A stretch of 64,000 nt of DNA from Syntrophotalea acetylenivorans (GTDB lineage: Bacteria > Desulfobacterota > Desulfuromonadia > Desulfuromonadales > Syntrophotaleaceae): contig NZ_CP015519.1 in assembly GCF_001887775.1 (NCBI RefSeq), positions 2,046,001 through 2,110,000 of the forward strand, read 5' to 3'. Shown piece after piece: positions 1-64,000 of the stretch (positions are counted from its first letter, which is position 1; every line of letters starts with the position of its first letter). The notes beneath the pieces are model-generated. The model had not been told where the DNA came from. It ran no database searches and saw only the letters and a program-made list of their open reading frames with translations. A program made the position numbers and the translations under genes.

Positions 1-1052
1 AGGAAGCTCAAAGGACCGAAATCCATAAATGTCTGCAGATCGCCACCGACTGTATAATTGTCGTAGGTGGAAGCAAGCCAGAAGTGCTTGTGGTCTGCAG
101 TGAAGGTCAGATCTTCCTCAACCAAACTATCTTTATGGTCGACATAATAACCCCGGGCCTTGACCCGTAGCCAGTCGGTAAATTGTTTTTCCCCAACCAG
201 GCTGACATGCCACTGCTCCCACTCATTGAAGCGCCAACTGCGATTGGGCACACCCTTGGGGTTGTTGTGATAGTCGAAGGTCAGATAGAGGCTGGTATCT
301 TGATCCGGCTGCCAGCCGAGCTTGGCATTGATAGTGCGCTTCATATATTCGCTACCGTCGCGCTTACCGCCGTCCTCCACAAACGGGTTTCCATCAACAG
401 TGTGTTCCCCGATAAACATCGGATCGCTGTCAAAGTCATTGGACAGGCGATAACCGTCGGACTGGCGAAAACTCGTGGTCAGCCAATAGCTAAACTTGCC
501 GAGAGTCGCACCTGTATTGAAGATGTAATTTTGAGTGGCGTAGTTACCCCAGGAAGCAATAACCTCGGCTGTAGGCTTGGCCCCGGCCGTCTTGGTTACA
601 ATATTGATAACCCCGCCAAAAGTATTGGCGCCGTAAAGGACCGAAGAGGCCCCCTTGGTCACCGTGATCTTGGCGACTGCATCGACCGGAAGCTGGGACA
701 AATCCAGTTCGCGGTAATACTGCTCATACAGAGGCACACCGTCGATCAACACCTTCAAATCGCTCTGCTCGAAGCCACGTACGCTGACGTAACTCTGGCC
801 TTTGCCGCCGACTGCTACATTGACACCGGGCAACAGCTCCAGAGCCTCGGCTACAGTCTGGGCTCCTCGCTGTTTGATATCCTCAGCGGTCACCTCGGTA
901 ACGGTGGTAGCCAGATTGACCACCTGCTGTTCGCCGGTAACAATAACCTCACCGAGCGAAAACACCTCGCTGTCCGCTGCAAAACCGGGCATTGCCGGCA
1001 GCATTGCCAACAGGCACATCCAGACCAGCGGTCTAAACAACCTTGCACTCAT
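1..1052 (-). CDS. TonB-dependent outer-membrane receptor, 5' part only
   Basis: The minus strand carries an open frame of about 350 codons that runs off the left edge, so the beta-barrel C-terminus is missing. It starts at an ATG (1050-1052) with an AGGAGG ribosome site just upstream. The first ~25 residues form a signal peptide ending around GFAADS. After it come a TonB-box-like stretch (EVIVTGEQ) and a plug domain with typical landmarks: VAEALELLPGVNV, SVRGFEQSDLKVLIDGVP and KGASSVLYGANTFGGVINIVT. Such receptors import scarce ligands across the outer membrane using TonB energy. The substrate cannot be read from the plug alone. The leader carries a Moco-type riboswitch and a terminator, so molybdate, tungstate or a chelate of them is the leading inference; corrinoid or siderophore uptake is the alternative. 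Confidence 0.9.
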   Translation of the reverse strand, partial: MSARLFRPLVWMCLLAMLPAMPGFAADSEVFSLGEVIVTGEQQVVNLATTVTEVTAEDIKQRGAQTVAEALELLPGVNVAVGGKGQSYVSVRGFEQSDLKVLIDGVPLYEQYYRELDLSQLPVDAVAKITVTKGASSVLYGANTFGGVINIVTKTAGAKPTAEVIASWGNYATQNYIFNTGATLGKFSYWLTTSFRQSDGYRLSNDFDSDPMFIGEHTVDGNPFVEDGGKRDGSEYMKRTINAKLGWQPDQDTSLYLTFDYHNNPKGVPNRSWRFNEWEQWHVSLVGEKQFTDWLRVKARGYYVDHKDSLVEEDLTFTADHKHFWLASTYDNYTVGGDLQTFMDFGPLSF

Positions 1053-1103
1053 AATAAATCCTCCTGAAAATGTCCCATCGTTTTCAATACACCCAAATTC
1101 CAT

Positions 1104-1138
1104 AAAAAAATGCGCTGACGGGTCTCCCCGCCAGCGCA
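1104..1138 (-). terminator. Rho-independent terminator in the receptor leader
   Basis: On the minus strand an 11-base-pair stem (GCGCTGGCGGG / CCCGTCAGCGC, one G-T pair) closes a GAGA loop and is followed by seven T residues. It sits between the riboswitch-like fold and the receptor start codon, the normal place for an expression-platform attenuator. Confidence 0.85.
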
Positions 1139-1167
1139 CCATATACCTTGGAATACGCGTTCGCAGG

Positions 1168-1268
1168 TCGACTCCTTTCCAAATACGGGAGGCGCCACCG
1201 TTTCCGGGGGCACCCATCGTTCAAGGTGGCTTAGCTATGGCCTTAGCCGGCCTTGAATCGGAGTGGAC
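1168..1268 (-). promoter_or_regulatory. Moco-type riboswitch aptamer upstream of the TonB receptor
   Basis: Read on the minus strand, the leader contains three nested helices: P1 ACTCC/GGAGT, P2 TTCAAGG/CCTTGAA, and a P3 hairpin GGTGCC...GGCGCC capped by CCG-GAAA-CGG. The conserved-looking strings CTCCGA, GCCTCCCG and GGAAAGGAG are, from memory, those of the Moco RNA motif, including its GNRA-capped P3. The related tungsten (Tuco) class is described as lacking P3, so the molybdenum form is favoured. The terminator 30 bases downstream suggests transcriptional control of receptor synthesis. A cobalamin riboswitch was considered and fits worse. An Rfam covariance search would settle it. Confidence 0.75.
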
Positions 1269-1471
1269 TTTATGTTAACGGGCTAAAAAACCCTCTTTCA
1301 TTAAACTTCAAGCTCTCGTTGTATAGCAAAGGGAATAGCGATTGGCAAGTAAAAATGTTGGGATTTGTCAATTTTGTGACAATCGAACGGTTTGGCGCGG
1401 TTGTTATATAATTGGAATACGCAGACTGAACTGATGGGGACAGACCATTGACCACAAACGGGGAGGAACGA

Positions 1472-1837
1472 ATGAAGAGAACCATCGCTCACCTGATAAT
1501 CCTGTTGCTGGGCATGCTATTGCTAACCGTGGGTTGTCAATCGACGCGACCAACCACCAGGCAGCTGCTGCAAGAGGATTATATGCACATGACGGATGCC
1601 GAACTGCTTATCTACTACCAACAATTGGTTGAAGGGGTTGAAGAACCACGCTCAGGCGGTGGCGGTTTCGGTTTTGGACTGGGAGTCGGGATCGGCGTAG
1701 GCAGCAGTAGCTCGGTGGGCCTTGGAGCCAGCAAGGGGCCGGAGCGGGAATATACAACGGAAGCCCTGCAGCAACGCCGCGACCAGGTTCGCCTGGAACT
1801 GGCCCGTCGCGGCCTGGAGCCAACTACTTTATACTGA
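1472..1837 (+). CDS. Small lipoprotein with a glycine-rich middle, function unknown
   Basis: The ATG at 1472 has a GGGGAGGA ribosome site. An in-frame ATG 24 bases upstream lacks one and would place eight extra residues before the signal peptide. The product (121 residues) has a lipoprotein signal with lipobox LTVGC, then a helical segment with [13 protein letters not shown], a Gly/Ser-rich stretch (about residues 60-85) and a basic helix ending RRGLEP. A lipid anchor in the outer or inner membrane is expected. Its 3' end overlaps the convergent EF-G gene by 14 bases, so the two stop codons lie inside each other's reading frames. A TATAAT box is visible at 1407-1412, but no good -35 partner. 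Confidence 0.8.
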
Positions 1838-3893
1838 ATTTCTGCAATATTTCGTCCGGGGCCTGGTCGTACCGGGAGAACTCCATGCTGAAAGTACCGC
1901 GTCCCTGCGTGGCACTGCGCAGTTCGGTCATATAATCGAACATCTCTGTCAGGGGCACCTGGGCCTGGATGACCTCCATCTCCCCGCGGCTCTCCATACC
2001 ATCGATGCGACCACGCTTCTGCTGCAGGGAACCGAGGACCTTGCCGGCGCTTTCCCTTGGTACCATCAGTTCCAAGGCCATGATCGGCTCAAGCAGGGTC
2101 GGTTGCCCCTGGCGGGCGGCCACTGCCAGCCCCCGCTGGGCGGCTGCCAACAGGCCGGCTTCGGTGGTGGTACTTGCCTCGTAAGGTGCTTCGGCCACCT
2201 CAATCCGCAGATCGGTCAGGGGATAGCCCGCCTGAACCCCGGCGGCGCAACCCTGCTCCAGGCTGGCCTCCAAAGCCTGCCGCCACTCCAGGGGCAAGCC
2301 GTGCTCTTCTTCTTGCGGCAGAACCACTATCAGGCCTTCTCCCCTGGCAAGCGGCTCCAGACGCAATAGAACTTCGCCGCTTTGTAATTTTCCCTCGGCT
2401 TCACGATGAAAAACTTCCCGATGCTCCACAACCTTGCACAGGGTCTCCCGGTAAACAACCTGGGGACGGCCGGTAATGACCTCGACCCCAAACTCCCGGG
2501 ATAGACGCTGGGTCAGGATATCCAGGTGCAACTGGCCCATGCCGGCCAGAATGAGCTGACCGGTTCCTGCATCCTCCCGAACACGAAAGGTCGGGTCTTC
2601 CCATTGAAGTTTTTCCAAAGCGGGCAACAACTTCTCCCGGTCATCGATGCGCTTGGGTTCCACCGCCAGGGAGACAACAGGCTCAGGGACGCTCAAGCCT
2701 TCCAGCACCAGCGGTTCCTGTTCAGCACTCAACGTGTCCCCGGTCAAAACATCTTTGAGCCCTACGGCAGAGGCAATATCGCCGGCCCTCGCCGCCTCGA
2801 TTCGCTCCCGCTTATGCGCATGCATGCGAAACAGGCGGGCTATCTTCTCCTTCTGCCCACGAGCGCCGTTGAACAGCTCTTGTCCGGCATGCACGGTGCC
2901 GGAATAAACCCGCAGATAAGTCAGCTTACGCCCGGCATCGGAAAACACTTTAAAGGCCAGAGCGCAGAGGGGCCCGTCAGGGTCACAACTTAAAAACCGC
3001 TCTTGCAGGCCGTCCCCTTCCACCAGAGCCCGCACCGGAGGCGCTTCCAGCGGCGAGGGCAAAAAAGCTACGACGGCATCGAGCAGCGGCTGAATCCCCT
3101 TGTTGCGCAAAGCCGAACCGAGCAGCACCGGGAACAGCTGACATTCCAATACGCCACGACGCAGGGCCGCCCGTAGACGGGACGAATCGACGGTACGCCC
3201 ATCGAGAAAATCGTTAAGAATCTGGTCATCGAAATCGGCCGCCGCCTCGATGAGAACTTCGCGGGCTGACCGCACTTCTTCCAGACGTTCGGCGGGTATG
3301 GCTTCGGCCGTCACTGTCAGCCCCTGGTCGGCTTCACTGAAAAGCAGGCATTGTTCACCAATCAGGTCGATGACGCCGGCAAAGTCGCCCTCTTCCCCCA
3401 GAGGCAGCTGCAGCAAGACGGGGCGGGCGTCAAAACGCTTGACGATCTGCTCCAGCACCCGTCGGTAATCGGCACCGATACGATCCATTTTATTGATCAG
3501 GCAAAGACGGGGCACACGATAGCGATCGGCCTGATGCCAGACCGATTCACTTTGCGACTGCACCCCTTCCACCGCACTGAAGACGGTCACGGCACCGTCG
3601 AGTACTCGCAGGGAACGTTCGACTTCGATAGTAAAGTCGATATGACCGGGAGTGTCGATGAGGTTGATCCAGCAGTCCCGCCAGCGGCAGCTGGTGGTGG
3701 TGGCGGTGATGGTGATACCCCGCTCCTGCTCCTGCTCCATCCAGTCCATGACCGCGGCCCCATCATGCACCTCGCCCATCTTGTGGCTCTTGCCCGTATA
3801 GTAGAGGACCCGTTCGGAGACCGTGGTCTTACCGGCATCAATGTGGGAAATAATACCGATATTGCGGATTGCCTGAAGTGGCGGATGGTCCAT
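1824..3893 (-). CDS. fusA: Elongation factor G family GTPase (second-copy type)
   Basis: 689 residues, close to the ~700 of EF-G. GTPase motifs are in order: G1 HIDAGKTT near residue 17, the switch region ERGITI, G3 DTPGH and G4 NKMD. Domain II, domain III and a C-terminal EF-G IV/V region ([24 protein letters not shown]) follow. EF-G drives translocation on the ribosome and, with ribosome recycling factor, subunit splitting. The gene stands alone rather than in an rpsL-rpsG-fusA-tuf operon, so it is probably an additional paralogue of the housekeeping factor; the symbol is for the family. Convergent with the lipoprotein gene. Confidence 0.9.
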
Positions 3894-4068
3894 GGTCGGT
3901 CACCTCCAGAGAATGTTTTACGGTACACAAAACCCGTCTATCTCATCATTCTGGTAATGCACTTTCGCTAGGTGCTACTCAACATGCGTTCAGTAATGGT
4001 TGTGGCCGGCTTAGCTTGTAGGACCGAACCAGCTAGGCGCAATATGGCTTTTTAGCATCTGTGTTTTC

Positions 4069-4086
4069 GGGTTTTAAAACCCAGCA
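4069..4086. repeat. Palindromic intergenic repeat, also present near the right edge
   Basis: The palindrome GGGTTTTAAAACCC followed by AGCA recurs almost unchanged at 63973-63989, which has one A fewer. Both copies lie outside genes. The stretch 3894-4345 holds no credible gene; it contains this element, a larger inverted repeat at 4254-4287 and a hairpin at 4292-4313. Confidence 0.5.
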
Positions 4087-4253
4087 AAACATGGGCACCA
4101 AGGTCGAAAGAGACTGGAACCGATGACCTCTGCAGCGAACCTTCAAAGAAAAGAGCGTTGCAATGAAACGTCATCGTGAAAGAACGATCTAAGGGTGGTT
4201 GCTTCCTCCCTACTTGACTCTCTACTGCCCCACGCAGTGGCAGGCATTTTTTG

Positions 4254-4287
4254 CTTCCTTTTTGTTGCCGTCTGGACAAAAAGGAAG
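4254..4287. repeat. Perfect 12-bp inverted repeat
   Basis: Arms CTTCCTTTTTGT and ACAAAAAGGAAG are separated by ten bases. The structure lies next to a second hairpin (4292-4313) in a 450-base gene-free gap. It could be part of a dispersed intergenic repeat or of termination for the minus-strand hydrolase gene to its right. Confidence 0.6.
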
Positions 4288-4291
4288 GCGT

Positions 4292-4313
4292 CTGGCGGGA
4301 CGCGACCCGCCAG
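4292..4313 (-). terminator. Possible terminator hairpin after the MBL-fold hydrolase
   Basis: CTGGCGGG and CCCGCCAG form an eight-base-pair stem around ACGCGA. On the minus strand it lies 33 bases after the hydrolase stop and is followed within about ten bases by a TTTTT run, weaker than a classical terminator. Confidence 0.45.
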
Positions 4314-4345
4314 TTTAGCATTTGACTTTCAAATAATCGGACACC

Positions 4346-5140
4346 TTAACTCTGCTGCCGTAGCGGCAGGGAAAAGCGTTGACCATCATAGGCAAATTCC
4401 ACTCCGTCGGGAAGTTTAGCCGTATCCCGGCGATGTGCAACTTCGTGACAGATATGAGTTAAAACGGTGCGCCGGGCACCGAGCCGAGCCGCTACGGAAA
4501 TTGCTTCATCGATAGTAAAGTGGGTGGGGTGGGCGCGAAAGCGCAGGCCGTCGATGATCAGCAGTTCAAGCTGCTGCAGGCGGGCCATGACCGCTTCGGA
4601 AATGCCGTTGCAATCCGTCACATAGGCAAAAGGACCGATACGGTAACCGCAAGAAGTGCCAGGACCGTGCTGCAACGGCAGTGGTTCAACGGGTAGGCCA
4701 CAAAGCGAAAAATCGCCTTCCAGGTTCCAGGGCACCAGCCGTGGCCGGAACTTGGATGCCACTTCACCGCCAAAAATGTAACGAAAATTACGGCGAATCA
4801 GATCCATGGTCGACGGCAAGCCATAAATGGGGATAGCGGTGCCGCCAGAGGTCATATTAAAAGCCCGCAGATCGTCGATGCCGTGCACATGGTCGGCATG
4901 GGCGTGGGTGTAGAGCACCGCATCGACATGATCAACCCCCTCGCGCAGGGCCTGTTGGCGAAAGTCGGTGGTGGTGTCGATGACGATTTGCTGACCGCGA
5001 TAGCTGATCAGGGCACTGCAGCGGGTGCGGCAGTCGTGCGGATCGGTTGAACGACAGACGTCGCAAGAACAGCCGAGCATCGGCACCCCGGTACTGGTAC
5101 CCGATCCGAGTATGGTAACCTCCATACAGGCTGTTTCCAT
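4346..5140 (-). CDS. MBL-fold metal-dependent hydrolase (PhnP-like phosphodiesterase family)
   Basis: 264 residues from the ATG at 5140, preceded by GGGAGCG; a longer frame reaches 5197 but lacks a ribosome site. The N-terminus is EVTILGSGTSTGVPMLGCSCDVC, a glycine-rich strand followed by paired cysteines as in PhnP-type proteins. The metal site motif is THAHADHVHGIDDLR, with later ligands in TDCNG and HPTHFTIDEA and a C-terminal THICHE. Relatives hydrolyse cyclic phosphodiesters or act as tRNA processing-like phosphodiesterases. There is no phosphonate operon here, so the substrate is unknown. Probably a cytosolic binuclear zinc or manganese enzyme. Confidence 0.85.
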   Translation of the reverse strand: METACMEVTILGSGTSTGVPMLGCSCDVCRSTDPHDCRTRCSALISYRGQQIVIDTTTDFRQQALREGVDHVDAVLYTHAHADHVHGIDDLRAFNMTSGGTAIPIYGLPSTMDLIRRNFRYIFGGEVASKFRPRLVPWNLEGDFSLCGLPVEPLPLQHGPGTSCGYRIGPFAYVTDCNGISEAVMARLQQLELLIIDGLRFRAHPTHFTIDEAISVAARLGARRTVLTHICHEVAHRRDTAKLPDGVEFAYDGQRFSLPLRQQS

Positions 5141-5317
5141 GCTTCGCTCCCTGGCATTGATAAATGGTATCAACCAGTGCCAAGATAGCATTATCACACG
5201 AATTCTGGCAAATAATTATCCGCGGCTAAAACATTGAAACAGGCCTCGTAAGGGGCTACAATGGTGCCTATAAATGCGTTTCCAAATCCACTCCCCTTTT
5301 TTAGAGAGGAATGCTTC

Positions 5318-6814
5318 ATGAACATTAACGTCATCCACGGTGCCGCACTGAAACAGGCCACCCCCTGCCTGGTCCTGGGGGTAGCGACCGACCAATTAAC
5401 TGCACCGTTGTTACAAAAAATAGACAAAGCCCTCGACGGAGCTCTTAGCCGGGCAACCTCCGCCCAGGAATTCTCCGGCGAAGCCCAGCAGACCCTGCTG
5501 CTGCATGGCAACCGGCAACTGGCTGCCGAACGAATTCTACTCATCGGTCTCGGCAAGGAAAAAGACATTACCCTGGAAACCCTGCGCAAAGCGGGCGCCA
5601 CGACAATCAATCAGCTGCGACAAAGACGACTGACGGATTTCAGCTGGATTCCCGCGGACAGCCCCCTGCACGGCCTTGAGGTTGAGGCTATGACCAGCGC
5701 CTGGGTCGAGGGACTGATTCTGGCAGACTATCGCTTCGAACAATATCGCAGCCCCGACCCGAAGCGCTCACCTTCCTTACAGCAACTCACGGTACTGACG
5801 GAGCGAAAAAAAGAGCAGGCGGCCACAGAAACCGCCGTCCGTCGCGCCGAAAGCCTCTGCCGCGGAGTCATCCTGTCCCGTGACCTGGTCAATGAACCGG
5901 GAAACGTTAAATCCCCCATCTTTCTAGCTGAACAAGCGCAAGCCATCGCGGCAGAGGTCGGCCTGGAATGTACGGTGCTGGACCGGCAAGCCCTCGAAAA
6001 GGAGGGTTGCGGTGCATTACTCGGTGTGGCCCAGGGAAGCGTTCGCGAACCACGACTGATCGTGCTGCACTATCGGGGCGCCGGCGATGAGCGTCCCGTT
6101 GCCCTGGTCGGCAAGGGAGTGGTCTTCGACTCCGGCGGCATCTCCCTCAAGCCGGGCGAGAAAATGGACCAGATGAAAATGGACATGGCCGGAGGCGCGA
6201 CCGTACTCGGCACGATGCTGGCGGCCGCCCTGCTGAAACTACCGGTTAACCTGGTCGGTATCGTGCCGGCGGTGGAGAATATGCCTTCCGGCAGCGCCAT
6301 TCGCCCAGGAGATATCCTTACCTCCATGGCCGGCCGCACCATCGAAGTACTCAATACAGATGCCGAAGGCCGGCTTATTTTAGCCGATGCACTAACTTAT
6401 GCCAAACGCTTCAATCCGCGGGAAGTTATTGATTTAGCGACCTTGACCGGTGCCTGCATCATCGCCCTTGGCCACCATGCGGCGGCTGTTCTAGGTAACC
6501 ATAACGGCCTGCTGCGTCAGTTGCAGAAAGCCGGCGAAACCAGTGGCGAGCGCTGCTGGCAACTGCCCCTGTGGGATGAATATGCCGAACAGCTGAAAAG
6601 CGAAGTTGCCGACCTGAAAAATATCGGCGGCCGACCGGCAGGCACTATTACAGCGGCCGCTTTTCTGCAGCACTTCGCCAAAGACTACCGATGGGCTCAC
6701 CTGGACATCGCCGGAACGGCCTGGCAGGAAAAAGGCTCGGACTATCGACCGGCCGGCGGCACCGGCTTCGGCGTGCGTTTGCTCATCGAGCACCTGACCC
6801 GGAGCCTGGACTAG
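5318..6814 (+). CDS. pepA: Leucyl aminopeptidase (M17 family)
   Basis: 498 residues from the ATG at 5318 (ribosome site AGAGAGGA); the frame extends 19 codons further upstream without support. The C-terminal catalytic domain shows the two-metal site: VGKGVVFDSGGISLKPGEKM, KMDMAGGA and the family signature NTDAEGRLIL. The variable N-terminal domain is also complete. PepA removes N-terminal amino acids from peptides in the cytosol as a hexamer; some homologues also bind DNA. It stands divergent from the MBL hydrolase. Confidence 0.95.
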   Translation: MNINVIHGAALKQATPCLVLGVATDQLTAPLLQKIDKALDGALSRATSAQEFSGEAQQTLLLHGNRQLAAERILLIGLGKEKDITLETLRKAGATTINQLRQRRLTDFSWIPADSPLHGLEVEAMTSAWVEGLILADYRFEQYRSPDPKRSPSLQQLTVLTERKKEQAATETAVRRAESLCRGVILSRDLVNEPGNVKSPIFLAEQAQAIAAEVGLECTVLDRQALEKEGCGALLGVAQGSVREPRLIVLHYRGAGDERPVALVGKGVVFDSGGISLKPGEKMDQMKMDMAGGATVLGTMLAAALLKLPVNLVGIVPAVENMPSGSAIRPGDILTSMAGRTIEVLNTDAEGRLILADALTYAKRFNPREVIDLATLTGACIIALGHHAAAVLGNHNGLLRQLQKAGETSGERCWQLPLWDEYAEQLKSEVADLKNIGGRPAGTITAAAFLQHFAKDYRWAHLDIAGTAWQEKGSDYRPAGGTGFGVRLLIEHLTRSLD

Positions 6815-6864
6815 ACCAGCCAAGCTAAGCCAGGAGCTACCGATAGACAGGCGGCGCCTAATCC

Positions 6865-6893
6865 TTGACATCCTCAGGGCCTGTTGCTAGTTT
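6865..6893 (+). promoter_or_regulatory. Possible sigma-70 promoter for serA
   Basis: A perfect TTGACA (6865-6870) stands 17 bases before TAGTTT (6888-6893), which matches the -10 consensus only at the key first two and last positions. It lies in the pepA-serA gap, about 80 bases before the serA start. Confidence 0.45.
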
Positions 6894-6975
6894 ACACTGT
6901 TAGTGAAATTTCTATAGCCCTTGGGCTTTTACTGCAAATTACGCAACAATCCAACTGGATACGGGCCGCTTTTCC

Positions 6976-8559
6976 ATGAAGGTTCTGGTTTCTGACATAT
7001 TTTCCGCCGAAGGACTGGCGGTGTTTGAAGAAGCCGCTGGCATCGAACTCGATTACCGGCCGGGCATCTCTTCCGAAGAACTGTTGCAGGCGGTGCAAAA
7101 TGCCGAAGCCCTAGTAGTACGCGGCGGCACCCAGATCACTGCCGAAGTGCTCGATGCAGCACCCTGTTTGCGGGTTGTGGGGCGGGCTGGCATCGGCATC
7201 GAAAACCTGGACCTGGAGACGGCCAATCGCAAGGGGGTCATTGTGATGAACACCCCCTTTGGCAGCACCACGACCGCCGCAGAACATTCCATTGCCATGC
7301 TGATGGCTCTGAGTCGGCAGATCCCTGAAGCGAACCGTTCGACCAAGGAAGGCCACTGGGAAAACCAGCGCTTTCTCGGTGTGGAAATCAACGGCAAAAC
7401 CCTCGGAGTCGTCGGCGCCGGCAAAATCGGCAGCCTGGTTATTGAACAGGCCCTGGGTTTAAAGATGCGGGTTATCGTATACGACCCCTACCTGGCCGAA
7501 GACGTGATTACCAAAAAGGGTGCGGAAGCCGTTGATTTTGACACCCTGCTCAGGCGCTCCGACTTTATCTCGCTGCATGTTCCACTGACCGCGGAAACAG
7601 TCAATCTGTTTGACGAAGAAGCCCTGGCGCGAGTTAAACCAGGCTGCCGCATCATTAATTGCGCTGTCGGCGGCCTGATCGATGAAACCGCCCTGGCCGC
7701 CGCCATCGAAAAAAAGCAAGTGGCCGGCGCGGCCTTGGATGCCTTTGCCAATGAGCCTCCCAAGGCCGACAACCCGTTGCTGGCCATGGAACAGGTCATC
7801 TGTACCCCACACCTGCGCACAGCCACCGTTGATGCCCAGATCAACGTGACGGTTCAGGTCGCCCGGCAGATTGTCGATTTTCTACAGAAGGGCATCGTCG
7901 CCAACGCGCTTAATATGCCCTCGATCAATGCTGAACGGCTCAGCGAAATTCGTCCCTATTTAGACTTGGCTGAGCGTCTTGGTAAATTTCAGGCTCAGCG
8001 AGGGATCAAAGGGCTGCAACAAATCACTATTGAATATTCCGGAGGCGTGACTGAACATCCGTCCCGGCCTTTAACCAATGCCCTGCTCAAGGGTTTGCTG
8101 GAACCGATTGTCGGCCCTTCAGTCAACCACGTTAACGCCCCCCACTTGGCGCGGGAACGAGGCATCCAGGTCGTGGAACGAAGTTGCGACATGTCCCTGG
8201 AATTCGCCAACCTGATTCGGCTGACCGTGGTCGGTAGCGATGGCGAAAGTTCAGTGAGCGGCTCCCTGTTTGGCGACCAGGACTACCGCATCGTCCGGGT
8301 CGACGACCACCACGTAGAGGCCGTTCCCGACGGCCATATTCTGGTTATGCACAATCAAGACTGCCCGGGGGTGATCGGCTTCATCGGGCAAGTCTTTGGG
8401 GAGTCAGGCATCAACATCGCCATGATGGGCTTATCACGCCGCAAGATTCAGGGCAGGGCCATCTCTTTGATTACCGTGGACAGCAAGATTCCCGAAGAGG
8501 TATTACAAAGACTTCGCTCCAACCCACATATCATTTCGGCAGTACAGGTCAATCTCTGA
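6976..8559 (+). CDS. serA: D-3-phosphoglycerate dehydrogenase
   Basis: 527 residues, the long SerA form. Order: substrate domain, NAD-binding domain with GKTLGVVGAGKIGSLV and catalytic Arg/Glu/His regions (NCAVGGLIDE, CTPHL), an intervening allosteric-substrate-binding domain (about 315-450), and a C-terminal ACT domain (HILVMHNQDCPGVIGFIGQVFG). It oxidises 3-phosphoglycerate to 3-phosphohydroxypyruvate, the first step of serine synthesis. The ACT domain usually gives serine feedback control. A candidate promoter lies in the preceding gap. Confidence 0.95.
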   Translation: MKVLVSDIFSAEGLAVFEEAAGIELDYRPGISSEELLQAVQNAEALVVRGGTQITAEVLDAAPCLRVVGRAGIGIENLDLETANRKGVIVMNTPFGSTTTAAEHSIAMLMALSRQIPEANRSTKEGHWENQRFLGVEINGKTLGVVGAGKIGSLVIEQALGLKMRVIVYDPYLAEDVITKKGAEAVDFDTLLRRSDFISLHVPLTAETVNLFDEEALARVKPGCRIINCAVGGLIDETALAAAIEKKQVAGAALDAFANEPPKADNPLLAMEQVICTPHLRTATVDAQINVTVQVARQIVDFLQKGIVANALNMPSINAERLSEIRPYLDLAERLGKFQAQRGIKGLQQITIEYSGGVTEHPSRPLTNALLKGLLEPIVGPSVNHVNAPHLARERGIQVVERSCDMSLEFANLIRLTVVGSDGESSVSGSLFGDQDYRIVRVDDHHVEAVPDGHILVMHNQDCPGVIGFIGQVFGESGINIAMMGLSRRKIQGRAISLITVDSKIPEEVLQRLRSNPHIISAVQVNL

Positions 8560-8636
8560 TTCGCCGACTCCATCCACACAACCAAATGACTGAAAACACC
8601 GCCCCGGGCGGAATCAATTATAAAGGAAGATAAACA

Positions 8637-11241
<2,605 letters not shown>

Positions 11242-11341
11242 ACCGCAGTCAAAGAATTGCGATTTAACAGCCATTCCAGCTAGCATTTGCGGCGTCTGCT
11301 GTTAGAATATTCCAAGCCCTGAAAAAATTTAAAAAAAGGGG

Positions 11342-11370
11342 TTGACTCTTTCGGGCTGATTCAGTATAAA
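11342..11370 (+). promoter_or_regulatory. Strong sigma-70 promoter for the tRNA pair
   Basis: TTGACT (11342-11347) and TATAAA (11365-11370) are separated by exactly 17 bases, and the tRNA begins 20 bases later. Confidence 0.8.
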
Positions 11371-11389
11371 TGCATTCCGTTGTGAGCAA

Positions 11390-11465
11390 GAGCCGCTAGC
11401 TCAGTTGGTAGAGCATCTGACTTTTAATCAGATGGTCGTAGGTTCGATCCCTACGCGGCTCACCA
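11390..11465 (+). tRNA. tRNA-Lys (anticodon UUU)
   Basis: A complete 76-base cloverleaf: acceptor GAGCCGC/GCGGCTC, D-arm, anticodon stem TCTGA/TCAGA with loop CTTTTAA, T-arm GTAGG-TTCGATC-CCTAC, and an encoded CCA end. Confidence 0.97.
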
Positions 11466-11470
11466 GATAA

Positions 11471-11548
11471 GTCCCTATCGTCTAGCCTGGCCCAGGACAC
11501 CGCCCTTTCACGGCGGCGACGGGGGTTCGAATCCCCCTGGGGACGCCA
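11471..11548 (+). tRNA. tRNA-Glu (anticodon UUC)
   Basis: Acceptor GTCCCTA/TGGGGAC, anticodon stem CCGCC/GGCGG with loop CTTTCAC, T-arm GGGGG-TTCGAAT-CCCCC, and encoded CCA. It lies five bases after tRNA-Lys and is cotranscribed with it. Confidence 0.97.
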
Positions 11549-11555
11549 TAACAGA

Positions 11556-11594
11556 CAGCCCCATTACCCATGGTAATGGGGCTGTTGCTTTTTC
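11556..11594 (+). terminator. Rho-independent terminator of the tRNA operon
   Basis: CAGCCCCATTACC pairs perfectly with GGTAATGGGGCTG around a three-base loop, followed by TTGCTTTTT. It ends about 40 bases before rnhA. Confidence 0.9.
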
Positions 11595-11633
11595 TACCCG
11601 CCAAACCCAATCACCTTCTTCGAGAGTCCGGTT

Positions 11634-12083
11634 ATGCCAACAGACAACAATCTGGTAGAAATCTTCAGCGATGGTGCCTGTTCGGGAAATCCCGGCCCAG
11701 GAGGCTACGGCACCCTGTTACGCGCAGGATCCAAGACCAGGGAACTGTCCGGCTTCGACCCCGACACTACCAACAACCGTATGGAGCTAATTGCTGCCAT
11801 CGTTGGCCTCGAAGCCCTGAAGCGGCCCTGCCGAGTACGCCTGACCACCGACTCCCAGTATGTCTACAAAGGCATCACCGAATGGATTAACGGCTGGATC
11901 AAAAAAGGCTGGAAGAACTCCAAAAAGGATCCCGTCGCCAATCGTGACCTCTGGGAACGACTCCAGGCGGCCTGCGCACCCCATGAAATCGAGTGGTGCT
12001 GGGTCCGCGGCCACAACGGCCATCTCGAAAACGAACGCTGCGACGAGCTGGCCCGCAACGCCATCACTTCAGGCCAAAGCTAG
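11634..12083 (+). CDS. rnhA: Ribonuclease HI
   Basis: 149 residues, the usual length. The catalytic acidic residues are in place: [16 protein letters not shown] (Asp), NNRMELIAA (Glu), TTDSQYV (Asp) and the C-terminal [15 protein letters not shown] (His and Asp). It cuts the RNA strand of RNA-DNA hybrids in the cytosol. It sits alone between the tRNA terminator and the nuo operon. Confidence 0.97.
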
Positions 12084-12248
12084 TCCAAACCAATCCCCGC
12101 CCCTTGGCTATGCCAATATTTTATGCTATTGTTTTAGCCTTACTGGTGTCTTTTCAAAGGCTTGTCCTTGCGACAACCTTTATTGGACGACCCACTGTCG
12201 CCGGCAGCGATTCCGGCATTTCATTTCTCGCACTGCAATGAGTTGCCC

Positions 12249-12704
12249 ATGCCTATGGAGGTCCTTCCCATATCGACGGTCACTACCCCGGGTAGTGAAT
12301 TGATGCCGCCCGCCGAGAGCCTGTTATCTCTCGGTCTGTACGGTGCCATGGCCATCGGGCTGATCGCTTTTTTGCTGATTGCTTGTCGTCTGATCGGCCA
12401 GAAAACCCACTCAAAATTCAAGGACCAGCCCTACGAATCGGGAGTTGACCCTACCGGGCCGGCACAACCGGGCCGACCGGTGCCCTTCTATCTCGTTGCC
12501 ATCTTTTTCATCGTCTTTGATGTGGAGGTGGTCTTTATCTCTTCCTGGGCGGTGGCCTACGACCTGCTCGGCTGGAGCGGTTTTCTACAAATCCTGTTCT
12601 TTATCGTCATCCTCTTCCTTGGCCTGGTATACCTGTGGGCTGAAGGAGCCCTTGACTGGAGCCCATCCCGGCAACGACGTAGCGTCACCAAGGAGGGCCG
12701 ATGA
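12249..12704 (+). CDS. nuoA: NADH-quinone oxidoreductase subunit A
   Basis: About 151 residues with three membrane segments and the conserved [13 protein letters not shown] and [17 protein letters not shown] motifs of NuoA/ND3. The start is uncertain: 12249 is chosen, but ATGs at 12255 and 12303 are possible and none has a good ribosome site. It is the first gene of the complex I operon; its stop overlaps the nuoBCD start (ATGA). Subunit A lines the junction between the quinone site and the proton-pumping membrane arm. Confidence 0.9.
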
Positions 12705-15088
12705 GCGGCGAGCTGCCTGACAATATTCTTCTGACCACTCTCGACGACGCCATCAACTGGGGCCGCAAAAACAGTCTCTGGCCAATGTTTTTCGGCCTGT
12801 CCTGCTGTTTCGTTGAGATGATGACCAGCATGACGCCCCGCTTCGACCTGGCCCGCTTCGGTGCCGAAGTCATGCGCGGTTCGCCCCGCGAAGCGGACCT
12901 GATGGTTATCGCTGGTACCCCCTTTAAGAAGATGGCTCCGGCCATCCTGCGTGTTTACGAGCAGATGGCCAACCCCAAATGGGTCATCGCCATGGGCAGC
13001 TGCGCCAATTCCGGCGGCATGTACGACGTCTACAGCGTTATGCAGGGCATTAACCAGATTCTGCCGGTCGATGTTTATATTCCCGGCTGTCCACCCCGTC
13101 CGGAGGCTTTTCTTCAGGGGCTGCAGCTGCTGCAGGACAAGATTGCCCGAAACGAGCGACCGGCCCGGCCGGTTCTCGGCCTGCAAGGTGGCAGCGAGGG
13201 CACCACTGCGCCGATCTTTGTTGACGGCCTGAGCAAGAGCCGTGATCCAAGGGGACCGGGCTACGGCAACAGCCCGCTGCGGGGCAGCTCCATGCAGCAA
13301 CCGGCTTTCTGGGGACAGCGCAGCGACAACATGTGGCGCCCGGAGCAGCCAAAAGTCAGCTTTCCCGAGGGCAGCGACAATCTTCAAGAGCAGCTGACGA
13401 AACGCTTCGGCGAACAGGTACTGATCGATGATCAGGCCAAGGACATGCCGACCCTGCAGGTGTCCGCCGAGCATGCTCCCGAACTGCTGCGCTATTTAAA
13501 GCATGAAGCGCCGCAACCCTATCAACGCCTGGAAGACCTGACCGCCGTCGACGAGAGCGCCAGAGCCAAGCGACCTGAACATGACTATACCCTGACCTAC
13601 CATCTGTTGTCTTTTGACCAACCCGGTTATCTACGGGTCAAGGTGCCGCTGACGGGAGAGGAGCCTGAAGCCCCCTCCATCACCGAATTGTGGCCGGTGG
13701 CCGACTGGTACGAGCGGGAAGCCTACGATATGTTCGGCATCCGATTTAACGGCCATCCCAACCTGCGCCGCATCCTCATGCCGGACAACTGGTCGGGTCA
13801 TCCCCTGCGCAAGGATCAGCCCTTTCGCGCCACAGAGATGGCCCCCTTCACGCGCGAAGATATCGCCGCTATTGAACCGCGCCCGGCTGAGGACTACTTC
13901 AAAGGCCGACTGCTCGCCGACGGCGAGCAGACCATGCTCCTCAACCTGGGACCGCAACATCCCGGCACTCATGGCGTTTTACGGCTGATTCTTAAGTTGG
14001 CCGGTGAAGAGGTGGTCGACCTCGATGCCGATCTTGGCTACCACCACCGCGGTGCCGAAAAGATTGCTGAACGCCAGCACTGGGCCCAGTTTATCCCCTA
14101 TACCGACCGCATCGACTACCTGGCCGGCTCCCTCAACAATCTGGCCTATCTGCACAGCGTCGAAACCATGCTTGGCATCGAGGTACCGCCCCGTGCCCGC
14201 TACGTGCGCATTCTGTTGAGCGAACTGTTCCGCATTTCCAGTCATCTGGTGTGGCTCGGCTCTTTTGCCCACGATGTAGGCGCCATGACTCCAGTGTTCT
14301 ACGCCTTCGAAATTCGTGAGCGGATTTTCGATATCGTCGAACTGATCACCGGCGGCCGCATGCACCCGGCCTGGTTCCGCATCGGTGGCCTGCCCGCCGA
14401 CCTGCCCGATGGCTGGCAAGCCACGGTGGCTACCTTCAGCACCGACTTCCACAAACATATCGATGAATTCGACCGTCTCCTCAGCGACGGGCCGATCTTC
14501 CGCGCCCGAACCGAAGGAGTCGGTGTCATCAGTCGCGAAGACGCCAAGGACTGGGGCTTCACCGGCCCCAACCTACGGGCCACGGGACTTGCCTGGGATC
14601 TGCGCCAGACCATGCCCTACGGTGGTTATGAAGATTTCGACTTCGATATCGCCACCGCCGAGGGCGGCGACTGCTACGCCCGCTACCGGGTGCGCCTTGA
14701 AGAGTTACGCCAAAGCCTGAAAATCGTTCGTCAGGCTGTTGAACGGATGCCCGGAGGGCGTTGGATGAACGATTCCTACCGCCACTCCTATCCCCAACGG
14801 GAGGACGGTCTAAAGGATATCGACAGCTTGATTCACCACTTTGTTAATGTCTCGCGGGGTCCGACCCCGCCGGTCGGGGAATGCTACCGCGCTGTCGAAT
14901 CGAGTAAAGGCGAATGCGGCTACTATGCGGTCAGCGACGGTACCAGCATCCCCTACCGGATGCGTATTCGCACCCCGTCCTTTGCCCACATTCAGGCCAT
15001 GCCCCTGCTCAGCCGCGGAAGCCTGATTTCCGATTTGATCACCAACCTCGGCTCGGTCGATTTTGTACTGGCCGATTTGGACCGCTGA
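12701..15088 (+). CDS. nuoBCD: NADH-quinone oxidoreductase subunits B, C and D fused in one protein
   Basis: 795 residues. Residues 1-165 are NuoB with the N2 [4Fe-4S] ligands C35, C36, C101 and C130. About 165-225 is a Gly/Ser/Gln-rich linker. About 228-375 is NuoC with [19 protein letters not shown] and [10 protein letters not shown]. From about 405 it is NuoD with [26 protein letters not shown] and the C-terminal [14 protein letters not shown]. Separate nuoB, C and D are usual; CD fusions occur in enterics, while the three-part fusion is known from some other bacteria including deltaproteobacteria. This polypeptide makes most of the quinone-reducing module. It overlaps nuoA by four bases. 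Confidence 0.95.
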
Positions 15089-15089
15089 T

Positions 15090-15578
15090 ATGTCAGAGCT
15101 ACTGTCTCCTGAAGAAATTACCGAGCTGAAACGGCAGATCGCTGCCGTACACGAACCCCGCGAACTGATTGTCGAGGTTCTGCAAGCCGTGCAAAAACAG
15201 AACGGTTGGGTGTCCGACGCGGGCATTGAACTTGCCGCCGAACTGCTCGGCTTGTCGCCTTTGCAGGTCGACGAGGTTGCAACCTTCTACGATAAAATCT
15301 ACCGTTCCCCGGTGGGGAGCAAGGTTATCCACGTCTGCGACTCCATCTGCTGCTGGACCCGCGGAGCAGAAATGGTTTATGGCCACCTGCAACAGGCTCT
15401 CGATATCGCTCCCGGTGAAACCACCAGCGACGGCATCTTCACCCTGCTGCCGACCTGCTGCCTTGGCGCCTGCGGAAATGCGCCCTCTATGCGTATCGGT
15501 GACCGCCTGTACAGCTCGCTGACCATAGAACGAATCGATGCCATTCTGGACGAAGAACGTCAGGAGGCCCTGAAATGA
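15090..15578 (+). CDS. nuoE: NADH-quinone oxidoreductase subunit E
   Basis: 162 residues from the ATG directly after the nuoBCD stop; a longer frame would run back into nuoBCD. A helical N-terminus leads to a thioredoxin-like domain holding the N1a [2Fe-2S] cluster through C83, C88, C124 and C128 (VCDSICCW and PTCCLGACGNAP). It is part of the NADH-oxidising module with NuoF and NuoG. It overlaps nuoF by four bases. Confidence 0.95.
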   Translation: MSELLSPEEITELKRQIAAVHEPRELIVEVLQAVQKQNGWVSDAGIELAAELLGLSPLQVDEVATFYDKIYRSPVGSKVIHVCDSICCWTRGAEMVYGHLQQALDIAPGETTSDGIFTLLPTCCLGACGNAPSMRIGDRLYSSLTIERIDAILDEERQEALK

Positions 15579-16846
15579 GCCAACTGCTCTTCAAAAACCG
15601 CCGTCCCGACCACACGGTACTGCTCGATGAATATCGACAGAACGGTGGCTACCAAGGCCTGGAAAAAGCTTTACGTGAAATGCAGCCGGCCCAGATCCGC
15701 GACGAAGTCAAGGCGTCAGGACTGCGCGGCCGGGGCGGGGCCGGTTTCTCCACCGGCCTGAAATGGTCATTTTTCCCCTTCGATGCCGAAGGTGACAAAT
15801 ATCTGGTCTGCAACGGCGACGAAATGGAGCCGGGTACCTTCAAGGACCGCCAACTCCTTGAAGCCGACCCCCATCAACTCGTTGAGGGCATGGCTCTCTC
15901 CGCCTACGCCCTCAACATCAACACTGGCTATATTTTTCTGCGCTACGCCTACAATCAGTGCTACACCAACCTGCTACAAGCCATTGCCGATGCTAAACAG
16001 GCTGGATTGCTCGGCCGTAACATCCTCGGCAGCGAGTTTTCTTTTGAACTGCACGTCCACCGTAGCGCCGGTCGTTACATTTGCGGCGAAGAGACCGCCC
16101 TCCTCAACGGCCTGGAAGGCAAGCGGCCCAATCCCCGCTCTAAACCGCCTTTTCCGGCCATTAAGGGGCTATTCGCCAAACCAACGGTTCTCAACAACAT
16201 CGAAACCCTGGCTAATATCCCGCATATTATAAACGGCGGGGCCCAGTGGTTTTCCGACTTGGCTCTCACCGAAGAAGGCGCCGGCACCAAGCTCTACGGC
16301 CTGGCGGGCCATCTCAATAACCCCGGCTGCGTTGAACTGCCCATGGGGATAACCCTCGGTGAATTGGTTGAAGAGCATGGTGGAGGCGTCTGGTTGGGGC
16401 GCAAGTTCAAAGCCTGTCTCCCCGGTGGAGCTTCGACCCCTTATCTGACTGCGGACCATTTCGATGTGGCCATGGACTACAATCCCTTGGAGGCCGTTAA
16501 GACCCGTCTCGGCACCGGCGGCCTGGTCGTTTTCGATGACCAGACCTGCATGGTGGCAGCAACCCTTAATTTAATGCGCTTCTTCGCCCGGGAGAGCTGC
16601 GGCTGGTGCACCCCCTGCCGGGACGGCCTGCCCATGGTCTGCTGGGTGTTGGAAAAAATCGAAAGCGGCCAAGGTACTGTCGACGATGTAACGATGCTGA
16701 AGGAGTTGCTAGGTCACATCAACGGCCGTTCCTTCTGCGCATTGGCCCTTGGCGCCATGGGTCCGGTGGACGGCTTGCTGCGACTTTTTGAGGAAGAAGT
16801 GCTCGACCACGTTAAAAAAGGTCGCTGTCCCTTGCAGAAGAGCTGA
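15575..16846 (+). CDS. nuoF: NADH-quinone oxidoreductase subunit F, NADH- and FMN-binding
   Basis: 423 residues. The NADH/FMN fold shows GLRGRGGAGFSTGLKWSF and GRYICGEETALLNGLEGKRPNPR. The N3 [4Fe-4S] cluster motif is ESCGWCTPCRDG plus a later cysteine in GRSFCALALGA. This subunit accepts electrons from NADH, so a genuine NADH-linked complex I is encoded rather than the truncated, ferredoxin-linked type. Confidence 0.96.
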   Translation: MSQLLFKNRRPDHTVLLDEYRQNGGYQGLEKALREMQPAQIRDEVKASGLRGRGGAGFSTGLKWSFFPFDAEGDKYLVCNGDEMEPGTFKDRQLLEADPHQLVEGMALSAYALNINTGYIFLRYAYNQCYTNLLQAIADAKQAGLLGRNILGSEFSFELHVHRSAGRYICGEETALLNGLEGKRPNPRSKPPFPAIKGLFAKPTVLNNIETLANIPHIINGGAQWFSDLALTEEGAGTKLYGLAGHLNNPGCVELPMGITLGELVEEHGGGVWLGRKFKACLPGGASTPYLTADHFDVAMDYNPLEAVKTRLGTGGLVVFDDQTCMVAATLNLMRFFARESCGWCTPCRDGLPMVCWVLEKIESGQGTVDDVTMLKELLGHINGRSFCALALGAMGPVDGLLRLFEEEVLDHVKKGRCPLQKS

Positions 16847-16928
16847 AAAGAGCGAATAAGCAAGAGCAAATGGATTTTTGATTGAACTTCTTGCCTGCCC
16901 CCACGGCATTGAAAGGAATGCGGCTGCC

Positions 16929-19310
16929 ATGCCGACTCTGATTATCGACAACCAGAGCGTGACCGTGCCGGAAGGGACCAACGTCCTGGAGGCTGCCCAA
17001 CAGCTCGGCATCGTTGTGCCCCACTTCTGTTACCACGAGGCCCTTGGCGCCGTCGGCGCCTGCCGGCTGTGTGCCATGCTGTTTATTGACGGCCCTGTCA
17101 AGGGTATTCAAATGGCCTGCATGGTCCCGGCAAAAGACGACATGGTGGTATCTACCGAGGCCCCCGAGGCGATCGCTTATCGAGGCCAAGTCATCGAATG
17201 GTTGATGCTCAACCATCCCCATGACTGTCCCGTCTGTGACGAGGGCGGTGAATGCCAGCTACAGGACATGACCATCGCCAGCGGACACAGTGTCCGGCGT
17301 TATACCGGCAAAAAACGCACCTACCAGAACCAGGATCTGGGATCTTTTATCTCCCACGAGATGAATCGCTGCATTCAATGCTACCGTTGCGTACGCACTT
17401 ATCAGGATTACTGCGGCGGCACCGACTACGGCGTTCTCGGGTCCAACCAACGCCTCTATTTCGGCCGCTTTCAGGACGGCCCGCTGGAGAGCCCCTTTGC
17501 CGGTAACCTGGTGGACGTCTGCCCGACGGGAGTGTTGACCAATAAACCCTACCGCTTTACATCCCGCTTCTGGGATTTGCAGGAAGCCCCCTCGGTTTGC
17601 CCTCACTGTTCCCTCGGCTGCGCAACGATACCCGGTGCCAGGTTTCGGGAATTGCAGCGAATCCGCTCCGGCAACAACCCTGAAGTCAACGGCTGCTTCA
17701 TTTGCGACCGGGGACGCTTCGGCTACGACTACGTCAACCACCCGGATCGCCCACGGACCCCCCTGTTGCACGGTGAAGAACTACCGTGGAACGAAGCCAT
17801 TGAGACCCTGCTGCAGCGCCTGAGAGAACTGATCGATCGTCACGGTCGCGACTCTGTCGCTCTGCTCGGTTCCGGCCGTTCCAGCCTGGAAGCCAATTAT
17901 CTATTAGGTTGCCTGAGCAAGCAACTCGGGTGCACCGCCCCGGTTTACGGCAGTCACGCCGGCCGCGACCGGGCCGCCCGCGCCGCCGCTGACCTGCCCG
18001 TTGAGTTGAGTGCCAGTCTCGCCGATGTACGCAACAGCGACCTGTTGGTGCTGACGGGGGCTGACCCGCTGGCCGAAGGCCCCATGCTCGCAGTGGCCAT
18101 TCGTCAGGCGGTTCGCAATGGTGGCCGGGTAATGATCTGCGATCCACGGCCGGTTGAACTGCCCTGCAGCGCAGAATATCTGCCCTGCCAGCCGCAAGAG
18201 CTTCCCCAGTTGCTCAGCGTCCTGTCTCAGGGCGGAGCCCTGCCGGATAAATTTCAGCCCCTGGCAGAGGCCTTGCAGCAGGCCCAGCGTCCCGTATTAA
18301 TTGGCGCAAGCGATCTGCTCGGCGCCACGGGCAACACCGCCCTGTTGGCTGCAGCGCAAACAATGAACAGCACGGAACGTCCCTGCCGGGCCATGGTTCT
18401 GCTGCCGGAAGCCAACAGCTTTGGCGCCGCCCTGCTGGCCGCCGACGGCCCGGATTTTGAGCAACTGCTCGAAGGCATGGCTTCGGGCCGGATCAAGGCC
18501 CTGCTCTGTCTGGAGGCCGACCCCCTGGCCGATTGCCCCGATCGACAGCTTTTGCTGCAAGGCCTGGAAAAACTCGATTTCTTAGCAGTCCTCGACCATT
18601 TGCCCAGCCTCACCGCGGAAAAGGCCGATCTGCTGCTGCCCACTACAGCTCTGTCCGAAGGGACCGGCACCCTGATCAACAACGAAGGTCGCATGCAGAC
18701 CTTCACCAAGGTCTTTAACCCCGGCGAGCCTTTGCGCATCAGCAGCCAGGGAAGTCATCCGCCTCGTAGTTTTTCATCGGTCACTCCCGGCGCCTTGCCC
18801 TGCCAGGCCTGGGCGATACTGGCCGAACTCTGCGACCTGCCGGTTGATCTCACTAAGATTCGACGGAAACTGGCAGCATCGGAATCGCGACTGGCCGAAC
18901 TACCGAATCTACTGGCTGAGGGACCTGGACAACGGATTCAAACCGGAGGCAAGACGCTGCCCCAGCTGCCCTCGGTGGCTACCGACCAGGTCGATTCCCT
19001 GCAGCTGTTGGTTTGCGAAACATTATACGGCTCCGAATCCTTGAGCGCTCTTTCGGCGCCCCTTGATCCGGTCCGTTCGCAACCTTATCTGCTGCTTCAC
19101 CAGCTTGACGCAACCAGGCTTGGCATCGCCAACGATGACCTGGTTCTCCTTAGCGCCGGCGACGCGCAGCTGACCCTGCCGGCCCGGCTCAGCGACCGTA
19201 TGGCCGCAGGCATAATCATCGTGCCGCACCTGCGCAACACCGAACTGGATATTTTTTATCCCGGCCGACAGCCACTGCCCTGCAGGGTAGAGAAAGTGAG
19301 CGCGCCATGA
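16929..19310 (+). CDS. nuoG: NADH-quinone oxidoreductase subunit G
   Basis: 793 residues from the ATG at 16929 (AGGA upstream); the open frame extends 17 codons further. The N-terminal ferredoxin domain carries N1b (CYHEALGAVGACRLC), then the His/Cys N4-type motif HPHDCPVCDEGGEC and a CIQCYRC-CPTG cluster. CPHCSLGC with a later C in FICDRGRFGYDY supplies the ligands of the extra N7 cluster seen in some bacteria. The rest is a degenerate molybdopterin oxidoreductase-like domain with no molybdenum role expected. It overlaps nuoH by four bases. Confidence 0.93.
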   Translation: MPTLIIDNQSVTVPEGTNVLEAAQQLGIVVPHFCYHEALGAVGACRLCAMLFIDGPVKGIQMACMVPAKDDMVVSTEAPEAIAYRGQVIEWLMLNHPHDCPVCDEGGECQLQDMTIASGHSVRRYTGKKRTYQNQDLGSFISHEMNRCIQCYRCVRTYQDYCGGTDYGVLGSNQRLYFGRFQDGPLESPFAGNLVDVCPTGVLTNKPYRFTSRFWDLQEAPSVCPHCSLGCATIPGARFRELQRIRSGNNPEVNGCFICDRGRFGYDYVNHPDRPRTPLLHGEELPWNEAIETLLQRLRELIDRHGRDSVALLGSGRSSLEANYLLGCLSKQLGCTAPVYGSHAGRDRAARAAADLPVELSASLADVRNSDLLVLTGADPLAEGPMLAVAIRQAVRNGGRVMICDPRPVELPCSAEYLPCQPQELPQLLSVLSQGGALPDKFQPLAEALQQAQRPVLIGASDLLGATGNTALLAAAQTMNSTERPCRAMVLLPEANSFGAALLAADGPDFEQLLEGMASGRIKALLCLEADPLADCPDRQLLLQGLEKLDFLAVLDHLPSLTAEKADLLLPTTALSEGTGTLINNEGRMQTFTKVFNPGEPLRISSQGSHPPRSFSSVTPGALPCQAWAILAELCDLPVDLTKIRRKLAASESRLAELPNLLAEGPGQRIQTGGKTLPQLPSVATDQVDSLQLLVCETLYGSESLSALSAPLDPVRSQPYLLLHQLDATRLGIANDDLVLLSAGDAQLTLPARLSDRMAAGIIIVPHLRNTELDIFYPGRQPLPCRVEKVSAP

Positions 19311-20308
19311 CCGATCTCCTGCTCACCGGGCTGTTGATACTGATCAAGCTCGGCATGGTCCTCGCCGTTCTGCTGACTATGGCCGCCTACCTGGTGCTGG
19401 CCGAGCGTAAAATTCTGGCACGCATGCAACGTCGCTACGGCCCCAACCGGGTCGGCTTCGGCGGCATGATGCAGCCCTTGGCGGACCTGATCAAACTACT
19501 CACCAAAGAAGACTTTTTGCCGGCCCAAGCCGATAAATGGCTCTTTCTGCTGGCGCCGGGCCTGGCCGCGGTGACTGCCCTGCTGGCCTTTGCCGTGGTG
19601 CCCTTTGGGCCCCCGCTGGAACTGTTCGGCCGCCAAATTCCGATGGTGGTCTGCGACCTCAATGTCGGTATCCTCTACTTTTTTGGTCTCTCTTCTCTGG
19701 CGGTCTATGGCGTCGCCCTCGGCGGCTGGGCCTCGGGTTCTAAATATTCCCTGCTCGGCGCTCTGCGTGCCATGGGTCAGATGCTCTCCTACGAATTGGC
19801 CATGGGCCTATCCATCATACCCGTGATTCTCATGGCCCGGTCCTTCTCCCTGACGGAGATCGTGGAGGCGCAAGCATCGCTGCCCTTTGCCTTAACCAAC
19901 CCGCTGGCGTTCGGCATCTTCTTCATCGCTGCTCTGGCCGAATCGAAGCGTACCCCCTTCGACCTGCCTGAGGCTGAGAACGAACTGGTGGCCGGCTTTC
20001 ATACCGAGTATTCGGGCATGCGCTTCGGCCTATTCTTCGTAGGGGAATACATCAATATGGTGGTACTCGGCGCCATCGTTACCAGTCTTTTTCTCGGTGG
20101 CTGGCACGGTCCGCTGTTGCCGCCCATCGTCTGGTTTTTCGGCAAAGTGCTAGCCGTAGCCTTCACCTTCATCTGGATTCGCGGCACCATGCCGCGTTTG
20201 CGCTACGACCAACTGATGGCCTTCGGCTGGAAAGCCCTGGTGCCCCTGGCCCTGGTCAATTTGCTGGCCACCGGCGGCATACTTCTCTGGCTTGGAGGTG
20301 CATCATGA
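19307..20308 (+). CDS. nuoH: NADH-quinone oxidoreductase subunit H
   Basis: 333 residues with about eight membrane helices. Family motifs: LAERKILARMQRRYGPNRVG, LLGALRAMGQMLSYELAMGLS, TPFDLPEAENELVAGFHTEYSGM and a C-terminal RGTMPRLRYDQLMAFGWK. NuoH forms the quinone tunnel between the peripheral and membrane arms. It overlaps nuoG and nuoI by four bases each, so these genes are translationally coupled. Confidence 0.96.
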   Translation: MTDLLLTGLLILIKLGMVLAVLLTMAAYLVLAERKILARMQRRYGPNRVGFGGMMQPLADLIKLLTKEDFLPAQADKWLFLLAPGLAAVTALLAFAVVPFGPPLELFGRQIPMVVCDLNVGILYFFGLSSLAVYGVALGGWASGSKYSLLGALRAMGQMLSYELAMGLSIIPVILMARSFSLTEIVEAQASLPFALTNPLAFGIFFIAALAESKRTPFDLPEAENELVAGFHTEYSGMRFGLFFVGEYINMVVLGAIVTSLFLGGWHGPLLPPIVWFFGKVLAVAFTFIWIRGTMPRLRYDQLMAFGWKALVPLALVNLLATGGILLWLGGAS

Positions 20309-20835
20309 ACCTTTGGCGAAACATCAAAGGCACCTTCCAACCCTTCTGGGTCACCTTACGCTATCTGTTTAAGCGGCCGGTGACGATCTCCTATCCGGAG
20401 CAGAAACGCACCCCGCCGCCCCGCTACCGTGCGCGAATGATCCTCACCCGCGATCCGGAAGGTGAAGAGCGCTGTGTGGCCTGCCATCTGTGCAGCGCCG
20501 CCTGTCCCGTCGACTGCATCTCCATGCAGGCAGCCGAACGGGAAAACGGACGACGCCATGCAGCCTGGTTTCGCATCAACTTCGCCCGCTGTATCTATTG
20601 CGGTCTTTGTGCCGAAGCTTGTCCGACATTAGCAATCCAGATGAGCCCCGAGTACGAACTGAGCAATCGCGATCCCCTGAAACTGGTCTGGGAAAAAGAG
20701 GATCTGCTCGTCGATCACGGCGGCAAGGATCCCGACTACAACTTTTACCACCACAGCGGAATCGGCGTTGTCGCCCCCCGCGGCGGTAATGACGACGAAC
20801 TTCCACCGGTCAACATCAAAACCAACTTGCCCTGA
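20305..20835 (+). CDS. nuoI: NADH-quinone oxidoreductase subunit I, ferredoxin-like
   Basis: 176 residues. Two classical 4Fe-4S motifs, CVACHLCSAACPVDC and CIYCGLCAEACPTLA, hold clusters N6a and N6b, which pass electrons toward N2 in the NuoB part of the fusion. The N-terminus has the expected hydrophobic and amphipathic anchor. It follows nuoH with a four-base overlap. Confidence 0.96.
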   Translation: MNLWRNIKGTFQPFWVTLRYLFKRPVTISYPEQKRTPPPRYRARMILTRDPEGEERCVACHLCSAACPVDCISMQAAERENGRRHAAWFRINFARCIYCGLCAEACPTLAIQMSPEYELSNRDPLKLVWEKEDLLVDHGGKDPDYNFYHHSGIGVVAPRGGNDDELPPVNIKTNLP

Positions 20836-20849
20836 GCGAGGAAGCAACT

Positions 20850-21365
20850 ATGGCAAGCTTACTTTTTTATTTACTGGCTGCGACAGCCCTGCTGGCTACC
20901 TTGCTCTGCATCACCCGCAGAAGCCCGGTACATGCTGTCATCTTCCTCATCAATGCCTTCTTTGCCCTGGCGCTGATGTTTTACCTGCTCGGCGCGCCTC
21001 TCATTGCCGCCTGGGAGGTGATCGTCTATGCCGGCGCGATCATGGTGTTGTTTCTGTTTGTTATTATGACTCTGGAGCTCAGCCCCGGATCGCAGAGACC
21101 GGCACTTAATCGCCGTCAGGTGGCACCGGCACTGTTATTGTTTTTACTGCTGCTGGTCTCCGCTGGCCTGATTCTTACTATTGACCCGGCAGGCCAGGCC
21201 GGGGTGCCGCTTTACTATGCGTCACCGCGCAGTTTCGGCGCCGCCCTGTTCAGCCGCTACGGCCTGGCGGTTAAAATCGTTTCTTTCCAGTTGCTCTTTG
21301 CGACCACCGGCGCCTACTATCTCGGCCGGCGCCGTAAAGTCCGACAAGGGGAGGAGTCGTCATGA
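20850..21365 (+). CDS. nuoJ: NADH-quinone oxidoreductase subunit J
   Basis: 171 residues, five membrane helices, with the conserved AWEVIVYAGAIMVLFLFVIM helix (Glu and Tyr of the ND6 family). A GAGGAAG site precedes the ATG. It overlaps nuoK by four bases. Confidence 0.94.
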   Translation: MASLLFYLLAATALLATLLCITRRSPVHAVIFLINAFFALALMFYLLGAPLIAAWEVIVYAGAIMVLFLFVIMTLELSPGSQRPALNRRQVAPALLLFLLLLVSAGLILTIDPAGQAGVPLYYASPRSFGAALFSRYGLAVKIVSFQLLFATTGAYYLGRRRKVRQGEESS

Positions 21366-21667
21366 TCGTACCCTTAAACCACATTTTACTGGTCGCTGCG
21401 GCACTCTTTTTCATGGGCCTGTCCTGCACCTTGATGCGGCGCAATCTGGTTATGATTCTTATCGGCGTGGAAATTATGTTAAATGCTGCCGGCCTGGTAT
21501 TGGTCGCAGGTTCAGCCTTCTGGCAACAACTGGACGGTCAATTGATGGTCATGTTGATCATGGGCGTGACCGCCGCCGAAGTGGCTGTCGCCCTGGCTAT
21601 GGTGGTCTATCTGCACAGCCGCACTGGCTCTATCGACGTCAACACCTTCAAGGATCTACAGGGATGA
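21362..21667 (+). CDS. nuoK: NADH-quinone oxidoreductase subunit K
   Basis: 101 residues, three membrane helices, with the two buried glutamates typical of NuoK in LIGVEIMLNAAGL and GVTAAEVAVALAMV. It overlaps both neighbours by four bases. Confidence 0.95.
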   Translation: MIVPLNHILLVAAALFFMGLSCTLMRRNLVMILIGVEIMLNAAGLVLVAGSAFWQQLDGQLMVMLIMGVTAAEVAVALAMVVYLHSRTGSIDVNTFKDLQG

Positions 21668-23526
21668 GCGACGCGCTGATTGGTCTTATCGTACTGCTGC
21701 CCCTCTGTGGGGCCGGCCTGATCATACTCGGCGGCCGTTGCTGGCCAAGACGAGTTACCGAACTGCTGGCGGTACTGGCAGTGGCCTCTGCGACTATGGC
21801 CAGCGCCCTGGCCTGGCCTCTGGCGAGTGGCGACGGCACCACTCTGGAACTTTTCAATTGGCTGCAAAGCGGGTCGTTACAAATTTCTGTCGCTTTCCAT
21901 TTTGATCGGCTCGCGGCCTGCATGTGTCTCATGGTGACCGGCGTAGCCACCCTTATCCACATCTACGCTATCGCTTATCTGCACAACGAACCGGCGGTCA
22001 GCCGTTTCTTTGCGCTGCTCAACCTGTTCGTCTTTGCCATGCTGACCCTGTTGCTGGCTGACAATCTCTTGCTGTTGCTGCTTGGCTGGGAAGGGGTCGG
22101 GTTCTGTTCCTACGCCCTGATCGGCTACTGGTATCAGAAAGACGCCAATGCCAGCGCCGGCCGCAAGGCATTTCTGGTAACCCGCAGTGCCGACCTGTTT
22201 TTGCTGGTTGCCATCCTCTGGCTGTTTCAGTTGACCGGCACTCTGAATATGGCGGCAATTAACGCTCAGGCTTCGACCCTGCCGATGGCTACCGTTACCG
22301 CTCTTGGCCTGCTGCTGCTGGCCGGAGCCTGCGGCAAGTCGGCTCAGCTGCCCTTCATGACCTGGCTGCCCGATGCCATGGCCGGACCGACTCCGGTTTC
22401 CGCCCTGATCCATGCGGCAACCATGGTTACAGCGGGCGTTTATCTGCTCTGTCGGCTCTTTCCCCTGCTTAGCCTGTCAGCAACAGCCATGACTGCGGTA
22501 GCCACCGTCGGCGCTATTACCGCCCTGTACGGTGCCGCCTGCGCTCTTGCCCAGAGGGATCTGAAACGGTTATTAGCCTACTCAACCATGAGCCAGGTCG
22601 GCTATATGTTTCTTGCGGTGGGAGCCGGTACGGTCAGCGGCGCCCTGTTTCACCTGCTGGTTCACGCTTTCTTCAAGGCTCTATTGTTTATGGCGGCCGG
22701 CTGTGTCATTCACCTGGCGGGAGGCGAGCAGAAACTCGCCTACCTGCAAGGAGTGGCAAGGCGTTACCCCCTGCTGCTATGGCCCCTGCTCGCTGGCGGA
22801 CTGTGCCTTGCCGGCGTGCCTTTAACCGGCGGTTTTTTTTCCAAGGATGCCATTTTGATGGCCACCTTCATGGCCGGCGGAAAATACTATCTGTTACTCG
22901 GTGGCTTGGGATTACTGGCAGCACTGCTCACCGCCCTGTACAGTTTTCGACTGCTTTATGTGTTGTGCGGAAGCCGCCAACCTGCTGCCGTCTCCCACAC
23001 GCTACCGATCAGCATGCTCTGGCCACTCCTGCCCCTGGCCCTGCTTGGTCTTGGCGGCGGCCTGCTCAATCTTCCGCCCATGTGGGGAGGAAACTTGCGC
23101 CTGCAACACCTTTTAGAAACCATCGACACCAGCGTACATCCCCACCTGAGCGCAGAACTTATTTTGGCCGCTACGGCAGCATTGCTGGTGCTTACCGCCT
23201 GGCTGTGGAGCCGTTATCGGTACTGGCAAAGCCCCGCCTTGCGCCCGGCCGGCCGAGGGGAAGCATTTTTCTTGCGAGGCGGCGATGCGGACCGTTGGCA
23301 GGAAGAGCTGCTGCAGCGACCTTTCCGCACCCTGGCTACAGGCTGGCGCCAATTCGACGAAGAATTCCTCGGCGGCCTTTACCGCGGAGCGGCCCTTCTG
23401 TGCCTGCAGAGCGGCCAGCAACTGCGTCGACTGACCAGCGGCCAATTGCCCCATTACCTGGCCGCCATGGCCCTGGGCCTTTGCGCCCTGTTCGGCTGGC
23501 TGCTGTTGCAGCTGCTGCAACCTTAA
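21664..23526 (+). CDS. nuoL: NADH-quinone oxidoreductase subunit L, antiporter-like
   Basis: 620 residues. The ATG at 21664 overlaps the nuoK stop; the open frame upstream of it is a shadow of nuoJ and nuoK. Family landmarks: LLLGWEGVGFCSYALIGYW, SAQLPFMTWLPDAMAGPTPVSALIHAATMV and RDLKRLLAYSTMSQVGYMF, with a long C-terminal region that includes the lateral helix. It is one of three Mrp-like proton-pumping subunits. Confidence 0.95.
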   Translation: MSDALIGLIVLLPLCGAGLIILGGRCWPRRVTELLAVLAVASATMASALAWPLASGDGTTLELFNWLQSGSLQISVAFHFDRLAACMCLMVTGVATLIHIYAIAYLHNEPAVSRFFALLNLFVFAMLTLLLADNLLLLLLGWEGVGFCSYALIGYWYQKDANASAGRKAFLVTRSADLFLLVAILWLFQLTGTLNMAAINAQASTLPMATVTALGLLLLAGACGKSAQLPFMTWLPDAMAGPTPVSALIHAATMVTAGVYLLCRLFPLLSLSATAMTAVATVGAITALYGAACALAQRDLKRLLAYSTMSQVGYMFLAVGAGTVSGALFHLLVHAFFKALLFMAAGCVIHLAGGEQKLAYLQGVARRYPLLLWPLLAGGLCLAGVPLTGGFFSKDAILMATFMAGGKYYLLLGGLGLLAALLTALYSFRLLYVLCGSRQPAAVSHTLPISMLWPLLPLALLGLGGGLLNLPPMWGGNLRLQHLLETIDTSVHPHLSAELILAATAALLVLTAWLWSRYRYWQSPALRPAGRGEAFFLRGGDADRWQEELLQRPFRTLATGWRQFDEEFLGGLYRGAALLCLQSGQQLRRLTSGQLPHYLAAMALGLCALFGWLLLQLLQP

Positions 23527-23550
23527 AAACGACCATTGCCATTGGATACA

Positions 23551-25056
23551 ATGATGACCGGTAACTGCCCCTTACCTTTACTCACCCTGATGCTGACCTT
23601 GCCCCTCGGCACGGCAGCCCTGTGCCTGCTCTTCAGACAACGTCCGGCTGTCGCCCGTAGTCTGGCCCTGGCCGGCACCCTTGCGGTACTACTGATCGCC
23701 ATCGGTTGCTTCGTGCTGCTTCCGGCAGAACCGGGCTGGCTGTTACTGGAAGACTACCGCTGGATCTCCGCTTTGGGAATTAGCATTCACCTCGGCATCG
23801 ATGGCCTAGCCCTGCTGATGATTTTATTGACGGCTTTTCTTTCAGTACTGGCGGTGTGGCTCTCTTGGAATGAAGCGGACCGACCGGCTAGCTACTTCGC
23901 CCTGCTGCTACTGGTGGAAACCGGGGTATTGGGCGTATTCATGGCCCTTGACCTGGTACTGTTCTACATTTGCTGGGAGCTGATGCTTATTCCGCTGTTC
24001 TTTTTGATCGGCATCTGGGGACAAAAAGGCGGCATCGCTGCAGCGATGAAGTTTTTCCTCTTCTCCCTCGCCGGAAGTTTGCTGATGCTGCTGGCCATCG
24101 TTGCGCTCTATGTCTTGCACGGCCAGCAAACCGGCGATTACAGTTTCGCCCTGGCCGCTCTACAGCACACCGATCTGCCAGCGGGACTCGAGCCTTGGTT
24201 GTTTGCCGCCTTTGCCCTGGCCTTCCTGATTAAGGTCCCAATGGTGCCACTACATAGCTGGCAGGCCGATGCATACAGTGCTGCTCCGGCGGCCTGCAGC
24301 CTGTTGCTGGCCGGCATCCTGGCCAAGACCGGCATCTACGGTCTGGTACGATTTGCCCTGCCGCTTTTTCCAAACACCGCCCAGAGTGCCCTGCCATTGC
24401 TGGCGACCCTGGCCCTGGTCGGTATTCTCTACGGCGGCTGGATCGCCAGCGCCCAACGGGATCTTAAACGGTTGGTAGCCTATTCTTCCCTGGCCCACCT
24501 CGGATTTATTGTCCTCGGCCTCAGCGCCTGGACCACTACTGCTGTAGAGGGGGCCCTGCTGCAGATGGTCAACCATGGTCTGACCACCGCCGCCCTGTTT
24601 ATCCTTATCGCTCTGATCGAAAAGCGTGCCGGCAGCCGGCACCTTGACGAATTGGGCGGTTTATGGAGCCGGGTGCCGCGACTCTCGGCCTTGCTACTGT
24701 TTTTTGGGCTGGCCGCCCTTGGCCTGCCCGGACTCAACAACTTTGTCGGTGAAATTCTGATTCTGCTCGGAACCTTCAGCGTACGCCCCCTCTCGGCAAT
24801 CCTTGCGGCGTCCGGCCTGCTGCTGGCCGCCATCTACATGTTGCGCCTGCTACAGGGCGTGATTTGGGGTCCCACCAAAGATGAGCACGCCTGGTCCGAT
24901 CTGGCTCGAGGCGAATGGTTACTGCTGGTCCCTCTGGTTTTACTTGTACTGTGGTTGGGGCTCTATCCTGAAACCTTTCTTGAACCGCTACGGGGTCCAG
25001 CTCAGGTGTTGCTGAATAGCGCTGCCCCTCTGAGTCTGAACGGAGGGTTGCCGTGA
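23551..25056 (+). CDS. nuoM: NADH-quinone oxidoreductase subunit M, antiporter-like
   Basis: About 501 residues from the ATG at 23551; an upstream TTG at 23536 is possible. Conserved motifs include the pump glutamate in FYICWELMLIPLFFLIGIWG, plus KVPMVPLHSWQADAYSAAP and QRDLKRLVAYSSLAHLGFI. It lies 24 bases after nuoL. Confidence 0.95.
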   Translation: MMTGNCPLPLLTLMLTLPLGTAALCLLFRQRPAVARSLALAGTLAVLLIAIGCFVLLPAEPGWLLLEDYRWISALGISIHLGIDGLALLMILLTAFLSVLAVWLSWNEADRPASYFALLLLVETGVLGVFMALDLVLFYICWELMLIPLFFLIGIWGQKGGIAAAMKFFLFSLAGSLLMLLAIVALYVLHGQQTGDYSFALAALQHTDLPAGLEPWLFAAFALAFLIKVPMVPLHSWQADAYSAAPAACSLLLAGILAKTGIYGLVRFALPLFPNTAQSALPLLATLALVGILYGGWIASAQRDLKRLVAYSSLAHLGFIVLGLSAWTTTAVEGALLQMVNHGLTTAALFILIALIEKRAGSRHLDELGGLWSRVPRLSALLLFFGLAALGLPGLNNFVGEILILLGTFSVRPLSAILAASGLLLAAIYMLRLLQGVIWGPTKDEHAWSDLARGEWLLLVPLVLLVLWLGLYPETFLEPLRGPAQVLLNSAAPLSLNGGLP

Positions 25057-26465
25057 CTGCACCGGAACTGATTGCCCTGCTGCCGCTATTGATTCTTGCC
25101 CTCGGTGCCACTGCCTTGCTCATGCTGGCCCGTGGCTCCATCAGCCGCAGCTGGCCCCTGGTTGTCGGGGCGCTTCTGGCCCTATGCGCAGCTGTCAGCG
25201 CCCAGCTGATCCCCTCCTGCATAACCGACATTGGCGGCATGTATACTGCCGGACCTTACGCCCGCTTTTTCATCACCTTTTGGTCTTTGGCTACCGCAGC
25301 CACCTTGATTTCTTCCGGTTCCTATCTTTCCCGGCGCCAGTTGCCCAGCGGAGAGTACAGCGCCCTGCTGTTATTTGCCGCAACCGGTATGGGGTTGCTA
25401 TCCTCTGCAATCTCCCTGAGCGGTATTTTTTTAGCGTTGGAAGCCTTCACCCTGGTTTTTTACGTACTCGTTGCCTTTAACAAGAACTGTCCCCTCGGTT
25501 CCGAAGCCGGTCTCAAGTATCTGGTCCCCGGAGGGGTGGCGGCCGGCCTGTTGGCCTTTGGCATGGCTCTGCTTTATGCTGCCAGCGGCAGTTTTCAATT
25601 ACCCGCTGCCACCGCAGCCTTACTGCCTGGTGCCCCCATGCAATCGGTGGCCCTTGCCGGCATGACCCTGCTCTTGGGTGCCTTTGCTTTCAAACTGTCT
25701 CTGGCCCCCTTTCATTTCTGGACCCCGGATGTTTATCAAGGCGCTCCTGCTCCAATTACGGGCCTGCTTGCCAGCGGCAGCAAGGGAGCTGTTACCGCTG
25801 CTTTGCTGACCTTGACTGCAACCTTGCCCGCAGCTCCAACTGCATTTAAACCGATGCTGATGGTCCTGGCCCTGCTCTCCATGGTTGTTGGCACCCTTTG
25901 CGCCCTGGCCCAAAACAACGTCAAGCGGATGCTGGCCTATTCTTCTGTGGTCCATATGGGGTTTGTGCTCACCGGCCTGCTCTGTTTGAACCACACCGGG
26001 CGCAGCGCGGCGCTCTTCTACCTGGTGGGTTACAGCATTGTCACCTTGGGCATCTTTGCCGTCATCACCTCCTTCTCAGGCGATAAGGAACCGCAGCAAC
26101 TATCCGACTATCGCGGCTTGGCCCAACACCATCCCCTGCGCGCTGTGGCTTTGACCGTCCTCCTGCTTGCTTTGGCCGGACTGCCGCCGACGGTAGGCTT
26201 TATGGGCAAATTGACGATATTTTCCGCCGCTCTGGATGCAGGCTACCCTTTGCTGGCGGTAATCGGCATTCTGGCATCGGTGGCCTCGATCTATTTTTAC
26301 CTGCAACCCGTCATCCAGATGTACATGAACCCGCCCGGTTCAACAGAAAGAATTAAGGGGCATGCAGGGGAATATATTATCATCGCCCTGTGCCTGGGCT
26401 TGACCTTGGCCTTCGGTTTGCTTCCGAATCCCCTGCTGGAAATCATTGCCCGTTTCACTCCCTGA
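25053..26465 (+). CDS. nuoN: NADH-quinone oxidoreductase subunit N, antiporter-like
   Basis: 470 residues from a GTG start that overlaps the nuoM stop (GTGA). Motifs: LALEAFTLVFYVLVAF, APFHFWTPDVYQGAPAPITG and NNVKRMLAYSSVVHMGFVL, all typical of NuoN/ND2. It closes the operon; no clear intrinsic terminator follows, and the CoA-binding gene starts 12 bases later. Confidence 0.95.
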   Translation: MTAPELIALLPLLILALGATALLMLARGSISRSWPLVVGALLALCAAVSAQLIPSCITDIGGMYTAGPYARFFITFWSLATAATLISSGSYLSRRQLPSGEYSALLLFAATGMGLLSSAISLSGIFLALEAFTLVFYVLVAFNKNCPLGSEAGLKYLVPGGVAAGLLAFGMALLYAASGSFQLPAATAALLPGAPMQSVALAGMTLLLGAFAFKLSLAPFHFWTPDVYQGAPAPITGLLASGSKGAVTAALLTLTATLPAAPTAFKPMLMVLALLSMVVGTLCALAQNNVKRMLAYSSVVHMGFVLTGLLCLNHTGRSAALFYLVGYSIVTLGIFAVITSFSGDKEPQQLSDYRGLAQHHPLRAVALTVLLLALAGLPPTVGFMGKLTIFSAALDAGYPLLAVIGILASVASIYFYLQPVIQMYMNPPGSTERIKGHAGEYIIIALCLGLTLAFGLLPNPLLEIIARFTP

Positions 26466-26477
26466 TGGAGCGTTAAC

Positions 26478-26894
26478 ATGGTGAACAACCAGACAATGGA
26501 AGAAAAAATCATCCAGTTTTTATCGGCCGACACCTTTGCCGTGGCCGGTGCTTCGACCAACCGCGATAAATACGGCAACAAAATCTTGCGCTGCTATCAA
26601 CAACATGGTCGCCGAGTTATCCCCGTCAACCCCAAGGCTGACATGATCGAAGGATTACCCTGTGCAGCGAGCGTGACCGAGTTGCCATCCGAGGTCCAAA
26701 GTCTGTCTATCATCACACCACCAAAGATCACCGAACAGATTGTCGAGCAAGCCATCCTGCGCGGCATAAAAAACATCTGGATGCAACCAGGCGCCCAGAG
26801 TCCTGCGGCGATCAGTCGCTGTGAAGAAGCCGACATCAACGTCATTGCCGACGGCAGTTGTCTGCTGGTGGTTCTCGGTTACCACGAAACCTGA
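26478..26894 (+). CDS. CoA-binding Rossmann protein (YccU-like)
   Basis: 138 residues. The CoA-binding fold is visible in FAVAGASTNRDKYGNKILRCY, HGRRVIPVNPK and the C-terminal ADINVIADGSCLLV, with IWMQPGAQS between. Homologues bind CoA or acyl-CoA and have no well-established catalytic role. Only 12 bases separate it from nuoN, so read-through from the nuo operon is likely. Confidence 0.88.
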   Translation: MVNNQTMEEKIIQFLSADTFAVAGASTNRDKYGNKILRCYQQHGRRVIPVNPKADMIEGLPCAASVTELPSEVQSLSIITPPKITEQIVEQAILRGIKNIWMQPGAQSPAAISRCEEADINVIADGSCLLVVLGYHET

Positions 26895-27004
26895 TCCGAG
26901 GTTATTCAACCTGCCTCCTCCTCACAGCTTTTTTCCTGTACGGCCGTTTCCACCCCGGTCTCAAATCCCTCGGTGATTCAGTGCCCTACATTAGCCCTTG
27001 CATA

Positions 27005-27030
27005 CCGTTGTATTGCATGCTATACAACGG
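27005..27030 (+). promoter_or_regulatory. Palindrome inside a possible promoter spacer
   Basis: CCGTTGTAT and ATACAACGG form perfect nine-base arms around eight bases. The right arm overlaps TATACA (27021-27026), which stands 17 bases after TTGCAT (26998-27003). A repressor or MerR-type activator could act here on the small gene at 27125. The regulator is not identifiable. Confidence 0.4.
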
Positions 27031-27124
27031 CAAATCAGCAGTATGTTCAAACGGTGTTTTGTAGACCTTTTTGTCACTGCGGCCTATGCCTCTTGCCGCC
27101 AACAAGGAAGTTGACCGAGCTACC

Positions 27125-27319
27125 ATGGCAAACAAGGATAGAGAGGTCAGAAGACAAGTCGTCACCGACATCAAGGCCAAGAACTCCGTCTGGAAAAAGC
27201 AGCTGTGCGATACCTTTCAGGATCTGCGCATTATTCCTGAACGCTTCACCGGCAAGCTGGTCATCTCCTTCAAGGAGGGGGGCATCAGCTTCGTCGAAAA
27301 AACCGAAACATTTAAATAG
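27125..27319 (+). CDS. Small DUF2292/YezD-like protein, copy 1
   Basis: 64 residues from the ATG at 27125; earlier in-frame ATGs at 27071 and 27086 lack ribosome sites, while AAGGAAG lies about a dozen bases before the chosen one. The basic N-terminus (MANKDREVRRQ) is followed by the C-terminal block FTGKLVISFKEGGISFVEK. The same block occurs in the protein at 29580. The pattern (Gly-x-Leu-x-Ile, an acidic/Gly turn, then Ile/Val-Glu-Lys-x-Glu) resembles the YezD family of unknown function, some members of which lie in sulfur-starvation regulons. The family call is tentative. Confidence 0.65.
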   Translation: MANKDREVRRQVVTDIKAKNSVWKKQLCDTFQDLRIIPERFTGKLVISFKEGGISFVEKTETFK

Positions 27320-27382
27320 ACAAGTGTTTAACCGGTCTTACCGGATGAACACAGGACAGGTTTCCGAGCAGAAAACGAGAGA

Positions 27383-27551
27383 TTTTTCGTCGTGGCAAGA
27401 AAATCAAGGGCTTGCGCGGAGGCGTACATCGGTACGCCGCCCCATTCCGCAGGACAGCGGAATGGAACAGCCTACGGCTGCCGATAGGCAAGGGCCATGG
27501 AAGGCCCGAGTCACAAGGAAGTTCGAAGATTGACGCCGCCATGGCGAAAAA
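27383..27551. repeat. Long imperfect palindrome with internal hairpins, possible structured repeat
   Basis: Outer arms TTTTTCGTCGTGGC (27383-27396) and GCCATGGCGAAAAA (27538-27551) pair over 14 positions with two G-T pairs. Inside are two perfect hairpins: GGCGTAC/GTACGCC (27421-27438) and CATTCCGC/GCGGAATG (27443-27464). The frames across it look like shadows. It fills most of the gap between the small gene and the first copy of the terminator-linked element, and resembles a dispersed non-coding repeat rather than a gene. Confidence 0.6.
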
Positions 27552-27578
27552 GAGCCGTTTACCGACGGAAACCAGACT

Positions 27579-27670
27579 AGCGCCTATTTCGTCCTCTGCC
27601 CATGGCAGACTTAACGAAACCCGCTCTGCAAAGCCGACCTGAAGGTCAGTGCGCAGATGCGGGTTTTTTT
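27579..27670 (+). ncRNA. Terminator-linked structured element, copy 1
   Basis: Conserved order: an RGCGC start, ATTTCGTCCTCTGC, a short loop, GCAGACTTAACGAAA, then CCCGC...GCGGG and seven T. The first part folds as TTTCGT/ACGAAA enclosing TCTGCC/GGCAGA with a CC/CTTA internal loop; the second part is an intrinsic terminator. It ends 38 bases before the methyltransferase gene. It matches no RNA class I recognise with confidence. It may be a riboswitch-like attenuator or a small RNA gene. Confidence 0.7.
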
Positions 27671-27708
27671 CGTTCCAGTCCATTACACTCCTGAAATGTG
27701 AATTAGCA

Positions 27709-28644
27709 ATGAATCCTTTTGTTATCTATGGAGCCGGCTGCCAGGGAGTGGCCTTGCTCCGTCTATTAGCCCAAAGCCCGAGTTCGCCTTCCGTTCACTG
27801 CTTTATCGACAGTCACCCGGCAAAGCAAGGTCAAACCCTGGATGGTTGCCCGGTTTATGCCCCTGACTATCTGCTCGAACTAAGGGAAAAAGACCCCCGT
27901 GTTGCGGTTGCTGCTGGCGGTCACTATTCGGTTATACGGCGTCTTCTGGAGAAACTCGGCTTTGAGGAAAACACCCATTTCTACGATGCCACACCGCGAC
28001 CCTTAAAGTATGGCGAAACAATTCCAGAGTTTTCCGAGCTTCACGACCAAGTCCGTCGGCATACACTTCTTAGTGAAGATCGCCTTGGTATTCTTTATCA
28101 ACTTGCCTGCCAGGCCAACCATGTTCCTGGTGATGCCGTTGAAGTAGGCGTTTACAAAGGCGGTACGGCTCTGCTCATGGCAACAGCTCTTAAAAACAGC
28201 ACCCAACAAATTCACCTATTTGACACCTTTTGCGGAATGCCTGCGGCCAAACCCGACGTCGACCTGCACAGGGCGGGGGATTTCTCAGATACCACGGCAG
28301 AGTCCGTTTCCAGCTTATTGCAAAACTTCAACAATATCCATCTTCACCCCGGTCTGTTTCCCGACAGCTTGCCTCGTGACTGGCATAACCACCGGTTCAG
28401 TCTAGTTCATATCGATGTAGACATTTTTTCGTCGACCCTCGCTTGCTGCCGGTATTTTTATCCTCGGCTAAACCCCGGAGGAGTAATGGTCATAGACGAT
28501 TACGGCTTCCCTTCTTGCCCTGGCGTGCGTAAGGCCGTGGACGAGTATTTTAACAACTGCGATCAGCGCCCCCTCTATCTTCCAACAGGACAAGCTTTGA
28601 TATACCAATGCCAACCAAATGCCTGCAACTGCCATAAACCGTAA
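27709..28644 (+). CDS. TylF-like SAM methyltransferase with an N-terminal nucleotide-binding-like domain
   Basis: About 311 residues from the ATG at 27709; no strong ribosome site. Residues 1-95 form a Rossmann-like domain (VIYGAGCQGVALLRLL, FIDSHPAKQGQTLDGCPV), as at the N-terminus of sugar acyltransferases such as PglD. From about 120 it resembles macrocin O-methyltransferase (TylF/MycF): VEVGVYKGGTALLMA, HLFDTFCGMP, FSLVHIDVDIFSSTLACCRYF and GGVMVIDDYG, where the Asp residues would bind metal. The short C-terminal tail has two cysteines (CNCH). The substrate, probably a sugar or polyketide-like hydroxyl, is unknown. Confidence 0.75.
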   Translation: MNPFVIYGAGCQGVALLRLLAQSPSSPSVHCFIDSHPAKQGQTLDGCPVYAPDYLLELREKDPRVAVAAGGHYSVIRRLLEKLGFEENTHFYDATPRPLKYGETIPEFSELHDQVRRHTLLSEDRLGILYQLACQANHVPGDAVEVGVYKGGTALLMATALKNSTQQIHLFDTFCGMPAAKPDVDLHRAGDFSDTTAESVSSLLQNFNNIHLHPGLFPDSLPRDWHNHRFSLVHIDVDIFSSTLACCRYFYPRLNPGGVMVIDDYGFPSCPGVRKAVDEYFNNCDQRPLYLPTGQALIYQCQPNACNCHKP

Positions 28645-28741
28645 AAAAACCGAAAATAAATATTCTTTGGTTCGTTTGGCCCGGTTAGGATTTATCCTTC
28701 TTGCCGGAGACTTCTGTCACATTTAACAAGGAGAATATCCC

Positions 28742-29242
28742 ATGAAGATCTGTTTCCCCGTAGCCGTTGATAACGGAATCAACAGTGAACTTTTCAGCCA
28801 CTTTGCCTCTGCTCCCAAATTTCTGATCATTGATACCGAAAACAGCGACATTGAATCGGTCGATAACTGCGACATCAAAGACCCCATGAAAGGCTGCGAC
28901 CCTTTTGCCGCCCTGCAAAAGAAAAACCTTGACGCCATCATCGTCGACGCTATTGGTGATGCCATTCACCAAACCATGAACATGTGCGGCTTCCGAGTCT
29001 TTACCGCCACCGGCAGCAGACTGCAACAACTGACTGAGGCCTTTAAAAACGAGGAACTGGAAGAAATAGAACCTTTCTACAGCCAGGAGGCAGGCCGTTG
29101 TGGCGACGAAGAAGACGGTTGCGGCCATGACCACCACGCGGAAGAGGAAGTCGGTGAAATTAAAGAAACACCTGGCAACTGTGTACTTCAGGGCGGCAGC
29201 GGTTGCGCAGACCATGACAGCGATTCCTGCTCCGGCCATTGA
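28742..29242 (+). CDS. NifX/NifB-type iron-molybdenum cofactor-binding domain protein with a His/Cys tail
   Basis: 166 residues with an AAGGAG site. Residues 1-110 are the dinitrogenase FeMo-cofactor fold (MKICFPVAVDNGINSELFSHFASAPKFLI; later DAIIVDAIGDAIHQTMNMCGFRVFTA). Relatives carry FeMo-co precursors or, outside nitrogen fixation, metal clusters. The tail is acidic and rich in metal ligands: GCGHDHHAEEE, CVLQGGSGCADHDSDSCSGH. No nif genes are in the window. A role in handling molybdenum or another metal for the nearby enzymes is plausible but not shown. Confidence 0.85.
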   Translation: MKICFPVAVDNGINSELFSHFASAPKFLIIDTENSDIESVDNCDIKDPMKGCDPFAALQKKNLDAIIVDAIGDAIHQTMNMCGFRVFTATGSRLQQLTEAFKNEELEEIEPFYSQEAGRCGDEEDGCGHDHHAEEEVGEIKETPGNCVLQGGSGCADHDSDSCSGH

Positions 29243-29400
29243 ATCCAACTGGAGCAACCTGTCAATGGTTATTTTTAGGTATTTTTGGTTGTTTACGGTA
29301 AATTATGTCCGTTAGTGTTATTTTTGTCTTGTGAAATCGGCCAGGGGTTTGCTATAAGAGCATTTCAAATGATGTTTTATTTTATAAGAATCTATCAAAT

Positions 29401-29428
29401 AAGGCAGTCGCCTCCAGGCGGCTGCCTT
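29401..29428. repeat. Perfect hairpin ahead of element copy 2
   Basis: AAGGCAGTCGCCT and AGGCGGCTGCCTT pair over 13 positions, with one T-G, around CC. It lies six bases before the second structured element and is not followed by T residues, so it is not a terminator on the plus strand. It may be part of that copy's leader. Confidence 0.55.
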
Positions 29429-29434
29429 ACAGAT

Positions 29435-29514
29435 GGCGCCCATTTCGTCCTCTGCATCGGCAGACCCAACGAAACCCGCAACGAACCCTTTCAAGGCCCA
29501 GGTGCGGGTTTTTT
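29435..29514 (+). ncRNA. Terminator-linked structured element, copy 2
   Basis: The same signature as copies 1 and 3: GGCGCC, ATTTCGTCCTCTGC, tetraloop ATCG, GCAGACCCAACGAAA, then CCCGC...GCGGG and six T. It ends 65 bases before the second small DUF2292-like gene. The loop and the spacer within the terminator vary while the paired segments and the internal loop are kept, which points to RNA structure. Confidence 0.72.
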
Positions 29515-29579
29515 CAATCCATGGCCGGTCAGTATCGGCGTACTTGTTCATCGGCTATGCCCAGGAGGCAAAAAGAGTC

Positions 29580-29834
29580 ATGTCCATTCCGGAAATTCTA
29601 CGCCTGGAGTCTCAGTTGCGAGATGAACCCAGCCAGAAAGGGAAGTCTTCCTCCGGGCGGCGACGTTCCCCCGAGACAGACCTTTCGGCTGCAACGATCT
29701 CAACCCGTAAACGTATCATTGCCTCCACCATGCAAAAAATGGAATTCATTAACGGTACCTTTACCGGCAAACTGATTATCTCCTTCAAAGAGGGCGGTGT
29801 CAGCTACATCGAAAAGATCGAACAGTTCAAGTAA
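29580..29834 (+). CDS. Small DUF2292/YezD-like protein, copy 2
   Basis: 84 residues from the ATG at 29580, which has an AGGAGG site; the open frame starts much further upstream, inside structured element copy 2, and is not believable there. A Ser/Arg-rich, probably disordered N-terminal half is followed by FTGKLIISFKEGGVSYIEK, nearly identical to the block in the protein at 27125. The two are paralogues that differ in their N-terminal halves. Function unknown; it is flanked by element copies 2 and 3. Confidence 0.72.
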   Translation: MSIPEILRLESQLRDEPSQKGKSSSGRRRSPETDLSAATISTRKRIIASTMQKMEFINGTFTGKLIISFKEGGVSYIEKIEQFK

Positions 29835-29873
29835 CCTAAGAGCATAAAGAAAACCCCACAACTGATTATACGA

Positions 29874-29958
29874 AGCGCTCATTTCGTCCTCTGCCCCGGC
29901 AGACCTAACGAAACCCGCATTGATTACCTGACACACAGGTATTGATGCGGGTTTTTTT
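29874..29958 (+). ncRNA. Terminator-linked structured element, copy 3
   Basis: AGCGCTC, ATTTCGTCCTCTGC, CCCG, GCAGACCTAACGAAA, then a long terminator stem beginning CCCGCAT and ending ATGCGGG, followed by seven T. It lies 40 bases after the second small gene and 165 bases before the molybdopterin-binding gene. It could terminate the former and/or act in the leader of the latter. Confidence 0.72.
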
Positions 29959-30122
29959 ATTAGCACCCAGGAGGATATCGGACTTAACGGATCGAAACGA
30001 AATATCGACTGTTCGAGGTCAGACTTTCAAAAGTTTTCTGAAATATGAACCAACAGGCGATTTTGCAGCGTTTCAGGGCCAACCCGACAACCTCCTAGCA
30101 TAAAGCAAGAGGGATTAAATCA

Positions 30123-31145
30123 ATGGTGGAAATCATAGACGTTGAGCAGGCCGTCGGCCGGGTTCTATTTCACGATATCACCCGCATCGTGCCGGGGGAG
30201 TTTAAGGGGCGGGCATTCAAGAAGGGCCATCATATCACCCCTGCGGATGTACCGAAGCTTAAAGAAGTCGGCAAGGACCGTATCTACGTGCTCAATCTGG
30301 AAGAGGGTTACGTCCACGAAGACGATGCTGCCAGGCGTATCGCCAATGCTATCTGCGGACCGCACCTTTACTTTGGTGAACCAAATCAAGGAAAAATTGA
30401 GCTCATCGCCGATTGCAACGGCCTGCTTAAGGTTGACGCTAAACTACTGCAGCAACTCAACTCCTTACCCGATATAACCATCGCCACCCTGCACGGCAGC
30501 CAGCAGGTAGAGGCTGGGAAAACTGTCGCCGGGACCCGAATCATTCCTCTATTCACAGAAGAAAAGCACCTTCTTCAGCTCGAAGAACATTGCCGAAACC
30601 GTCCGCCTGTTGTTTCCGTTAAACCCTTCAAGTCTCTAAAAGTGGGCCTCATCACCACCGGCAACGAAATCTATTACGGACGCATCCCGGATAGTTTCGG
30701 GCCGCGGGTGAAAAGCAAGTTTGAAGCCTGGGGCAGTGAAGTCTTTTGCCAACACATAGTACCCGACCGGGTACCGGACATGGTCGCCGCCATCAACCGG
30801 GTGCTGGACGATGGCGCCGAGATGGTCGTTCTTACCGGCGGCATGTCCGTTGACCCGGATGATCTGACTCCTGCCGGGATTCGGGCCAGTGGAGCCAAAG
30901 TAATCAGCTACGGCGCACCGACCTATCCCGGGGCCATGTTTATGCTCGCCGAACTGGATGGAGTGCCGATGGTCGGCTTGCCGGGCTGCGCCATGTACCA
31001 CAAGGCGACCATCGTCGAGCTGATCATCCCCCGCCTGCTGGCAGGGGAGACCGTTACGCGAGAAGAAATAGTTGCCCTCGGTCATGGAGGGATCTGCGCC
31101 AGCTGCAAGGAATGTCGCTACCCCGATTGCGGTTTCGGAAAATAA
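30123..31145 (+). CDS. Molybdopterin-binding (MoeA-like) protein with a C-terminal cysteine motif
   Basis: 340 residues. The N-terminal half resembles the MoeA-type linker domains of xanthine dehydrogenase-associated proteins (AVGRVLFHDITRIVPGEFKGRAFKKGHHI). Residues about 170-320 are a MoCF/MPT-binding domain: GLITTGNEIYYGRIPDSFGP, VVLTGGMSVDPDDLTPAGI and MVGLPGCAMYHKATIVELIIPRLLAGE. The C-terminus CASCKECRYPDCGFGK could bind zinc or iron. It probably handles the pterin or inserts molybdenum for the aldehyde oxidoreductase encoded next. Full-length MoeA would be about 400 residues, so this is a specialised short form. Confidence 0.85.
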   Translation: MVEIIDVEQAVGRVLFHDITRIVPGEFKGRAFKKGHHITPADVPKLKEVGKDRIYVLNLEEGYVHEDDAARRIANAICGPHLYFGEPNQGKIELIADCNGLLKVDAKLLQQLNSLPDITIATLHGSQQVEAGKTVAGTRIIPLFTEEKHLLQLEEHCRNRPPVVSVKPFKSLKVGLITTGNEIYYGRIPDSFGPRVKSKFEAWGSEVFCQHIVPDRVPDMVAAINRVLDDGAEMVVLTGGMSVDPDDLTPAGIRASGAKVISYGAPTYPGAMFMLAELDGVPMVGLPGCAMYHKATIVELIIPRLLAGETVTREEIVALGHGGICASCKECRYPDCGFGK

Positions 31146-31210
31146 TTATTTTCTGTAGAGGCGGCCCGAGGTACCAGCTCGAATCGCCCCTGCATATTTG
31201 CAAATGGGGG

Positions 31211-31230
31211 GCAGCCGAATGGTCGGCTGC
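31211..31230. repeat. Perfect hairpin in the mop leader
   Basis: GCAGCCGA and TCGGCTGC pair perfectly around ATGG, about 36 bases before the mop start codon. It is preceded by a second partly paired stretch (CCCCTGCATATTTGCAAATGGGG). No T tract follows. It could stabilise the message or separate expression of the two genes. Confidence 0.5.
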
Positions 31231-31266
31231 ATGAAACCCTACAACCCAAAGAGGAGGAACAGAGAG

Positions 31267-34119
31267 ATGGGATTGGTCAAGAAAATACTCAAGGTTAACG
31301 GCGTCGAACGACATGTAGTCGTTAATCAGGACGCCCTGCTGTCCGACGTGATCCGCAAGCAACTTCAACTGACCGGCACCAAGGTCGGTTGCGGCACCGG
31401 CACCTGTGGTGCCTGCAACGTGATCCTGAACGGCAAGCTGGTGCGTACCTGCGTCACCCGCATGAAGCGAGTCGAAAACTGGTCCGAAATCACCACCGTC
31501 GAAGGTATCGGCACCCCGCAGAATCTGCACCCCATTCAGAAAGCCATCATCAAGCACGGTGCCCTGCAATGCGGTTTCTGTACCCCGGGTTTCGTCGTCT
31601 CCATCAAGGCGCTGCTTGATGTGAATCCCAACCCGGACCGCCAGGACGTACGCGACTGGTTCACCAAGTACAAGAACGCCTGCCGCTGCGTCGGTTACAT
31701 GTCCCTCGTCGACGCGGCGATGGATGCCGCCAAGGTCCTGCGCGGTGACATGGATGAATCTGTGCTTGAGTACAAAGACATCAGCAACGGCAGCCTTTAC
31801 GGCACCCGCTACCCCCGTCCAACCTCCGTGGCAAAGGTCTGCGGTCTGTGGGATTTCGGTGCGGACAAGCGCGAACAGCTGCCTGAAGGCACCCTGTTCT
31901 GCTCGCTGGTCTACGCCGACGTAGCGCATGCCAATATCAACGGCGTCGACACCAGCGAAGCCGAAAAGATGCCTGGCGTGGTCAAGATTGTTACCGCCAA
32001 AGACATCCAAGGCAAGAACCGCATCACCGGTCTGATCACCTTCCCGACCAATAAAGGCGACGGCTGGGAGCGCCCCATCCTCTGTGACAAGAAAGTTTTC
32101 CAGTACGGTGACGCCATCGCCATCGTCTGCGCCCAGACTCAGGCCCAGGCCGATGAGGCTGCAAAAGCGGTCAAACTCGACCTCGAAGTACTGCCCCACT
32201 ACATGAACGCCATGGCCGCCATTGCCGAGGATGCTATTGAAATCCACCCCGGCACTCCCAATCTCTACTTCACCCAGGGTCTGAAAAAGGGTGAAGAGAC
32301 CGCACCGATCATGGAAAAAGCCGCTCATGTGGTCGAGGGCGAGTACTATCTCGGTCGCCAGCCGCAGATGCCTCTCGAATCCGACATCGGCTTCGCTTAT
32401 ACCAACGAAGACGGCAAAGTTGTTGTCTGCTCCAAATCCATCGCAATTCAACTGCATGTAGCGATGATCGCGCCGGGCCTCGGCCTGGACCCTGAAAACC
32501 TGGTCGTTGTGCAGAATCCCTGCGGTTCCTCCTTCGGCTACAAGTTCTGCCCCAGTAACGAAGCCCTGGTCGCTGCTGCCACCATGGCCACCGGCGTACC
32601 TTGCTACCTTGAGTACAGCTGGGCTCAGCTGCAATTCTACACCGGCAAACGCTCCCCCTTCTGGTTCAAGGCCAAGCTGGCGGCCGATGAAAACGGCAAG
32701 TTCCTGGCCACCGAAACCGAATGGTATGTCGACCACGGTCCCTACTCCGAATTCGGCGATCTGCTGACCATCCGTGGCATGCAGTACGCTTTCGCCGGCT
32801 ACGACATCGCCAATATGCGCGGTGAAGGCCATACGGTTGCCACCAACCACTGCTGGGGCGCGCCCTTCCGCGCTTACGGTTCACCGCAGTCCTTCTTCGC
32901 CTCCGAATCGCTGATCGACGAGCTGGCTAAAAAGATGGGGAAGGATCCCTTCGAACTGCGCGAACTGAACTGTTACCGCGAAGGCGCCACCACCCCGACC
33001 CAACAGACTCCGGAAGTCTTCGTCTTCCCGAAACAGTTCGAAGCCCTGCGTCCCAAGTATGAGCGGGCTAAGCAACTGGCCGAGATGAATTCCACCGAAA
33101 CCAAAAAACGCGGCGTCGGCGTCTCCCTCGGCATCTATGGTTGCGGCCTCGACGGTCCCGACACCTCCGAAGCCTGGGCCGAACTGCTGCCCAACAACGA
33201 AGTCATGATCGGCAACAGCTGGCAGGATCATGGTCAGGGCGCAGACATCGGCACTCTCACCTTCGCCCATGAAACCCTTAAACCGCTGGGCCTGAAACCA
33301 GAACAGATCAACCTGTGCATGAACGATTCCAGCATGACCCCTAACTCCGGACCATCCGGTGGCAGCCGCCACAATCTGGTGACCGGTAACGCCATCCGCG
33401 TAGCCTGCGAAATGCTCCTTGAAGGCATGAAGAAAGCCGACGGCAGCTACCGCAGCTACGACGAAATGCAGACCGATGGTATCGACACCAAATATCTGGG
33501 TAAGTGGACCACGCCTTGTACCGATTGCGACGTCGAAACAGGCGCGGGCGACCCGTTCTGCGTTTACATGTACGGTCTGTTCCTGTCCGAGGTAGAAGTC
33601 GACATCACCACCGGTAAGACCAAGGTTATCAAGATGACCCACGTCGCCGATGTCGGCACCATCACCAACCAGTTGGCTGTTGACGGTCAGATTTACGGTG
33701 GCTTGGCCCAGGGCATCGGTCTGGCTCTGACCGAGGACTTCGAACACATCCAGAAACACTCCAACATGATCGGTGCTGGATTCCCGTTCTGCAACGACAT
33801 CACCGACGATCTGGAAATCATCTATGTCTGCGAGCCTCGTGAGCACGGCGCCTTCGGTGCCGGCGGCGTTGGCGAGTTGCCGCTGACCGCTCCCCACTGC
33901 GCCATCATCAACGCTATCGATGACGCCTGCGGCGCCCGTATCCGTCACCTTCCGGCCTATCCGGAGAAGGTACTGGCGGCTCTCAACTCGAAGAAAAAGG
34001 CCTTCGATGTGGCCGATGCCATTGCCCTTGGTTACACCTCTGACGCGGTCGATTCCGTTCCGCCGAAGCCTGAGGATGTCATCAACGCTTTGGCTGAAAT
34101 GGAAACTGAAAAAGTGTAA
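31267..34119 (+). CDS. mop: Molybdenum aldehyde oxidoreductase (xanthine oxidase family, D. gigas Mop type)
   Basis: 950 residues from the ATG at 31267. The N-terminal [2Fe-2S] ferredoxin has C42, C47, C50 and C62; the second [2Fe-2S] helical domain has C102, C105, C139 and C141. The molybdenum domains follow without any FAD domain, as in Desulfovibrio gigas aldehyde oxidoreductase, whose remembered sequence matches along the full length (NRITGLITFPTNKGDGW, TPNSGPSGGSR). The catalytic glutamate is E870 in GAGGVGELPL. It oxidises aldehydes to acids with a pterin-cytosine-dinucleotide Mo cofactor. It is about 40 residues longer than the 907-residue D. gigas enzyme, at the C-terminus. The electron acceptor may be a flavodoxin or the dicluster protein downstream. 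Confidence 0.95.
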   Translation: MGLVKKILKVNGVERHVVVNQDALLSDVIRKQLQLTGTKVGCGTGTCGACNVILNGKLVRTCVTRMKRVENWSEITTVEGIGTPQNLHPIQKAIIKHGALQCGFCTPGFVVSIKALLDVNPNPDRQDVRDWFTKYKNACRCVGYMSLVDAAMDAAKVLRGDMDESVLEYKDISNGSLYGTRYPRPTSVAKVCGLWDFGADKREQLPEGTLFCSLVYADVAHANINGVDTSEAEKMPGVVKIVTAKDIQGKNRITGLITFPTNKGDGWERPILCDKKVFQYGDAIAIVCAQTQAQADEAAKAVKLDLEVLPHYMNAMAAIAEDAIEIHPGTPNLYFTQGLKKGEETAPIMEKAAHVVEGEYYLGRQPQMPLESDIGFAYTNEDGKVVVCSKSIAIQLHVAMIAPGLGLDPENLVVVQNPCGSSFGYKFCPSNEALVAAATMATGVPCYLEYSWAQLQFYTGKRSPFWFKAKLAADENGKFLATETEWYVDHGPYSEFGDLLTIRGMQYAFAGYDIANMRGEGHTVATNHCWGAPFRAYGSPQSFFASESLIDELAKKMGKDPFELRELNCYREGATTPTQQTPEVFVFPKQFEALRPKYERAKQLAEMNSTETKKRGVGVSLGIYGCGLDGPDTSEAWAELLPNNEVMIGNSWQDHGQGADIGTLTFAHETLKPLGLKPEQINLCMNDSSMTPNSGPSGGSRHNLVTGNAIRVACEMLLEGMKKADGSYRSYDEMQTDGIDTKYLGKWTTPCTDCDVETGAGDPFCVYMYGLFLSEVEVDITTGKTKVIKMTHVADVGTITNQLAVDGQIYGGLAQGIGLALTEDFEHIQKHSNMIGAGFPFCNDITDDLEIIYVCEPREHGAFGAGGVGELPLTAPHCAIINAIDDACGARIRHLPAYPEKVLAALNSKKKAFDVADAIALGYTSDAVDSVPPKPEDVINALAEMETEKV

Positions 34120-34130
34120 GACTGCAAATT

Positions 34131-34226
34131 CTCCGGCGGTGTCGGCGATCCATTCCGGGAGTCGCCGGCACCACCTCTGACCGGAGATCATGATGCTGGA
34201 GAGTCGCTATTCAGGCGGCTCTCCAG
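34131..34226. repeat. Two consecutive hairpins between mop and the dicluster gene
   Basis: The first (34131-34186) has outer arms CTCCGG/CCGGAG and inner arms CGGCGA/TCGCCG. The second (34196-34226) has CTGGAGAG/CTCTCCAG. Neither is followed by T residues. They may be processing or stabilising structures that allow higher mop expression than that of the downstream genes. Confidence 0.5.
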
Positions 34227-34303
34227 TATCTATCAATCTGATTCACTGCCGTTTTCGCCCAACATATAATCCCCTAAATCCGTAGCTAAGAAAGAGGGAA
34301 TCG

Positions 34304-36619
34304 ATGGAAAAGGAACAACGCATCGCATGGGAGGCTAAGTGTACCCAGGATGAGCAACCCGCCTGCAGCAGCGCCTGTCCGCTGCATGTCGACGTTCGCC
34401 AATTCATGCGGCATCTCGCCGACGGCGACACCAAGGGCGCTTACCAAACCCTGAAAAAGACCTTGCCCTTTCCCGGCATTCTAGGACGCATCTGCGACCA
34501 CCCCTGCGAAATGGCCTGCAAGCGTGGAGAGGCTGGCGAAGCTCTGGCCATCGGCGCCCTGGAGCGTTACTGCGTGGAGCAATACGGCGGTCCAGATCCA
34601 GCCAAGCCCCTGCCGCGAAAAACCAAAAAGGTCGCGGTACTCGGTGCCGGAATGGCCGGACTCACAGCGGCTCTCGACCTGCTCAACAAAGGCTTACAGG
34701 TCACCATTTACGAACAGGAGCAACAATTAGGCAGCGCCCTGCGCAGCTATCCTGAAAATATTTTGCCGGCGACGGTGATCGATGCCGAATTGACCGTACT
34801 GACCGCTCTTCGTGCCAAATTCCAATTGGGCACGCCTTGCGACGTGGCCGCCTATAGCAGTCTCTGCGAAACCTTCGACGCTGTTTTTGTCGATGGCCAG
34901 GCCACTGCAACCTGGACGTTGCCCCTGCAAAAAGAGGCCGATGGCCGAATCGTAATCAACGCTCTTACCGGCGCCACCCGACAGGACGGAGTCTTTGCCG
35001 GGGGCAACCCAGACCCGAGCCAGGGCTATTCTCCGCTTAAGGAAGCCTATGCCGGCCGCAAGGGAGCCCTGTCCATCGAACGCTTTCTACAAAAGGCCGT
35101 CGTCGATTACAACCGGGAAAAGGAAGGCCCCTATACAACCCTTCTGCACACCAACCTGAACGGCATCGAGCCCAGCTCTCGATCCCTGACGAATCAACCC
35201 ACGGACGAAACAATACATACCGAGGCCAGCCGCTGCATCCAGTGCGAATGCCTCGAATGCGTCAAACATTGCCAATATCTGCAAAAGTACAAAAAGTATC
35301 CCAAACCCTACATTCGCCAGGTTTTTAATAATGAACTGGTTATGCATGGCGCTGCACACAGTAAAAATAAATTCGTCAATTCCTGTTCCCTCTGCGGCCT
35401 TTGCCAAGAGGTCTGCCCCAACGATCTGTTCATGGGCGAAGTTTGCCATAGTTCTCGCCAGACCATGGTTCGAGAAAATTTCATGCCGCCTTCGGCTCAT
35501 GAATTTGCCCTGCAGGACCTGGAATTCAGCCGCAGCGAGGTGTTCAGCCTGGTTCGGCACGCCCCCGGCTATACTGAAAGCGCCTATCTATATTTCCCTA
35601 GCTGCCAGCTCTGCTCCAGCAGCCCTGCGGAAGTGATCGAATCCTATAGCTTCCTGCGCGAAAACCTCGACGGTGGCGTCGGGTTGATGTTGGCCTGCTG
35701 CGGAGCTCCTGCCTATTGGGGTGGACGCAAGGAGCTCTTTACCGAAATCATCGACGAACTGCGCCAGCAATGGCGGGACATGGGCTTCCCCCAGATAATC
35801 AGTGCCTGCAGTTCCTGTCAGCAGATGTTCCAGGAGCATCTGCCCGAAATTCCGCTCAAGTCTCTATGGCAAATTCTGGAGATGCCGAAGGTCAAAAATG
35901 CCTTACCGACCACAAAGCTGCCAGCCAAAACGGTGGCAATCGTCGATCCCTGTGCCGCCCGCCAGGACCCAAAGACTCGGGAGAACGTACGCCGAACCGT
36001 CACGGAACGGGGGCTGACCATCGAAGAGTTGGATCACAGTGGCGCCATGACTCAATGTTGCGGTTACGGAGGCCTGGTGTTCAACGCCAACCTTGACCTG
36101 ACCGATGAACAATTGCGCTGTCGGGTGGAAGAGAGCGATCACGACTATCTGGCCTACTGTGCCCTGTGTCGCGACCAGATGGCCTCCGCCGGGAAACCGA
36201 CTGCCCATCTTATCGAACTGCTGTTCGGCGAAAACGACAACGGGGATCCCTGGCAACGGAGCTGGCTGTCCTGGTCCGAACGCCGGGAAAATCGAACCCG
36301 GGTGAAGGAAATTCTCGGCCGTCATTTATGGGGCGAAGAGCCTCCCGTACCGGAAGGTTATCAGGAAATGATTCTGCATCTCGACGACGAAGTGCAACGG
36401 ACCGTGGATCGTCGACGCATCCTGCTTGACGACATCCGCCAGGTTATCGACCAATCGGAAACCGAAGGGCGCCGTCTCATCAACAAGGACAATGGCCGTC
36501 GCCTGGCCAACCGCTCTCTCGGCAAGGTCACCTTCTGGGTCGAATATACCCCGCGGGGAAGCGGTTTCCAGGTCTTTAATGCCTACAGCCATCGCATGAA
36601 CGTTACCGGAGTTAAATAA
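34304..36619 (+). CDS. Flavin/iron-sulfur dicluster oxidoreductase with CCG domains (DVU_1558-like)
   Basis: 771 residues. Order: a GltD-like N-terminal cysteine domain (CSSACPLHVDV ... CDHPCEMACKRGE), an FAD-binding Rossmann start (VAVLGAGMAGLTAALDLLNKGLQVTIYEQ) joined directly to the FAD tail motif (GVFAGGNPDPSQGYSPLKEAYAGRKGA), two ferredoxin clusters (CIQCECLECVKHC, CSLCGLCQEVCPNDLF), then HdrB/GlpC-like CCG repeats (CCGAPAYWGG, CCGYGGLVFN) and a helical C-terminus. The NAD(P)-binding half usual in GltD is absent. It may move electrons to or from the aldehyde oxidoreductase. Known by its neighbourhood in Desulfovibrio; its reaction is unknown. Confidence 0.8.
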   Translation: MEKEQRIAWEAKCTQDEQPACSSACPLHVDVRQFMRHLADGDTKGAYQTLKKTLPFPGILGRICDHPCEMACKRGEAGEALAIGALERYCVEQYGGPDPAKPLPRKTKKVAVLGAGMAGLTAALDLLNKGLQVTIYEQEQQLGSALRSYPENILPATVIDAELTVLTALRAKFQLGTPCDVAAYSSLCETFDAVFVDGQATATWTLPLQKEADGRIVINALTGATRQDGVFAGGNPDPSQGYSPLKEAYAGRKGALSIERFLQKAVVDYNREKEGPYTTLLHTNLNGIEPSSRSLTNQPTDETIHTEASRCIQCECLECVKHCQYLQKYKKYPKPYIRQVFNNELVMHGAAHSKNKFVNSCSLCGLCQEVCPNDLFMGEVCHSSRQTMVRENFMPPSAHEFALQDLEFSRSEVFSLVRHAPGYTESAYLYFPSCQLCSSSPAEVIESYSFLRENLDGGVGLMLACCGAPAYWGGRKELFTEIIDELRQQWRDMGFPQIISACSSCQQMFQEHLPEIPLKSLWQILEMPKVKNALPTTKLPAKTVAIVDPCAARQDPKTRENVRRTVTERGLTIEELDHSGAMTQCCGYGGLVFNANLDLTDEQLRCRVEESDHDYLAYCALCRDQMASAGKPTAHLIELLFGENDNGDPWQRSWLSWSERRENRTRVKEILGRHLWGEEPPVPEGYQEMILHLDDEVQRTVDRRRILLDDIRQVIDQSETEGRRLINKDNGRRLANRSLGKVTFWVEYTPRGSGFQVFNAYSHRMNVTGVK

Positions 36620-36822
36620 TGATATCCCTAGAAGAAGCCCAGCAATGGGCCTGTGATGCCTGCGGCAAGCCGCTGGTGATGCGAGAGGTGGTCTTTCTCT
36701 ATCTGAACGGCACCTTCCATGTCGACTTACCAGCCTGTTCGGAATGTGACTTTGTGTTCATCAACGAAGAGTTGGCCACAGGAAAAATGGCCGAAGTCGA
36801 AGGTATCCTTGAAGACAAGTAG
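36619..36822 (+). CDS. Small CxxC redox protein (DVU_1557-like)
   Basis: 67 residues starting one base inside the previous stop codon. Two CxxC pairs, CDAC near residue 12 and CSEC near residue 42, suggest a zinc ribbon or rubredoxin-like iron site. It lies between the dicluster protein and the methyltransferase, in the same order as the D. vulgaris mop locus as I remember it. Electron transfer or metal binding is inferred only from the cysteines. Confidence 0.8.
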   Translation: MISLEEAQQWACDACGKPLVMREVVFLYLNGTFHVDLPACSECDFVFINEELATGKMAEVEGILEDK

Positions 36823-37558
36823 TTTATCCGGTGGTGCCGCCTGCCCATTGGCGGCACCGCGCCTTTATGAAACCGACATCCTGCGCCGAGCTGCCGGCAA
36901 TACCCTGCGGCCCGGAGGGCTGACCCTGCTGCAGGAAGGCTTGCAACGGGTTAATTGGCCCGCGGGAACGCGAGTGCTGGATATCGGCTGCGGCACCGGC
37001 ACCACAGCTGCCTATCTACGCCAGACCCAGAGCCTGCAGGCCATTGGCCTCGACCTGTCCGAGCAACTTCTTGCTGAAGGGGCCGCAGCAAATCCCGGTC
37101 TGCCCCTGATTCGCAGCCGGGCCGAAAAATTGCCTATCGCTGACGGCTCGCTGGACGGTATGACTTGCGAATGCGTGCTGTCGCTGGTCAATGATCCGCT
37201 CGGAACTTTGCGGGAGTTTTCCCGGGTGCTGAAGGACGGCGGACAGCTGCTCTTTAGCGATATTTACCGGCGCAGAAACATTACGAACCAGGAACTGCCG
37301 GACAATTGTTGCTTTGCGGGAGCGACCAGCCGTGAGCGTTTACTGGACTGGCTGCACAAAGCCGGGTTCACGGTGCAGCTGTGGCAGGACCGGTCCCACC
37401 TGCTGGCCGAACTAGCGGCCCGCCTGGCATGGCAGAACGGATCCTTGATCGAGTTCTGGAGCCAGTTTGCCGCCAACGGTGACGGCCGGCCCATGCAACA
37501 AGCGGTGAAGGCCATGAGGCCCGGCTACTGTCTGGTGGTTGCCGCCAAACAAGGTTGA
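36809..37558 (+). CDS. SAM-dependent class I methyltransferase (DVU_1556/TrsM-like)
   Basis: About 249 residues if it starts at the TTG at 36809 (AAGG five bases upstream), overlapping the previous gene by 14 bases. An ATG at 36719 would run through most of that gene in another frame and is unlikely. The N-terminus has SGGAACPLAAP. The SAM site is VLDIGCGTGTTAAYL with a later CECVLSLVNDPLGTLREFSRVLKDGGQLLFSDIYRR. The C-terminal helices contain DNCCFAGATSRERLLDWL, an arsenite-methyltransferase-like arrangement. The substrate is unknown; its constant place in the mop cluster suggests a role in maturation. Confidence 0.78.
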   Translation: MKTSSLSGGAACPLAAPRLYETDILRRAAGNTLRPGGLTLLQEGLQRVNWPAGTRVLDIGCGTGTTAAYLRQTQSLQAIGLDLSEQLLAEGAAANPGLPLIRSRAEKLPIADGSLDGMTCECVLSLVNDPLGTLREFSRVLKDGGQLLFSDIYRRRNITNQELPDNCCFAGATSRERLLDWLHKAGFTVQLWQDRSHLLAELAARLAWQNGSLIEFWSQFAANGDGRPMQQAVKAMRPGYCLVVAAKQG

Positions 37559-37613
37559 AACTATCTTGGCCGGCAATCCAGATAACCAATTGCCATCATC
37601 ACAGAGGAATGCC

Positions 37614-38060
37614 ATGAGCAATGAACTGTTTCGCATGATGGAACTGGTGCAGAAGGGCTACTACTGCAGCCAGATCCTGCTGAATCTCGGACTCGACAAC
37701 TGCGGTCGCAACAACCCTGACCTGATCCGCACTATGGCAGGCCTGGCCCACGGCGCCGGATTCGGTGAAGGGACCTGCGGCGCATTAACCGGCGGCACTT
37801 GCTTGCTGGCCTTCTACGCCGCCAAAGGCCTCGACCAGGAAGAGGAACACCTAGACTTCATGACCATGCGCCAACGCCTAGCCGAATGGTTCTACGATAC
37901 CGTTGGCGAACAGTACGGAGGTATCGACTGTACCACGATTCTGGACGACGATCCCGACCCCCGACTGCGTTGTGGCCAGATCGTAGCCGGTGTGTACGGC
38001 GAAGTGAAGCGGCTGCTGGAGGAACACGGTTTCGATCTGACGGAGGGTCGCGATGCCTGA
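37614..38060 (+). CDS. C-GCAxxG-C-C family protein (DVU_1555-like)
   Basis: 148 residues from the ATG at 37614 with AGAGGA upstream. The family pattern is visible: YYCSQILLNLGL, then GAGFGEGTCGALTGGTCLLAFY and later DCTTI and RCGQIV. Such proteins carry scattered cysteines thought to bind a metal or redox-active group; the biochemistry is not established. It overlaps the radical SAM gene by eight bases, so the two are translationally coupled. Confidence 0.83.
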   Translation: MSNELFRMMELVQKGYYCSQILLNLGLDNCGRNNPDLIRTMAGLAHGAGFGEGTCGALTGGTCLLAFYAAKGLDQEEEHLDFMTMRQRLAEWFYDTVGEQYGGIDCTTILDDDPDPRLRCGQIVAGVYGEVKRLLEEHGFDLTEGRDA

Positions 38061-39414
38061 ACAGCATACCTTTGCAACGGAAACTGCCAGCCTCTGCCCG
38101 ATTTGCCTGCAACGTGTCCCGGCTCATCGTCAGATAGTCGATGAACAGGTCGATCTCCTCAAGTTCTGTCCGGAGCACGGTGAATTCCGTACCCTGATCT
38201 GGCACGGTCCACCCCTGCTCAGCGACTGGAACCGGCCGAAAATTCCTTCGCAGCCGCCAGTCTGCCTCACCGAAAGCGAAGGGGGCTGTCCCTACGACTG
38301 CGGTCTTTGCCCCAACCATGGCCAGCACTCCTGTTCGGTTTTGCTGGAGATCACCGCCCGTTGCAATCTGAGTTGCCCGGTATGCTTCGCTGCCAGCAGC
38401 ACCCAGGCACCTCCTGACCCGACCCTGGCGGCTATCGACCGCTGGTACAAAACCGCTAAAAGGGCCAGTGGCACCGGCATTGTTATTCAACTATCCGGCG
38501 GCGAACCGACGGTACGGGAAGACCTGCCGGCGATCATCGAGATGGGTCGCCGCCACGGCTTTGCTTTCATTCAGCTAAACAGCAACGGCCTGCGCCTTGC
38601 CCAGGAACCCGGTTACGCTAAACGTTTGAAAGAGGCCGGGTTAAACAATGTGTTTCTGCAGTTCGACGGCACCGAAGACACCATCCTGCGTACCCTGCGT
38701 GGCCGGGATCTGCTCAAAGAAAAAATCCTGGCTATCGATCATTGCGTAGACAGCGGCCTCGGTGTGGTGCTGGTACCGACGGTAGTACCCGGAGTCAACG
38801 ACGACAACCTCGGTGCGATCCTTGACTTCGCCCTGGACTGGGCTCCCGGGGTGCGTGGGGTACACTTTCAGCCGATCAGCTATTTTGGCCGTTTCCCCAA
38901 AGCTCCTGCCGATGACGACCGCATCACCCTGCCGCAGATAATGCGCGGCATCGAGGAGCAGACCAAGGGCCGCATGAGGCGAGAACATTTTGCCCCACCG
39001 GGCTGCGAACATTCCCACTGCTCCTTCCACGGCAACTTCCTGGTCGAGGAGAACGGCAACCTGCGGGCGCTGACCAAAGCGGGCGACTGCGGCTGCAATA
39101 AACCGAAACCCGCCTCCGAGGGCGCGGAAAAATCAAAGGAGTTTCTAGCCCAACAGTGGGCTGCTCCGGCTCAGCCTAAACCTTCCTCTGCTGCCGACAA
39201 CGAATTTGATGCCTTTATCGAGCGGGTCCGCAGCCATACTTTTGCCGTTTCCGCCATGGCCTTTCAGGATGCTTGGAACATCGACTTGGAAAGGGCACGC
39301 AGTTGCTGTATCCATGTCATGAGCGTAGAGGAGACCCTGGTGCCCTTCTGCCTCTACAACCTGACCGCAGCCAGCGGAAAACCTCTCTACCGTGGAGGCC
39401 ACCATGCAGGTTAG
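38053..39414 (+). CDS. Radical SAM protein (DVU_1554/TrsS-like)
   Basis: 453 residues. N-terminal cysteines (CPIC at 15-18; GGCPYDCGLC at 79-86) precede the radical SAM cluster motif C104-x3-C108-x2-C111 (CNLSCPVC). A partial TIM barrel follows (QLSGGEPTVREDLPAIIEMG, LNSNGLRL). A second cysteine group lies at CEHSHCSFHG and CGCNK, and a C-terminal domain at CCIHVMS. The layout resembles MoaA-like and tetraether-synthase-like radical SAM proteins with auxiliary clusters. It may modify a cofactor or a peptide, but the substrate is unknown. It overlaps the ligase gene by 11 bases. Confidence 0.83.
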   Translation: MPEQHTFATETASLCPICLQRVPAHRQIVDEQVDLLKFCPEHGEFRTLIWHGPPLLSDWNRPKIPSQPPVCLTESEGGCPYDCGLCPNHGQHSCSVLLEITARCNLSCPVCFAASSTQAPPDPTLAAIDRWYKTAKRASGTGIVIQLSGGEPTVREDLPAIIEMGRRHGFAFIQLNSNGLRLAQEPGYAKRLKEAGLNNVFLQFDGTEDTILRTLRGRDLLKEKILAIDHCVDSGLGVVLVPTVVPGVNDDNLGAILDFALDWAPGVRGVHFQPISYFGRFPKAPADDDRITLPQIMRGIEEQTKGRMRREHFAPPGCEHSHCSFHGNFLVEENGNLRALTKAGDCGCNKPKPASEGAEKSKEFLAQQWAAPAQPKPSSAADNEFDAFIERVRSHTFAVSAMAFQDAWNIDLERARSCCIHVMSVEETLVPFCLYNLTAASGKPLYRGGHHAG

Positions 39415-40738
39415 CCCGCTTCACATCTGGATAGCCGCCGAACTGGACCAGGCAGCGAATGCCGAACTTGATCTGGCATCTCTTCGCACCCTACAGCTCG
39501 AACGCCTTAACCAGACCCTGGCTCACGCCAGCACCAACAGCCCCTTTTACAAAAAGCAACTACAGAACCGGCAAGCTTGCACTCTGACTTCACTGCAGGA
39601 TTTGGCTGACCTACCCTTCACCAGTGCCGACGACCTGCGGCAGGAGGGCCTGCAAATGCTCGGCGTATCGCAGGGCGCTATCGAACGGGTGGTCACTCTG
39701 GAAAGTTCCGGAACCACCGGAGCCGCCAAACGCCTTTATTTCACCGGAGAAGAGCTAGGCCGCACACAGGCATTTTTCCGCCTCGGCATGTGTCCTTATC
39801 TCGACCCCGGGGACCGGGTGCTGATCCTGTTGCCCGGAGAGCTGCCAGCCAGTGCCGGCAATCTGCTGGCCACCGCCCTGCAACCCTTGGGCGTGGAATG
39901 CCAGATCGAAGGGATCGTCACGGATCCCGGACGTTGCGCCGCCCTGCTGGCAGAAGAAAATTTCGCCTGCGTGGTAGGTATTCCTGTCCAGGTGTTATCC
40001 GTACTGCGCCACCCTAACGCATCGCGCATCGCCCGCGGGCGCATCAAGTCGGTGTTTTTGACCTCCGATTACGTCCCTTCGGCGTTGGTCGCCGATATTC
40101 AACAACAGTGGGGCTGCCCGGCCCTCAATCACTACGGTATGACCGAACTGGCTTTAACCGGCGGTGTCGAATGCCAGGCTCTGGACGGCTATCACCTGCG
40201 GGAACCTGACCTTTTCTTCGAGGTGGTCGATCCCGTCCACGGCCACCCTCTGACCGCCGGTGAAACCGGTGAGGTAGTGGTTACCACCCTGACCCGCAAA
40301 GGTCTGCCACTGATCCGCTATCGAACCGGCGACTTGGCCCGCTTTGTGGACGAACCCTGCCCCTGCGGCAGCAACCTGCCGCGACTGAGCAAACTACAGG
40401 GCCGAATCGCCCAACACCTGAGCATCGGTGCCGGCCAGCAGCTCGGCATTCCGCTCCTCGACGAGACACTGTTCATGATCCCCGGGCTGATCAACTACCA
40501 GGCGGTGCTGTCTCTTGAGCAGGGCGTCAATTGTCTGAGCGTTAGCGTCGAAACTGCAGCAGGCAGCGGACCGCCCACCCTGCGGGAGGCTGACCAGCGC
40601 CTACAGGAACTGGCGCCGATCCACACCGCCGCAGAGGCCGGCACCCTGCGGTTGCTACCGACCAGGCTCTGCTCTAAACCACTGCCCGTTTCAGCCACCG
40701 TCAAACGTTCCATCATCGATCAAAGAAAGGATCATTAG
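39404..40738 (+). CDS. AMP-dependent CoA ligase-like protein (DVU_1553-like)
   Basis: 444 residues from the ATG at 39404, five bases after GGAGG. The architecture is that of phenylacetate-CoA ligase: SSGTTGAAKRLYFT (P-loop), HYGMTELALTGG, TRKGLPLIRYRTGDLARF and CPCGSNLPRLSKLQGR. The C-terminal domain is reduced. Such enzymes adenylate a carboxylate and pass it to a thiol. A catabolic role with the aldehyde oxidoreductase (oxidise an aldehyde, then activate the acid) is one possibility; a maturation role, as its conserved neighbourhood implies, is the other. Confidence 0.83.
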   Translation: MQVSPLHIWIAAELDQAANAELDLASLRTLQLERLNQTLAHASTNSPFYKKQLQNRQACTLTSLQDLADLPFTSADDLRQEGLQMLGVSQGAIERVVTLESSGTTGAAKRLYFTGEELGRTQAFFRLGMCPYLDPGDRVLILLPGELPASAGNLLATALQPLGVECQIEGIVTDPGRCAALLAEENFACVVGIPVQVLSVLRHPNASRIARGRIKSVFLTSDYVPSALVADIQQQWGCPALNHYGMTELALTGGVECQALDGYHLREPDLFFEVVDPVHGHPLTAGETGEVVVTTLTRKGLPLIRYRTGDLARFVDEPCPCGSNLPRLSKLQGRIAQHLSIGAGQQLGIPLLDETLFMIPGLINYQAVLSLEQGVNCLSVSVETAAGSGPPTLREADQRLQELAPIHTAAEAGTLRLLPTRLCSKPLPVSATVKRSIIDQRKDH

Positions 40739-40740
40739 CC

Positions 40741-41796
40741 TTGCGAAACCTGATTGAGACCCTGTGCCAGCAGCTGGAAACCGGCGAAGATCTGGTGGTG
40801 GCCACCATTCTCAGCAGCAGCGGTTCAGCACCCCGCACTGCCGGCACCAAGATGATCATTTGCGCTAACGGCGACATCTTCGGCACCATCGGCGGCGGGC
40901 TGGTCGAGGCCCGTGCTCAAAAGATCGCACCAGAGGTCTATGCCAATCGCCAATCACAGCGCTACGTTTTTGATATGACCGGTGACCTGGCCGCTACCAT
41001 GGACATGATCTGCGGTGGCGAGGTTGAAGTCCTGCTGGAACACATCCCCGCCAACCCGGAAAACCTGGGTCTGTTTCAAGCCTGGCGCAAAGCCCTGCAC
41101 AGTGGACGGGAGTGTCTGCTGGTGACGCCGTTAAAACGCACCGATGGCCAGAAGTCTCTGCAGCGCTGCCTGTTGCAAACCGATACCATCAGCGATGCTC
41201 CGGGTGCTTTATCGCCAGAGGAAGCCGAAGCCCTTTGGCTGCAAAGTAAAAATTTGCGCTACCCACGGATCATTTCCCTGCCCGGGGGAAACTTCTACAT
41301 TGAGCCCTGCTACGTTCCGGCCACCCTCTACCTGTTCGGCGCCGGTCATGTCTGCCGTCCTACTGCGGAACTGGCGAATATGGTTGGCTTTAACACGGTG
41401 GTCCTCGATGATCGGGCTGAATTTGCCAGCAGGGAACGTTTTCCCAAGGCCAACGAAATTCACGTGGTCCCATCCTACGACGACTGCATGCTCGACCTGC
41501 CTATCAACCGCTACAGCTATCTGGTCATTGTCAGCCGCGGACATCGCCACGATCAGGACTTGCTACGCCAGGCCCTGCGCACCGACGCCGGATACATCGG
41601 CATGATCGGAAGCCGTAGCAAACGGGACAAGATCTACCGCAACCTTATGGCAGAGGGTGTCAGTCAACAGGCCCTAGACCAGGTCTATTCCCCCATCGGT
41701 CTGGCCATCAAGGCGGAAACCCCGGAGGAAATCGCAGTCAGCATCGTCGGCGAATTGATCCAGGCTCGAGCCAACAATCAGGAGAAGCATGACTGA
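40741..41796 (+). CDS. xdhC: XdhC-family molybdenum hydroxylase maturation protein
   Basis: 351 residues from a TTG start with AAAGGAT nearby, two bases after the ligase stop. The N-terminal XdhC/CoxI domain contains ATILSSSGSAPRTAGTKMII and GTIGGGLVEA. A variable middle is followed by the C-terminal Rossmann domain: LYLFGAGHVCRPTAELANMVGF, VIVSRGHRHDQDLL, YIGMIGSRSKRDKIY and SPIGLAIKAETPEEIAVSIVGEL. XdhC proteins hold Moco, help replace an oxo ligand with sulfur, and deliver it to xanthine-oxidase-family enzymes, here most likely Mop. It overlaps the next gene by eight bases. Confidence 0.92.
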   Translation: MRNLIETLCQQLETGEDLVVATILSSSGSAPRTAGTKMIICANGDIFGTIGGGLVEARAQKIAPEVYANRQSQRYVFDMTGDLAATMDMICGGEVEVLLEHIPANPENLGLFQAWRKALHSGRECLLVTPLKRTDGQKSLQRCLLQTDTISDAPGALSPEEAEALWLQSKNLRYPRIISLPGGNFYIEPCYVPATLYLFGAGHVCRPTAELANMVGFNTVVLDDRAEFASRERFPKANEIHVVPSYDDCMLDLPINRYSYLVIVSRGHRHDQDLLRQALRTDAGYIGMIGSRSKRDKIYRNLMAEGVSQQALDQVYSPIGLAIKAETPEEIAVSIVGELIQARANNQEKHD

Positions 41797-42931
41797 AGCG
41801 ACTGCCGCCATCATACTGTCCGCCGGTTTTTCGCGGCGCATGGGTGGTTTCAAGCCGTTGCTGCCCCTGGGGGACAAGACCGCTCTGGAGAGGACGGTCG
41901 GGCTGTTTCAACGGGCTGGTGTCGCCCATCTGCAAGTTGTCACCGGGCACCGGGCCGAGGAACTGCAACCGCTGTTGCAACAATTACAGGTTCAGGAAAC
42001 CTTCAACCAGAAGTATCAGGAAGGGATGTTCAGCTCGGTACAATGTGCCCTTCAGGCCATGCCGGACCATATCGATGCCTTTTTTCTGCAACCCGTCGAT
42101 ATGCCCCTGGTACGGGACCATACCTTGCCGCAGCTACTGCGAGCCCGTCAAAGGAGTGGCCGGGGCATCATCCACCCGCTGTTTTTCGGCAAGCGAGGTC
42201 ACCCGCCGCTGATCAGCACCCGCTACCGGGAAACTATCCTGAACGGAGACGGAAACGGCGGGCTCAAGACCCTGTTGCTCCCCTATGCGGAAGATATATT
42301 GGAGCTCGAGGTGGCCGATGAGCATACTGTCCTCGATATGGACACCCCAGCCGATTACAACTACTTATGTCACCGCTGGCGCAACTACCAACTCCCTTCT
42401 CCACGGGAGTGTGAACATCTGATGATTCATAAATTCTCCTGTACAAAACGGATCATCGACCACTGCCAGCAAGTGGCGCAGGTAGCTGACCGGCTGGCAG
42501 AGACGGTCAACGAATCCGGCGGCAATGTGGATTGCGAGCTGCTGCACGCCGCAGCATTGCTCCACGACTGTCGACGCAGCCAGCCCCATCACGCCGCCGT
42601 TGGAGCTGTGGAACTGTGCCGGCTGGGCTTCCCCCGGATTGCCGAACTGGTCCAACAGCATATGGACCTGGAGCCACAACAAACAGTGCATCCGACCGCT
42701 GCGGAAATCCTCTACCTGGCCGACAAACTGGTCGCCGAGAACCGTTGTGTTTCTCTGGAAGAGCGATTCGCGCCGAAGCTCAAATGCTTTGCCGATCAAC
42801 CCGGTCCTCTTGCGGCAACCAGGCAACGACTGGCCGCTGCCCAAAAAATACAGCATAAAATTTACCAACTCACCGGCAACCCCATTGAACAACTGATCAA
42901 CCCTCTGCCATCGACCGCAGCGAAAGGATAA
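41789..42931 (+). CDS. MobA/MocA-like nucleotidyltransferase fused to an HD domain (DVU_1551-like)
   Basis: 380 residues. Residues 1-195 are a molybdopterin nucleotidyltransferase: AAIILSAGFSRRMGGFKPLLPLG, QPVDMPLVRDHTLP and VLDMDTPADYNYL. MocA relatives add CMP to molybdopterin to give the cytosine dinucleotide that aldehyde oxidoreductases use. From about 210 an HD-type domain follows (IIDHCQQVAQVADRLA, LHAAALLHDCRRSQPHHA, VQQHMDLEP), which could be a phosphohydrolase. The fusion suggests synthesis and turnover of a nucleotide in one protein. Function of the HD part is not known. Confidence 0.87.
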   Translation: MTEATAAIILSAGFSRRMGGFKPLLPLGDKTALERTVGLFQRAGVAHLQVVTGHRAEELQPLLQQLQVQETFNQKYQEGMFSSVQCALQAMPDHIDAFFLQPVDMPLVRDHTLPQLLRARQRSGRGIIHPLFFGKRGHPPLISTRYRETILNGDGNGGLKTLLLPYAEDILELEVADEHTVLDMDTPADYNYLCHRWRNYQLPSPRECEHLMIHKFSCTKRIIDHCQQVAQVADRLAETVNESGGNVDCELLHAAALLHDCRRSQPHHAAVGAVELCRLGFPRIAELVQQHMDLEPQQTVHPTAAEILYLADKLVAENRCVSLEERFAPKLKCFADQPGPLAATRQRLAAAQKIQHKIYQLTGNPIEQLINPLPSTAAKG

Positions 42932-42937
42932 CACGCC

Positions 42938-43600
42938 ATGACACCCCCAACGCTTGAAGAGGACCAATGCACCCTCTACCTGATCCGTCACGGCGACTGC
43001 CGGCGAGATGAAGTCAAGCGCTATATCGGCCAGGTTGACCTGCCTCTCAACGCCAAGGGCCGTGCGCAGGCCCGAGCCCTGCGCAAACATATGGCAGAAG
43101 TCCCCTTCCGGCGAATCTACGCCAGCGACCTCAAACGTTGCCTGGAAACAGCCCGCATCATCGCCGGACCACAGGGGAAAAGCATTCGCAGACAGCCGCA
43201 GCTACGGGAAATCAAACTCGGCTACTGGGATGGGCGGCCACAGGCCAAGATCCGCCAGTACCACCCTGAGGAGTACAGGCAGCGGGGCGAGAACCTTATA
43301 GACTTCCGCCCGCCCGGCGGCGAAAGCTTCGCCGACCTGCAGGCTCGGGTCATACCGGCCTTTCGCGAACTCATCAACCACGAACAAGGCACGGTGCTGC
43401 TTATCGCTCATGCCGGGGTCAACCGCGCCATCCTCTGCGACCTTTTAAGCCGCCCCCTTGACGAACTGTTCGCTCTGCCGCAACCCTTCGGCTGCCTCAA
43501 CATCATTGAACGTCGCGGTGCTGCGTTGGAAGTGAAGGCTGTCAATCTGGCTGTCGCTTCCCCACCAGAACCTATTGTAAGTTCGGAGGTTTTCTCATGA
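42938..43600 (+). CDS. Histidine phosphatase family protein
   Basis: 220 residues. The catalytic motif LIRHGDC is followed by RYIGQVDLPLNAKGRAQA, YASDLKRCLETA and LIAHAGVNRAILCDLL, typical of phosphoglycerate-mutase-like phosphatases; the GQVDLPL part is like alpha-ribazole phosphatase (CobC). No cobalamin genes lie nearby. Here it may dephosphorylate a pterin or nucleotide intermediate. It starts six bases after the nucleotidyltransferase-HD gene and overlaps modA by four bases, so it belongs to the operon. Confidence 0.87.
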   Translation: MTPPTLEEDQCTLYLIRHGDCRRDEVKRYIGQVDLPLNAKGRAQARALRKHMAEVPFRRIYASDLKRCLETARIIAGPQGKSIRRQPQLREIKLGYWDGRPQAKIRQYHPEEYRQRGENLIDFRPPGGESFADLQARVIPAFRELINHEQGTVLLIAHAGVNRAILCDLLSRPLDELFALPQPFGCLNIIERRGAALEVKAVNLAVASPPEPIVSSEVFS

Positions 43601-44406
43601 AATATTTAACCACTCGATGTTTTTGCAGCCTGTTACTCCTGCCCCTGATGTTAGCGCTCCTACCCTGCACCGCCACAGCCGGAAACCGCACCCCCCTGCC
43701 GATCTGCGCTGCCATGAGCCTGAAAGACGCCGTAACTGCCCTACAGCAAATCTATGAAGAACGACACCCGGAGATTGGGTTGGAGATTAATTTCGCCTCC
43801 TCGGGGGCCTTGCAGAAACAGATCGAACAAGGAGCCCCGTCTGAGGTCTTTCTGTCTGCCGGTCAGAAGCAGATGAACGCCTTGGAGGTCCAGGGGCTGA
43901 TAGTCAAGGAGAGCCGTTGCGACCTGCTCGGCAACACCCTGGTGTTGGTGGTAGCTAAAGAGAAACAACAGCAAATCAAGGATTTTGGCGACCTGCAAGA
44001 ACACGCTGACAGCTTTGCAATCGGCCATCCCGAATCGGTGCCCGCCGGGCGTTATGGCAAGCAAACCCTGGTCAGCCTCGAACTCTGGCGGCCCTTGGAG
44101 AAACGCCTGGTACTGGCTAAAAATGTTCGCGCCGTACTGGCCTACGTCGATTCGGGTAATGCCGACGCCGGCCTGGTCTACCGTACCGATACCCTGAAAC
44201 TGCGTAGCGCGATGATTGCGGCAGAGGCGCCGGTGAAGAGCCATGCTCCCATCATCTACCCGGCAGCCTTGATCGCAGAAGGTAAGCATCCGGCCGAGGC
44301 CCGGCAGTTCCTCGAATTCTTGAAGAGTGTCGAGGCCGGCGAAATCTTCGCCCGCTACCGGTTCCTGCCGCTGCAGAGCCAGGTCATCTCAGGACAACCC
44401 GACTGA
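43597..44406 (+). CDS. modA: Molybdate ABC transporter substrate-binding protein, copy 1
   Basis: 269 residues. A signal peptide (about residues 1-28) is followed by ICAAMSLKDAVTALQQIYEERHP, NFASSGALQKQIEQGAPSEVFLSAG and AYVDSGNADAGLVYRTDT, the ligand-binding landmarks of ModA. It captures molybdate or tungstate in the periplasm for ModBC. The modB start is 237 bases away, and the gap holds a repeat but no terminator. Confidence 0.93.
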   Translation: MKYLTTRCFCSLLLLPLMLALLPCTATAGNRTPLPICAAMSLKDAVTALQQIYEERHPEIGLEINFASSGALQKQIEQGAPSEVFLSAGQKQMNALEVQGLIVKESRCDLLGNTLVLVVAKEKQQQIKDFGDLQEHADSFAIGHPESVPAGRYGKQTLVSLELWRPLEKRLVLAKNVRAVLAYVDSGNADAGLVYRTDTLKLRSAMIAAEAPVKSHAPIIYPAALIAEGKHPAEARQFLEFLKSVEAGEIFARYRFLPLQSQVISGQPD

Positions 44407-44502
44407 AGAATAGAATGTGTTATGCCTTTGGCTCCAGTAGAAAGAGCGTTACCGGAAAAAACCCAAATACTCTTTTTACCGCCCGTTCGCTTCGCTCACT
44501 AG

Positions 44503-44560
44503 AGAACACAGAGAGAGCCTATTGTCTTTGATTAAGTTCCTCTGTGTCCTCTGTGGTGAT
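44503..44560. repeat. Intergenic repeat (CTCTGTGTCCTCTGTGG type)
   Basis: ACACAGAG (44506-44513) is inverted relative to CTCTGTGT (44540-44547), followed by CCTCTGTGG. This wording is familiar as a dispersed intergenic repeat in many bacterial genomes. It separates modA from modB in an otherwise tightly packed operon, which looks like an insertion. Confidence 0.5.
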
Positions 44561-44643
44561 AGCTTTTGCTCTTGATCTGCCAACAACCTGAGCCAAAGGA
44601 ATAACCAGGAAATAAAAATGAGTCCGCAACAAGGGAATACGAG

Positions 44644-45345
44644 ATGAGTGAACCGATCCTGCTGTCGCTGAAAGTGGCGCTGATTGCCGTGGCCATCGAT
44701 ATGATATTGGCCACACTGCTGGCTCGCGTGCTGGCACGACGCACCTTCCCCGGCAAGAACTTGCTCGAATCCTGCATCATCCTTCCCATGGTACTGCCAC
44801 CCACGGTACTCGGTTATGGCCTGCTGATTCTGCTCGGCAAACGCGGACTGCTCGGTCGTCTGTTGCTCGACAGCTTCGACTGGCAGATCGTCTTCACCTG
44901 GTGGGCAGCCATCATTGCCGCAGCGGTAGTTTCCTTTCCCCTTATGTACCAGAGCGCCAAGGCGGCTTTTGCCAGTGTCGACGCCTCCTTGGAACAAGCA
45001 GCCCGAACCCTCGGCAGCAACGAAGGGCGGGTCTTTCTAAAAGTTACCCTGCCCCTGGCATATCCCGGCCTTCTCGCCGGTCTGGTGCTGTCCTTCGCCC
45101 GCGCTCTGGGTGAATTCGGCGCCACCCTGATGGTGGCCGGCAACATCCCCGGCAAAACCCAGACCATTCCCCTGGCCATCTACTTCGCTGTGGAAACCGG
45201 CGACAACATCATGGCCCGCAACCTGGTGCTGATCATCACCGCGCTTTCCATTACAGCCCTGTTCTGGCTCAACCTCTGGTCACGCAAAAAGATCGAGGTT
45301 TGGCAACAAGGAGGCAATTCCAGTGCTCAACGCATCCATACGTAA
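44644..45345 (+). CDS. modB: Molybdate ABC transporter permease
   Basis: 233 residues, about five membrane helices. The ABC permease signature is present: EQAARTLGSNEGRVFLKVTLPLAYPGLLAGLVLSFARALGEFGAT. The N-terminal SEPILLSLKVALIAVAIDMILATLLA and MVLPPTVLGYGLLILLG are ModB-like. It overlaps modC by 23 bases. Confidence 0.93.
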   Translation: MSEPILLSLKVALIAVAIDMILATLLARVLARRTFPGKNLLESCIILPMVLPPTVLGYGLLILLGKRGLLGRLLLDSFDWQIVFTWWAAIIAAAVVSFPLMYQSAKAAFASVDASLEQAARTLGSNEGRVFLKVTLPLAYPGLLAGLVLSFARALGEFGATLMVAGNIPGKTQTIPLAIYFAVETGDNIMARNLVLIITALSITALFWLNLWSRKKIEVWQQGGNSSAQRIHT

Positions 45346-46030
45346 GGAACTGCCCGCTTTCGCCATCGATATCGACCTGCGGTTCGGCAATGGCATCCTG
45401 GTGCTGTTCGGCCCTTCTGGGTCGGGCAAAAGCACTATCCTTAATTGTCTGGCCGGCCTGCGCAAACCGTCTGGCGGACGCATCGCCCTTGGCGAGCGGA
45501 TCTTTTTCTGCCAGCAACAGGGAATCAACGTACCGGCCCGATTTCGGCGCATCGGCTACGTTTTTCAGGATTATGCCTTGTTCCCTCATATGACGGTCAA
45601 GGATAACGTGCTGTTCGGATTGCCCCCCGGTCGACACCGCTGCAAAAAGAAACACGGCTACCGGATGAGTGTCCGCGAGACCCTTGACACCCTGAAGATC
45701 ACGCATCTGCAGAACCGCTTCCCGGCTCAGCTCTCGGGTGGAGAGCGACAACGGGTAGCACTGGCCCGGGCGCTCATGGTGGAGCCTGACTTGCTCCTCC
45801 TCGACGAACCGCTATCGGCCCTCGACAACCAGATTCGCCAGACCTTACAAAAAGAACTTAAACAATTGCAGCGTACCTGGCAGATTCCCTTTGTGCTGGT
45901 CACTCATTGCCATCACGAACTAGAGGCCTTGGCTGACCAGGTTATCTATCTCGAGGCCGGACGACCGGCTTTGCAGCCCACCTGGAAACAACCGCTGATC
46001 AAAGGAGAGACACAAGTAATCTCGGCCTGA
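45323..46030 (+). CDS. modC: Molybdate ABC transporter ATPase, short form
   Basis: 235 residues from a GTG start with AAGGAGG upstream, overlapping modB. Walker A GPSGSGKST, Q-loop YVFQDYALFPHMTV, signature LSGGERQRVALARAL and Walker B LLLLDEPLSAL are intact. The classical ModC is about 350 residues because of a C-terminal molybdate-binding Mop/TOBE domain; that domain is missing here, so feedback inhibition through it is not possible. The last residues read WKQPLIKGETQVISA. Confidence 0.92.
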   Translation: MLNASIRKELPAFAIDIDLRFGNGILVLFGPSGSGKSTILNCLAGLRKPSGGRIALGERIFFCQQQGINVPARFRRIGYVFQDYALFPHMTVKDNVLFGLPPGRHRCKKKHGYRMSVRETLDTLKITHLQNRFPAQLSGGERQRVALARALMVEPDLLLLDEPLSALDNQIRQTLQKELKQLQRTWQIPFVLVTHCHHELEALADQVIYLEAGRPALQPTWKQPLIKGETQVISA

Positions 46031-46049
46031 ACTGAAACAGGAGAATGAC

Positions 46050-46796
46050 ATGGACGTTTTGAAACAAGCCCTGGACAAGTTAACTTCCGTTTGTGCCGTG
46101 CACGATGTCGACCTGAGCTTGCCGGTGACAGTACGCTGCTTGACTCCCGACGAGGCCATCGGCGCCGAGGCCTCCTCTGAATTTGTCATCAAAAAGGGCA
46201 AAGAAAGGGTCATCGAAGCCCACTTCGACGGCGCGGGAGGTCAAGCCTTTACTGACCATCCTAGCGACTGGCAGGGCAGCCTCGACGAGTTGATGCAACT
46301 CGATCTAACCGATACGGGACAGCGGGCAATCGTTACTGCCGGCCTCAATGCCGTTTTACGTCGACTTGACCGGGTAACGGGCACCATTCACTGTCGCAAC
46401 GATGAACCGAGTCGTTGCGGAGAGGAATTTACCAACCAGCTGTATGAGCGGTTCGGCATTGTTGATTACGGCCTCATAGGCCTGCAGCCGGCCATTCTAG
46501 AGGCCATGGGCGACGGGTTCGGTACCGCCCGCCTACGAGTTCTCGACCTCAACGAGGACAATATCGGCGAGAAACGCTTCGGCGTCACTGTCTGGGACGG
46601 GGAAAAGGATCTGAAACGATTGGTCGACTGGTGCGAAATTGGCGTCGCCACCGGCTCTTCGGTGGTCAACGGTTCGATAAACGACTTGCTAAAACAGTTT
46701 CAAGCCGCGGGCAAACCGCTGATTTTTTTCGGAAATACTATTTCCGGTGTTGCCGCCCTTCTCGATCTGCCGCGGCTCTGCCCCTATGGTCGCTGA
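46050..46796 (+). CDS. DUF364-like (DUF4213/DUF364) Rossmann protein
   Basis: 248 residues. The N-terminal part resembles the enolase-like DUF4213 domain; the C-terminal half contains VDYGLIGLQPAILEAMGD, DLNEDNIGEKRFGV, WCEIGVATGSSVVNGSINDLL and KPLIFFGNTISGVAALL, the pattern of the putative heavy-metal-chelation fold DUF364. Such proteins often sit next to molybdate- or tungstate-type transporters, consistent with its place right after modC. Function unproven; it may carry a metal or a pterin-metal intermediate. Confidence 0.7.
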   Translation: MDVLKQALDKLTSVCAVHDVDLSLPVTVRCLTPDEAIGAEASSEFVIKKGKERVIEAHFDGAGGQAFTDHPSDWQGSLDELMQLDLTDTGQRAIVTAGLNAVLRRLDRVTGTIHCRNDEPSRCGEEFTNQLYERFGIVDYGLIGLQPAILEAMGDGFGTARLRVLDLNEDNIGEKRFGVTVWDGEKDLKRLVDWCEIGVATGSSVVNGSINDLLKQFQAAGKPLIFFGNTISGVAALLDLPRLCPYGR

Positions 46797-46799
46797 TCA

Positions 46800-47069
46800 A
46801 TGATTGCCGACGGTGACTGCATTGCCTTGTTCAATTCTCCAACAAGGGTGATGAAGGCGGAAAAGCACCTGCGTCGCGCAGGACTGCTCTGCCGGCTGAT
46901 TCCCGCACCACGGCAAGTGGCGGATGGTTGCGCTCTGGCGTTGCGCTTTAGCGCTTCTGATCAGCCGGCCATCCTTAAAGAACTGGCTGTGGCGAACCTT
47001 TCACCAAGGCGCCTGTACGTTAAACAACAGGGGCTACTATGTGCCCAGGAACTGTTAAGCGAAGACTGA
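46800..47069 (+). CDS. DUF3343-like small protein, putative sulfur or selenium carrier
   Basis: 89 residues, three bases after the previous stop. The N-terminus CIALFNSPTRVMKAEKHLRRAGLLCRLIPAPRQVADGCALALRF fits DUF3343, with a conserved cysteine in the DGCALAL position and a ferredoxin-like fold expected. Members have been linked by genome context to selenium-dependent molybdenum hydroxylases and are annotated as possible Se/S carriers. It precedes a cysteine desulfurase, its natural partner. Role inferred from family and context. Confidence 0.8.
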   Translation: MIADGDCIALFNSPTRVMKAEKHLRRAGLLCRLIPAPRQVADGCALALRFSASDQPAILKELAVANLSPRRLYVKQQGLLCAQELLSED

Positions 47070-47086
47070 TAGCGGAGGTCTCTCAG

Positions 47087-48256
47087 ATGACCATCTATCT
47101 CGACAACGCCGCCACCACCTTTCCCAAACCCGAAAGTGTTTACACCACCCTCGATCAGACCTGTCGCAGACTCGCCATCAGCCCTGGTCGTGGCAGCTAC
47201 AGTCTGGCCTTGGAAGCGGGGCGGTTGGTTTACGAGGTGCGGGAAACGGTAGCCGAATTTTTCAATATACCTGATCCGGCCCGAGTGATATTCACCGCCA
47301 ATGCCACCGAGGCCATCAACCTCGGCCTGTTCGGTCTGCTGCAAGCTGGCGACCGAGTGGTCAGCACGACGATGGAACACAACGCCGTCAGTCGACCACT
47401 GCATGCCCTGGCAAGCCGCGGTGTCGAGGTCGTGCGGGTGCCCGCCGATGCAACCGGGCAGGTGTCAGCATCTGCCATTCACGAAGCCGCTACCGATGGC
47501 GGAAAAACCGCCCGACTGGTGGTCCTCAGCCACTGTTCCAATGTCACCGGAAGCATTCAGCCCGTCGAGGAAATCGGCCCCTGGTGCCGACAACACGGCA
47601 TACTGTTCATGGTCGACGCCGCCCAAAGCGCCGGACTGCTCCCCATCGATGTTCGACGCATGGGTATCGACCTGCTCGCCGCTGCTGGTCACAAGGGGCT
47701 GTTCGGACCGACCGGTACCGGATTTCTCTACTTGGCTGAAGGACTACATCCGATGCCTCTGGTTTACGGTGGCACCGGCGGCAATTCATCCTCTCCCTTG
47801 ATGCCGGATGAACTGCCCGAACGCCTGGAATGCGGAACCCTCAACACTCCGGCCTTGGCCGGTTTGCAGGCCGGCATCGAATTTGTACGCAGCCAGGGTC
47901 TAGAGCAAATTTTCAGGCACAAGAACGCTTTGCTGACACAGCTTAAAGACGGGCTCCAATCTATGCCCGCTCTTCACCTGCATGGCCCCGACTGTTCCGA
48001 CCTTCAGGGTGGCGTGTTGTCCTTCACTGTGGCAGGTCACGATCCTTCTGAAATCGGCTTTCTGCTCGATGTGGAACACGGTATCTGCATCCGCACCGGC
48101 TTGCACTGTGCTCCCGATGCCCACCGCAGCATAGGCACCCTACCCGCCGGAACCCTGCGAGTGAGTCCAGGGGCATTCAATACGGCCGCAGACATCGACG
48201 CATTGCTCAACGCCCTGGACAGGATTTTTTGCGCCAATCCAACCGTATCGGCCTGA
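47087..48256 (+). CDS. Cysteine desulfurase-like class V aminotransferase (EF2568 type)
   Basis: 389 residues from the ATG at 47087 with GGAGG upstream. IYLDNAATTFPKP begins the PLP fold; STTMEHNAVSRPL, DAAQSAGLLPIDV and AAGHKGLFGPTG (PLP lysine) follow; RTGLHCAPDAHRSIGT supplies the catalytic cysteine in a SufS-like loop. It matches the family built around Enterococcus EF2568, which co-occurs with molybdenum hydroxylases that carry a labile selenium or sulfur. It probably supplies sulfur (or mobilises selenium) for the Mo ligand of Mop. Confidence 0.87.
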   Translation: MTIYLDNAATTFPKPESVYTTLDQTCRRLAISPGRGSYSLALEAGRLVYEVRETVAEFFNIPDPARVIFTANATEAINLGLFGLLQAGDRVVSTTMEHNAVSRPLHALASRGVEVVRVPADATGQVSASAIHEAATDGGKTARLVVLSHCSNVTGSIQPVEEIGPWCRQHGILFMVDAAQSAGLLPIDVRRMGIDLLAAAGHKGLFGPTGTGFLYLAEGLHPMPLVYGGTGGNSSSPLMPDELPERLECGTLNTPALAGLQAGIEFVRSQGLEQIFRHKNALLTQLKDGLQSMPALHLHGPDCSDLQGGVLSFTVAGHDPSEIGFLLDVEHGICIRTGLHCAPDAHRSIGTLPAGTLRVSPGAFNTAADIDALLNALDRIFCANPTVSA

Positions 48257-48285
48257 TGTCCAAAAAACCAAACAGGAGAAAACAA

Positions 48286-49077
48286 ATGCATATGCGAGGG
48301 GAAATATGGATCCTTTCATTGCTGCTCTTCTGCATCAGCCCGATACTGGCGCCGAGCAAAGCAGGGGCTAGTGAAAAAACAACCCTGAGCATTTCCGCCG
48401 GTGTCGGTCTCAAAGACGCGCTCTATGCCATTCAACGGGCCTACGGACAACAACGACCTGAGGTTGCTATTGAGTTCAATTTTGCCGCCTCGGGCCTTTT
48501 GCGCAAACAGATCGAGCAGGGGGCGCCAGTCGATCTGTTTCTTGCTCCCGGCCGTCAGCATCTACAAGCTCTTCTCGATGGTGGTTTTACCGATGGGACC
48601 CATAGCTGCGCCCTGCTCGGCAATAAACTGGTCCTCGTCGTGTCCCAGGAAAAAAAGCGTCAAATCGGAGGGTTCGCCGATTTGATTGAGCAAGCTGAAA
48701 CGATCGCTATCGGCATGCCGCAGATGGTCCCGGTCGGTCGTTACGCTCAGCAGACCCTGAGCCACCTTGGCCTGTGGGAATCCCTGTTGCCGCGCATGGT
48801 CTACGGCAAAAGCGTCCGCCAGGTCCTGGCCTATGTCGATTCGGGAAACGCCGATGCCGGCCTGATATTCTCCTCCGATACCCGATTGCTTACAAGTGCC
48901 GCAGTCGCGACCGTCGCCCCCGACAACAGTCACGCTCCCATCATCTTCTCCATGGCGGCCATGCTCAACAGCCGTCACCCAAAAGCCCTGGCGGATTTCA
49001 CGGCTTATCTGCAAAGCCGACAGGCCGCCGCCATTTTTGCCAGCCAGGGATTCAACTCCCTGATTTCGCCTGAATAA
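48286..49077 (+). CDS. modA: Molybdate ABC transporter substrate-binding protein, copy 2
   Basis: 263 residues from the ATG at 48286 (AGGAG upstream). A signal peptide is followed by ISAGVGLKDALYAIQRAYGQQRP, NFAASGLLRKQIEQGAPVDLFLAPG and AYVDSGNADAGLIFSSDT, closely parallel to copy 1 at 43597. No second permease or ATPase is present, so both binding proteins may feed the same ModBC, perhaps with different preference for molybdate and tungstate. Confidence 0.92.
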   Translation: MHMRGEIWILSLLLFCISPILAPSKAGASEKTTLSISAGVGLKDALYAIQRAYGQQRPEVAIEFNFAASGLLRKQIEQGAPVDLFLAPGRQHLQALLDGGFTDGTHSCALLGNKLVLVVSQEKKRQIGGFADLIEQAETIAIGMPQMVPVGRYAQQTLSHLGLWESLLPRMVYGKSVRQVLAYVDSGNADAGLIFSSDTRLLTSAAVATVAPDNSHAPIIFSMAAMLNSRHPKALADFTAYLQSRQAAAIFASQGFNSLISPE

Positions 49078-49317
49078 TCCGAGTCCTTCACTAATATTTT
49101 AAACCTGGTTCTTTATCCTCCTTATACTTTTCAGATCAAAACTGAAAGATCTTCCACGTTGACATCCTGAGCCCGGTTGATTACTGTCGGCTGGCCCGAA
49201 ACTGTATCTGCTGAAAATTGAATTATCGAAGAAGGTCTTTTAAGGGAGGATTGTTGCCGGACTCGGCCAAGCCACCGAGCCGGTAATAAAAACTGCCTTC
49301 ACAAGCAGGATAAACTT

Positions 49318-49512
49318 ATGGAAAAGATGTTTGAGTTCGTCGTCCCTGGCGAAATTGTGTCTTTGTATAATCACGGCACCCATGTGGTGGAGATATCGCT
49401 GTTTCTTGACGATAGGCACACCCTTGAGCCCCATTCTGCTATCTTGAGCCACGAAGAAGCCCAAAAGAGGATAATCGAATTGCGGCGCCGGCAGGATTTG
49501 ACTTCCAACTGA
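49318..49512 (+). CDS. Small protein of unknown function
   Basis: 64 residues, ATG preceded by GCAGGATAAACTT. The product MEKMFEFVVPGEIVSLYNHG... ends in a charged helix (HEEAQKRIIELRRRQ). No domain is recognised. A terminator follows within 27 bases, which supports a real transcription unit. Confidence 0.6.
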   Translation: MEKMFEFVVPGEIVSLYNHGTHVVEISLFLDDRHTLEPHSAILSHEEAQKRIIELRRRQDLTSN

Positions 49513-49538
49513 AGCCATCTAGACCAGACAGAAATTAC

Positions 49539-49573
49539 AAAAGCCCAACCTGGGAATACAGGCGGGCCTTTTG
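49539..49573 (+). terminator. Rho-independent terminator
   Basis: AAAGCCCAACCTG and CAGGCGGGCCTTT pair with small mismatches around a six-base loop, followed by TTTGG. It could serve the small gene on its left; on the minus strand it lies about 120 bases past the diguanylate cyclase stop. Confidence 0.65.
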
Positions 49574-49691
49574 GTTCTATTCATTCCAAAGATCGGCCGG
49601 CGTAATCCTCTAACTTGAGGCGAGCTCAGGAAATGTGCTCTCTTGCAATAAAACGGGGCTACCCCGGCAACATCCGCCCCGGGAAATTCTT

Positions 49692-51593
49692 TTAGTCGCT
49701 TGCGACAACCCGATTTCTACCACTGTTTTTGGCCTGATACAAGCGCTGGTCGGCCACCTTGATTATCTGATCGATATCGAAACCTGCGCCTTCGCTGGTG
49801 GATACACCGGAGCTCACCGTAATATCCACTTTTTGGCCATCGGGAAGGGATATATCGCTTACCTCTATCATCTGACGGAGTTTCTCGATCAGAGTCGCCG
49901 CACTTTTTAAGCTGGTCTCCGGCAACAGGATGGCGAATTCTTCGCCACCGATGCGGCCGAAAATATCATTGCTTCTTATGCTGGCTGAAATTCTCGCCGA
50001 AAAGGTCTGCAAGACCACATCGCCCGCAGGGTGCCCGTATCGGTCATTGACCGCCTTGAACCGGTCTAAATCCAGCATGGCCAGGCTCAAGTGATGCCCA
50101 TAACGCTTACAACGGTCGATCTCTTCTTCCAGCCTCTGGAAAAAGGCCTTCCGGTTTCGGATACCGGTGAGGCTGTCTGTGGTGGCCAGTTTTGCCATTT
50201 CAGCCAAGAGCCGCTGCTGCTCCTGTTCTGCCTGCTTGCGGGAAGAAATGTCTCGAACGGCCGCCACCCGAACCTGCTGCCCTTGATATTCAAAGGTTCT
50301 GGCATGGATTTCTGCCGGAAACACTGTACCGTCTTTTTTTTCACAATCGATCTCATAAGGCCCGTCTGAGCCATTCCTGATATTAGCGACGACCTTTTCC
50401 CGGTTTTCGGGGGCGACAAAATCGGCTGACCTTTTCCCGACCATTTCATCGGGCAGATAGCCGAACATGCGGGACAAGGACTCGTTAACTTCAAGAATGA
50501 AACCGTCTTTTGCGATGAGGATACCTTCGAAAGCCGCCTGCGAGAGTCTTTTAAATTTTTCTTCGCTTTCCCGCAACCGGTTCTCGACCTCTTTGCGAAC
50601 GCTGATTTCCCCGACCAGTTTTTTGTTCCAAAGCAACACGACCAGCAGAATCATCCCTACTGAAGTGCCGGCCATCAAGCCCCACTTCAGAAGGTCGGTT
50701 TTCTTCAAGCCGTGCTCATAACGGACGGAAAGCCAGCGGTTCCAAATGGCAGCCTTTTCTTCGGTGGTAAAGGTCGCCAGGGTTTTATTGATGATCCCCA
50801 CCAGTTCCGGCCAGTCGTTACGAATCCCCATGGCATTATCATGACTGCCAAAAGGACTGGGGGAAGCCACCTTGATGTTGGCGTACCCTTTATTTTGAAT
50901 CAGATAACTGCCAACCGCCAGGTTGCCGATGTAGGCATCGACCTCCCCCACGGCCAAAGCCTGAAGGCATCTGGATACCGCATTGTCTCCATCGATAACC
51001 TTCAACTTGATAGCAGGGTATTGCTCCATCAGCAGGCCCTGCATGACGTACCCCTCAGGTACCGAAACGGTTTTCCCCTTGAGGTCGTTGATTCCGCCAA
51101 TAAAGGGAGAATCCGTCCGGGTAAATATCACCCAGGGCAGAAAAAGATATTCGTCGCTGAAGAGCATATACTCCTGGCGCTCCGCGGTAATCATAGCCGT
51201 GGGCACCATATCGACCAATTGTTGCTTTTTTAAAGCCTCAAGCGCTTCCTTCCAGCTGACTTCGGAACCCAAAACATAGCGATAGCGGATACCGTGCCGC
51301 TTGAAGATGCTCTCCAGGTAGTCGATGGCGATGCCCTTGACTTCCCCATCAATCATCATAAAGGGTGGCCAGCTGCCAACCCGAACCTGAACTTCATGGT
51401 CCTGTGCCAACCAGGAGATTTCTGCTTCAGATAACTGAATCGAAAGTGATTGAGTATTTTTTTGATCAGCCCAAACCTGAGCCGGCAAGTAATCGTTGGA
51501 AATTGCTAAGCCCAGCACCATCAAGACGCACAATACAATTACCGATATGGATATCTTTTTGACTGACTTTTTAATGACAACGTTAAAATTCAT
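49692..51593 (-). CDS. Diguanylate cyclase with periplasmic binding-protein sensor and PAS domain
   Basis: 633 residues from the ATG at 51593; a TTG 18 bases upstream is less likely. Order: N-terminal membrane segment, SBP_bac_3-type ligand domain (VRVGSWPPFMMIDGEVKGIAIDYL ... about residues 65-300), a second membrane helix near 310-330, a PAS domain (about 355-465), then GGDEF. The active site is GGEEF (FGRIGGEEFAILL), and RSND five residues before it is a product-inhibition I-site. It makes cyclic di-GMP in response to a small periplasmic ligand, probably an amino acid-like compound, not identifiable here. No EAL domain. Confidence 0.92.
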   Translation of the reverse strand: MNFNVVIKKSVKKISISVIVLCVLMVLGLAISNDYLPAQVWADQKNTQSLSIQLSEAEISWLAQDHEVQVRVGSWPPFMMIDGEVKGIAIDYLESIFKRHGIRYRYVLGSEVSWKEALEALKKQQLVDMVPTAMITAERQEYMLFSDEYLFLPWVIFTRTDSPFIGGINDLKGKTVSVPEGYVMQGLLMEQYPAIKLKVIDGDNAVSRCLQALAVGEVDAYIGNLAVGSYLIQNKGYANIKVASPSPFGSHDNAMGIRNDWPELVGIINKTLATFTTEEKAAIWNRWLSVRYEHGLKKTDLLKWGLMAGTSVGMILLVVLLWNKKLVGEISVRKEVENRLRESEEKFKRLSQAAFEGILIAKDGFILEVNESLSRMFGYLPDEMVGKRSADFVAPENREKVVANIRNGSDGPYEIDCEKKDGTVFPAEIHARTFEYQGQQVRVAAVRDISSRKQAEQEQQRLLAEMAKLATTDSLTGIRNRKAFFQRLEEEIDRCKRYGHHLSLAMLDLDRFKAVNDRYGHPAGDVVLQTFSARISASIRSNDIFGRIGGEEFAILLPETSLKSAATLIEKLRQMIEVSDISLPDGQKVDITVSSGVSTSEGAGFDIDQIIKVADQRLYQAKNSGRNRVVASD

Positions 51594-51967
51594 AAAATGA
51601 CAAACCCACAATATTAAATTAAAAAGATTAATACCTATAAAACAACTATCTAAAACTAAAATTTGTATCGTGCAACATTTCCTAGTGATTTAGTATTATA
51701 CCCCATAATTTATTATATTTTCGATAGTTAGGAATTTTTATTTTTGTAGTCTGCCCAATACCTGGGCAAGCTACAACACTATACTTGTTGTTCATTCAAT
51801 CATGAGACAAGGCTGAGATAGTGTCTTCAGCGAGCACTCAGCAAAAAGAACAGATTTGTAAAATGAACATCTAACAACAGAACTGTACCTTTGAACTTAT
51901 TGATTTTTCCCCGACCAAAAGGTAGAGTCGCAGCAGTGCCCATCCCTCTTCCAAGAAAGGCGAAACA
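51594..51967. other. AT-rich intergenic region between divergent genes
   Basis: This 374-base gap is much more AT-rich than its surroundings, with runs such as TTATTATATTTT. It must hold the promoters of both the cyclase and the esterase. A small hairpin (GCCCAATACCTGGGC) is the only clear structure. No gene or RNA was recognised. Confidence 0.5.
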
Positions 51968-52675
51968 ATGTCTTTGCCCTTTTCCTTTCTATGGCCCTGC
52001 ACAGGTCTGCTTGAACCGCAATATTTGACGGCAGGCGTGTCTCCAACCAATTTTCTATTAAACTGCGCTATGCACACTGGCAGCAACGACTCTCCAAGCA
52101 CCGTGCAGCCTCTGCGTATCCTGGCCTTTGGAGACAGCCTGGTGGCCGGCTTTGCCCTATCGCGCAAGGCAGGCTTTACAGTACAGCTGGAAAAGGCCTT
52201 GATCGCCGCAGGCTTTACAGCCGAGGTAATCAACGCAGGGATTCCAGGCGATACCAGTGCCGGCGGCCGGTCCCGCCTGGGGCAGGCTCTTGACCTGCAA
52301 CCGGACCTGGTATTGCTCGAATTCGGGGCCAACGACAACCTTCTCGGTGTACCGCCAACAGAACTGGAAACCAACCTCGAAGAAATAATTCTACGCCTCC
52401 GAGAAAGCGGCATCCCGGTGCTACTGACAGGCATCAAGCCTCTACGCAACCTGGGTACAGACTACCAGGCCGAATTCTCTGAAGTCTTTTCCCGCCTGGC
52501 CGATAAACACCAGGTGCCCTTCTACGCCGACTTTCTCGACGGCGTAGCCGGTCGCCCGGAACTCAATAAAGCGGACGGAATCCACCCCAACCCCAAGGGG
52601 GTCAAAGAGATTGTACGCCGGCTGTCACCACTGGTAATCGAGACCTTGAAGGGTCTGGCAAAAGCCCGCCCTTGA
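51968..52675 (+). CDS. GDSL-type esterase/lipase (TesA-like)
   Basis: 235 residues if it starts at 51968, where AAAGGCG precedes the ATG; an internal ATG at 52070 would give a more compact domain with no leader. Block I is ILAFGDSLVAGFAL (catalytic Ser), block II NAGIPGDTSAGGRSRL, block III LEFGANDNLLG and block V DGIHPNPKGV (Asp and His). This is the SGNH hydrolase fold of TesA/arylesterase; the 34-residue N-terminal extension is not a good signal peptide. Substrate unknown: acyl-CoA, lysophospholipid or aryl ester. Confidence 0.88.
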   Translation: MSLPFSFLWPCTGLLEPQYLTAGVSPTNFLLNCAMHTGSNDSPSTVQPLRILAFGDSLVAGFALSRKAGFTVQLEKALIAAGFTAEVINAGIPGDTSAGGRSRLGQALDLQPDLVLLEFGANDNLLGVPPTELETNLEEIILRLRESGIPVLLTGIKPLRNLGTDYQAEFSEVFSRLADKHQVPFYADFLDGVAGRPELNKADGIHPNPKGVKEIVRRLSPLVIETLKGLAKARP

Positions 52676-52776
52676 CAGCAAAAAACAACGCGATATCGTT
52701 ATCTTATCCGCAACAAACACGACTATTTCAGACACCTGCAAAGAGCTCTGAATGGTCTAACACGGGAGGTACGATC

Positions 52777-53247
52777 ATGCGAAAAGCCATTGCTATCCTG
52801 ACCCTGTCTTGCCTGATTCTGGCGGGCTGCGCCCCCAGCATGGGACCGAAAGAAACTGGCGGCGCTATCGTTGGAGCCGGAGCCGGAGCCTTACTCGGAT
52901 CGCAGATCGGTAGCGGTTCCGGCCAGATCGTGGCTGTGGCCATCGGCACCCTGGCCGGGGCGCTGGCCGGGCAAGAAGTGGGCAAATCCCTCGACCGGGC
53001 CGACCGGCTGGCCATGGAACGCAACGCTCAGTATGCCCTGGAATATACCCGCACCAACCAAGCCACCGGTTGGCGCAACCCCGACAGCGGCAATTACGGC
53101 AATGTCATGCCCGTCGAAACCTATCAGACCAGCAGCGGTCAATACTGCCGCGAATATGTGCAAACGGTGGTCATCGGAGGTCAACAGCAACAGGCTTACG
53201 GCACCGCCTGCCGACAGCCGGATGGCAGCTGGAAAATCACCCGCTGA
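52777..53247 (+). CDS. Glycine-zipper lipoprotein (17-kDa surface antigen-like)
   Basis: 156 residues from the ATG at 52777 with GGGAGG upstream. The lipobox is LAGC. A glycine-zipper hairpin follows (GGAIVGAGAGALLGSQIGSGSG ... GTLAGALAGQEVG), then an RT821/surface-antigen-type C-terminal region with VETYQTSSGQYCREYVQTVVIGG and a Cys pair that may form a disulfide. These are outer-membrane lipoproteins of uncertain function, related to SlyB and the rickettsial 17-kDa antigen. Confidence 0.85.
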   Translation: MRKAIAILTLSCLILAGCAPSMGPKETGGAIVGAGAGALLGSQIGSGSGQIVAVAIGTLAGALAGQEVGKSLDRADRLAMERNAQYALEYTRTNQATGWRNPDSGNYGNVMPVETYQTSSGQYCREYVQTVVIGGQQQQAYGTACRQPDGSWKITR

Positions 53248-53341
53248 CAGCTTCTGAATCCCCCAGTCCCGGGGGAACGCGACCAAGGGTTGGCCGAAAT
53301 GGCAGGACCCCGGTTTTCAGCGATTGACGAGACGATCTCCC

Positions 53342-54493
53342 ATGACCTGCAGTGCAAACCATGCTACAGCGACACCGGCAACGCTTACTGTCGACGACAG
53401 TCGAGCAGAGCCGCTATCATTGACCATCTCCGGCCGGCTCGATCTGGTTGGCACCACAGAGCTGTGGCAAACCGCTTGCGAACTGATCGAACACCGCCGC
53501 CCCCGGCAACTGCGACTCCGGGCGGCGAATATCGACTATTGCGACGGCACCGGTATCGGTCTGCTGGTCGAAATGGAGCGCCTTACGGTACGATACGGCG
53601 GCAGTTTCGAACTGGAAGGCCTGCGCGACGAATTTGCTAAACTGCGAGAACAATTCGTCCTGAGCGACCTTGCCGAACTGCCGAGCTCCCGTCCCAGGCC
53701 TTGCTGCCTGCCGGAAGCCACCGGCATGGCGGTCGTTAAAACCTGGCAGGCACTACGGGCCCTGATCGCCTTTACAGGTGAATTGAGCATCGCACTGCTG
53801 GCAGCGTTGCGGTGCCCCCGGTCCGTCCGCTGGCGAGATGTCTGGCTGATTGCCGAAAAAGCCGGGGCGGACGCCCTGCCCATCGTCGCCCTGCTGAGCT
53901 TTCTGGTCGGTCTTATCATGGCCTTTCAGGCCGCCATTCCCATGCGCCAATTCGGCACCGAGATTTACGTCGCCAACCTGATCGGCCTGGCGACCCTGCG
54001 CGAACTCGGGCCGTTGATGACCGCCATCATTCTGGCTGGACGCTCCGCCTCGGCCTTTGCCGCTGAAATCGGCACCATGAAGGTTAACGAGGAGATCGAC
54101 GCCCTGACCACCATGGGCCTGGCACCGGTTCCCTTTCTGGTGGTCACCCGGGTACTGGCGGCGCTGTTTGTCACACCGCTGCTGACCCTGTTTGCCGATC
54201 TGCTTGGCCTGGCTGGGGGCTCGGTCGTCCTGTTGTCACTCAACTATCCACTGGTAACCTACATACATCAGGTTCAGTCCGCTGTCGGTATGGGCGACTG
54301 CCTCGGCGGACTGGCTAAATCCCTGGTATTTGGAATCATTATCGCCGCTATCGGCTGCCTGCACGGGTTGCGAACAGGCCGCGGCGCCAGCGCCGTCGGT
54401 GATGCCGCAACTCGGGCGGTGGTCAGCGGCATCGTATTAATCGTCATAGGCGACGGTATCTTTTCTGTGCTTTACTACTATCTGGGCATTTAA
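53342..54493 (+). CDS. mlaE: MlaE-family lipid ABC permease with N-terminal STAS domain
   Basis: About 383 residues from the ATG at 53342; a TTG at 53324 is an alternative. Residues to about 110 are a STAS domain (LSLTISGRLDLVGTTELW ... IDYCDGTGIGLLVEME), which does the job of the separate MlaB protein. The membrane part has FLVGLIMAFQAAIPMRQFGTEIYVANLIGLATLRELGPLMTAIILAGRSASAFAAEIGTMKVNEEIDAL, the MlaE signature. First gene of an Mla operon that moves phospholipids between inner and outer membrane. Confidence 0.93.
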   Translation: MTCSANHATATPATLTVDDSRAEPLSLTISGRLDLVGTTELWQTACELIEHRRPRQLRLRAANIDYCDGTGIGLLVEMERLTVRYGGSFELEGLRDEFAKLREQFVLSDLAELPSSRPRPCCLPEATGMAVVKTWQALRALIAFTGELSIALLAALRCPRSVRWRDVWLIAEKAGADALPIVALLSFLVGLIMAFQAAIPMRQFGTEIYVANLIGLATLRELGPLMTAIILAGRSASAFAAEIGTMKVNEEIDALTTMGLAPVPFLVVTRVLAALFVTPLLTLFADLLGLAGGSVVLLSLNYPLVTYIHQVQSAVGMGDCLGGLAKSLVFGIIIAAIGCLHGLRTGRGASAVGDAATRAVVSGIVLIVIGDGIFSVLYYYLGI

Positions 54494-54497
54494 CTGT

Positions 54498-55256
54498 ATG
54501 GAACCGGCTGTCACGCCAATAATTGAAGTCCAGGGATTGACCGCCGCTTACGGCGAGGAATCGATTCTCGATAATCTTTCTTTCACCGTCGGCCGCGGTG
54601 AAGTATTCGTCATCCTTGGCGGTTCAGGTTGCGGCAAAAGCACCCTGCTTAAACACTTGATCGGTCTCTACCGACCGGCGAAGGGGAACATTTTCATCGA
54701 CGGCGAAGATCTGGTATCCAGCTTTGGAGAGTCCCGCCAGGCCCTGCTCCGCAAAATCGGCGTAATGTACCAGAACGGCGCCCTGTTCGGCTCCATGACT
54801 CTGTTGGAAAATCTCTGCCTACCCCTGGAAGAATTTACAGAACTGCCGGAGACAGCCCGCAACCTGATCGCCACTATGAATCTGTCGCTGGTCGGGCTCG
54901 CCGACTATCATCACTACTATCCCGCTGAAATCAGCGGCGGCATGCGCAAACGCGCGGCCATCGCTCGAGCCATGGTATTGGGACCGCAGATTCTTTTTCT
55001 CGATGAACCGTCGGCGGGACTCGACCCCATCACCTCGGCGGAAATGGATGAGTTAATTTTGAGGCTGGCCGGCAGCTTGGGCATGACCATTGTCGTCGTC
55101 AGCCATGAACTGCCAAGCATTCGCGCCATCGCCGACCGGGTGATCATGCTCGACAAAGAGACCAAGGGAATTTCCGCCAGGGGAACACCGCAACAACTGG
55201 CCCACAGTACCATCCCCCAGGTGCGGCAATTTTTTGCCCGGCAGGCGGGGAACTGA
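54498..55256 (+). CDS. mlaF: Mla-type lipid transport ATPase
   Basis: 252 residues, four bases after mlaE. Walker A GGSGCGKST, Q-loop MYQNGALFGSMTLLENL (MlaF-like), signature ISGGMRKRAAIARAM and Walker B ILFLDEPSAGLDPI are all present. It powers MlaE. Confidence 0.94.
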   Translation: MEPAVTPIIEVQGLTAAYGEESILDNLSFTVGRGEVFVILGGSGCGKSTLLKHLIGLYRPAKGNIFIDGEDLVSSFGESRQALLRKIGVMYQNGALFGSMTLLENLCLPLEEFTELPETARNLIATMNLSLVGLADYHHYYPAEISGGMRKRAAIARAMVLGPQILFLDEPSAGLDPITSAEMDELILRLAGSLGMTIVVVSHELPSIRAIADRVIMLDKETKGISARGTPQQLAHSTIPQVRQFFARQAGN

Positions 55257-55309
55257 AAAATGAAGCAGCATTCGCATCGGATGAATAAACGCAGGGGAAG
55301 GCTTTTGCC

Positions 55310-56293
55310 ATGAGTGAACGTGCCAATTACTTCAAAATCGGCCTGTTCGTGTTGTGCGGCGCGGTGATTGCCGTGGTGGGTTTGCTGGCCCTCGGCGCCG
55401 GGTCGCTTCTGCAAAAAAAATTCTTCGCCGAATCATACTTCGAGGAGTCGGTACAAGGGCTCGATATCGGCTCGCCCATCAAGTTCCGTGGGGTGCAGAT
55501 CGGTCGGGTCGAAACCATTACCCTTGTCGGATCCGAATACTCCACGAATAAACGCTATGTGCTGGTTCGCTTCTCCCTCTATCGGGACGCCGTCGGCGCC
55601 CTGAGCCAGGCGGCGGTAAAGCGTTTCGTCGACAGTGAAGTGGAGAAGGGCCTGCGGGTACGCCTGGCTTTTCAGGGGGTCACCGGGGCGGCTTACCTCG
55701 AAGCGGACTACCTCGAAGCCGAGCGAGCTCCCTGGTTGAGCATCGACTGGCAACCGGACTATCCCTTTTTGCCCTCAGCTCCGAGCACTATCACCCGCTA
55801 TAGCGAAGCCATCGATGGAATCCTGAAAAATATCGAACAGATTGATATCCAGTCCATCGCCTCCGGTCTGGAAAAGGCCCTGACGGCAATGAACGGGTTC
55901 ATGGAGAAAGCCCAAGTAGGCGAAATCGGCCAGCAGACCGTCCAGTTGATGAGCGAGCTGCGCGCCACCAACCGGCGCCTGGAACGGATGGTGAGCAAAG
56001 CCGAAACCCCCGTCGATACCCTTCTGCAGGAGTTGCCGAAGACAGTGCAGAACCTCAACCGGTTGACGATGCAGCTCAATGCCCTGGCCGGTGATCTGCC
56101 GGAAAGCATCACCCCCCTCGGCAGTACCCTGCGCCGCCTTAATGGCATGCTGGCCGCCGAGCAACAGACCATTGAAGAGACCTTGGACAATATTCAACAA
56201 GTGTCCGAAAATCTGCGCGACATCACCGACGACGCACGCCGCTACCCGGCTCAGATGTTGCTCGGTGCCCCGCCACCCCCTGTGGAGCCTTAA
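55310..56293 (+). CDS. mlaD: MCE-domain protein (MlaD-like)
   Basis: 327 residues. One N-terminal membrane helix (FKIGLFVLCGAVIAVVGLLALG), then an MCE domain with FEESVQGLDIGSPIKFRGVQIGRVETITL, then a long helical C-terminal region that probably forms a coiled tube across the periplasm. It is longer than the E. coli MlaD (183 residues) and nearer to PqiB/YrbD-like single-MCE proteins with extended helices. Binds lipid between MlaEF and the outer membrane. Confidence 0.92.
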   Translation: MSERANYFKIGLFVLCGAVIAVVGLLALGAGSLLQKKFFAESYFEESVQGLDIGSPIKFRGVQIGRVETITLVGSEYSTNKRYVLVRFSLYRDAVGALSQAAVKRFVDSEVEKGLRVRLAFQGVTGAAYLEADYLEAERAPWLSIDWQPDYPFLPSAPSTITRYSEAIDGILKNIEQIDIQSIASGLEKALTAMNGFMEKAQVGEIGQQTVQLMSELRATNRRLERMVSKAETPVDTLLQELPKTVQNLNRLTMQLNALAGDLPESITPLGSTLRRLNGMLAAEQQTIEETLDNIQQVSENLRDITDDARRYPAQMLLGAPPPPVEP

Positions 56294-56296
56294 ACA

Positions 56297-56920
56297 ATGT
56301 TCAGCATCCGCTACCGACATCTGCCCTGGCTGATTTTACCGGCGTTATTCCTGCTGATTGGCTGCCTGCGCCTGGAAAAGCCCTATCCGCAGAAGAACTC
56401 CTATCGCCTTGAAGCCCCCCCTGAAACCATAACCCAACAGCTCCTGTCGAACCGGATCCTGCAGATGAGTAAATTTGACAGTGCCCCGGCCTATCGCAGC
56501 AAGGGATTCATCTATCGTACCGGTGAACAGACCTGGCAGTCTGACTATTACCACCAATTCTTTACCTCGCCGGCAGGCATGATCACTGAACAGTGTCGAC
56601 GTTGGTTGCAGGAAACCGGTCTCTTCAATCAGATCAATCAGAGCGGCTACCCGCCGCCTACCGATCTGTTGCAGGGGCGTATCGTCGCCCTCTACGGCGA
56701 TTACCGCCCCGGGCATCAACCCATGGCAGTACTGGAACTGCGGCTGACTCTTATCAACGAAACCTCAAGTCCCGCCCAAACCGTCCTCGACAGACCCTAT
56801 CGCCGCAGCCTCCCCCTGGCGGACAATAATCCGACCACACTGGTAAACGCCTGGAGTGAGGCACTCACAGAGATCCTCCGTGAATTCGCCATGCAGGTAC
56901 AACAGAAACCAACACCCTGA
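56297..56920 (+). CDS. ABC transport auxiliary lipoprotein (PqiC-like)
   Basis: 207 residues, three bases after mlaD. The lipobox is LIGC near residue 23. The body (YRLEAPP ... LQMSKFDSAPAYRSKGFIYRTGEQTWQSDYYHQFF ... RWLQETGLF) is the pattern of the PqiC/YmbA auxiliary lipoproteins of MCE transporters. It is probably anchored in the outer membrane as the receiving end of the MlaEFD system. Confidence 0.88.
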   Translation: MFSIRYRHLPWLILPALFLLIGCLRLEKPYPQKNSYRLEAPPETITQQLLSNRILQMSKFDSAPAYRSKGFIYRTGEQTWQSDYYHQFFTSPAGMITEQCRRWLQETGLFNQINQSGYPPPTDLLQGRIVALYGDYRPGHQPMAVLELRLTLINETSSPAQTVLDRPYRRSLPLADNNPTTLVNAWSEALTEILREFAMQVQQKPTP

Positions 56921-57045
56921 GACCCTTCGCTATTCAATAAGGAATTCGGTAAAGACACACAGCTTTCTTGACAGCCACTGTGGCTATTTTAGGATTAAGA
57001 GAGAAACCAAGAAAAGTCCGCCTTTTGCCCCTTGTGGAGGAAGCC

Positions 57046-57315
57046 ATGAAACGGATTTTGAAAGATGCCGTCCGCATTGCCCAATCCGACCCGCACTTGG
57101 CCACCTTTGAGATCAGTGTCCAGGGAAACGAGCTACATCTATCCAAGGGAGGCGAAAGTTTTGCCCGCCTGCTGCCGGCCCAGAAGGAGCATCATTGGCG
57201 AATGGAATATTTTCACCAGGCGGACCGCTGGGAGCATATTGATTTCAGCGGGACCTTGGAAGAATGTCTGGCCTTTCTGGCTGAGAACACCCATTACCTG
57301 TTCTGGGAGGGGTAA
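57046..57315 (+). CDS. Small protein of unknown function
   Basis: 89 residues from the ATG at 57046, preceded by GTGGAGGAA; the frame extends upstream without support. A basic helical start (MKRILKDAVRIAQ) is followed by an alpha/beta region rich in aromatic and charged residues (WRMEYFHQADRWEHIDFSG, LAENTHYLFWEG). No family recognised. It lies downstream of the Mla operon on the same strand. Just after it is a run of eight A then eight G (57323-57338), a potential slippery tract. Confidence 0.65.
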   Translation: MKRILKDAVRIAQSDPHLATFEISVQGNELHLSKGGESFARLLPAQKEHHWRMEYFHQADRWEHIDFSGTLEECLAFLAENTHYLFWEG

Positions 57316-57408
57316 AATTCGCAAAAAAAAGGGGGGGGCTCCATTCATGGCCAATAGCAAAAGAGCAAAGGAGCGGTCTGTACTCCCGGCCGATATCCGC
57401 CGCAGACC

Positions 57409-58431
57409 TTAGCCGGTCTCCGTCCCAAGTAAGACGGCCAGCCAGCGGGTCTCATCACGACTCTCTAGAGCGATTTTAGCGGTCATCGTCAAAGGCACCG
57501 ACAACAGCATGCCCACCGGACCGAGCAACCAACCCCAAAACAGCAACGAGAGAAAAACCACCAGGGTCGAAAGGCCGAGTCCCCGGCCGAGAAATCGCGG
57601 TTCGAGCATGCTGCCGATCAGCAGATTGATGACCACATAGCCGACCGCCACCAACAAGGCCCGCAAAGGACCGAGCTGCACCAGGGTCAGCAGCACAGCA
57701 GGAAGACCGGCAATCACCGAACCGATATTGGGTACAAAATTAAGGGCAAAAGCCAACAGCCCCCAGAGCAGGGGCAGGTCGACGCCGAGGATAGTGACCA
57801 TGACCGTGACCAGCACGCCAGTAGCGAGACTGACGAGAGTCTTGATAAACATGTAATGTTTAACGTTGCTGATGAAAAATTCAAAGCGCCCCAAAGAGGA
57901 ATCGCTTCCCAAAATCGCGCGCAATTTGACTGGAAAGCTGGACGCCTCCAGAAGCATGAAGACCACCGTCATCAATACCAGAAAGCCGTTGGTTAACATA
58001 TTGCCCAGCGCATTGAGAAGAGTGGCAACCAGGCCCATTGCGGCTGCGGGATCGAGCAATTCGGTCACAACCGAGGTCGAAATATTGAGACCCAGTTTCT
58101 GAAGCCAGCCGACGGCCATAGTAGTCAACTCGCGGAGCTTCGCCTCATATTCCGGCAGACTGCCGCTAAGATCCCGCACTGAAGTACCGATCAGTACCGC
58201 CATCAGCAAACCGAACAGTAAAACCACCAGGATGACCATCAACAGTGCCAACCAGGTCGGCAGCCCTTTGCGCTGCAACCAGGTCATCGGAGACGTACTG
58301 ATAATGGCGATAAAGGCCGCCAGCAGAAAGGGCACCAGAATGGCCTTGGCGGCCTGCAGTCCGGCCAGCACCAGCACCAGGGCGGCCAGGGTAACAAGAA
58401 TCTGCGCAGCTCCTACTTGACGATTAGTCAT
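57409..58431 (-). CDS. AI-2E family transporter (YdiK/PerM-like permease)
   Basis: 340 residues from the ATG at 58431 (GGGAGCG upstream); the frame continues 47 codons further without a site. Eight or so membrane helices in the family arrangement: an N-terminal pair (residues 8-55), a long periplasmic stretch (about 85-160), then the conserved ALNFVPNIGSVIAGLPAVLLTLVQLG and GSMLEPRFLGRGLGLSTLVVFLSLLFWGWLLGPVGMLLSVPLT. Members export autoinducer-2, ions or other small molecules; the substrate here is open. Confidence 0.9.
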   Translation of the reverse strand: MTNRQVGAAQILVTLAALVLVLAGLQAAKAILVPFLLAAFIAIISTSPMTWLQRKGLPTWLALLMVILVVLLFGLLMAVLIGTSVRDLSGSLPEYEAKLRELTTMAVGWLQKLGLNISTSVVTELLDPAAAMGLVATLLNALGNMLTNGFLVLMTVVFMLLEASSFPVKLRAILGSDSSLGRFEFFISNVKHYMFIKTLVSLATGVLVTVMVTILGVDLPLLWGLLAFALNFVPNIGSVIAGLPAVLLTLVQLGPLRALLVAVGYVVINLLIGSMLEPRFLGRGLGLSTLVVFLSLLFWGWLLGPVGMLLSVPLTMTAKIALESRDETRWLAVLLGTETG

Positions 58432-58621
58432 AAAGAATTCGCTCCCGGAAATGAACGTGGAGAGAGAAAACACCTCATCGGACGAATCCGAAGACGCCCC
58501 CCTCTCCCTGCCAACACCAACCAGCCTACAAAGACAATAAGAGATATTAATCTTTTTGCCGGTACTCTGCAACCGGCCCCCTCAACGAATCTGATTTCTG
58601 CGAGCCTGCTATAATGTTCCC

Positions 58622-59260
58622 ATGAAAAGCCGTGATCGTCTTCGCCAGCTCATCGCTCAGGAAGCCGCCCGCCTCATGTACGAGGAACAGATTCGGGAGT
58701 ATCGCACCGCCAAGCGCAAGGCAGCGCGCCGCTTCGGCCCGGAGCAAAGTCTAAGCCTCGGCAACCACCTGCCTTCCAATGCGGAGATCCGCCAGGAATT
58801 GATGAGACTGCTCGACCTGCATGAAGAGCAATTACGCCCCGAGCGACTGCTGCAGCTGCGCCTTCTGGCCCTGAAATATCTCGAACTGATGGCGGCCTTT
58901 CGCCCCTACCTGGTCGGCTCGGTCCTTTCCGGCTGCGTCACCGAACGCAGCGACATCGACATTCATCTTTTTGCCGAGAGCCCGGAAGAAGTCGCCAACT
59001 TCCTGAAGGCGGAAGGCATATCCTTCGAGGAGAAACTGGTCACCGTCCGCCAAGGAGGGGAATCCCGCGACTATATCCATTTCTACCTGGAGGACCAAGG
59101 AATAGAGATCGAATGTTCCGTCTATGCAACCCGGGATCGCCACCGCGTGCCGCGCAGCAGCATCACCGGCAAACCGATGGAACGGGCTGACACCAAAAAG
59201 CTGCGCCGCTTGATCGCCGCCGCCCTGCCTCCTCCGGTCAGCAGTTCGCCGAAAAACTAA
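58622..59260 (+). CDS. Nucleotidyltransferase-domain protein
   Basis: 212 residues. A basic helical N-terminus (residues 1-90) precedes a minimal nucleotidyltransferase fold: VGSVLSGCVTERSDIDIHLF is the GS...DxD motif, and IEIECSVYATRD supplies a possible third acidic residue. A basic C-terminal helix (RADTKKLRRLIAAAL) follows. The substrate is not known; a role in RNA or antibiotic nucleotidylation cannot be told apart. Divergent from the AI-2E gene and convergent with folA. Confidence 0.82.
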   Translation: MKSRDRLRQLIAQEAARLMYEEQIREYRTAKRKAARRFGPEQSLSLGNHLPSNAEIRQELMRLLDLHEEQLRPERLLQLRLLALKYLELMAAFRPYLVGSVLSGCVTERSDIDIHLFAESPEEVANFLKAEGISFEEKLVTVRQGGESRDYIHFYLEDQGIEIECSVYATRDRHRVPRSSITGKPMERADTKKLRRLIAAALPPPVSSSPKN

Positions 59261-59270
59261 CTCCCGCCGG

Positions 59271-59744
59271 CTAGCATCGTCGATAGAGCACATGACGAAA
59301 CGAGCCGTAATCCCGATCACTGATCACCTGCCACTGGCTGAGATCAAAAGCTGGGAAGTAAGTATCGCCCGTATAGGCCCCCTTGACCCAGGAAATACTC
59401 ATAAGATCGGCCAAAGGCAAAGCATCTCGATAGATACCGACACCACCGGCGAAAAAGATCTTTTCTCCATAATTTTCCGCCAACTGCACAGCGCTTGGCA
59501 GATTCGGACAAATCTCAATCCCCGGAGTCTTCGACAGGTGACGACTAACAACGATAGTTCGGCGATCGGGCAAAGGGCGACCAATAGACGCAAAGGTGTG
59601 ACGCCCCATGATCAGGGTATGAGCACTGGTCAAATCACGAAACAGACGCAGCTCTTCGGGAATCTGCCAGGGGATCTCCCCGGCGGCCCCGATCAGGAAC
59701 TGCTCGGTCATGGCGACAATAATTATTTTACTGGATTTGATCAT
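59271..59744 (-). CDS. folA: Dihydrofolate reductase
   Basis: 157 residues from the ATG at 59744; upstream frame ignored. Motifs: IIIVAMTEQFLIGAAGEIPWQIPEELRLFRDLT (substrate pocket with Glu in the Asp/Glu position), LIMGRHTFASIGRPLPDRRTIVVSR (NADPH-binding) and IFFAGGVGIYRDALPLADLMSISWVKG. It reduces dihydrofolate to tetrahydrofolate. It is slightly diverged (IPWQIPEE for the commoner LPWxxPED), but all key residues are present. Ten bases separate its stop from that of the nucleotidyltransferase gene. Confidence 0.92.
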   Translation of the reverse strand: MIKSSKIIIVAMTEQFLIGAAGEIPWQIPEELRLFRDLTSAHTLIMGRHTFASIGRPLPDRRTIVVSRHLSKTPGIEICPNLPSAVQLAENYGEKIFFAGGVGIYRDALPLADLMSISWVKGAYTGDTYFPAFDLSQWQVISDRDYGSFRHVLYRRC

Positions 59745-60029
59745 CGGAAGTAGATAATCCGCAATGCAAGCGTTTTCGACTCTAAATTGCTGAAATAACA
59801 ACCGTCAGCATAGCATGTCGGTTGACCTACAGCCAGTTTTACGGCTAAATCAACAGGACACCTTTTGATTTTTATAGGCGTCCCGCCCAAAAGATTCTAC
59901 CGAAAGACCGGCATGACAATTTCTTTACAAACCTTTTACTTCCTGATGACCATTGAATCGCCTTGACATGATCTACTTATCACAGAGAGTCGAACCTTTT
60001 AGGTCCCCATCCCAAAAAAGGAGCATGTC

Positions 60030-61358
60030 ATGCGAAGAAATTTCCGGTCCCTGTTGCTTGTGCTTTTACTATTGAGCCTGGCCAGTATCAGCCAGGCCGC
60101 CTCACTGGTCAACTGCCAGGTCGAACTCGATCGCCGGGTCCTGCTGGCCGGTCCGACCCAGAAAACCGTCATTAAAATCGCTCTCGATGCCCCGCTGATG
60201 CCTCGGATCGAAGACCGATCGCCGGTAAACCTGGCCCTGGTCCTCGATCGATCCGGCTCCATGAGTGGCAATAAGATCGCCAAAGCCCGCGAAGCGGCTA
60301 TCGAAGCCCTCCACCGCCTGGGAGCCAAGGACCTGTTCGCATTGGTCGCCTACGATCACGGGGTCAAGACCCTGGTTCCGGCCCAACGGATCCGACATAG
60401 CGAAGGAATTGAAGCGCAGATTCGCCGAATTCGGCCGGGGGGCAACACCGCCCTGTTCGGCGCCGTCAGTCAGGGTGCCGCGGAGGTGCGCAAACACAGC
60501 GACTCGAATTACGTTCATCGGGTAGTGCTGCTATCGGACGGTCTGGCCAATGTCGGCCCCAGCAGTCCCGCCGATTTGGCTCGACTTGGGGCGGCACTCC
60601 TTAAGGAAGGCATCTCCGTCACCACAGTGGGAGTCGGCACTGACTTCAACGAAGACCTTATGACCCAACTGGCTGAACGCAGCGACGGCAACCACTATTT
60701 TGTCGAATCGAGCCGTGATCTGCCACGCATCTTTGCCGCCGAACTGGGTGACGTGCTCAGCGTGGTGGCCCGAAAGGTGATTATTGAGATCGATTGCCCA
60801 CCCGGGGTCAAGCCTTTACGTATCATCGGCCGCGAAGGACGCATCAAAGGACAAAAAGTTGAGGTTCGGATGAACCAGATTTACGGTGGCCAGCAAAAGT
60901 ATGCACTGGTCGAAGTCGAAGTACCTGTTTCTCAACCCGGCCAGCATCTTGACCTGGCCCGCGTCGACTGTCGTTACCAGAATGCCCTGACCGATACTCA
61001 TGAATCATCGACCACCATGGCCCGCACCCGCTTCAGCCAACGCCCCGAAGAGGTTCGCCAAGCAGCCAGTAAAGAAGTACAAAAAGCGGTAGTGGAAAAC
61101 GAAATGGCCGTCACCCGCGACGAGGCCCTAAACCTCTATAATGCCGGACGCAAGGATGAGGCAGCCCGCGCTCTGCGACAAAAAAGCGATGCTCTGCGGG
61201 AGCAGAACACCGAGCTCGGTTTTTCGGACCTGGCCGAAGAAGCCGGACAACTGCAAGACGAAGCCGCCGAGTTTGAAGCGGACCGACTCGATAAAACCCG
61301 GAAAAAGGAACTCCGTTCGGAAAGCTTCAAAGTACGTAAACAACAAAAAGCCTACTGA
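60030..61358 (+). CDS. Secreted von Willebrand factor A domain protein
   Basis: 442 residues with an AAAAAAGGAG ribosome site. A signal peptide (about 1-23, ending SQA) precedes a VWA domain whose metal site is D73-x-S75-x-S77 (VLDRSGSMS), with GGNTALFGAV and VVLLSDGLANVG. A beta-rich middle and a highly charged, helical C-terminus (from about 325, Glu/Arg/Lys-rich, ending RKQQKAY) follow. It is probably periplasmic and binds a partner through the metal site. Function unknown. It lies just upstream of a two-component pair and may share regulation with it. Confidence 0.87.
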   Translation: MRRNFRSLLLVLLLLSLASISQAASLVNCQVELDRRVLLAGPTQKTVIKIALDAPLMPRIEDRSPVNLALVLDRSGSMSGNKIAKAREAAIEALHRLGAKDLFALVAYDHGVKTLVPAQRIRHSEGIEAQIRRIRPGGNTALFGAVSQGAAEVRKHSDSNYVHRVVLLSDGLANVGPSSPADLARLGAALLKEGISVTTVGVGTDFNEDLMTQLAERSDGNHYFVESSRDLPRIFAAELGDVLSVVARKVIIEIDCPPGVKPLRIIGREGRIKGQKVEVRMNQIYGGQQKYALVEVEVPVSQPGQHLDLARVDCRYQNALTDTHESSTTMARTRFSQRPEEVRQAASKEVQKAVVENEMAVTRDEALNLYNAGRKDEAARALRQKSDALREQNTELGFSDLAEEAGQLQDEAAEFEADRLDKTRKKELRSESFKVRKQQKAY

Positions 61359-61367
61359 CCCCAATCG

Positions 61368-61405
61368 GGGAGCTGATCAGGTCGTTACCGGCCCGGTCAG
61401 CTCCC
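61368..61405. terminator. Hairpin after the VWA gene, weak terminator
   Basis: GGGAGCTGA and TCAGCTCCC form a nine-base-pair stem around a 20-base loop, ten bases after the stop codon. No T tract follows, so it may be a Rho-assisted end or a message-stabilising stem. Confidence 0.4.
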
Positions 61406-61493
61406 TGGCAATACCCGACACCTGATGGTACATTGAAGTAAACCACCCGACCTCCGGGTGGCCCGGGAAGTCCTGATGAAGGAAGCATTGCCC

Positions 61494-63143
61494 ATGAAAC
61501 GAAGTCATTGGATCATCGGCGCCTGGCTGTTACTGCTGATTCCAACCCTGCTGATCGGCGCTCTGGCGTTGCGACTCTTACGCAACGAACAGAACCTTCT
61601 GGCCGAGAACACCCTCAATGCCACCCGGCAGCGGACCGCCACCATCGCTGAAAACATCGACTTGACGGTGGCCGAACTCAAGGACAGCCTGCTCGACAGC
61701 TTAAGCGAACTTCCTTCCGACGATCTTGAACAACATTTGGAAAACTGGCGACTTGGCAACCCCCTGGTGCGCAACGTTTTCATCTGGAACAAAGACGGCC
61801 TGATATTACCCGACCCCAAAGCGCCTCCCAGTGCTGAAGCAGGGGATTTTACACTCCGCTATCAGGCCCTGTTTGCCGGCCGCGTTCCCTGGCAAAGACC
61901 TCAACCCGATGGACCGCAGGTCGCATCGCCTTCTTCTACTGGCGGCAAAAGCACGACCTATTCTCCCCGCCGGGAGCTGCGACAATTGGCCCAGCAGTTG
62001 AATCCAAAGCCAGAAATAGCAAAGGGAGTATCCGGTTGGCTGCCCTGGTTCTGGGAGGATGGTCTTTACCTCCTCGGCTGGCAGGAAGAGGTTGAAACTG
62101 GTCGACGTTTTGGCTTGGAAATCGAGATGATCGCCTTGCTTTCCCGCTTGATTACAAGTCTGCCCGAACCTTCATCTGGAGAAATCTACGCCTTGATCGA
62201 TGGGCAGGGACGCATCGTTCATCGCACCGGTGCGGGCGAACTTTCCGCCGACACGCCCCCCTTTGTCACTTTGCCCGTCGGCTCCCATCTGCCCCATTGG
62301 CAACTGCGCATCTATGCTTTGAATGGTCTTGACCCTGCCGGCGACCGTGGACTGTTGGTCCTTTCTACCCTGCTGGTCGGTTGTTTTATGGCCGCTATGT
62401 TATTCGGCGGCTCTCTGCTGTTGTGGCAAGCCTACCGCCACATGCGTGACGCCCGGCGCAAAACCTCCTTCGTCTCCAATGTTTCTCACGAATTGAAAAC
62501 CCCCCTGACGACCATTCGTATGTATGCCGAACTGCTTGATGAAGGCCGCATTGAAGAGACGGAAAAGCGAAGCCGTTATCTACAGGTCATTGTTTCCGAA
62601 AGTCAGCGCCTGACCCGTCTGGTCAACAATGTTCTCGACTTCAGTCGTCTGGAACAAAAACGCAAACATTATCATCTGACCCCCCTGCTTCTCGTCGAAG
62701 TGCTCGGGCAGGTTCTTGATGGTCAAGCCGAGCGCTTACGTCAGGCAGGTCTGGAACTTACCTACCACAAGCCGGTCCGGCCGCTGACTGTTAAGGCCGA
62801 TCGCGATGCCCTGGAACAAATCTTCCTCAATTTGATCGACAACGCGATCAAATATGCCGCAAAAGGGGGCGAACTGGTTGTCGAACTTCAACAGAATGAA
62901 AAGACCGCCGAAGCTCTGTTCATGGATTCCGGTCCCGGCATCCCAACATCCCAGCAGAAACGCATTTTTCAACAATTCGAGCGCGTCAACAACAACTTGA
63001 CCTGCAACCAACCGGGCTGCGGCCTCGGTCTTAGTATTGCCCGAAGATTGCTACAAGATATGCAAGGATCGCTTCACTACCGTCAGAGAGATGGTGGCGG
63101 TGCCTGCTTCATCGTACAACTGCCATTGATCAAGGAAGGCTAA
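61494..63143 (+). CDS. Sensor histidine kinase
   Basis: 549 residues from the ATG at 61494 (AAGGAAG upstream). Membrane helix 1 (about 6-26), a large periplasmic sensor region to about 290, and helix 2 (about 292-318). The HisKA motif FVSNVSHELKTPLTTIRMYAELL has the phosphorylated H332; HATPase boxes NLIDNAIKYA, MDSGPGIP and GCGLGLSIARRLLQ follow. No HAMP domain separates helix 2 from HisKA. Its partner is the response regulator that starts 21 bases later. The signal is unknown. Confidence 0.93.
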   Translation: MKRSHWIIGAWLLLLIPTLLIGALALRLLRNEQNLLAENTLNATRQRTATIAENIDLTVAELKDSLLDSLSELPSDDLEQHLENWRLGNPLVRNVFIWNKDGLILPDPKAPPSAEAGDFTLRYQALFAGRVPWQRPQPDGPQVASPSSTGGKSTTYSPRRELRQLAQQLNPKPEIAKGVSGWLPWFWEDGLYLLGWQEEVETGRRFGLEIEMIALLSRLITSLPEPSSGEIYALIDGQGRIVHRTGAGELSADTPPFVTLPVGSHLPHWQLRIYALNGLDPAGDRGLLVLSTLLVGCFMAAMLFGGSLLLWQAYRHMRDARRKTSFVSNVSHELKTPLTTIRMYAELLDEGRIEETEKRSRYLQVIVSESQRLTRLVNNVLDFSRLEQKRKHYHLTPLLLVEVLGQVLDGQAERLRQAGLELTYHKPVRPLTVKADRDALEQIFLNLIDNAIKYAAKGGELVVELQQNEKTAEALFMDSGPGIPTSQQKRIFQQFERVNNNLTCNQPGCGLGLSIARRLLQDMQGSLHYRQRDGGGACFIVQLPLIKEG

Positions 63144-63164
63144 AGAAATTGAAAGGAAGGGATC

Positions 63165-63866
63165 ATGGAACGAACCCGCATTCTGGTAGCGGAAGACGAT
63201 CTGCATATTCGCGAGGGACTCATTGATATACTCGAGGGGGAAGGCTATCAGGTGCTGGCCGCGGCAGACGGTGACGCCGCCCTGTCGCTCAGTGAAACCC
63301 ATAACTTTGATCTGGCGCTGCTCGACATCATGATGCCGGGACGCAACGGGTACGATGTCTGCCGGGAGCTGCGCCTTCAGCATCCCCACCTGGCCATCAT
63401 CATGCTTACTGCCAAAGGAGAAGAGATTGACAAGGTGCTCGGCCTGGAGCTGGGCGCCGACGACTATATCACCAAGCCCTTTGGCGTCCATGAACTACGA
63501 GCCCGCATCGCGGCCGTGCTCCGACGCAGTCAGCGCACAATTCAAGAAAACGAAGCGGTTTTGCCCTCAACTCTGGTTATGGGGTCGGCCACCATCGACC
63601 GCAAGACCTATCGTGGAAACCTTAAGGAACGTACCTTTAAACTCACTGCCCGGGAAATGAAACTCCTCGAAGCCTTCTACCGCCACCCCGACGAAGCCCT
63701 GCAACGCCACACCCTGCTCAATCTGGCCTGGGGCATCGACTATCAGGGCACCACCCGCACCCTCGACCAGCATATCGCCCAACTGCGAAAAAAAATTGAA
63801 ACTGACCCGTCCACCCCGCAGGTCATCACCACCGTGCATGGTATCGGTTATCGCTATGTGCCGTAA
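63165..63866 (+). CDS. OmpR-family response regulator
   Basis: 233 residues. The receiver domain has acidic pocket E10/D11/D12, phosphoacceptor D54 (LALLDIMMPGRNGYD), Thr82 and K104 (YITKPFG). A winged-helix DNA-binding domain follows (RTFKLTAREMKLLEAFYRHPDEALQRHTLLNLAWGIDYQGTTRTLDQHIAQLRKKIE). An AAGGAAGGG site precedes the start. It is activated by the kinase encoded just upstream. Confidence 0.95.
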   Translation: MERTRILVAEDDLHIREGLIDILEGEGYQVLAAADGDAALSLSETHNFDLALLDIMMPGRNGYDVCRELRLQHPHLAIIMLTAKGEEIDKVLGLELGADDYITKPFGVHELRARIAAVLRRSQRTIQENEAVLPSTLVMGSATIDRKTYRGNLKERTFKLTAREMKLLEAFYRHPDEALQRHTLLNLAWGIDYQGTTRTLDQHIAQLRKKIETDPSTPQVITTVHGIGYRYVP

Positions 63867-63919
63867 GGTAAAGCTAGTGATGGGTGGTCAGTAAAACCTT
63901 TTCCCCCTGTGTCGCAGCA

Positions 63920-64000
63920 GGAGCGAAGTGGATGGTACCCGAAGGGCAAGCAGCGAACTTGAATTAGTTTGAGGGTTTTAAACCCAGCAGCCCTTTGGAC
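63920..64000. repeat. Dispersed intergenic repeat, cut by the window edge
   Basis: After the response regulator the sequence contains AGCGAAGTGG, CCCGAAGGGCAAGC and the palindrome GGGTTTTAAACCCAGCA (63973-63989), the last shared with 4069-4086. It is non-coding and looks like the start of a longer dispersed repeat. Confidence 0.45.

Follow-up and report, generated by a model that had tools for sequence, protein, structure and literature searches.

The analysed window comprises 64,000 nucleotides of the Syntrophotalea acetylenivorans genome. At its beginning, read on the minus strand from 1348 down to 1, a putative promoter, a riboswitch aptamer, a linker, a terminator-like hairpin, a Shine-Dalgarno sequence, and the gene of a TonB-dependent receptor (hereafter REC1) follow each other. 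The putative sigma-70 promoter (1320-1348, minus strand) was recognized by eye and consists of TTGCCA at 1348-1343 and TATACA at 1325-1320, separated by a spacer of 17 nt; it is absent from the output of the consensus promoter scan, and the last base of its -10 element deviates. This putative -10 element is overlapped by a ModE-like palindrome of the form CGnTAT-N12-ATAnCG with one mismatch (1317-1340, not assigned to a strand). The aptamer is situated at 1156-1275 (minus strand), around 100 nt upstream of the ATG at 1052, and the terminator-like hairpin with its U tract lies in between (1104-1140, minus strand; hairpin 1140-1109, U tract to 1104). The Shine-Dalgarno sequence AGGAGG, read from the sequence, is found at 1060-1065 (minus strand). 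The first part of REC1 occupies 1-1052 (minus strand), and the gene extends past the window end to a total of 663 aa (L005:12062-14053). Outside the receptor leader, the window contains as context three Moco-II RNAs on the plus strand, at 27578-27624 (RF01713, 59.1 bits), 29434-29479 (57.3 bits), and 29874-29918 (57.3 bits), which are all the Moco-II RNAs of the genome. Together with a xanthine-dehydrogenase-type enzyme, XdhC, a MobA-like protein, and transporter genes resembling ModABC, they make up the molybdenum island that an earlier note on this DNA had reported and that is indeed present.

The leader of REC1 holds a genuine aptamer of the Moco riboswitch family. In a cmscan search of the whole window, RF01055 matched at 1275-1156 on the minus strand with 69.2 bits (gathering threshold 36, E 1.3e-14) over the full model (1-135). 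A cobalamin or other RNA model for this leader was considered and rejected: under permissive thresholds the second-best family on 1040-1450 reached 19.6 bits (gathering threshold 58), and cobalamin was unlisted at E up to 10. Compensatory changes, the other check proposed earlier, are found in 17 of the 26 consensus pairs among 65 aptamers of the order, including that of the window and those of its two orthologues, and a folding energy of -84.8 kcal/mol was calculated for 1085-1290 (z -4.3 relative to 200 shuffled sequences). The elements named in the earlier note are all present on the minus strand: ACTCC/GGAGT forms stem P1 (lengthened by GUC/GAC), TTCAAGG/CCTTGAA forms stem P2, and the GAAA hairpin, CTCCGA, GCCTCCCG, and GGAAAGGAG are parts of the conserved Moco core; what had to be corrected is the extent of the aptamer, now 1156-1275, and its architecture, as stem P3 is missing (the P3 columns are gaps in the RF01055 alignment). 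P4 is capped by the GAAA tetraloop, which is of the GNRA type. Concerning the tetraloop receptor in the P2 bulge, CUAAG is kept, and the usual 3' half UAUGG is replaced by CUAAG in all three REC1 leaders known (see below). According to the accessible text of PMC2408646, this receptor is usual, not obligatory, two RNAs with GAAA loops being described without it, and aptamers lacking P3 are proposed there, from gene context, to sense the tungsten cofactor. As the window aptamer is P3-less and the genome encodes an acetylene hydratase, tungsten seems no less likely than molybdenum, and the ligand is most likely a tungsten (or molybdenum) pyranopterin cofactor.

Within the family, 38 RF01055 matches exist in 14 genomes, three of which precede REC1 orthologues (in the own genome, G010, and G011). 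The two further receptors with a Moco leader share 67% and 63% identity with REC1. No REC1 orthologue was found in two of the five genomes of the own genus (G012, which is 67% complete, and G013), and an RF01055 match is absent at four REC1 orthologues of the sister genus (L042-L045). This absence, as well as the altered half of the tetraloop receptor, would fit a decayed or constitutive leader without regulatory effect; however, the linker and the terminator are nearly invariant though the receptors differ at around one third of their residues, and the three aptamers match full-length at 63-69 bits, such that we consider decay very improbable. Across the order, RF01055 matches occur in 67 of 136 genomes. 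The tally of first ORFs behind them covers 141 of the 147 matches (omitted were three matches that miss the cut-off, one located at the end of a contig, and two that form the upstream part of a tandem) and comprises clusters of the AOR type (63), the tungstate-ABC type (26 and 14), Porin_O_P (10), MoeA (8), TonB (3), the acetaldehyde-dehydrogenase type (3), and a TetR-like type (2), as well as six singletons and six RNAs with no ORF. The cluster names derive from few representatives, the tungstate type was partly read by eye, and the second tungstate-ABC cluster (14) is mixed and includes out-of-frame ORFs. Thus, only three of the 141 Moco RNAs precede a receptor of the REC1 type. Moco RNAs are also situated directly 5' of Porin_O_P genes in seven genomes and of a Porin_4 gene in one genome of the order, so that cofactor-controlled outer-membrane proteins would not be peculiar to this genus.

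Concerning the expression platform, the hairpin at 1140-1109 contains 14 pairs, nine of them G-C. The terminator claimed earlier to lie ahead of the receptor corresponds to this terminator-like hairpin, whereas the terminator scan by itself stays within chance (one found vs. 0.9 expected in shuffles); the case for it is based on its position and its near-identity in the three orthologous leaders. In all three, the lowest-energy fold combines P1 with the terminator (-75.1, -72.7, and -65.0 kcal/mol). If the 3' half of the terminator is blocked, the 3' end of P1 joins a predicted antiterminator instead (-64.5, -58.9, and -52.9 kcal/mol), which also forms with the 3' half of the terminator not yet transcribed. 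This hairpin (1122-1172, minus strand; GUC..CCUGC..GCGUA..CCA paired with UGG..UGCGC..GCGGG..GAC) uses the 3' strand of P1 and captures the 5' half of the terminator. According to the ViennaRNA folds, the terminator state is more stable than the antiterminator state in each of the three leaders. The antiterminator is nearly invariant among them and, the leaders being near-identical, without covariation support. As P1 and the antiterminator share bases, they are mutually exclusive, and a ligand-stabilized P1 would favour termination; the folding energies suggest a feedback OFF switch, which is the expected sign for product feedback on an uptake gene. The idea that the motif UUCCAA downstream of the aptamer acts as an anti-aptamer in general was abandoned in the case of REC1, the antiterminator that overlaps P1 being preferred by energy folding.

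For the AOR leaders, the reverse sign is suggested. The AOR leader of the own genome shows in its fold a helix between CCUCCC of the aptamer and GGGAGG of the Shine-Dalgarno sequence, and a CCUCCC/GGGAGG helix hiding the Shine-Dalgarno sequence reaches at least six pairs in nine of ten string-filtered AOR leaders (mean 6.4 pairs vs. 4.2 in shuffled sequences). In this model the cofactor-bound aptamer would turn the enzyme on.

The genome of 3,218,469 bases looks like that of a tungsten user, judging from its aptamer targets and its genes of the acetylene hydratase, TupA, and ModE types. Its four RF01055 aptamers precede an AOR (AFOR_N 213.8 bits, AFOR_C 237.9 bits), REC1, an acetaldehyde-dehydrogenase-type gene (best NCBIfam model 568 bits, cut-off 951), and MoeA. 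Acetylene hydratase, a tungsten enzyme, is represented by at least two near-identical genes, the one searched scoring 1526.6 bits to 2e7z, and with the AOR and a TupA-type protein (NF041772, 236.5 bits, below the equivalog cut-off of 400) it marks tungsten metabolism in the host. A ModE-type regulator exhibits HTH_1, TOBE, and Mop domains (Mop 107.8 bits, cut-off 55) and scores 95.4 bits to TIGR00637 (cut-off 98.5) in the genome search.

REC1 itself possesses a TonB_dep_Rec barrel (PF00593, 161.5 bits) and a Plug domain (PF07715, 97.1 bits), such that the reading of a Moco-type riboswitch before a TonB receptor holds for both of its parts. It stays under the curated cut-off of all 25 NCBIfam models examined (of 33 listed), including those for B12, haem, and siderophore receptors; the best models are siderophore (206 bits, cut-off 223.5), haem (181, cut-off 317), and B12 (148, cut-off 600), and among solved structures Cir and BtuB come closest. 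3' of REC1 and outside the window, a CcsA-like gene (L005:11097-11981) is followed by a ResB-like gene (L005:10343-11104, an assignment below the Pfam cut-off). The operon further encodes an exported-looking protein with Oxidored_molyb and TP_methylase domains (L005:8535-10340), whose CxxCH motif is kept in 15 of 15 aligned homologues. This protein is unlikely to be a molybdoenzyme, as its Moco-fold region is without cysteine in residues 214-345 and hence without a molybdenum-ligating Cys.

These downstream genes are not obvious oxyanion transporters, and they could suggest haem or a tetrapyrrole as substrate: the riboswitch would then be real, but the receptor would import haem, a corrinoid or other tetrapyrrole, or an iron siderophore required by the operon's redox proteins, and the cofactor would only indicate the metabolic state. 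The CcsA-like and ResB-like partners, the CxxCH protein with its tetrapyrrole-methylase domain, and the identity of the best models and nearest structures point this way, whereas all three of these models remain below their curated cut-offs and the genome has a separate receptor of the B12 type. The latter is a second TonB gene downstream of the Moco RNA of the AOR (L006); it was rejected as a Moco target, since a cobalamin riboswitch of its own (RF00174, 108 bits, L006:10548-10370) precedes it, and it falls outside the REC1 group described below.

While a search for related loci with the single REC1 sequence gave no matches, a receptor alignment retrieved five loci (four from Desulfuromonadales and a weak match in Sphingomonas), and a profile of seven orthologues, searched against 277 genomes of the class, yielded 67 receptors (E up to 1e-70) from 43 of them. 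In a maximum-likelihood tree of the receptors from the examined neighbourhoods, computed quickly, without bootstrap and with a midpoint root, REC1 sits in a group of 53 rows with an SH-aLRT support of 100 and four subgroups; the control receptors fall outside this group, except one (L304) inside it. The neighbourhood comparison includes 51 group loci with 52 of the 67 receptors (40 of these loci were chosen in order of E; left out were one fragment and the 14 weakest receptors), most of them spanning around 6 kb on each side and less at contig ends. The 20 control loci come from 18 of 19 genomes and carry the second-listed non-group receptor per genome, with the exceptions that the third choice was used in G103, G154 was omitted because of overlap, the first-listed receptor was taken also in G048 and G049, and L304 was kept.

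Moco or Moco-II RNAs, found by covariance models built in this analysis, are present in 18 of the 51 group loci vs. none of the 20 controls (p 0.0016), and without the three discovery loci in 15 of 48 vs. none of 20 (p 0.003). Any RNA or protein marker of molybdenum or tungsten occurs in 30 group loci, a total counted by hand, and again in no control (p 1.5e-6; without L304, 30/51 vs. 0/19, p 3.6e-6); as the loci are phylogenetically related, these p-values overstate independence, and the choice of markers was fixed after some group loci had already been seen. Protein markers were FmdE, TupA type, ModA/B, ModE, MobA/B, MoeA, MoaA, XdhC, AOR, and the HTH-PBP regulator at E 1e-10 (ModE 1e-6), and the TupA-type matches may include related binding proteins, those checked being below the equivalog cut-off. 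No marker status was given to Peripla_BP_2, FecCD, methyltransferase, CcsA, or the Oxidored_molyb protein; some control loci carry FecCD, Peripla_BP_2, or a weak match to the Oxidored_molyb protein (L294). Five loci counted as RNA-positive (L273, L276, L283, L286, and L290) have an RNA that may serve a neighbouring gene. The enrichment of Mo/W RNAs and of TupA, ModE, FmdE, Mob, and XdhC genes, which is confined to the group in this comparison, further argues against import of haem, another tetrapyrrole, or a siderophore, and we regard that explanation as unlikely.

The gene orders of individual loci are in line with this distribution: TupA type, Moco RNA, receptor, Peripla_BP_2, FecCD in L211/L262; a tandem Moco RNA and then the receptor in L263; Moco-II, methyltransferase, receptor, Peripla_BP_2, FecCD and FmdE in L065 and L066; and MobA, MobB, ModE, receptor in L223/L275. 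A Moco RNA lies directly 5' of the receptor in six loci belonging to two subgroups (L005, L059, and L061; L262, L263, and L274), and in all six it is followed by a hairpin and a U run. Free pyranopterin cofactor is labile, which counts against another conceivable function, namely that the receptor scavenges this cofactor or a protein- or pterin-bound form of it, as BtuB does with cobalamin, the riboswitch sensing the import directly. Such scavenging would suit the sulfite-oxidase-type Moco-binding-domain protein encoded in the operon, and receptors behind B12 and TPP riboswitches are, in the accessible part of PMC5317091, thought to import the sensed cofactor; yet the operon domain is the one without a molybdenum-ligating Cys, and oxyanion-type binding proteins are among the neighbours elsewhere in the group, so we give this possibility very little credence. 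The earlier guess that REC1 imports molybdate, tungstate, or a metal chelate, in turn, is independently supported by the company of its relatives.

RNA and protein markers are absent at 12 of the 15 loci of the REC1 subclade, and here the ModE-like palindromes come into play, for which we took CGnTAT-N11-13-ATAnCG as the presumable form of ModE operators. Within 500 nt upstream, an exact site is found in 14 of the 51 group loci vs. none of 22 control receptors (shuffle expectation 0.0), and a site with one mismatch in 29 of 51 vs. 3 of 22, one of the three being L304 (shuffle expectation 1.4); the pattern was set after some of these sites had been seen, and the copy in the window has one mismatch. 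With at most one mismatch, the site occurs upstream in seven of seven close REC1 orthologues, in the same promoter context in those inspected, and in 14 of the 15 subclade loci. An exact site is present at nine of the 12 subclade loci that lack other markers, which weighs against the objection that most relatives of REC1 lack links to molybdenum or tungsten; taken together, in a sum made by hand, markers and exact sites cover 39 of the 51 group loci. No such site was found in the 3.8-kb tupA or the 3.3-kb modE locus of the own genome. The candidate palindrome at 1317-1340 is a possible second Mo/W control of REC1.

From these comparisons, we consider it quite likely that a Moco-family riboswitch, probably sensing the tungsten or molybdenum cofactor, attenuates a TonB receptor that imports tungsten or molybdenum species across the outer membrane, cofactor-controlled uptake of these metals being the likely function of the locus. 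The P3-less riboswitch would control REC1 by transcription attenuation: with free cofactor present, P1 would close, the antiterminator would be denied the 3' strand of P1, the terminator would form, and the receptor operon would be off, whereas at low cofactor P1 would open, the antiterminator would hold the 5' half of the terminator, and the operon would be read. Further repression at high oxyanion supply may come from a ModE-like operator that overlaps the promoter. The imported species might be a chelate, a thio- or polyoxo-anion, or a carrier complex of tungsten or molybdenum. TonB receptors usually take bulky ligands, which makes a chelate or thio-anion easier to imagine than free tungstate. 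A Mo/W receptor clade probably stands behind REC1; with somewhat less confidence, though still on the favourable side, we would regard it as an undescribed clade of TonB receptors for tungsten and molybdenum uptake that is controlled by Moco/Tuco, Moco-II, or ModE-like elements depending on the lineage and is paralleled by the Porin_O_P porins behind cofactor riboswitches.

If true, this would establish an active passage of molybdenum and tungsten across the outer membrane under feedback control by the cofactor. Descriptions of oxyanion import usually begin in the periplasm, and the accessible literature says little about the way in which scarce tungstate or molybdate, or the thio- and chelated forms of these in sulfidic sediments, pass the outer membrane. 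A cofactor-sensing RNA before a TonB receptor would constitute a regulated entry gate that is genetically testable, and the REC1 leader could report on whether P3-less aptamers are specific for the tungsten cofactor, which is still unproven. Such an RNA would also help to assign names to orphan TonB receptors of anaerobes.

Among known systems, the REC1 leader is most similar to the Moco/Tuco riboswitch as described by Regulski et al. in 2008 (PMC2408646), with which it shares the full-length aptamer, the conserved core, the GAAA tetraloop, and the P3-less type, and for which terminator-type expression platforms are described in general terms. It differs from the cases in the accessible part of that study in that it controls an outer-membrane receptor and in the 3' half of the tetraloop receptor; the terms "TonB" and "outer membrane" are absent from the main text. 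Searches of the open-licence literature in PubMed Central turned up neither a TonB receptor or porin preceded by a Moco riboswitch nor a TonB receptor for molybdenum or tungsten, supplementary material aside (the supplements, including those of PMC2408646 and PMC3766115, may contain such cases). The riboswitch class is known, and the TonB receptors are apparently a new class of target. The Moco-II RNA (RF01713) is likewise a molybdenum-linked leader and is found in L065, L066, L278, L281, and L289 ahead of operons that contain paralogous receptors, but it is an unrelated motif of 46 nt, whose table row in the part of PMC2864571 available carries a question mark. A cofactor riboswitch upstream of a TonB-dependent receptor is also known from BtuB with its cobalamin riboswitch and from a receptor of Caldithrix with a TPP riboswitch (PMC5317091); aptamers and receptors are different ones there, and, as far as the accessible text goes, import of the sensed cofactor is the function assumed for the receptor. 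ModABC, TupABC, and WtpABC handle the same metals, and genes of the TupA and ModA types adjoin several receptors of the group, whereas these systems serve the periplasmic and inner-membrane step and comprise no outer-membrane receptor. An outer-membrane step in molybdate acquisition is described for IcmP of Pseudomonas aeruginosa, which acts with secreted ModA (PMC11734730); compared by this description alone, IcmP differs from REC1 in being tied to ModA secreted by the T6SS, with no riboswitch named in the accessible text, whereas REC1 would be a receptor under the control of a cofactor-sensing RNA.

The operon of REC1, the TonB-dependent receptor gene that runs on from the window into locus L005 of the same genome, includes a gene on the minus strand (L005:8535-10340) for a protein with an Oxidored_molyb-type domain, a CxxCH motif, and a tetrapyrrole-methylase domain. 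The Oxidored_molyb-type domain lacks Cys, and relatives of the protein are found in 23 of 277 genomes (E up to 1e-30). In all 15 loci aligned, a REC1-like receptor adjoins the gene of the Oxidored_molyb-type protein; a control receptor in L294, chosen from outside the receptor group of REC1, is also adjoined by a weak match to it.

The second receptor of this group in the same genome (locus L068) is adjoined by a TupA-like binding-protein sequence (L068:8430-8981, E 2e-14), possibly a remnant, the counterparts of which in two other genomes of the genus (G010 and G013; L069 and L070) are full-length. A second exact ModE-like palindrome of this locus (L068:14557-14580) is situated shortly 5' of an ORF at 14672, which reads like an ABC-type ATPase.

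REC1 orthologues of the sister genus lack the Moco aptamer, and another leader follows a similar promoter 300-450 nt upstream of the gene (L062, L063, L067, and L292). It consists of GGGA, a U-rich stretch, GCGAGGGCUUG, and a hairpin, and yielded zero matches to Rfam at E up to 0.5. Reading the pairing by eye in these four sequences only, we find compensatory variation in the hairpin stem and a loop of CUCCC, UCCC, or UUUCC, which might form base pairs with the GGGA(G) further 5'.

Concerning Moco-II RNA, the window contains three within 2.4 kb (27578-29918). They precede a TylF-like methyltransferase gene, and also the gene of a molybdopterin-binding protein and that of a xanthine-dehydrogenase-type enzyme. 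In five further loci (L065, L066, L278, L281, and L289), Moco-II RNA is followed by genes for a methyltransferase, a TonB receptor, Peripla_BP_2, FecCD, and FmdE (the ATPase gene was checked in L066 alone), a set that constitutes a candidate Mo/W uptake system; an HTH+PBP_like regulator is close by in four of them.

A Moco RNA of the P3-less type precedes an acetaldehyde-dehydrogenase-type gene (L007:12453-14057, minus strand) in the same genome, which also encodes acetylene hydratase. No use of Mo/W is known for this dehydrogenase family; the switch may signal an active acetaldehyde-making tungsten enzyme.

Moco RNAs, several of them arranged in tandem, are also situated immediately 5' of porin genes (L075, L088, L090, L126, L131, L144, and L154, and L163): seven genomes have Porin_O_P genes (PF07396) at this position, and an eighth has a Porin_4 gene. 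Such porins represent an anion-porin counterpart of the Moco-led TonB receptor.
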